A stretch of 23,831 bases of DNA from a virus. Shown here in pieces: positions 1-23,831 of this stretch; position 1 is the stretch's first letter, and each line of letters begins with the position of its first letter. The position numbers were made by a program, and so were the translations under genes. The DNA is taken from positions 1 to 23,831 of the IMG/VR virus record IMGVR_UViG_3300043408_000064, one strand, 5' to 3'. The notes under the pieces are model-generated. The model did no database searches, had not been told where the DNA came from, and was given only the letters and a program-made list of their open reading frames with translations.

Positions 1-2
1 GG

Positions 3-473
3 GAAAAAGACGAAGAGAACACTTGGTTTAACAATGGTGTTTTCTGGTACGACAATCTGAGTCCGCACGATCTGTTCATATTGGTTCAAGATGTCAACCA
101 ACAAGAACCTATCGTTCTCACTCGTGCTGTTGAAACTCAAGATGGTCTGACTTGTGCGTTCTTCACTCTGCACTCTCCTGAAGGTTTCTCGGGTTCTTGC
201 GCTCGCAATGCTAAGGTTGAATACGAAGTGTGGGATCCGTACGGTGTTGCGAAGATCAACCCGATGAATACTCTGAAGTACAGCAGTAGGAAGGATGAAG
301 GGTTTGTTGTGGTGAACGTGCAGGATGCGCGTTTTTGTTCAGGTTGGAGCACTAACATCGATGAAGAATTCATCAGCGAAGAAGGTGCGCGAGATGCTAT
401 GCGAGAAGGTCAACAAATCCTGCACTTCTTCTACGAAGACGGAAAGATTGTCAAGGTTGATGTCCTGACCTGA
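3..473 (+). CDS. Hypothetical protein, 5' end outside the window
   Basis: The frame is open from base 3 to the TGA at 471-473, giving at least 156 residues. A TTG at 81 could act as a start, but the 26 codons before it read as ordinary protein (aromatic and acidic, e.g. TWFNNGVFWYDN) and there is no Shine-Dalgarno sequence before the TTG, so the gene probably begins upstream of the window. The product is acidic, with no signal peptide, membrane segment or known motif that I recognise. It is the first visible gene of a rightward run of small genes, and a combined terminator/promoter follows at 488-533. Function unknown. Confidence 0.75.
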   Translation, partial: EKDEENTWFNNGVFWYDNLSPHDLFILVQDVNQQEPIVLTRAVETQDGLTCAFFTLHSPEGFSGSCARNAKVEYEVWDPYGVAKINPMNTLKYSSRKDEGFVVVNVQDARFCSGWSTNIDEEFISEEGARDAMREGQQILHFFYEDGKIVKVDVLT

Positions 474-487
474 CACAACACTTGTTA

Positions 488-516
488 TTGACCCTGGGTT
501 CGGCTTCGGCTAGACT
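488..516 (+). promoter_or_regulatory. Sigma70-like promoter overlapping a terminator
   Basis: TTGACC at 488-493 and TAGACT at 511-516 are separated by 17 bases, close to the sigma70 consensus. A transcript would start near 523 and lead into the TTG-start gene at 550. The same bases form the hairpin of the terminator at 490-533. TAGACT recurs at 1165, 1686, 6818 and 7209, so it may be the usual -10 of this phage. Confidence 0.55.
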
Positions 517-533
517 CAGGGTCTTTGTACTTT
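490..533 (+). terminator. Rho-independent terminator
   Basis: GACCCTG (490-496) pairs perfectly with CAGGGTC (517-523) and is followed by TTTGTACTTT. The loop contains GGCTTCGGC, which can form its own small UUCG-capped stem. It would stop transcripts from the first gene while sharing its DNA with a promoter for the next. Confidence 0.65.
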
Positions 534-549
534 ATAGTAAAGGAACACC

Positions 550-1128
550 TTGATCTACTTCGACTCCTGCGATTGGAACAACCCTGGTCAAGATCGCTTT
601 ACCGGTCTGACGGCAATGGTTGTGTACCAACACAAAGACATCCCTGAAGACATCCAAGACAAGCTGTACGCTCGTATCCTGAATCACGAATACGAAGATG
701 CCGTCAAGATCAGGGCTGACGGAAGCATCAAAGGTCAAGGTTCGTATGAACGCCTTCGTGATATGGTCTTTGGTGCTGACAAGATGTGCTCTGAAGTCCG
801 ATACAACAAGCTCAAGGAACCTCAGAGTGCTTTGGTGTACTGCGAAACGAAGACGTACTCACCTAACCACCCGGGTCTTGATGGCGCCCCTCCTGTTCGT
901 CAGACGTACTGCTTTGCGATCCCTTCTATCTGTGGGAACATTGCTCGTGTTGATCCGATTGATTACGAGTTCAGGGAGATTCGTCAGCAGGTGACTGAAA
1001 GGCGCATTGAAGTGCCGCAGAAGACTGTCTTGCGGAGTCGTGCTGTTCCTGAACCGGATTCGCTTTGGTTGGTGATGATGGGTGCTGTGCTGATGACTTG
1101 GATCAGAAGCAAGGTAAAGACAAAGTAA
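550..1128 (+). CDS. Hypothetical protein with PEP-CTERM-like tail
   Basis: 192 residues starting at TTG 550, chosen because AAAGGAA lies 8 bases upstream. Residues 1-160 have no motif I recognise and no N-terminal signal peptide. The C-terminus has the three parts of a PEP-CTERM sorting signal: VPEP at 166-169, a hydrophobic stretch at about 171-184, and a basic end (R186, K188, K190, K192). In bacteria such tails are processed by an exosortase at the inner membrane. Without a signal peptide the protein could instead be a C-tail-anchored membrane protein that mimics the motif. The gene has its own promoter (488-516) and a hairpin/promoter behind it. The tail assignment is by motif only; the function of the main domain is unknown. 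Confidence 0.75.
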   Translation: MIYFDSCDWNNPGQDRFTGLTAMVVYQHKDIPEDIQDKLYARILNHEYEDAVKIRADGSIKGQGSYERLRDMVFGADKMCSEVRYNKLKEPQSALVYCETKTYSPNHPGLDGAPPVRQTYCFAIPSICGNIARVDPIDYEFREIRQQVTERRIEVPQKTVLRSRAVPEPDSLWLVMMGAVLMTWIRSKVKTK

Positions 1129-1140
1129 TCTTGTAGGGAT

Positions 1141-1173
1141 TTGTAGAAGAGTCTGGAAATCGGTTAGACTCTT
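1141..1173 (+). promoter_or_regulatory. Promoter-like boxes within an 8-bp hairpin
   Basis: TTGTAG (1141-1146), an 18-base spacer and TAGACT (1165-1170) form a plausible promoter. AAGAGTCT (1147-1154) pairs perfectly with AGACTCTT (1166-1173), so the -10 box sits in the 3' arm of a hairpin, as at 488-523. The U tract is weak (CTTAT), so termination is less certain than at 490-533. Confidence 0.4.
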
Positions 1174-1205
1174 ATCCATCGAAACAAGGTTTGAAAGGAA
1201 ATCAA

Positions 1206-1634
1206 ATGCAAAAGATCAGTATGGACAAGCAATACAAGACTCGGGGTGGTAAGAACGTTCGTGTTCTGTGTGTGGATATGAAGAACACTGTTTATTCGGT
1301 TGCTGCTGTGTTGACACGTACCAACGCTAACACTCACGAAGAGTATGAAGCTATTGAAGCCTTCAATGCTGAGGGGTTGTGGCTCGTAAATGAAGAAAGT
1401 CAAAACGACCTCATCGAAGTCAAGCCTTTTGTCTTCATTCCTGAAGTCGGTCGTAAGTACAAGGACACAGACGGGTTTGTCTATACGGTTCTTCTTACGA
1501 ATGTTCAGGGTGCATATCCTGTAATGCTGGGTTTTGAAGGCGAAGATGGATACGATGAAACCCTTCATGTGAACCTTGATGGTGAATTCTTGCTTGGTGA
1601 CCTTTGCATCTTCGTTGAAGAAGTCAAGGGTTGA
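1206..1634 (+). CDS. Hypothetical protein, two similar beta-rich halves
   Basis: 142 residues from ATG 1206. GAAAGGAA ends 5 bases upstream; a TTG at 1191 is in frame but lies before that ribosome site. The two halves look related: each has a pattern of a Gly-containing turn, a VRVLCVD or VYTVLLT-type strand, a middle strand (YSVAAVL; YPVMLGF) and a closing hydrophobic-acidic strand (DLIEV; IFVEEV). This resembles small beta-barrel modules common in phage accessory proteins, and the neighbouring 1758-2021 product has the same look. No catalytic residues are evident. The role is unknown; the internal duplication is my inference from the pattern. Confidence 0.8.
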   Translation: MQKISMDKQYKTRGGKNVRVLCVDMKNTVYSVAAVLTRTNANTHEEYEAIEAFNAEGLWLVNEESQNDLIEVKPFVFIPEVGRKYKDTDGFVYTVLLTNVQGAYPVMLGFEGEDGYDETLHVNLDGEFLLGDLCIFVEEVKG

Positions 1635-1713
1635 CCAATCCTGAATAATTTCAAGGGTCTTTCTGAAAGTCTTAGGATTTTGAGATAGACTCCTTCTTGT
1701 TGAAACAGCAAAG

Positions 1714-1734
1714 CGAGTCGGACAAACCGACTTG
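1714..1734 (+). promoter_or_regulatory. Leader hairpin upstream of 1758 gene
   Basis: CGAGTCGG (1714-1721) pairs with CCGACTTG (1727-1734) through 8 pairs, one of them G-U, around an ACAAA loop. It lies 12 bases before the GAAAGGAAG ribosome site. The duplicated locus has GTCAG-GTGA-CTGAC at 2909-2922 in the equivalent place. One base pair differs by a compensatory change (G-C to A-T), which favours a conserved RNA structure over chance. Confidence 0.5.
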
Positions 1735-1757
1735 TGAAAGCAAACGAAAGGAAGCAC

Positions 1758-2021
1758 ATGCAATACATCATCAACGGCACTGAAGTTAAGGTCGGTCAAG
1801 TTTGGGAAAGCAAGAGCGGTCATCGTTTTGTGGTCGAAGACGTTAATTACACTTACGCTGGTGAAACTTACCCCATTCTCCTTCAAGAAATTGACAACTG
1901 CGGATCGCACCTGGGTGGGGTCACTCGTACTGCTGAGGGCTATGCCTTTCGTGCTGAACCTGAAAACGCACGAAATATGCACATGCTGGTGCAAGACGTA
2001 ATCGACCGATCCAAGGAGTAA
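1758..2021 (+). CDS. Hypothetical small beta-rich protein, copy 1 gene A
   Basis: 87 residues from ATG 1758; GAAAGGAAG lies 3-11 bases upstream, and this start is preferred to the TTG at 1734. The sequence alternates short strands (VKVGQVW, HRFVVEDV, YPILLQEI, GYAFRA, MLVQDVI) in the manner of the second half of the 1206-1634 product. It is translationally close to gene B: the TAA at 2019-2021 is three bases before the GTG at 2025, and the AAGGAGTAA around the stop is gene B's ribosome site. A degenerate copy of the whole A-B unit lies at 2927-3463. Function unknown. Confidence 0.8.
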   Translation: MQYIINGTEVKVGQVWESKSGHRFVVEDVNYTYAGETYPILLQEIDNCGSHLGGVTRTAEGYAFRAEPENARNMHMLVQDVIDRSKE

Positions 2022-2024
2022 AGC

Positions 2025-2282
2025 GTGCAAAACCAAACGACTCAAACCCCGAACCTCCAAATCGAAGACCTGCGTAAGACGGCAGAAGAACCGCAATACA
2101 AGACTTGGGGTGATCTGCCTGACGGGACGTTTGTGCAATGTTCCTACGGTGTTGTTTACATTGTGAACAAGGTTGGTATCTACGCTGCGTATAGTCTTAC
2201 CGGAGACGCTGTGCGTCTGAAAGATTGTGACTTTGATGAGACCAACAAAATCATCAAGGTCAAGCTCCAGATCCTGGAATAA
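2025..2282 (+). CDS. Hypothetical small protein, copy 1 gene B
   Basis: 85 residues from GTG 2025, with AAGGAG at 2013-2018 overlapping the end of gene A. The N-terminal ~28 residues are polar and probably flexible; the rest holds WGDLPDGT, YIVNK and a strand-rich end. A same-length paralog is at 3206-3463, and WGDLPDG and (Y/F)IVNK are retained in both, so these are likely the structural core. No known domain is recognised. It is probably co-translated with gene A. Confidence 0.8.
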   Translation: MQNQTTQTPNLQIEDLRKTAEEPQYKTWGDLPDGTFVQCSYGVVYIVNKVGIYAAYSLTGDAVRLKDCDFDETNKIIKVKLQILE

Positions 2283-2358
2283 TTTTGTAGAGATTTCCGA
2301 GGTTACTTTTAATTTTGTACAAATTTCAAGAAGATTTCGGAAATCCTCCTGAAGCAGC

Positions 2359-2823
2359 ATGAATCCAGAATCACCCGTCAAAGCACCCAAGAATACCAAA
2401 CGACGCAAACCTAAGACTAAGCAGAAGCAATACGACAACGCTCCTAGCAGAGCTAATCGCAGACGTACGACCCCGAAGATCCACCGTGAGTTCAAGCTGA
2501 AGTACAGAGCACAAGGACGATCCTGGTGGTCTTCTGCTTGCTTGCTGGATCTGTGGCCTACTAATCTTCTGCATGACAAGCATCTGTCTGACAACCAGCT
2601 TGATGTTCTGCTAGAGCAAAGTACGTATGATGAGCTACAGCGTTGGAACGGTGCTTTCGATCAAGCCAGTGCCTTCAGCAAAGAAGATGTCTTCACTTGG
2701 TACTGCTTCATGTCCCTTGCTTTTGATGATGAAGACAAGGAGAATATGACCTTGCGCAAGTACCTGAATCGGCACAGGAAGAACCGAAAGAAGGTAAAGA
2801 CCCTTCAGGAAGATCAGGAATAG
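2359..2823 (+). CDS. Hypothetical basic protein
   Basis: 154 residues from ATG 2359. The first ~50 residues are very rich in Lys and Arg (runs such as KRRKPKTKQK and NRRRTTPK), then a mixed helical region with many Trp, Leu and acidic residues, and a basic end (NRHRKNRKKVK). The charge pattern suggests nucleic-acid contact, but no domain is recognised. The ribosome site is weak (GAAGCAG region), so expression is less certain than for its neighbours. It separates the two copies of the duplicated A-B gene unit. Confidence 0.65.
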   Translation: MNPESPVKAPKNTKRRKPKTKQKQYDNAPSRANRRRTTPKIHREFKLKYRAQGRSWWSSACLLDLWPTNLLHDKHLSDNQLDVLLEQSTYDELQRWNGAFDQASAFSKEDVFTWYCFMSLAFDDEDKENMTLRKYLNRHRKNRKKVKTLQEDQE

Positions 2824-2908
2824 ACAATCAAAGGTGATCTGAAGTAAGATACGCACATCGGATCAGAGATTGGTCTGAAGGCAAACGGACAAGTAGGTTA
2901 AACAACGA

Positions 2909-2922
2909 GTCAGGTGACTGAC
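2909..2922 (+). promoter_or_regulatory. Leader hairpin upstream of copy 2
   Basis: GTCAG-GTGA-CTGAC, a 5-bp stem capped by a GNRA-type loop. It is in the same position relative to the GAAAGGAAG site as the hairpin at 1714-1734, with one pair changed on both sides. Confidence 0.4.
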
Positions 2923-2938
2923 AAACGAAAGGAAGCAC

Positions 2939-3205
2939 ATACGCTACATCATCAATGGTGCTGAAGTCAAGGTTGGTCAGATTTGGATCACGGGTCATGG
3001 TCAAGAAGTCGTGATTGATGGTTTTGAAGAGGGTGCTGTCCAGCCCATACAGGGTATCCGTACGAATGAACAAGGTGACGAAGTAGATAGTCAATATCAC
3101 GCAAATGGAGTTTACTTTCGGGGTGAGACGAATGTGAGCGAGCACGATCTGATCCGCTGTATCTCTGAACCCGAAGCTGTTATCAACCAACCCAAGGAGC
3201 AAAGC
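2939..3205 (+). pseudogene. Copy 2 gene A: start ATG changed to ATA, stop lost
   Basis: This is the paralog of the 1758-2021 gene. GAAAGGAAGCAC is unchanged, but the start position reads ATA (2939-2941) and the former stop reads CAA (3200-3202), so the frame runs on into gene B. If ATA can initiate, which is rare, the product is a 174-residue A-B fusion (2939-3463). If not, A is silent, although its frame has stayed open for all 89 codons. An in-frame later start (TTG or ATG at or after 3011) has no good ribosome site. The middle of A has diverged much more than its first 15 residues. Confidence 0.6.
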
Positions 3206-3463
3206 ATGCAAAACACCACCATCATCACCGATCTGCGCAACGAAGAACCGCAGGAAAAGCAAGAATATTACAACTGGGGTGATCTGCCTGATGGGACTGC
3301 TGTTCTGGATAAGTTCGGTAAACTGTTCATCGTGAACAAATACGATGATGCTGCTGCTGTCTCCGTTGACGGTACCCACGTGAAGAGCAAGCAAGCAACC
3401 CTTCACGGCTGCACCCAGGTCCAGATCGAAATCCAGATCAAGAAGACGATTCGTAATCTCTGA
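3206..3463 (+). CDS. Hypothetical small protein, copy 2 gene B
   Basis: 85 residues from ATG 3206, with AAGGAG at 3194-3199, exactly as in the copy 1 gene. It keeps WGDLPDGT and (F)IVNK from its paralog at 2025-2282, while the ends differ. Because gene A of this copy has lost its stop, the same frame is open back to 2939 and an A-B fusion is possible, but the internal ribosome site and ATG suggest B is also made alone. The terminator at 3486 closes this gene run. Function unknown. Confidence 0.8.
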   Translation: MQNTTIITDLRNEEPQEKQEYYNWGDLPDGTAVLDKFGKLFIVNKYDDAAAVSVDGTHVKSKQATLHGCTQVQIEIQIKKTIRNL

Positions 3464-3485
3464 CGGAATCGCAGCAAGAACCCTT

Positions 3486-3512
3486 AGCCTCCCGAGGGAG
3501 GCTTTTCTGTTT
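3486..3512 (+). terminator. Strong rho-independent terminator
   Basis: AGCCTCC (3486-3492), loop CGAG, GGAGGCT (3497-3503), followed by TTTTCTGTTT. It ends the first rightward gene run. Confidence 0.9.
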
Positions 3513-4042
3513 GCGCAAAGGGTTTCGTTGCGGCTGTACATGCGCTAGCCTATAGGATTTTGCTTTTCAAATTTTGATATAAAAAGTCGTGCCGGGGTAT
3601 AGCTTCTGACAGAACAAATACATGCTCAGATTGAGACCGTCTTTGATGCAAATGTTGTCGTTGGTGCAGTTGCGGGTTTCCACCCTGGGTTAGGCGCTGG
3701 ATCGGCGCGGCTGCGCGCATCGGGCAGGATCGGAATGACCAGCACCAGCTAGAGCACTGTTCCCTGATGTTTTACAGAATCCGTGCGACCTGCGGATAAA
3801 TCGTAAAACCTGCGCACAAACCTATCGAAGTGTGCTAGTTGCGTGCGGGTGCACTCACGCACCTACGGGCGCGCACCTAATAAGTTAGGCGTAGGCGAAA
3901 ATGCTAAATCTATAGCGTCAAGTACCGTGCCAGCCTACACCCCTAGAGTGAGGGGGTTACGAGTAGGGCATTCACCCCATACATTATCGACATCGCAGCA
4001 AAACAAGCGCTGCGAAGCCAGACGGGAAACCAAACGGCCAGA

Positions 4043-4053
4043 TCTTTAACAAT
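4043..4053 (+). promoter_or_regulatory. boxA-like antitermination sequence
   Basis: TCTTTAACAAT matches the boxA core TGCTCTTTAACA that binds NusB-S10 in rRNA leaders and some phage nut sites. It lies about 240 bases before the next operon and is followed by hairpins, as nut sites usually are. The match is short and the call rests on resemblance alone. Confidence 0.3.
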
Positions 4054-4092
4054 CAGCTCTAATCCGTCAGGTCAAAAAAAGACGTTAAAACC

Positions 4093-4248
4093 CTTGGCAG
4101 TCTCAGGCATGCGGGATGCATACCCTAGAGACGACAAAGCCAAGTAGTGAAGGACCGGATACGGAAGAATCGGCGGGATGCCTGAATCTGACCGTGGGTT
4201 TACTTCGCTTATTAGGTGGAAGCCTAACCCGATGATCCGATAAACCCG
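4093..4248 (+). ncRNA. Structured leader RNA candidate
   Basis: CTTGGC and GCCAAG close a stem that also contains GTCTC/GAGAC and GCAT/ATGC (4093-4144). An alternative long-range pairing joins TCAGGCAT (about 4102-4109) with ATGCCTGA (about 4178-4185). A third helix pairs GGGTTTA with TAAACCC (about 4197-4248) around a TTAGG/CCTAA hairpin. The first two foldings exclude each other, as in switching leaders. No known family is recognised. Confidence 0.35.
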
Positions 4249-4290
4249 GGTCATTCAATTAGTCTTTGCCACGTCCTATAGGACAATCGT

Positions 4291-4500
4291 ATGAAACAAG
4301 TCACTAGACTGCAATCGGACACGTATCCCGGTGCAGTCGCGCGGGTTTTCCGTATCACATCGGACACGTATTTACTGAAGCGGTATCTGTACGGGGTACC
4401 GCGCGGGATAGATACCGATCTATACGAAAACCGAGAATCCGCAGAATCTGCGGGTTTTGATTGGTTTGAATCGGTGGAAACTGAGAATCCCGACGACTGA
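4291..4500 (+). CDS. Hypothetical protein, 69 residues
   Basis: ATG 4291 follows AGGAC, which is part of the palindrome GTCCTATAGGAC (4273-4284), so the ribosome site would be partly buried if the RNA folds. The product is small and soluble, with SDTYPG and SDTYLL repeated in its first half (residues about 9 and 29) and an acidic end. No domain is recognised. It is the first gene of the GC-richer block. Confidence 0.7.
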   Translation: MKQVTRLQSDTYPGAVARVFRITSDTYLLKRYLYGVPRGIDTDLYENRESAESAGFDWFESVETENPDD

Positions 4501-4544
4501 GATTAACCCGCGTTTCTAACCTGAGAGATACCTAGGAAAACACC

Positions 4545-4694
4545 ATGCTGCAAGACATCCGCCACCCCGATGACATCCTCGAAGAACAAGCCCGGAAAGC
4601 TCGGGACAAGGCCCGCAAGCAAACCCAGAAACAAGGCGCACAGGGTCGCAAAATCCGCAGCAGATGCAAAGATGCTGATTCAAAGGGGGTTTGA
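4545..4694 (+). CDS. Small charged protein, possibly frameshifted
   Basis: 49 residues from ATG 4545 with AGGAAAA upstream. The product is a highly charged helix (EEQARKARDKARKQTQKQ) and then stops at TGA 4692-4694. In another frame (+1 relative to this one) the DNA reads on to 4773 with a protein-like ending (DAKMLIQRGFEFKKG and then WDTDGGYALSHSW). The good start is in one frame and the good end is in the other, so either there is a frameshift (mutation, sequencing error or programmed) around 4640-4680, or there are two overlapping small genes. Confidence 0.45.
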   Translation: MLQDIRHPDDILEEQARKARDKARKQTQKQGAQGRKIRSRCKDADSKGV

Positions 4695-4814
4695 ATTCAA
4701 GAAGGGTAGAAATTGCGACCGCAGCGGGTGGGATACTGACGGAGGATATGCGTTGTCACACAGCTGGATCTAATACCCTCAAGCCTGAAACCCTCAAGTT
4801 ACGGATAATCCAAT

Positions 4815-5480
4815 ATGTCCAAATATCACAACCAAGCCAAAATCAGCACAACCCTTGATTACCTGCTGAAAGGTGAAAAGCATAACGAACACGTAGAATT
4901 TGCGGAATGCTACGGAGAACCCGGTTATACCGATCCCGCAAGTAACCGTGGGATTTTGCTGGCAAACTGGAATCATTTCCCGCGTGGCTTGCAATCGTGG
5001 CTTGAGGATTGCGGGTTTGAACTGGAATGGTCAGATGAATGGGTTGTGACCTATCACAGCGGAAAAGCCAAAGCATGGCGCACGGAGCCGGATTGTTATT
5101 CGTGGCAACCGTCGATTGTCTGGGATGCTAGCTATGGTGAATATCTGACCCGTGACGATGATCCCGCAGACATCATCGATGCTTTGCAATCCGAACATCC
5201 GCAGGACGTCAACGGGATCCTACCGGATTGGATTACCCAGCAGGATTTAATGGATGCGGGTTATGAAATGCTTTCAGGTGACCTTGAATCAGGCTGGCAC
5301 CACGGACAAACAGATGACCCGCACAAGATCCAGAAAGAAGCATTCAATAACCCGAAGTGTAGTTCTGTCGTTTTCCGCAAAACGGAAAATTCACAGTTCT
5401 ATATCAAGTTTGAATGCTGGGTTCGTTTGGATGCGTGGACTGATGGCGAAGAATCTACCGATGACAACGAAGGGGGCTAA
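4815..5480 (+). CDS. Hypothetical acidic protein, 221 residues
   Basis: Starts at ATG 4815 (weak GGATAA upstream) and ends at TAA 5478-5480, one base before the next ATG. The product is acidic, rich in Trp and Tyr, with no signal or membrane segment. The C-terminal half has a compact region with ESGWHHGQTDDP (about residues 158-169) followed by beta strands (SSVVFRKT, QFYIKFECWVR), which looks like a small soluble domain of the type seen in many phage and plasmid hypothetical proteins. The close spacing suggests co-translation with 5482-5895. Function unknown. Confidence 0.85.
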   Translation: MSKYHNQAKISTTLDYLLKGEKHNEHVEFAECYGEPGYTDPASNRGILLANWNHFPRGLQSWLEDCGFELEWSDEWVVTYHSGKAKAWRTEPDCYSWQPSIVWDASYGEYLTRDDDPADIIDALQSEHPQDVNGILPDWITQQDLMDAGYEMLSGDLESGWHHGQTDDPHKIQKEAFNNPKCSSVVFRKTENSQFYIKFECWVRLDAWTDGEESTDDNEGG

Positions 5481-5481
5481 T

Positions 5482-5895
5482 ATGCTGGACCAAGAAACGA
5501 TTGACGCTAAGGCTATCGCCTTGATGTTTGAGGTTATCAAAACGAATAATCTTGTGTGCAGATTGACCCACGTTGAGATATACCAACGAAAAAACTGTAG
5601 TATTAAATCCTTACTGTCAATTAAAGATGTTACAGAAGATGATGCACAATTAGTGCGGTATATCTGGAAGCACTGCACTAACCGATTGATCGCGCGAGAA
5701 TGTATTAATCGCATCATCGGCGCGCACGGGGTTGAATACCTCGGAAAACACAAGCGCAACGGGAACTGCGTTTATTATGCAAATACTGGGGATTCTTACA
5801 CTAGCACAATCGTATGGTCAGGGCTTTACATGCGCGTACAGTGCTGGGCTGACTACGCAGAAAGGGGTTTGATTGTCGAAGGGGGTTCGTATTGA
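5482..5895 (+). CDS. Hypothetical protein, 137 residues
   Basis: ATG 5482 follows AAGGGGG at about 5470-5476 and sits just after the preceding stop, so the longer in-frame opening back to 5254 is not used. The sequence is mixed alpha/beta: an N-terminal helical part (residues 1-75), then a Cys/Tyr-rich beta part (NCVYYANTGDSYTSTIVW and RVQCW). The DNA has more AT-rich codons than the genes around it. Its TGA overlaps the TTG start of the next small gene (TTGA). No domain is recognised. Confidence 0.8.
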   Translation: MLDQETIDAKAIALMFEVIKTNNLVCRLTHVEIYQRKNCSIKSLLSIKDVTEDDAQLVRYIWKHCTNRLIARECINRIIGAHGVEYLGKHKRNGNCVYYANTGDSYTSTIVWSGLYMRVQCWADYAERGLIVEGGSY

Positions 5896-6056
5896 CGCAA
5901 ACCCTTCAAGACATCATCACAAACCCGGTATTCTGGCCCCTTGTCCCCCTTGTCCTGCTAGTCCTAGGGTTTGGTGCAGGGTTTGTCATTGCTGCCTTAG
6001 GCTGGATTCTGGCAAGGGTAACGGGGCTTGATACAAACCGGATCATCAAAGACTAA
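5892..6056 (+). CDS. Small single-span membrane protein
   Basis: 54 residues from TTG 5892, which overlaps the TGA of the preceding gene by three bases; GGGGG lies 6 bases upstream. After a short polar start it has a long hydrophobic stretch (about residues 16-43: PLVPLVLLVLGFGAGF, then VIAALGWILA) and a polar, basic end (ARVTGLDTNRIIKD). This is a clear transmembrane helix. It could be a holin-like or inner-membrane accessory peptide, but no lysis gene is next to it, so the role is open. Confidence 0.7.
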   Translation: MTQTLQDIITNPVFWPLVPLVLLVLGFGAGFVIAALGWILARVTGLDTNRIIKD

Positions 6057-6087
6057 CCCGCAAACCGCAATATCTGAAAGAGTAAAT

Positions 6088-6450
6088 ATGTCGCGTCAAT
6101 TTCCGATTGTGAATTCCACTTATGGTGCACCCATGGGACGACACGAACGCCCGCTAGGTTCACCCGTGCGATTGTTCAAGGTGCGTCTGGATTCTGGGGG
6201 ATACGATGACGGTGGCGCGTACTGGGGGCACGATGAGCCCTTATATTGCGCACAATGCCCAGACGGTGGACAACAATTCACCCGCGCGGGTTCTAGGTTA
6301 CAGGCCGTGGTTAATCTGCAAATCGAAGCTTCTGACATGGCACGTCCGCCCCGGGCGGAATATCAAAAGTTAAAGGCGCTTGAACAATCGGGCAGGGTAT
6401 CGGCACGCGGTATATTGCTTCTGCAAGAGCTGGAAGAGCTGGGTTTCTGA
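6088..6450 (+). CDS. Hypothetical protein, 120 residues
   Basis: ATG 6088 with GAAAGAG upstream is preferred to the in-frame opening at 6028, which overlaps the preceding membrane-peptide gene. The N-terminal half is Gly/Tyr-rich with a Cys pair (YCAQC, about residues 52-56), and the C-terminal ~45 residues form charged helices (AEYQKLKALEQSGRVSARG, LLLQELEELGF). No known family is recognised. Confidence 0.75.
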   Translation: MSRQFPIVNSTYGAPMGRHERPLGSPVRLFKVRLDSGGYDDGGAYWGHDEPLYCAQCPDGGQQFTRAGSRLQAVVNLQIEASDMARPPRAEYQKLKALEQSGRVSARGILLLQELEELGF

Positions 6451-6460
6451 CGTAACAAGC

Positions 6461-6492
6461 CCGGTACTAAAGCGCTCCGGTACTAAAGCACA
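6461..6492 (+). repeat. Tandem 16-base iteron-like repeat, locus 1
   Basis: CCGGTACTAAAGCGCT (6461-6476) is followed directly by CCGGTACTAAAGCACA (6477-6492). A second diverged pair is at 6765-6796. Both pairs lie between genes and upstream of the parS site at 7097. Confidence 0.65.
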
Positions 6493-6533
6493 GACTATCA
6501 AAGACTAACCCGCAAACTGCAAACCCTGAATCT

Positions 6534-6755
6534 ATGCGATCTAATTCGAATCGACTGCGACCACACACCCGCAGGCTTTTCACCCGATTACCCGATATAG
6601 AACATGCTGCGAACTGCACATGTGACCCGGATGCAACCGGTTGTTGTTCGTGCGGGTTTAATGAATGCGGTTGTGCGTACTGCAGCGATTGCAACGCTTG
6701 CGACTGGTGCAGGGATCAATTCTTTGCAGAACACCCGGAGCGTCCAAACGCGTGA
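6534..6755 (+). CDS. Cysteine-rich small protein
   Basis: 73 residues from ATG 6534. After a basic start it has 11 cysteines between residues 28 and 59 (positions 28, 30, 37, 38, 40, 45, 47, 50, 53, 56, 59), including CAYCSDC and CDWC, spaced like a cluster of zinc-binding knuckles. There is no clear Shine-Dalgarno sequence, so the start is uncertain. It likely binds metal; no named domain is recognised. Confidence 0.6.
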   Translation: MRSNSNRLRPHTRRLFTRLPDIEHAANCTCDPDATGCCSCGFNECGCAYCSDCNACDWCRDQFFAEHPERPNA

Positions 6756-6764
6756 CAACGCAAC

Positions 6765-6796
6765 TCGTTACTAAAGCACTCCGTTACTCCGTCACA
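6765..6796 (+). repeat. Tandem 16-base iteron-like repeat, locus 2
   Basis: TCGTTACTAAAGCACT (6765-6780) and CCGTTACTCCGTCACA (6781-6796) repeat the unit seen at 6461-6492 with substitutions, again in the gap after a stop codon. Confidence 0.5.
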
Positions 6797-6817
6797 GACA
6801 CGTCCGGTCGTCTGACC

Positions 6818-6851
6818 TAGACTAGCCCCTACGCACAACCTGCTAGGGGCT
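6818..6851 (+). promoter_or_regulatory. TAGACT box and hairpin covering the 6855 ribosome site
   Basis: A -10-like TAGACT lies at 6818-6823, but no good -35 is visible. AGCCCCT (6824-6830) pairs with AGGGGCT (6845-6851). The second arm contains AGGGG, the only Shine-Dalgarno candidate for the ATG at 6855, so folding would hide it. Confidence 0.4.
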
Positions 6852-6854
6852 TTC

Positions 6855-7094
6855 ATGCTTTCTGGTCTTTGTATCGAGACACTGGATCTTGCCTATCGCA
6901 TCGATTCACTACGGGATGCCCTGGCAGGTGTCCCCATAGATCGACGACGTACCCTATCCTATGCTCGGGCTACGCTAGCGCTTGATCGGGCTGAATCAGC
7001 AGCAGGAACAGGCGACAGGGTCACAGGGCTTGAGGCACTAGCTAAGGCGAAGGAAGCTGTACGGGTTGCTCTAGTGCTGGCACGGATCGGTTAG
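6855..7094 (+). CDS. Hypothetical helical protein, 79 residues
   Basis: ATG 6855 with AGGGG five bases upstream inside a hairpin arm. The product is almost entirely helical and Ala/Leu/Arg-rich (SYARATLALDRAESAAG, LEALAKAKEAVRVALVL), without Cys-rich or catalytic motifs. Its stop (7092-7094) is two bases before the parS palindrome. It has no visible similarity to ParA or ParB. Function unknown. Confidence 0.65.
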   Translation: MLSGLCIETLDLAYRIDSLRDALAGVPIDRRRTLSYARATLALDRAESAAGTGDRVTGLEALAKAKEAVRVALVLARIG

Positions 7095-7096
7095 GC

Positions 7097-7112
7097 TGTT
7101 TCACGTGAAACA
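7097..7112. promoter_or_regulatory. parS centromere site (ParB binding site)
   Basis: TGTTTCACGTGAAACA is a perfect 16-base palindrome identical to the canonical parS of bacterial chromosomes (core GTTTCACGTGAAAC), where ParB dimers load and slide using CTP. A perfect match by chance in a window this size is very improbable. No ParA or ParB gene is visible here, so the site could recruit host ParB or a ParB encoded elsewhere on the genome. Confidence 0.9.
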
Positions 7113-7145
7113 CTCAAGTTTCCCGGGCGGATTGCCCTAGGGTTT

Positions 7146-7163
7146 ATCCCTAGTCTTAGGGAT
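7146..7163. repeat. Hairpin downstream of parS
   Basis: ATCCCTA (7146-7152), loop GTCT, TAGGGAT (7157-7163), 7 bp perfect. It is preceded by another palindromic CCCTAGGG. No U tract follows, so it is not a typical terminator. Confidence 0.45.
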
Positions 7164-7184
7164 AGGGTTGTCCGTGTTTCTAGC

Positions 7185-7214
7185 TTGTCAGGTGCGTGGG
7201 GTTGATGCTAGACT
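7185..7214 (+). promoter_or_regulatory. Sigma70-like promoter
   Basis: TTGTCA (7185-7190), an 18-base spacer, TAGACT (7209-7214). It lies about 40 bases before the ATG at 7252. The -10 is the same as at 511 and 1165. Confidence 0.5.
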
Positions 7215-7251
7215 AGCGTCATCGATTCAACGAACCAAACGGATACGCACC

Positions 7252-7413
7252 ATGACCCGATCTGAATATGCCGCGAATGTGGCCCTGGCCACCAAGGGTG
7301 AAGCCAACGACTGGACCCGTGTCCTCGGTCCGTCCAAGGGCAAGACCCGGGTTATCCGGGCTAAGCGCCCGGGTGTCATCGTTCGGATTGTCCGGGCTGT
7401 GCTGGGTCGGTAA
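7252..7413 (+). CDS. Small basic hypothetical protein
   Basis: 53 residues from ATG 7252; the in-frame opening at 7168 would start inside the promoter region and is not favoured. The ribosome site is poor. The first half is neutral (MTRSEYAANVALATKGEAND), the second strongly basic (KGKTRVIRAKRPGVIVRIVR), which suggests nucleic acid or membrane surface contact. No domain is recognised. Confidence 0.55.
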   Translation: MTRSEYAANVALATKGEANDWTRVLGPSKGKTRVIRAKRPGVIVRIVRAVLGR

Positions 7414-7450
7414 GACTGGTTAGGTTAAGCGAAAGTTAAAGGGAAGAACC

Positions 7451-7774
7451 GTGGCATATAACCTCAAGATCGAACTCTATAAGGACGCCCGCAAAAACGC
7501 GGGTTCGGGCTGGACGGTGGCGGGTATGGTGCAATTTGCCTTCGATACGTCGGCAAGCCCGGCCGTGGCCCTTGTCCAATTGCAATGGTTTGTCATCGAT
7601 GCACAACGCAGCGCCGCAGATCACGCAGTTAACATGAGTACGGATTGGTCCGACCGGTTCGGGGCTGATGTTCGTCTGAAGGTTTGGCAGAAGCGCGCAG
7701 CCCGACACTATGCCATCGCACGGGATATGCTGGACATCCTGGCGGAATTGGAGGCGGAACTCCGGGGAGAATAA
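7451..7774 (+). CDS. Hypothetical protein, 107 residues
   Basis: GTG 7451 with AAGGGAAG upstream. The N-terminal half is beta-like (LKIELYK, WTVAGMVQFAF) with a short hydrophobic patch, and the C-terminal half is helical and charged (RLKVWQKRAARHYAIAR, DILAELEAELRGE). No family is recognised. It is the last gene of the GC-richer block and is followed by a strong terminator. Confidence 0.7.
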   Translation: MAYNLKIELYKDARKNAGSGWTVAGMVQFAFDTSASPAVALVQLQWFVIDAQRSAADHAVNMSTDWSDRFGADVRLKVWQKRAARHYAIARDMLDILAELEAELRGE

Positions 7775-7795
7775 ACCCCATAGAATCAACAACAT

Positions 7796-7827
7796 AGGAC
7801 CGGGCGGGTAACTCCCTCGGTCCTTTG
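7796..7827 (+). terminator. Rho-independent terminator
   Basis: AGGACCG (7796-7802) pairs with CGGTCCT (7818-7824), with an inner GGG/CCC helix, followed by TTTGTC. It ends the rightward block 4291-7774. Confidence 0.75.
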
Positions 7828-8128
7828 TCATGGGCACATTCAGTATACTGAATGACTCCCCGGGCCTTTCTTTTCGGCTCTATCGGCAGAAAAACGCATA
7901 AATGGGGACAGACCAAACGGGCAGATATTTCAGGATTGCACCAAAATGGGGCGGGGAGTACGACGGGACTTATCAAGCCACCCTTCCATTACGCTTGCAC
8001 AAATGCTAAATCACCGTAGTTATCTCGGTATCAACCCCGTATCTACCTGCAAAACAGCGTTGTTTTCCTTGTTAATCACTATCCGAATGACCCAAAGTAC
8101 GTATATTTTGGATATTTGGGCGTATTTC

Positions 8129-8276
8129 AGGGCGGATTACACCAGTAATCTGACGACATTTGGGCGATATTACTTGACAAATACGAAATAGTATGTTATA
8201 TGCTCGATATTTGCTTGATATTTAAGTAGAATAGGGGTGGATTACTATTAGGGTGGATTACACCAGTAATCTGACG
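8129..8276. repeat. 27-base palindromic direct repeats flanking a promoter
   Basis: Copies at 8129-8155 and 8250-8276 differ at one base. Each contains the inverted repeat GATTAC-ACCA-GTAATC, typical of an operator for a dimeric regulator. A partial copy (GGGGTGGATTAC) lies at 8234-8245. Confidence 0.65.
8174..8202 (+). promoter_or_regulatory. Sigma70-like promoter between the repeats
   Basis: TTGACA (8174-8179), 17 bases, TATATG (8197-8202). The -35 is a perfect consensus. No + strand gene follows within 300 bases, so the transcript would be noncoding or antisense to the protease gene; it may be tightly controlled by the flanking palindromes. Confidence 0.45.
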
Positions 8277-8370
8277 CTACTAGGGGCGGTACACCCTCTG
8301 GACACCCAAAGGATGAACCTCAGAGCACCAACGTCTATGCGGCAATCTCAAGGTGATATTCCTTGAGCAC

Positions 8371-8394
8371 AAAAAGCTCTTCGTCAAACGAAGA
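8371..8394 (-). terminator. Second leftward terminator
   Basis: TCTTCGT (8378-8384) pairs with ACGAAGA (8388-8394); read on the minus strand it is followed by GCTTTTTGTG. It backs up the terminator at 8398-8432. Confidence 0.5.
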
Positions 8395-8397
8395 AAA

Positions 8398-8432
8398 GCA
8401 AAAAGACCCAGGGCGGTTAAGCCGAGGGTCTT
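8398..8432 (-). terminator. Leftward rho-independent terminator
   Basis: AAGACCC (8403-8409) and GGGTCTT (8426-8432) form the stem with an inner CGG/CCG helix; on the minus strand it is followed by TTTTTG. It ends the leftward genes that finish at 8501. Confidence 0.75.
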
Positions 8433-8500
8433 CTAAAGTCTTACCTATTTTGTATCGGTCCTATTAAGGACTAGCGGTTAGTCCGCTCAAGGACTATGTA

Positions 8501-9193
8501 TCAGTCCGACAGACCAACCTTCATTACTTCATCCGTATCGTCAGCGTCAGCATCCTTAGACGACTCTGCATCCAGAAGTGCCGACAGTCCCTGATTCGCA
8601 ATATCCTTGAAGTACTCCTCGCGCTTCAGCAGACGATCTTGGATCTGTTCAGCATCGAAGTACATATCACGACCTTCTAGGACAGCATCAATCTCTGCAT
8701 CCGTAAGGAACCCTTGGTATGTCTCTCGGATGAACGTGGAGAGGTGCTGGGTATTGAACTGCACAGCACTGTAAACTTCGCTCTGTTTACCAACGTGACC
8801 GTAACTGGCGCAATGCACCATCATGTAGGCTTCTGGTAGAACCTGAACGTTGGGCGCTCGTAGGGCGATCATGCTACCTGCGCTGGTGCAGTTACCGGCA
8901 ATCGTCACAAGGACTTCACCCCTACAAGCATCCATGGCTCCACAGATCACCGTAGCACTATCCATCAGACCACCAGCGGTATTCATGACGAATTCAATGC
9001 TGTCTTGTTCTTGCATACTACGCATGAACTGCAAGAGATTGCGGTAGTACGAAGGTTGCAGGATGTCTTCATCGAAGTAGACAGTAGCTGATTGAGCAGT
9101 CTTTTCTTCTACAAAGAACTCAATTGACTTCGGTTGAACCTCGGTATCTACTTGGATATTTGCCTTAGAGGGAAGCTGGTTGTATCGCTTCAT
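8501..9193 (-). CDS. ClpP-like serine protease
   Basis: 230 residues from ATG 9193, chosen because GAAAGGACA lies just upstream; a 270-codon opening from 9313 overlaps the PhoH gene. ClpP-family landmarks in order: NTAGG (about 71-75, oxyanion glycines), the nucleophile in GNCTSAGSM (Ser104), MMVHCASYG (His127) and EGRDMYFDA (Asp176), so the Ser-His-Asp triad is complete. The last ~25 residues are an acidic low-complexity tail. In phages, proteases of this family often mature capsids and sit beside portal and capsid genes; here it is beside PhoH on the opposite strand from the structural genes, which favours a regulatory or host-directed role, though maturation is not excluded. Confidence 0.85.
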   Translation of the reverse strand: MKRYNQLPSKANIQVDTEVQPKSIEFFVEEKTAQSATVYFDEDILQPSYYRNLLQFMRSMQEQDSIEFVMNTAGGLMDSATVICGAMDACRGEVLVTIAGNCTSAGSMIALRAPNVQVLPEAYMMVHCASYGHVGKQSEVYSAVQFNTQHLSTFIRETYQGFLTDAEIDAVLEGRDMYFDAEQIQDRLLKREEYFKDIANQGLSALLDAESSKDADADDTDEVMKVGLSD

Positions 9194-9281
9194 ACTTGTC
9201 CTTTCTGTTGTGTATAAGGTCTTCACCTGTACGTGCATGCGAGCAAGCGAAGACTCGTCTGAGCGCTGAGGGATTACGAGT

Positions 9282-10031
9282 TCACGAGTAAGCCCGGATA
9301 ACAGACTTAACAAGCTCAGAACGCATCACGTCTTCAACCTCGAACTCATGATAGACAATGCTGTCATACTTGCTTTCCCAACCGTAAGGACCATCAACAA
9401 AGAATCGAGGAACAGCATCCAGCAGGGCATTACGACCCTTGCTATCAACGTATAGCTGCGTATTGTCACCCAGGACGACAACCTTAGAGTTGATACCCGT
9501 GCGTTCAAGCAGTAGCTTCAGGATCAGCGGAGGAAGCTGTTGCGCTTCATCGATACAGATCAGGGAGTTATCAAAGGTAGCACCCAGAGCAAAGTTAGGG
9601 ATCTTGAAGTGAATCCGATGACCAAGATCCGTCTCAACCTTACCCTTGCTGAGTAGTTGTTCAAGTAGAGCCTTGGCGCTGGCAAAGTGCGGTTCTAGCT
9701 TCTGTTCAGCACCATCGGGTAGGAAACCAATCCGATCCATACCCGCTTCAACAGGAGTACGAATAAAGATGATCTGCTTGGTGCTGTCCTTGAGGTATTC
9801 CTGAACGTACGTATACAGCACAGAAAGACTCTTACCAGTTCCAGCAGGACCGACACAGAAGGTAAGGTCGTTATTCAGGATCTTGCGACGGAGGGTATCT
9901 TGGGATTCCGTCAAGGTGAAACGATTGATACCGTTCTGTTGTTGCCAAGAGATGCGCTTCGGGGTATCGAGAATAGCTTTACCTTGGGTTTCCTTGAAGG
10001 AACGACGGGTGCTGCTCTTATTACGCTTCAT
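9282..10031 (-). CDS. phoH: PhoH-like P-loop ATPase
   Basis: 249 residues from ATG 10031 with GAAAGGA upstream. Walker A is GPAGTGKS at residues 61-68 and Walker B with following Gln is ICIDEAQQ at about 158-165; the conserved RTPVEAG (91-97) and LGDNTQ further on match PhoH, a superfamily 1 helicase-like ATPase domain. PhoH homologs are common in large phages; suggested roles are in RNA or nucleotide metabolism under phosphate stress, but the phage function is not settled. The stop lies about 90 bases before the protease start, so the two are probably co-transcribed leftwards. Confidence 0.93.
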   Translation of the reverse strand: MKRNKSSTRRSFKETQGKAILDTPKRISWQQQNGINRFTLTESQDTLRRKILNNDLTFCVGPAGTGKSLSVLYTYVQEYLKDSTKQIIFIRTPVEAGMDRIGFLPDGAEQKLEPHFASAKALLEQLLSKGKVETDLGHRIHFKIPNFALGATFDNSLICIDEAQQLPPLILKLLLERTGINSKVVVLGDNTQLYVDSKGRNALLDAVPRFFVDGPYGWESKYDSIVYHEFEVEDVMRSELVKSVIRAYS

Positions 10032-10060
10032 ATAGATCCTTTCTAGATGCAGGAAAAGAC

Positions 10061-10084
10061 AGCCTACTTGGTATTAGGTAGGCT
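10061..10084 (-). terminator. Leftward terminator before phoH
   Basis: AGCCTAC (10061-10067) pairs with GTAGGCT (10078-10084); on the minus strand it is followed by GTCTTTTCC. It separates the small genes from phoH and the protease, so phoH may have its own promoter or depend on read-through. Confidence 0.6.
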
Positions 10085-10096
10085 TAGGAGAGAAGG

Positions 10097-10282
10097 TTAC
10101 TTGACTTCTTCAATGACGAGTCGACGTTCAGACCAGATGTAATGCTCCATCAAGGTACAAGGAGCGGTAAGGTAAACAGCAATATCAGAACGAACCCATT
10201 GACCGTCAATCAGGTCTTCTAGGAATACACGAACTTTGTGTTCTGTAGTATCCGCGTTCTCGATTCGGACTTTCTTAGTCAT
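10097..10282 (-). CDS. Small hypothetical protein, 61 residues
   Basis: ATG 10282 with AAAGG upstream; the 88-codon opening from 10363 overlaps the preceding gene and is not used. The product is beta-rich (HKVRVFLEDL, SDIAVYL, ERRLVIEEV) with charged ends. It starts 13 bases after the preceding stop, so it belongs to the same operon. Function unknown. Confidence 0.7.
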   Translation of the reverse strand: MTKKVRIENADTTEHKVRVFLEDLIDGQWVRSDIAVYLTAPCTLMEHYIWSERRLVIEEVK

Positions 10283-10295
10283 ACCTTTGATTCCT

Positions 10296-10553
10296 TTATT
10301 CGGTCTTACTACGGGTCTTCTTAGCTGCGACGACAGTTGCATTGGCAACAGGGACTTCATCAATGGTCTTCGGCTTCGGCTTCAGCATCCGACTGACGTA
10401 GATCAGACCGATTCGTTGGGGGAAACCTTCATTAGTCTCGAAATCAAACTCGTATCCTTCTTGGATCAGGGTCTGGGATTCTTTCAGGAAGTCATACAGA
10501 CTATTACCTTCGATGACTTTGATTTGATGCGTATCGTTTTCTAGGGTGTACAA
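10296..10553 (-). CDS. Small hypothetical protein, 85 residues
   Basis: TTG 10553 with AAGGAGAA upstream. The middle contains SLYDFLKESQTLIQEGYEF, followed by a strand pair and then a Lys/Pro-rich and Ala/Val-rich tail (KPKPKT ... KKTRSKTE), probably disordered and basic. Weakly reminiscent of the neighbouring array proteins (xxDFxxxx near the start) but too different to call a paralog. Function unknown. Confidence 0.7.
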   Translation of the reverse strand: MYTLENDTHQIKVIEGNSLYDFLKESQTLIQEGYEFDFETNEGFPQRIGLIYVSRMLKPKPKTIDEVPVANATVVAAKKTRSKTE

Positions 10554-10614
10554 GGGTTCTCCTTCTTGGTTTAGGGTGTTGTGGGTTGTATAGGACCGAT
10601 TCTACGTCAGGGCG

Positions 10615-11013
10615 TCAATACATCAAGAAGTAAACAGTCTTCAGACGATGTTCTGTATAAGCACCTTGCTCACCAACGTACTCTTCGATACAGAAAGGGT
10701 TGAGAGTACGCAGCGAATAGCTACCAGTAGGGAAGATCGGAAGACCCTTCAGACTACTAGGGTTGACGTATACCAGAACGTCATCACCAGCGTCAAGTCT
10801 ACCTGTACGATCCTTCTCAAAGACGAAGTGTCCTGCTTCGGAATACTTGTATAGAACGTACTGATCTGACTCGTTATTCAGGAAGTATTCTGTTTTGTTA
10901 CAAGACTTGGTAATAGGAGCAGTTTGCATATAACCTTCATTGCGGTATTCGTCATCGTGCTCTGTGTACGCTGTACGCTCTGTGTACTGTGTACGCTTTG
11001 TATAAGAACTCAA
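10615..11013 (-). CDS. Hypothetical protein with array-like C-terminus
   Basis: 132 residues from TTG 11013, with GAAAGGAA upstream. The N-terminus repeats Tyr-Thr-x-Arg/His units (YTKRTQYTERTAYTEH). The C-terminal ~90 residues resemble the paralogs at 11151-13353: hydrophobic strands (VLYKYSEAGHFVFEKD), a central LVYVNPSSL, and a closing SYSLRTLNPFCIEEYV comparable to the VYPLSELDPFFVTV of its neighbour. A dispersed repeat (11110-11138) lies upstream in promoter position. Function unknown. Confidence 0.75.
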   Translation of the reverse strand: MSSYTKRTQYTERTAYTEHDDEYRNEGYMQTAPITKSCNKTEYFLNNESDQYVLYKYSEAGHFVFEKDRTGRLDAGDDVLVYVNPSSLKGLPIFPTGSYSLRTLNPFCIEEYVGEQGAYTEHRLKTVYFLMY

Positions 11014-11109
11014 GATATTCCTTTCTTTGATGTTGTGTATGCCTCTAGGAAGCCTTAGAACCGTCTAGGATTGATTCAGAAGCTCTCAGGCTACTTGGGT
11101 ATACCTAGA

Positions 11110-11138
11110 CTAAACAAAGTGATTACAGGTCGTTTAAA
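11110..11138 (-). repeat. Copy of the TTTAAAC-TTTGTTTAG repeat
   Basis: On the minus strand it reads TTTAAACGACCTGTAATCAC, then TTTGTTTAG, followed by a TATACC about 8 bases on. It matches the copies at 14948-15008 and 16208-16270 at most positions. It sits in the gap upstream of the 10615-11013 gene and points towards it. Confidence 0.6.
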
Positions 11139-11150
11139 GCCTCTGCTGTC

Positions 11151-11417
11151 TCAAGGATAATACGCCTGAACTTCTGTTCCTTCTTGAACGGTGACGAAGA
11201 ACGGATCTAGTTCCGACAACGGATACACCCGACCTGCAACAAGCGGCATATTTTCAAAACCCCAATGTTTACAAACAAGTTGGATACTTCGGGTTTCAGA
11301 ACCAGAATCAGTCTTGTCAAAACGATACTCGTCAAATATGAAGTCACCCTTGGCGTAATGCGAGAACACAAACCAAGTAGGTCCGTATTTTTCTACGAAA
11401 TCAGATAAACTTTTCAT
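11151..11417 (-). CDS. Array paralog 5, hypothetical
   Basis: 88 residues from ATG 11417; a 100-codon opening from 11453 would overlap the upstream gene by 53 bases, whereas this start aligns with the family start (SLSDFVEKYG). Pattern of the family: xxDFxxKY at the N-terminus, two aromatic strands, a central IQLV, and YPLSELDPFFVTV near the end. It overlaps the upstream gene by 17 bases. Acidic; no membrane or catalytic motif. Last of the tightly packed array genes, function unknown. Confidence 0.7.
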   Translation of the reverse strand: MKSLSDFVEKYGPTWFVFSHYAKGDFIFDEYRFDKTDSGSETRSIQLVCKHWGFENMPLVAGRVYPLSELDPFFVTVQEGTEVQAYYP

Positions 11418-11685
11418 CGATATTGTTCCCGTACTCCGCAACAAGCTGACCACCCATCCAGACTTCGATCTTGAATGCAGAAATCTCTTCTAGACTTACA
11501 TACTCTTCGGTATCCAAGTACTGAAAGCTGTTACCTAGACTCTCTAGATTACTGAAAAGGTAGATGTCTGAGTTCCTGGTGCTACCAGAGTACATGACTG
11601 TTTGTGTACTACAGTAGATCCGGTCGAACTGAAAATACAGGTCAACCCCTTCGTGCTGCGCTTTGAAGTCTTCGATGGTTTGCAT
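11401..11685 (-). CDS. Array paralog 4, hypothetical
   Basis: 94 residues from ATG 11685, which overlaps the stop of the upstream gene in TGATG; AAGGA precedes it. It starts QTIEDFKAQHEG and carries the family strands (LYFQFDRIY, VMYSG) with VSLEEISAFKIEVW near the end. The one-base overlap indicates translational coupling with paralog 3. Function unknown. Confidence 0.75.
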   Translation of the reverse strand: MQTIEDFKAQHEGVDLYFQFDRIYCSTQTVMYSGSTRNSDIYLFSNLESLGNSFQYLDTEEYVSLEEISAFKIEVWMGGQLVAEYGNNIDEKFI

Positions 11686-11966
11686 CAGTCCTTGTACTCC
11701 TCAATACCTTCATCGGTCCAAACCTTGATACGGATAATGTCATCTTGCAGTTCAGACAGGTGATACGACCAATCACAATCAATCAGAACACTGTGGATCT
11801 TGGTTTGCACTTCTGTGAAATAGGCAACATAACTATCGCTACCTTTTAGAAAAAGGGATTGTTGGTAAGTCAATACCTTGTTGTGCAGGTCGATGCGCTT
11901 CAACTCAAACGCTTCAACTTCCTCATCGTATTTATTCTTGAAATCAGCAATCGTACCCGTCAGCAT
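11685..11966 (-). CDS. Array paralog 3, hypothetical
   Basis: 93 residues from ATG 11966 with AAGGG upstream, two bases after the upstream stop. It starts LTGTIADFKNKYDEE, closely like GTIADFLRKYDLS of paralog 2, followed by FELKRIDLHNKVLTY and YHLSELQDDIIRIKVW. The conserved frame is IDL in the middle of the first strand and Y-x-L-S-x-L before the last strand. Function unknown. Confidence 0.75.
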   Translation of the reverse strand: MLTGTIADFKNKYDEEVEAFELKRIDLHNKVLTYQQSLFLKGSDSYVAYFTEVQTKIHSVLIDCDWSYHLSELQDDIIRIKVWTDEGIEEYKD

Positions 11967-11968
11967 AA

Positions 11969-12256
11969 TCAGTACCCTTCGTATTCAACAACATCAACAT
12001 GACTCGTCATATCGTTCCAATTACTAACAACGATCTTATCCGGTTTCAATACACAAAGACTCAACTTGGTATCTGGATATACATCATGTATCTCATGACT
12101 AATGCACTCGGGATCTATACGCACTTCGCAAACGTCTGACCCGAACACAGCTTTGAACACGATTACAGTTTCGATAAGGTCGATACTTGAAAACCAGAAG
12201 CACTTCTGATCTAGAGATAGATCGTATTTTCTAAGGAAATCAGCAATCGTGCCCAT
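11969..12256 (-). CDS. Array paralog 2, hypothetical
   Basis: 95 residues from ATG 12256, preceded by AGGAGG; the longer opening from 12295 would pass through that ribosome site. It starts GTIADFLRKYDLS, continues with CFWFSSIDLIETVIVF, and ends with KLSLCVLKPDKIVVSNW. It overlaps the upstream gene by 17 bases. Several Cys are present but not in metal-binding spacing. Function unknown. Confidence 0.75.
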   Translation of the reverse strand: MGTIADFLRKYDLSLDQKCFWFSSIDLIETVIVFKAVFGSDVCEVRIDPECISHEIHDVYPDTKLSLCVLKPDKIVVSNWNDMTSHVDVVEYEGY

Positions 12257-12653
12257 CAATATCCTCCTGTTCAATCTTGCATTCCTGAATACCACAAGCA
12301 GTATCCATCCGGTAGTAATTCAAGTCGCAGTACTTGTCAACCCATTGGCAAAGGAAGTCTTGTAGTTCTGTACTGGCTTCATCCGCCTTGCTGTCATCAA
12401 AGATACTAGCGATCCTACTGTACTCGTTATCCAGATCGTCTGCAATCGATTCGCTTACGAAATCGACAATCTCGTACATCTTGTTGAGACTATATCGAGA
12501 ACGCAGGATGTCACTCGCTTGCACCTTCTTGAATTCTGTTGTATAGAAAGTCTCTCCGACCTGACACCTACCTTCTTCGCAGAGGATATCGTAGATGGAA
12601 CCGAAGTCAAGATGCCAGTTCTCTTTGTCAGTACTAAAAGCGATTCGATTCAT
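12240..12653 (-). CDS. Hypothetical acidic protein, 137 residues
   Basis: ATG 12653 preceded by GGAGG. Unlike the array paralogs it is mostly helical and acidic in the middle (YEIVDFVSESIADDLDNEY, FDDSKADEASTELQDFL), with an aromatic N-terminus (WHLDFGSIYDILCEEG). It may be an unrelated gene set among the paralogs, or a very diverged member, since its first residues also give an LDFGSIYD strand. Function unknown. Confidence 0.7.
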   Translation of the reverse strand: MNRIAFSTDKENWHLDFGSIYDILCEEGRCQVGETFYTTEFKKVQASDILRSRYSLNKMYEIVDFVSESIADDLDNEYSRIASIFDDSKADEASTELQDFLCQWVDKYCDLNYYRMDTACGIQECKIEQEDIDGHDC

Positions 12654-12695
12654 CCGTACCTCCTATCGTTATACACAGCAACGTACTCACACCCT

Positions 12696-12983
12696 CTACA
12701 TACCGATTTCATTGATAGCGTCAATCCGATGAAACCTTGCTACGTTGTACGTGTACGGTTCAGGATGGATAGCATATCCAAAACCTTTTAGCCTTTCAAG
12801 GTGACACGTCAGTTCGATCTGTAGTTCGTCTTGCAAGGGTACAGCATTGACAAATACCAGCGTTTCTGTTTCACAGTCCAATTCAACGAACTTGAACTCT
12901 ATGTATCCGTAATCGCAGAAGAACTGATAGATGCTCTTTACGCAGACAGAAATGCTCTGTACGTGCGACATATCTATGTACAT
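12696..12983 (-). CDS. Array paralog 1b, diverged hypothetical
   Basis: 95 residues from ATG 12983 with AAGGAGG four bases upstream (short spacing; a second ATG at 12971 is possible). After about 15 extra residues it follows the family plan: SIYQFFCDYGYIEFKFVELD aligns with TIxDFxxxYxxxxxxxxxID, then LVFVNAV and a central strand. The C-terminus does not keep the YxLxxL motif clearly. Function unknown. Confidence 0.7.
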   Translation of the reverse strand: MYIDMSHVQSISVCVKSIYQFFCDYGYIEFKFVELDCETETLVFVNAVPLQDELQIELTCHLERLKGFGYAIHPEPYTYNVARFHRIDAINEIGM

Positions 12984-13047
12984 AGATCCTCCTTGTTAAC
13001 CTGTTTTGATGTTCCAAACATCGCTGAAATACTTCGTTTTAGATGTT

Positions 13048-13353
13048 TCATCTAAAGTACTCCTTGTACTTAGACTCACCTTCGGTATACACCCGAACAA
13101 CGATGTAGTTCGGTCGAAGATCCTTCAGACTGTACGCATTAGGAGTAAGCCAAGAATCAGAAGCCCGGATAATACCATGAGACAGCTTGAGAGCAGATAG
13201 TTCTACACAAGCTGTGATGTCACCAATGTAAACGTCTCCCATGTCATCCGTAAGTTCTGCCATAAACGTAGCGCTGTTCAGCATCAAGTCTACGCTCTCA
13301 AGACGGACTTGTCTATCTCCGTATTGGTTGATAAAGTCGTCGATTGTGTACAA
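13048..13353 (-). CDS. Array paralog 1a, hypothetical
   Basis: 101 residues from TTG 13353, chosen because GAAAGGAA lies just upstream and the family motif begins here (YTIDDFINQYG). The 116-codon opening from 13398 overlaps the coiled-coil gene. Family strands VRLESVDLMLNSATFMAEL and a closing YSLKDLRPNYIVVRVY are clear. It is the first member of the array. Function unknown. Confidence 0.75.
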   Translation of the reverse strand: MYTIDDFINQYGDRQVRLESVDLMLNSATFMAELTDDMGDVYIGDITACVELSALKLSHGIIRASDSWLTPNAYSLKDLRPNYIVVRVYTEGESKYKEYFR

Positions 13354-13363
13354 GGTGTTCCTT

Positions 13364-13747
13364 TCAGACCATTCTGAGGTCGCTGATTTCGTCTTCAAGA
13401 TCGCGTATGCACGACTTCAAATACGCAATTTCTTGGTGTTGTTCCAGATTCTCTTCAATAGCATTACAGATCTTGTCTTGAAGAATACTGTTCTCTGACT
13501 CAAGAACGGCATTGTGTCCTTCTAAGCGTTCAATCATAGCTTCCTGATTCCGAACGTCATGCTCTAGTTCTGAAATACGATCATCAGCGTTCATACGGTC
13601 TTCAATAGCAGCAACCAACGCTTCTCGCAACGCACCAGTCTGCTCTTTGATGATTTCAGATGCTTGGTTTAGAGCACGATGCACTTCAGGACAGGTTTCG
13701 TTAACACGTCGAAAAGACTCTCGTGCTGCTTCTCGGGAATTACTCAT
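13364..13747 (-). CDS. Coiled-coil protein
   Basis: 127 residues from ATG 13747 with GGAGG upstream. Residues about 45-125 form a long heptad-type coiled coil (RISELEHDV, EAMIERLEGHNAVLESENSILQ, IAYLKSCIRDLEDEISDL) rich in Leu, Ile and Glu. Residues 1-44 are more basic and helical. It may be a scaffold, dimerising adaptor or regulator. It is the first gene of the leftward operon, after a promoter candidate at 13786-13814. Confidence 0.8.
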   Translation of the reverse strand: MSNSREAARESFRRVNETCPEVHRALNQASEIIKEQTGALREALVAAIEDRMNADDRISELEHDVRNQEAMIERLEGHNAVLESENSILQDKICNAIEENLEQHQEIAYLKSCIRDLEDEISDLRMV

Positions 13748-13785
13748 ACATCAATCCTCCTTCGCTTTGCTGTTTCGATACCCAG

Positions 13786-13814
13786 AATGTACGAGAGTCC
13801 AACACCCAGGTCAA
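13786..13814 (-). promoter_or_regulatory. Leftward sigma70-like promoter
   Basis: On the minus strand TTGACC (13809-13814), 17 bases, TACATT (13786-13791). The transcript would start about 30 bases before the ATG at 13747. The -35 is the same as at 488. Confidence 0.45.
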
Positions 13815-13876
13815 GACCTTGTTGTATTCCTGAGTAGACTCAAGGGTCTTTGAGAAGACAAGCCAGAAACGACAAA

Positions 13877-13920
13877 ACCCTCTGGAGTACTCAAGACTAG
13901 CAAGAGCACAACCAGAGGGT
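13877..13920 (-). terminator. Terminator upstream of the leftward operon
   Basis: ACCCTCTGG (13877-13885) pairs perfectly with CCAGAGGGT (13912-13920); on the minus strand it is followed by TTTTGTCG. A terminator placed before the first gene of the operon implies that another leftward transcript, likely noncoding, comes from the 14-15.6 kb region. Confidence 0.7.
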
Positions 13921-14115
13921 CTGTGTAGATTAACGATGACAGGAACAACTAGCAAGAAGCCATATAAATACTAGCGTAGTAGCAGTGGATGAACCGTAAG
14001 GTAAACCACCGTACAACCAATGCATACCTGCTGTAGTAATGCTGGCTAAACCATATGCATACCTGATGGATAACCTTATTACTCTTATATTTCATTAAGC
14101 TCATGGTAGGTACCT

Positions 14116-14161
14116 CAAGCCGGTAGGGCTTCCCTGCGGGATGCATGCTTCACGAGTGCAT
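14116..14161 (+). ncRNA. Structured element A (run of small hairpins)
   Basis: AAGCC-GGTAG-GGCTT (14116-14130), TCCC-TGC-GGGA (14130-14140) and GATGCA/TGCATC (14139-14161). The first two hairpins match, in reverse orientation, the hairpins at 15493-15516, so the module is duplicated. Downstream, CCTTTC/GAAAGG adds another stem near 14187-14210. Confidence 0.4.
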
Positions 14162-14282
14162 CAATCAGCAAGTCATATACGGTATACCTTTCATTGGATA
14201 ACGAAAGGGAATACGTATAAGTTATGCTGTTATAACTAAAGTTTAGTACCTAAGTATAAGAAAACTTAAGGATAAAACTTTC

Positions 14283-14390
14283 CTAAGACACAATATGGCC
14301 TTTTAGAGAACGTACAAATAGAAGTATGCCTCTATCTTCCCCGAAGGGATGTACATTCCTAAAAGCAGCCATAGAACCTTTGTGTCTTAG
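14283..14390 (-). ncRNA. Structured element B, nested multi-branched RNA candidate
   Basis: An outer 11-bp perfect stem (14283-14293 with 14380-14390) encloses TATGGC/GCCATA (14294-14299 with 14368-14373), TTTTAG/CTAAAA (14301-14306 with 14359-14364) and GTACA/TGTAC (14312-14316 with 14350-14354). Within these are two hairpins, ATAGA/TCTAT (14318-14335) and TCCC/GGGA (14338-14349). All helices are compatible. On the minus strand the last hairpin carries a C(UUCG)G tetraloop, which favours leftward transcription. No known RNA family is recognised. Confidence 0.6.
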
Positions 14391-14688
14391 AAAGATGATC
14401 AGGCTATTAACCCGCTTTCCTGAAGTCTCCACTCGTATTCCCATGCTGTACCAGGAGTTACCTAGCCGATACTGCACGCCTTTTACCTAACGAGTCCAAT
14501 CGTATCCAACAGCTACTGTACAGGTTCTGCACTTGTATTGCCTTCAACGATGTATGTGTCGGTTGGGATTATTGGTCAATTGCTTCAGACCTCGGATTGC
14601 TTACGCACGACGGTTGGGTATCTAGTCGCCTAGAACTTTGTAGCTCCGCAGTCTCCACCGCAGCATTTACCGTCTACCTTTACCCATG

Positions 14689-14791
14689 TGTAGCAGAAAC
14701 CTAAGAGAAGTGTATTAAAGAGCGTAGGGGTTGTGTTAGCAACCGCAAGGGTTGACGTACGTGTCAAAGACGCTCTTAAATTTCTGCTACA
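14689..14791 (+). ncRNA. Structured element C, three-way RNA candidate
   Basis: TGTAGCAGAAA (14689-14699) pairs with TTTCTGCTACA (14781-14791), and AAGAGCGT (14718-14725) with ACGCTCTT (14770-14777). Inside, GGTTG/CAACC (14729-14744) and TTGAC/GTCAA (14752-14767) make two hairpins; an alternative CAACC-GCAAG-GGTTG hairpin uses shared bases. The outer 11-bp and 8-bp stems are perfect. The strand is uncertain; a GCAA loop on the plus strand favours rightward. Confidence 0.5.
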
Positions 14792-14947
14792 TCTCTAAGT
14801 ATACACAAGTAAATCCTATTGTCAAGTCCTAAATGAATTATTTTCGATTTATTTTGAAAATAGTTCTGGAGAGTTGATTGGTGCTTCTGATGGAATACGT
14901 GAACACCGCTAGGAGGCCATAGGAAGATTTAGGTTGAACGAATGAAG

Positions 14948-15008
14948 ACTTAGGTATACACAGGTAGCCTGAACCTAAACAAATCGATTCTAGGCTGTTT
15001 AAACGATC
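14948..15008 (-). repeat. Dispersed repeat R1 (promoter-like, leftward)
   Basis: On the minus strand it contains GTTTAAACAGCCTAGAATCG, ATTTGTTTAG and, 18 bases after TTGTTT, TATACC. It matches 16208-16270 (opposite orientation) along about 60 bases. It points towards the leftward operon. Confidence 0.65.
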
Positions 15009-15291
15009 CTGAGGGTATACCTACGTAGATACGTCCTAAAGGACATAGCACCGTAGAGGTTCATACCAAAGAGATACAAAGAATCTATACAACAAGGACA
15101 AGCAAGCTAGCGAGATAGCTAACTCAAATACCAAAAAGAAACTAGATTTACTGAATAACTCAAGAGATACCACAAAGATATTAGTTAAACGAAAGTACAA
15201 ACAGGAGTATTACGTTTAATACCTATACAAGTAATTACATAACTCTAGGTGTTACTTGTCGAAGACCAATTTCACCTCTTCTACATCATCT

Positions 15292-15380
15292 ACACAACAG
15301 AACGATTTAAACGACCTACAAGGCTCTATCAGCCCTTGTGGCTACGTCTCCCTTAGTCCATGCAAACAAATCGATCCTAG
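15292..15380. repeat. Partial R-type repeats and a hairpin
   Basis: CGATTTAAACGACCTA at about 15303-15318 (plus) and AAACAAATCGATCCTAG at 15364-15380 (minus orientation of the core) are partial copies of R1 and R2. Between them ACAAGG-CT/AG-CCCTTGT forms a stem of 8 pairs with one bulged base (about 15318-15338). Confidence 0.45.
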
Positions 15381-15418
15381 AGCCTTCTAGAGCTATTCCT
15401 GCGTGTTTACTGGTATCC

Positions 15419-15520
15419 GCCCTGCGTTATACGTAAGTTTCACCGCCCGAAGGGCATTAAACCGCAGATGACAGCGCAGGGCAAGACCAGCCTTCCGCAG
15501 GAAAGCCTTCCGGCTTGAGG
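15419..15520 (-). ncRNA. Structured element E
   Basis: GCCCTGCG (15419-15426) pairs perfectly with CGCAGGGC (15475-15482) around GTTT/AAAC and GCCC-GAA-GGGC (15445-15455). It is followed by TTCC-GCA-GGAA (15493-15503) and AAGCC-TTCC-GGCTT (15503-15516); on the minus strand the last is a GGAA (GNRA) tetraloop. The last two hairpins repeat those of element A in inverse orientation. Confidence 0.5.
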
Positions 15521-15904
15521 GCCCTACACAGGTAAAGAGAAATAAAGCATTGTTGTATTAAATACTTATGTATTACCAGACGATGTGCTTGACAGCTTGG
15601 AAGCTAATAGATTCTTTGTATCTAACTGATGTATTACGTCAGTTTATACGTCTGTATGTTCTTTCTTACTTACTGGTTTTGGGGAGTTCGTGCACTCATT
15701 AACTTTGACTACGTGTTTAAGAGAGTTCAGAGAAAAGGGGAGATTGCTGAATTCCAATGTAAACCGACAGACAGTTGGCCTGACAGAAACCATCAAGATT
15801 CTTTATTGAAAACGTCAGCAGAATCGTTTGTCAGTTTCAGGCGTCTAGCGTGTCGACAGTTTCAATAGCTTTAGTAAGCGTTAGCGATACTAAAGCTATA
15901 CCGG

Positions 15905-16045
15905 ACGTATACCCGAGGTATACCCAACGTATATACGTCAGGAATTAATACTACTCGTATATACCTACGGTATTTATAGCAGTATTTACTAGCGTAATTA
16001 CTATAGTTATACATATGTATATACCTATGTATTACCCGTCGTATA
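15905..16045. repeat. Cluster of short TATACC/GTATA repeats
   Basis: GTATACCC, GGTATACCC, CGTATATACG, CGTATATACCTACGG, GTTATACATATGTATATACC and CCTATG follow one another over 140 bases, AT-rich and partly palindromic. Similar TATACC words are in the R repeats. Such clusters occur at origins or protein-nucleated regulatory DNA; no function can be shown here. Confidence 0.4.
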
Positions 16046-16207
16046 GTCTTTAGTCTAGCACCCGTGTCCCTTAATCTGCAAGTCCAAAGAGCATCTTCTG
16101 AACTTTATTTGGATTTATTTGCAAAAGAGTCCTTTAGCTCTTGACAAAGCTGTCATCAGTGTGCTATGTAAAAGACAACCTCTTGCACCTAGACATCCTG
16201 TATCGCT

Positions 16208-16270
16208 TCAGTAGACCGATTTAAACAGCTTAGGATCGATTTGTTTAGCGTTAGGCTACCCGTGTATCCC
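16208..16270 (+). repeat. Dispersed repeat R2 (promoter-like, rightward)
   Basis: Plus strand: GATTTAAACAGCTTAGGATC, GATTTGTTTAG and TATCCC 18 bases after TTGTTT. It is the inverted counterpart of R1 at 14948-15008 and points towards the packaging genes at 16847 onwards. Confidence 0.65.
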
Positions 16271-16604
16271 TTGGGTTGCGTTCGTCGATCCTACGACGTT
16301 CTAGAGCTTCCTAGAGGCATTGGTGACTTTCTGGTTGCTGGACTTCCGCTTCTGCACCAGCAAGATCATCAGAATCACGACTGAACATAGACCTGCGTCT
16401 GTACCTGCCCGTAGCGCGAGTAGCATACCAAAGTGCAGAAGTCAAGCGATTCGGTTGTATCGACGCAAATAAATTTTCATAAGCAAATCGCAGTAACTTG
16501 CTGATCTTCATAGCTTTTATTAATACATCGGAGACAGCTTGATCTTCGTTAGTACGTACTTACGCCTTTGGATTGTTATCAGATGTATCATCTCCTTGTT
16601 ACAT

Positions 16605-16613
16605 TGGTATAAT
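16605..16613 (+). promoter_or_regulatory. Extended -10 promoter for the packaging genes
   Basis: TG-G-TATAAT, a perfect extended -10 without a clear -35. The leader to 16847 holds a 14-base palindrome (16700-16713), GATATT-TCCG-AATATC (16762-16777) and CCTGG/CCAGG just before the first gene. Confidence 0.5.
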
Positions 16614-16846
16614 ACGTATATAACGAAAGATTAACTTTGTTGTATTCCTGCGTGTTTCTCCCTTGAAATAAAAGGTTTGTATTAAGCGCAACTTGACTGT
16701 TTCTAATTAGAAAATAGCAGAATCTATACAACAAAGAAACCTGTCCTATTTGGTGTTATTCGATATTTCCGAATATCCTAATGCTCTTATAGAACCCTGG
16801 ACAAGTAACCAGGACTACTCAATAACAATACAAATAAAGGATTAGA

Positions 16847-17083
16847 ATGCTCTGCAAATACTGCAAGTGCAAGTACAAACATACTCCTCTGCATACAGAA
16901 TGGGGTGCTTGTCTGCAATGTTCTGGTGTCACGGATGACCTGTGCGGTACCGATGACAACGATGTACTTGCTGATGTATGGGAGCTAGCTAACCCTAGTG
17001 GTAGGACGAAGAGTAAGATTCACGATGATGAAGACTCTCGCTCTGACGCATACCGAGACGGTCAAGACGCATTCGATCTTTAA
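16847..17083 (+). CDS. Small zinc-ribbon-like protein
   Basis: 78 residues from ATG 16847 with AAAGGA upstream. The N-terminus has CKYCKC (Cys3, Cys6, Cys8) and CLQC (Cys22, Cys25), with His12 and His16 between them, the layout of a zinc ribbon. The rest is acidic (CGTDDNDVLADVWEL, HDDEDSRSDAYRDGQD). Its TAA is 9 bases before the next start, so it is in the packaging operon. Probably a DNA- or protein-binding accessory factor; exact role unknown. Confidence 0.8.
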   Translation: MLCKYCKCKYKHTPLHTEWGACLQCSGVTDDLCGTDDNDVLADVWELANPSGRTKSKIHDDEDSRSDAYRDGQDAFDL

Positions 17084-17091
17084 GGAAGACT

Positions 17092-17445
17092 ATGACATTC
17101 GCTAAGGGTGATCCCCGAATCAATCGCAACGGTCGTCCTCGTGAAGAAGACAAGGGTGTCCGTCCTACACAACGCAGTCAACGAGATAAAGAACTCCTGC
17201 TTCTGCTTCGTAAGATTCGTCCGCATGTAGCTGAAAGTATTAACAGTGCTGCTTCGATCATGCGTAACGACAAGGCTGCGGATGCTTCGCGTCTCAAGGC
17301 TTGTACGATCCTGATGGATAACTACCGCAGGCTTGTGCTTGATCTGTATGACGGTGAAGATGAAGAGTCCGCAGAAGAGATTCAACAACAAAACGTTCCT
17401 GTTTTCAGTCTTCGTGTGATTGATGGTGACGAGTCGGGTGACTGA
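17092..17445 (+). CDS. Probable small terminase subunit (TerS)
   Basis: 117 residues from ATG 17092 with AAGGAAG upstream. The basic, Gly-rich start (FAKGDPRINRNGRPREEDKG) is typical of DNA-binding phage packaging proteins, followed by two helices (KELLLLLRKIRPHVAESINSA; RLKACTILMDNYRRLVLDLY) and an acidic tail that could contact TerL. Small terminases recognise the packaging site and hand DNA to TerL. The assignment rests on the size, composition and position before terL; no diagnostic motif exists. Three adhesin-like genes separate it from terL, which is unusual. Confidence 0.6.
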   Translation: MTFAKGDPRINRNGRPREEDKGVRPTQRSQRDKELLLLLRKIRPHVAESINSAASIMRNDKAADASRLKACTILMDNYRRLVLDLYDGEDEESAEEIQQQNVPVFSLRVIDGDESGD

Positions 17446-17448
17446 CGT

Positions 17449-17772
17449 ATGCCTACTCAAACTGAAAACTGGAAAGCAACCCTTGGTATAACTGGAGATT
17501 TGGCAGTGCTTGTATCTACGTCCCGTGCTCTTGTACCTGCCGATAACGGTACTACGATTGAAGTTGCTAGTGGTGTAGTGCTTACGCTGAACGCTTCGTC
17601 TAATCTGACAAATGGTGTCATTGTGATTGGCCCAACAACAGGTTCGGCTTCTGTATCTTGCTCTGGTGTAACGATTGACGGTGCTACTTCTCTTGCGATT
17701 GCAGCGTATGAAGTAGCAGCCATCATCCCGAGGTTCAGCAGCACAACTAATTACTTGTCTAGGGTTTCTTAA
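17449..17772 (+). CDS. Putative virion surface protein, small
   Basis: 107 residues from ATG 17449, 3 bases after the preceding stop. Ser/Thr/Gly/Val-rich with regular beta strands (LAVLVSTSRALVPA, TTIEVASGVVLTLNAS, NGVIVIGPTTGSASVSC), as in phage head or tail decoration proteins. No Cys- or metal-binding motif. Its TAA overlaps the next ATG (TAATG), so the two are translationally coupled and may act in one structure. Confidence 0.65.
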   Translation: MPTQTENWKATLGITGDLAVLVSTSRALVPADNGTTIEVASGVVLTLNASSNLTNGVIVIGPTTGSASVSCSGVTIDGATSLAIAAYEVAAIIPRFSSTTNYLSRVS

Positions 17773-18479
17773 TGCTCCCTGCTACTTTGTATCTAATCAT
17801 GCAAGGTCAGTTTGGTGACGATGGTTTGACACAGACGATTCCTAGTTGGGATCAAACGAAGGCTTGGTTTTCTGAGAATGGTGCTCAGGTTCCCGTTACC
17901 ACAAAGATCACGTATACCAACTCAGATCGAACTGCTACCAGTACATCAAACGCTTATATCAATACCATGTTTGTTGCGCATTACAGAACTCGTAAATCCG
18001 GCAAGTGGTACTACGAAATCAAATGCACGAAGACCGGTAACGGTGCTAGTTACGGTTGGGCCTCTGAAGGGTTGACGGTTCCTGCTTCTGTATCGGGTAG
18101 GTATTCTTTCCGTGTAAATGGATCACAGGCTTCTCTCTTTGGTTCCGAAGCGGGTACAAGTGTAAGCACCGCTAGTGTGTCCATATTAGTGAACGACATT
18201 GTTCGGTTTGCTGTAGATATTGACGCAGGAAAAGTATGGATTGCTGTCAATAGCGGTGCTTGGGTCAAAGGTGGCGATCCTGTATTGGGTACAACACCTA
18301 CTCTTTCTGGTACTTTGGTTAATGGTCGACCTGCTGCTTATGGTCTGGGTTCTGGTGGTAGTTCCTATAACAACAGTAGTTTTACGATCTACTCGGATTC
18401 CCCTAACTTGAACTACGCTTGTCCTTCTGGTTTTACAGCATTTGGTGATGCTAGTCTTCCTTCTTTGGATTACCCGTAA
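17772..18479 (+). CDS. Virion protein with SPRY-like domain
   Basis: 235 residues from ATG 17772. About residues 70-220 have the SPRY/B30.2-like pattern: KWYYEIKCTKTG, YGWASEGL, VNDIVRFAVDIDAGKVWIAVNSGAW, then GRPAAYGLG and a closing NLNYACPSGF. Such domains occur in phage tail fibre and decoration proteins and act in binding. The N-terminal ~40 residues would anchor it. It is one of three adhesin-like genes between TerS and TerL. Family assignment is by pattern. Confidence 0.7.
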   Translation: MLPATLYLIMQGQFGDDGLTQTIPSWDQTKAWFSENGAQVPVTTKITYTNSDRTATSTSNAYINTMFVAHYRTRKSGKWYYEIKCTKTGNGASYGWASEGLTVPASVSGRYSFRVNGSQASLFGSEAGTSVSTASVSILVNDIVRFAVDIDAGKVWIAVNSGAWVKGGDPVLGTTPTLSGTLVNGRPAAYGLGSGGSSYNNSSFTIYSDSPNLNYACPSGFTAFGDASLPSLDYP

Positions 18480-18508
18480 TCAACCTTCCCTACATCTAAG
18501 GAGGCAAT

Positions 18509-20242
18509 ATGCCTGAAATTACAGACTTTAATCTTGACCAACGCAACGGCGGTTGGACTGCAGAATATTCGGACGGGACCGTTAAGACGGGTAACTTGAC
18601 CTCGGTGGCGGGGGATGGGAATCCTGTCGGGGTGCTGCTGATCGGCCAGTCGAACTGCGTCGGCTGGGACGCCAACGCTTTCGATGCTCGACTCGACTAT
18701 GTCCCGACCGGAGTGATGCAGTATTCGCCGGACGGCACGGGCACGGCCGCCTACGCTCGGCAAGTCGTCCCGGCCTCGAACCCACTGCTGTGGCCGAATT
18801 CGCAGTCGGCCAGTTTCGGCGTTAGCTCAGCCGGCCACTTTGCGGCGTGGGCGAACGTCCTCGGCTCCGAGGCGGGTCGTCTGGTGCTGATCCCCGCCGC
18901 TGTCGGCGGCACGGCGCTTGTGGGCAGTCGCTGGGCCTATCCTGCGGGGGATCTCTGCGCTCAAGCTGTGTCGACTGCCCGGCAGTTCCTCGCCGATGTT
19001 CCTGGCAGCCGGATCGGCTACATCGTGATCGTGCAGGGCGAGGCCGACGCCTCGGCGGGTGTATCCGGCCCCGCGTACCAGGCGGCGTTCGATGGGCTGA
19101 TCAACGGCCTGCGGTCGATCGCGGGCATGCAGGACGCTGTGGTCATTGTCGGCGGGATGGTCCCGGAATGGGTGGCCGAGCGCGCCGCTGCGGTAGTAAT
19201 TGCCGCGGTCCACGCTGAGGCTCCGCTGCGCCTGCCGCGTTGCATCTATGTCCCGGGTCCGACTGGTGCCAACAACAGCGTCCATTACACAGCCGCCGGG
19301 TACCGCATTGCCGGCCGCCGCTGGGCGCGGAAAGCCCTGACCCGATCCCATCTGCTGGATGCGCCGGCCGCGCCTGCCGTCACCGTCGCGGGCCGCACGC
19401 TGTCGGTCGTGATCCCGGCCACCGATTGCGCCGCGGTCGAGGTCGATTACCGGCCGATCGGCGGGGACTGGACGACTGTCCGGCTGCCGATCACCTACTG
19501 GGAGCCTGGCACGGTGCTGTCGCATGCCGTGCCAGGCGAACTGGCGGCCGAGGCCAGGGCGCGCGCGATCAATCACGTGGGCAGCACCGTCAGCGAAACG
19601 CTGCAGGTCGATGCCGTTACCGGGGACACCGCATCCGGCCTGCTGGCGCGGCTGAATTTTGAAGATTCGGCAAACCTCGGAGCGAACGACGTCGGCGCGA
19701 CCTTTGCCGTGTCGTCGGTAACGCAGGCTACCGACGCGGTGCGCGGCAAGGTCGCCGTTTTCGGAGGCGGGGCCACTCGCACCGCCGTGCATCTTTCGAC
19801 GCTCGATCTTCCTCAGCCCGCCTATACGAAAGCCGCGTGGATCCTGTGGGACGGCACTCAGGCGGCATCTGGCTACACCAATATCCTGAGTGGCGACGCT
19901 TCGGTCGACACCGGGGACCACGTTTTCGGCATTCATGGCGGGATGGTGAAGGCCTCTGACGGTGGCCTATCGAGCCTGTTTTCCTCGGGGATCACGCCGG
20001 CTGCTGGAGTGTGGGAGCACTGGGCCGTCACTCGCGATGCTGAAGGACTCCAGATCCTCTACCGGAACGGGACCGAGGTCGCGCGCCGTACGGGATCCCC
20101 GACGACCACGGCCGGTGCCGGCACGAGCATCGGGTCATTCAACTCCGGGGCGAACAACAACTGGCAGGGTCGTCTGGACGATGTGCGGCTCTACAACCGC
20201 GCGCTTGCGCCGAACGACATCCTGGTCCTCGCTTCGACCTGA
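18509..20242 (+). CDS. Adhesin/esterase: SASA-type esterase plus LamG domain
   Basis: 577 residues from ATG 18509 with AGGAGG upstream. Residues 1-32 are the phage-like part (EYSDGTVKTGNLTS). Residues ~38-280 match the SGNH/sialate O-acetylesterase type: GQSN with Ser48, QGEAD (176-180) and SVHYTAAGY with His259. Residues ~285-370 look like a beta-sandwich linker (fibronectin III-like), and ~375-577 like a concanavalin/LamG domain ending in LDDVRLYNRAL. It probably deacetylates or binds host surface glycans as a tail fibre or spike. From about base 18600 the DNA becomes strongly GC-rich, unlike its neighbours, showing a domain acquired from a high-GC source. Substrate unknown. Confidence 0.85.
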   Translation: MPEITDFNLDQRNGGWTAEYSDGTVKTGNLTSVAGDGNPVGVLLIGQSNCVGWDANAFDARLDYVPTGVMQYSPDGTGTAAYARQVVPASNPLLWPNSQSASFGVSSAGHFAAWANVLGSEAGRLVLIPAAVGGTALVGSRWAYPAGDLCAQAVSTARQFLADVPGSRIGYIVIVQGEADASAGVSGPAYQAAFDGLINGLRSIAGMQDAVVIVGGMVPEWVAERAAAVVIAAVHAEAPLRLPRCIYVPGPTGANNSVHYTAAGYRIAGRRWARKALTRSHLLDAPAAPAVTVAGRTLSVVIPATDCAAVEVDYRPIGGDWTTVRLPITYWEPGTVLSHAVPGELAAEARARAINHVGSTVSETLQVDAVTGDTASGLLARLNFEDSANLGANDVGATFAVSSVTQATDAVRGKVAVFGGGATRTAVHLSTLDLPQPAYTKAAWILWDGTQAASGYTNILSGDASVDTGDHVFGIHGGMVKASDGGLSSLFSSGITPAAGVWEHWAVTRDAEGLQILYRNGTEVARRTGSPTTTAGAGTSIGSFNSGANNNWQGRLDDVRLYNRALAPNDILVLAST

Positions 20243-20349
20243 ATTCCCATCCCCTGAGCGGTGCTCGTAGAGCGCACAACAGAGTTACCTGCGATCTAAC
20301 CATCCGGGTAACTCTTCTCTAACTTATACAAAGAAAGAAGGTAATCAGA

Positions 20350-22995
20350 TTGTCTGATGAAGTAATGACACTCGCCCCTGCTAGTAAAAAGCAAGAGCAA
20401 TTCCTGAACTCAGACGCGACGATTACCTTAGCTGGAGGAAGTGCCGGGTGCTTTGACAAAGACACTGAATACCTTACTCCTGAAGGTTGGAAGAAGTTCT
20501 CTGAGTACAAAGAGGGTGAATTGGTTGCTGAATACAACCCTACTCGGGAAACGGTACTGTTTACAGAACCTCTTGAATACATCAAGAAACCCTGTGAACT
20601 GTTCTACCGCTTTGTCTCGGATGACTTTGACTTCTGTCTGAGCGCTGAACATCGTGTTGCGTATTTTGATACTCCAAACGGAACGATCCAGACGATTCTT
20701 GCTGAAGAATTGTTTGCTCGTCTGAAGGAAAAGTCATTTACAGGCTTTGTCCTCGTATTCACCAAAGAAGGTCGAAAGTACGTTCCGATTGAGACGTGTA
20801 ATGCCTTCTTGCAATACACCAAGAATGCTAATAAGTACTGTTTTTCGGTACAGAGCACATTCCTTCTGGTTCGTCGCTCTGGGATGGTTTACGTCAGTGG
20901 TAACTCTGGAAAGGCTCTCCGACACGGTGAGAAAGTCCTGACAGACCAAGGTTTTCGCAATATCGAAGATGTCGCTGTTGGTGATACTGTAATCACGCCA
21001 AATAACACCAAGGAAACGATTGTTGGTGTTTACCCTCAAGGTCTAGTGCATATCTATCGTGTGACCTTCTGGGATGGTTCTACTGTAGATACTTGTGGTG
21101 AGCATCTGTGGTCTGTGCGATACGACATTGAATCCGACTTTGCCGTACAGAACACCTTGCAGCTCCGAGAGAAACTACGAGACGGTCATCAACCTCGTAT
21201 TCCAATCACTGATGCACTTGACCTTCCTGGTTCGACGATCCAACAGACTCTTGATCGCTGCAAGAAGTACTTCAAGAACGCAAGCAATCCGGATGACAAC
21301 GACAGTCTGTATCACGCCTTTCCTCTAGGATTGACGAATTGGGCTGTCCTGGCTCCTGCTGAAGAACTACCTGCTCTACAGCAGGACTTTCGCTCTCTTG
21401 GTTTCCTAGCTCGATTGAATGCTTCTGGTACAGGTCTGACGATTCGAGGTAAAGACTTCAGCATGTTGCTTGACCCTGAATACAACCTTGACGTGTACCC
21501 AGAAGTCGATAACTTCATCCTGAAGATCGAAGCTATCGGTCAAGACTACGCAACCTGCATTGCAATCTCTGGTCCTGACAAGCTGTTCATCACGTCGAAT
21601 TTCGTCGTTACGCACAATACGTTCGTGTCCCTCCTAATCGCTCTAAAGTTCATGCAACACCCTAGGGCAACAGGAGTAATCTTCCGTCGTACCAGCAAAA
21701 TGATTACCTCTCCTGGTAGTATTTGGCACGAAGCTGTAAGTCTATATACAAGCGTCTACAAAACAGGATTGCGTATCCGACATCGGGAAAACGAAATTGT
21801 CTTTCCTAATGGTGCTCTGTTGAAGTTCAGTCACATGCAGCACGCAAGTAATATGTATGACCATAAGGGTGGACAATACAGCCTAGTCATCTTTGATGAA
21901 GCAACTGATTTCACAGAAGAAATGGTTGTGTATCTGCTGTCTCGTATGCGTAATGCCTACGTAGACTACAAACCGCAGATGTTCATGATGACTAACCCTG
22001 ACTACAACAGCTTTTTGAGGCATTGGATTCAGGATTACTACCTAGATCCTACCGGTCTTCCATACCAAGAACGCAGCGGTCATAAGAGATATTTCTTCCG
22101 TCAAGGCAACAGTATGCTTTGGTATAACAGCCTTGAAGAAGCAGAAGCTGTTCACGGTTCTGGCGCGGAGAGTGGCATTAGCTCGTTCTCTTTCATTCCA
22201 GCCACTTGTCGGGACAACCCTCCTCTGCTCAAGGCACAACCAGACTACATCAGTCGATTGATGTCTCTACCTCGCGTAGAAATGGAACGACTCCTGCTTG
22301 GGTCTTGGTTTGCTAGACCGGAAGCATCGGGGTTGTTTAAGCGCGAGTGGTGCGAGATTGTGAAGTATCCGAATGCTCGTGCTATCAAGCGAGTAAGGTG
22401 TTGGGACTTTGCGATGTCTCTACCTTCAGAGCAATACCCGAATCCTGACTGGACACGAGGAACGCTTGTATCTAAGGATAAGCAGAGTGTCTATACAGTA
22501 GAAGACATGGTGTCTATCCGTGATCGTGTTCACAAGGTCGAAGACTTGCTTTTCCGTACTGCGATCCGAGATGGTCAAGAGGTTGTGATTAGTATTCCTC
22601 TTGATCCTGCTGCCGCTGCTGGTGCGTATGCTCGTGACCTAGCTCGTAGGCTTGCTGAAATGGGTTTTACTGTAAAGCTACAGAAACCCGTCAAGAGCAA
22701 GATGGTTCGTTTTGCTCCTTTCAGTTCCTTGGCTCAAGCTGGCTTTGTTCAGGTTGTCGAAGGAGATTGGAACAAGGACTTCTTTGAAGAGCTAGAGATA
22801 TTCGACGGTGACAAGAAGCGTAAAGACGATATTGTTGATACGTGCTCCGATGCGGTGATTGTTCTAAACAAAGAACTACAACTACCTTCGTTTAGTCTAC
22901 CGACAGACCTTACGGGGTCTGGTACGCATCAATTTGGGTTTCAGCAGAACAGTATTAGTACAGGCGGGTCCGTAGAAGGATTCACCTTAGTCTGA
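20350..22995 (+). CDS. terL: Terminase large subunit with two inteins
   Basis: 881 residues from TTG 20350 (AAGAAGG 8 bases upstream; ATG 20365 is the alternative). The mature extein (33 + 3 + 458 = 494 residues) is the packaging motor: Walker A AGGSAGSGKT is split by two inteins, Walker B LVIFDE (512-517), coupling motif MTNP (547-550), and nuclease acids Asp686 (CWDFA), Asp752 (PLDP) and Asp826/827/830 (KDDIVD). It translocates DNA into the capsid with ATP and cuts concatemers. Both inteins must leave before the P-loop exists. The portal gene follows 41 bases after the stop. Confidence 0.96.
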   Translation: MSDEVMTLAPASKKQEQFLNSDATITLAGGSAGCFDKDTEYLTPEGWKKFSEYKEGELVAEYNPTRETVLFTEPLEYIKKPCELFYRFVSDDFDFCLSAEHRVAYFDTPNGTIQTILAEELFARLKEKSFTGFVLVFTKEGRKYVPIETCNAFLQYTKNANKYCFSVQSTFLLVRRSGMVYVSGNSGKALRHGEKVLTDQGFRNIEDVAVGDTVITPNNTKETIVGVYPQGLVHIYRVTFWDGSTVDTCGEHLWSVRYDIESDFAVQNTLQLREKLRDGHQPRIPITDALDLPGSTIQQTLDRCKKYFKNASNPDDNDSLYHAFPLGLTNWAVLAPAEELPALQQDFRSLGFLARLNASGTGLTIRGKDFSMLLDPEYNLDVYPEVDNFILKIEAIGQDYATCIAISGPDKLFITSNFVVTHNTFVSLLIALKFMQHPRATGVIFRRTSKMITSPGSIWHEAVSLYTSVYKTGLRIRHRENEIVFPNGALLKFSHMQHASNMYDHKGGQYSLVIFDEATDFTEEMVVYLLSRMRNAYVDYKPQMFMMTNPDYNSFLRHWIQDYYLDPTGLPYQERSGHKRYFFRQGNSMLWYNSLEEAEAVHGSGAESGISSFSFIPATCRDNPPLLKAQPDYISRLMSLPRVEMERLLLGSWFARPEASGLFKREWCEIVKYPNARAIKRVRCWDFAMSLPSEQYPNPDWTRGTLVSKDKQSVYTVEDMVSIRDRVHKVEDLLFRTAIRDGQEVVISIPLDPAAAAGAYARDLARRLAEMGFTVKLQKPVKSKMVRFAPFSSLAQAGFVQVVEGDWNKDFFEELEIFDGDKKRKDDIVDTCSDAVIVLNKELQLPSFSLPTDLTGSGTHQFGFQQNSISTGGSVEGFTLV
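20449..20904 (+). mobile_element. Intein 1 in TerL (Cys1, mini-intein)
   Basis: 152 residues (TerL 34-185), inserted after GGSAG. Starts with Cys34 (CFDKDTEYLTPEGWKKF, block A), has block B LSAEHRVAYF with His101, and ends CFSVQSTFLLVRRSGMVYVS-GN before Ser186. This is a class 1 intein: Cys nucleophile, terminal Asn, Ser +1. The penultimate residue is Gly instead of His, a variant seen in phage terminase inteins. There is no room for a homing endonuclease domain. Confidence 0.9.
20914..21618 (+). mobile_element. Intein 2 in TerL (Ala1, class 3-like)
   Basis: 235 residues (TerL 189-423), inserted between Lys188 and Thr424 of the P-loop. It begins with Ala (ALRHGEKVLTDQGF), so the usual Cys/Ser1 is absent. 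Block B CGEHLWSV has His252 and Trp254, block F has Cys403 (TCIAISGPDKLFIT), and it ends FVVTHN with Thr421, His422, Asn423. Trp, block-F Cys and Thr are the triplet that defines class 3 inteins, where the block F Cys is the nucleophile. The middle ~120 residues may be a decayed endonuclease remnant (e.g. LQQDFRSLGFLARLN). Confidence 0.9.
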
Positions 22996-23036
22996 CATTC
23001 CTTATAATCAAGTTTTATAAATACAAGGAGAACCCT

Positions 23037-23831
23037 TTGGTAGATACAAAGAAATCAAGTAATCCTTTGGATACCCCAGAGAGTTTTACCCTAAGTGAAA
23101 TTGGTTATTCAGGTCAGAAGCTGATCCAAGGTCTGTCCGTGCAGGAAACTAAACGCGAGTTGAACTTTCCTCATAACGTACAGACCTTCAAAGAAATGTC
23201 CTACCACCCTAGCATTAATGCTGCTTTGAGTATGTACAACACGATGGTTGCTAAGGCTAACTATCGCTTTGTAGAACCAGAGAATGCTACCGCTAAGGAA
23301 AAGAAGCAGACTGAGTTTGTACGCGAAGTGTTCAACGATATGGATCGTCCTCTTTCGGATGTAATCCAAGACATCATGTCAATGAACACCTTTGGTTTTT
23401 CTGTAATCGAAAAGGTATACAAGAAGCGCAAAGGTAATAACTCGCAGTATCCCGATGGTCGTATCGGTATCAAGAAGCTAGGTCTTCGGAACCAAGAGAG
23501 TATTGACAAGTTCGTATTCGATAACACAGGTAACGACATCGTTGGTGTAAAGCAAGATATCAGCAAGATTGAAGATCCTTTCAGTCGTTTTGCTAATCGA
23601 GCAAAGACAGACGTTGTTCTTCCTCGTTCTAAGGTCATGCTCTTTACTACAGGTCGTGCTACGGATAATCCTTACGGTGTATCTCCTCTTCGTGACGTGT
23701 ACCTTCCTTGGAAGTACCTGACAAGTATCGAAGAGTTAGAAGCTGCTGGTGTTGCTAAGGATCTGCAAGGTCTTCCCGTACTGTACGTTCCTGCACAGTA
23801 TATGTCCCCTGACGCTAGTACAGAACAGAAG
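23037..23831 (+). CDS. Portal protein, 3' end outside the window
   Basis: At least 265 residues from TTG 23037 with AAGGAG 6 bases upstream; the frame is open to the window end. Sequence such as FTLSEIGYSGQKLIQG, SYHPSINAALSMYNTMVAK and IQDIMSMNTFGFSVIEKVY is typical of phage portal proteins (DUF935-like relatives), and the position right after terL supports it. The portal is the dodecameric vertex ring through which TerL pumps DNA. No inteins or interruptions are visible in this part. Confidence 0.85.
   Translation, partial: MVDTKKSSNPLDTPESFTLSEIGYSGQKLIQGLSVQETKRELNFPHNVQTFKEMSYHPSINAALSMYNTMVAKANYRFVEPENATAKEKKQTEFVREVFNDMDRPLSDVIQDIMSMNTFGFSVIEKVYKKRKGNNSQYPDGRIGIKKLGLRNQESIDKFVFDNTGNDIVGVKQDISKIEDPFSRFANRAKTDVVLPRSKVMLFTTGRATDNPYGVSPLRDVYLPWKYLTSIEELEAAGVAKDLQGLPVLYVPAQYMSPDASTEQK

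Follow-up and report, generated by a model that had tools for sequence, protein, structure and literature searches.

A phage large terminase with two predicted inteins of different families, three residues apart, in its Walker A motif

The window analysed here, a single IMG/VR virus entry (IMGVR_UViG_3300043408_000064) taken over its whole length of 23,831 bases, carries a gene for the large terminase subunit (terL), and the next gene codes for the portal protein. The terL product matches the large terminase domains Terminase_6C (PF17289, E 7.9e-14), Terminase_6N (PF03237, 2.9e-12) and Terminase_3 (PF04466, 1.7e-8), each above its curated cut-off, as well as phrog_979 (terminase large subunit, 4e-149). 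By TerL the closest named phage is Limnohabitans phage DC31, with 73% identity in the C-terminal part. Translation starts at TTG, although an ATG five codons downstream is also a possible start; the frame is unbroken from end to end, and the window contains no N. The gene is made up as follows:

20350..22995, plus strand: terL open reading frame, 881-aa precursor (881 codons, TTG start, stop included)
20350..20448, plus strand: N-extein, 33 aa, ending ...LAGGSAG, delimited by alignment with intein-free relatives
20449..20904, plus strand: intein 1, 152 aa (C1 ... S65-A-E-H68-R69-V70 ... K-Y-C131-F ... S150-G151-N152, then Ser+1), devoid of an endonuclease domain
20905..20913, plus strand: middle extein Ser-Gly-Lys (TCTGGAAAG), read from the sequence
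20914..21618, plus strand: intein 2, 235 aa, class 3 (A1, H64, W66, C215, T233, H234, N235, then Thr+1)
21619..22995, plus strand: C-extein, 458 aa, the remaining ATPase and the RNaseH-like nuclease, from Pfam and PHROG matches
21880..21906, plus strand: Walker B motif SLVIFDEAT, read from the sequence

The initial annotation had placed two separate inteins, of 152 and 235 residues with SGK between them, in this one Walker A motif. Translation bears out these coordinates and sizes to the base, and the 494-residue extein is confirmed by arithmetic (33 + 152 + SGK + 235 + 458 = 881 aa). Removal of both inserts restores the P-loop exactly, as had been claimed (AGGSAG-SGK-TF), and the loop is uninterrupted in relatives, those at 75-80% identity reading ...TITLAGGAAGSGK/TYTSLLIALK, where the slash, here and below, marks an intein junction. 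The mature chain is predicted to contain both Walker A (GGSAGSGKT once both inserts are removed) and Walker B. That the inserts are two distinct inteins is supported by homologous alleles carrying neither, only the first or only the second, by predicted Hint folds, and by full sets of catalytic residues. The pattern consisting of the end of the site-1 intein followed by SGK occurs once in the window and in none of 100 shuffles. This result, together with the conservation of catalytic residues in the family of each insert, excludes chance. The sole Pfam Intein_splicing match in the window, at 22534-22671 on the minus strand and antisense in terL, was rejected, as it scored 18.3 bits against a cut-off of 35.8 and contains an internal stop.

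Related alleles were examined in 54 terminases of 67-86% identity in which the P-loop is readable (53 from one search plus the relative L208; counted by hand). The P-loop is uninterrupted in 48 of them, most reading AGGAAGSGKTYTSLL. One relative (L051, 73% identity) has its sole insert at AG/SGK (site 1) with site 2 empty, and another (L208, 75% identity) has its sole insert at GK/T (site 2) with site 1 empty; the remaining four have an intervening sequence in the same P-loop codons, recognised as a group I intron in all three that were tested (L030, L052 and L053; L032 is identical to L030 there). Compared with insert-free homologues, the insertion is precise to the residue at both sites in the window, and likewise at each site alone in L051 and L208. 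Because uninterrupted relatives exist alongside L051 and L208, the borders of both inteins are fixed without recourse to motifs. Single occupancy recurs among more distant terminases: the one from Acinetobacter phage TaPaz has an intein at site 2 alone, and the ones from Vibrio phage vB_CoeS_P1 and Escherichia phage ESCO5 have an intein at site 1 alone. The comparison of related terL genes for one, both or neither intein, proposed in the initial annotation, thus returned empty, site-1-only and site-2-only alleles and no second double. On the TerL tree the insertion states are scattered and require 11 changes in all. Relatives considered for selection tests are about 40% identical, so that silent sites are saturated.

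Several further features of these relatives were recorded. Intein site 1 is 3 nt away from the introns, which lie between GGAA and GSGK (4726-4960 in L030, 4703-4959 in L052 and 2939-3208 in L053, with L032 sharing the position); in L030 the 5' exon terminates in T and the intron in G. An HNH-like gene stands just upstream of terL in the four intron-bearing relatives. A near relative of the intron carriers, L048, has no intron, and the terL gene of L064 contains two group I introns farther down (780-1000 and 1436-1684), one above and one under the Rfam cut-off. In Vibrio phage 277E43-1, a terL gene with a site-1 intein runs for just 281 codons before stopping close to where the record ends, and may be cut or rearranged; a partial HNH gene lies upstream of it.

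Intein 1 is matched by no Pfam or NCBIfam model, and within its family Pfam detects Hint_2 in one of 51 members and LAGLIDADG_3 in 14 of the 51. At 152 aa it is short for its family, most relatives measuring about 310-330 aa, and it lacks LAGLIDADG motifs. The 51-member alignment has invariant C1, T6, W14, H68, Y130, C131, F132, G151 and N152, of which Y130, C131, F132, G151 and N152 owe part of their invariance to the search pattern. A Cys start likewise served to delimit the members, so that the conservation at all of these positions is biased. The AlphaFold model predicts a Hint fold with confidence (pLDDT 96.7, pTM 0.88), and its leading matches among PDB structures are all Hint domains, the best being 6zgq (Z 22.2, 1.8 A over 145 residues) against Z 16.8 for the second. 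A sequence profile search likewise places 6zgq first, at 2.8e-9, with the next match at 0.0014. This structure is the split class 3 intein AceL NrdHF (PMC7891396), the closest solved fold, which shares with intein 1 S65, H68, R69, the block-F Cys and the penultimate Gly. The two differ in that AceL NrdHF, a split intein residing in NrdHF, carries Ala at position 1 and Met at N3:12, against Cys1 and Val70 in the continuous intein 1. The penultimate Gly replaces the usual His, and other inteins with Gly at this position do splice (PMC5050341, PMC7891396).

Assignment of intein 1 to a class depends on whether sequence rule or kinship is followed. Cys1 conforms to class 1, which has Cys or Ser at position 1, and departs from class 3, which has no nucleophile there; of the class 3 WCT triplet only Cys131 is present, Val70 standing for Trp and Ser150 for Thr. 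A class 3 mechanism has been demonstrated in AceL NrdHF despite absence of the usual Trp (PMC7891396). Among 116 members of the intein-1 family, collected by a start-site search blind to position 1, that position is Cys in 106, Pro in nine and Ser in one. The Pro1 members retain the block-F Cys (L106, L114, L118, L142, L145, L146, L151, L164 and L199). On a tree built without position 1, Pro1 and Cys1 members are intermixed, with at least three changes on well-supported branches, and both kinds occupy the same junction, GPFG/.../SGK. As proline is unable to act as a nucleophile, the block-F Cys is the likely starter in the Pro1 members, and perhaps in all; the intermixing at one junction further implies that Cys1 may be dispensable. 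Intein 1 is therefore class 1 by the sequence rule and by kinship may act like class 3, and its group suggests a large phage intein family, almost invisible to Pfam, that lies between the two classes.

Intein 2 carries the full WCT signature described for class 3 inteins (PMC5050341, PMC7891396), namely Trp at N3:12 (W66), Cys at C2:4 (C215) and Thr at C1:5 (T233). Its position 1 is the non-nucleophile Ala, as in all nine members of alignment A1, and it ends in Asn (N235) followed by Thr+1. In a 36-member alignment G13, H64, W66, C215, I216, V232, H234 and N235 are invariant and T233 is conserved in at least 90%. A single-sequence search with intein 2 alone for related loci found nothing, whereas an alignment-based search with its family gave at least 510 relatives. 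The model again predicts a confident Hint fold (pLDDT 90.4, pTM 0.88) and is best matched by the class 3 DnaB intein of M. smegmatis (6bs8, Z 20.1, 1.8 A over 125 residues). The model also superposes on PI-SceI, with Z 18.7 across 223 residues, and a search with the family profile recovers PI-SceI at 2e-9 through the middle region; the middle of intein 2 is therefore read as the remnant of a LAGLIDADG domain. The copy in L208 keeps the motifs GDGSI and DTDGY; intein 2 here lacks about 100 residues that include both.

Together, these observations make it very probable that the Walker A motif GGSAGSGKT of a phage large terminase has been invaded at two adjacent points by inteins of two families, both predicted to splice. 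The positions, the homologous empty and single-intein alleles and the catalytic residues are observed directly, and the folds are predicted. Since both inteins have lost the endonuclease motifs that relatives carry, they are probably fixed passengers; this loss, the class 3 identity of intein 2 and the ambiguous class of intein 1 are additions to the initial annotation. The same loss is compatible with a further stage of decay, in which one or both inserts would be splicing-dead and the phage defective or the gene decaying; degeneration is indeed the expected late stage of a homing cycle. All splicing residues of both families are nevertheless retained, the reading frame and the terminase domains are intact, and terL is essential in a tailed phage, so that loss of splicing would be lethal; decay of this kind is accordingly quite improbable. 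With two Hint folds in one chain and the right nucleophiles at the outermost splice junctions, crossed processing is conceivable as the source of a minor product compatible with the computations: the N-terminal half of intein 1 and the C-terminal half of intein 2 would together remove the interior from G33 to T424, leaving a terminase without SGK, a dead isoform. Each insert, however, is complete, has a confident fold alone and is found alone at its own site in relatives, and the GGSAGTF product would be without the Walker lysine; the probability of this outcome is negligible.

The initial annotation had called the pair very unusual, and wide scans agree. No second double was found in 2.9 million viral contigs with any of three junction designs. 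The end of the intein-1 family followed by [STC]GK occurs in at least 120 stretches of viral contigs; among 127 such places listed, two are chance matches, and in the others GK is followed almost without exception by Ser or Thr, and no second intein is present. The same pattern with Ala, a class 3 start, after GK gave no stretch in the 2.9 million contigs, and two HN-[STC]GK-Ala patterns gave chance matches or none in viral contigs, three matches to HN-SGK-AQP being set aside because they lie outside any intein. In 84,980 prokaryote genomes the double-junction pattern gave only chance matches, four in number and rejected on the same ground, and none of the best 80 class 3 relatives is preceded by an intein. 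An apparent match across both inteins in the 'PhoH' of GX15bay proved to be a single class 3 intein located outside any P-loop. The scans are strong evidence of rarity, short of proof of uniqueness, given that the patterns are blind to another kind of second intein and that records very near the window may be absent from the collections.

The double-intein allele is known from one metagenomic record, and rarity of this order, together with the presence of both kinds of single-site allele in related phages, is also what would be seen if site-1 and site-2 populations had been joined in silico or during amplification and no genome had both inserts. Such single alleles would share just the 9 bp of the SGK codons at the join, which is less than the k-mer length of usual assemblers and argues against an assembly chimera; in addition, the window is free of N and GC3 is uniform over all segments (0.455 in the N-extein, 0.467 in intein 1, 0.464 in intein 2 and 0.451 in the C-extein). 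A chimera is for these reasons very improbable.

The individual parts of the arrangement have precedents. As here, the mycobacteriophage inteins TerL1-a and TerL1-b lie in the Walker A motif of the large terminase, TerL1-a at K/T like intein 2, and several TerL inteins have been demonstrated to splice (Kelley et al. 2016, PMC5050341). The a and b positions are one residue apart and are described as sites; the part of that paper available reports no gene with both, describes no G/SGK site and concerns the TerL1 family, while the present protein belongs to Terminase_6. The TerL inteins of TaPaz (MZ043613) and L208 are class 3 inteins at GK/T of related terminases, as is intein 2, but site 1 is empty in both and L208 retains two LAGLIDADG motifs; conversely, the TerLs of vB_CoeS_P1, ESCO5 and L051 carry a member of the intein-1 family at AG/SGK, as here, with site 2 empty. 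Two inteins also share one ATPase gene in the MCM pair (PMC10643990), where MCM-a lies in Walker A after the lysine; there the sites are in different elements of the catalytic domain, with MCM-d lining the DNA channel, and both endonucleases are active, whereas the motifs are lost here. Two filled sites in one protein are likewise known from P. abyssi CDC21 (mini-inteins) and T. kodakarensis DNA polymerase (PMC8966425), and their spacings of 48 and 85 residues, against three here, are the nearest found in a survey mainly of openly accessible papers. Inteins, P-loop insertion and multi-intein genes are known already. Neither the scans nor the papers surveyed yielded another Walker A motif occupied twice with a middle extein of three residues; the arrangement is an extreme combination of known parts.

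A plausible course of maturation can be proposed. Each insert would fold as its own Hint domain; intein 1 would join Gly-1 to Ser+1, starting from Cys1 or block-F Cys131, and for intein 2 the class 3 route, initiated at block-F Cys215, would ligate Lys-1 with Thr+1. Each would splice by itself, the first to leave placing the other between native extein residues, and either order of excision would yield the 494-residue terminase with an intact P-loop. The two reactions would have to tolerate one another, as the initial annotation argued. The Walker A motif has an established role in ATP binding. While either intein remains in place, the Gly, Lys and Thr of the P-loop stay separated, so normal ATP binding would be impossible and the packaging ATPase of the precursor should be inactive. 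A delay in packaging competence is thus predicted, which need not be adaptive. One could suppose that the delay is the function, conditional splicing of the precursor timing packaging with two locks instead of one, and conditional splicing is described for other ATPase inteins (PMC6195587, PMC7360933). With a single double and 54 close relatives lacking one, the distribution is sporadic and better suits mobile passengers; a regulatory device has little probability. It is also doubtful, though less so, that the two reactions are coupled, SGK being too short for two simultaneous reactive geometries, with a fixed order in which the second excision depends on the first, and with intein 1 a class 3 intein that has retained Cys1. 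Were this the case, a block-F cysteine would initiate both of the splicing reactions that restore the P-loop. The locus makes testable the smallest extein that two Hint domains can share with clean splicing, which bears on the use of orthogonal inteins in series.

The two inteins were probably acquired separately, and the anatomy of the locus constrains how. Homing copies an insert together with flanking homology. For a second homing event to keep the resident insert, the repair tract would have to end inside the 9-bp SGK segment; any tract reaching farther would replace the resident insert with the incoming one. As each insert also disrupts the target of the other, how a second adjacent insertion can arise at all is a puzzle, and one open to experiment. 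Neighbouring MCM inteins interfere with each other's homing (PMC10643990), and such interference, combined with the limit on the repair tract, may explain why doubles are almost never encountered although single inteins and intron alleles are. Neither insert, each alone, both, and a group I intron within the same five codons form a compact natural series for the study of competition between mobile elements.

Elsewhere in the window, the gene at 18509-20242, between the presumed TerS gene and terL, encodes a SASA-type carbohydrate esterase that also contains a LamG-like domain; its GC of about 0.67, compared with 0.42-0.50 in the surroundings, leads us to read it as a recent import. On neither strand does a 3.3-kb stretch at 13750-17080 (GC about 0.41) contain an open reading frame as long as 80 aa; it also contains no tRNA and matches nothing in Rfam or, by blastn, in the phage collection. 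The predicted protein at 550-1128 has an end resembling a PEP-CTERM sorting motif, just under the Pfam cut-off and unusual in a phage. The same record encodes a PhoH-like ATPase (9282-10031, minus strand) whose P-loop, GPAGTGKS, is uninterrupted, although PhoH P-loops occupied by related inteins occur elsewhere (phrog_32482, L074).
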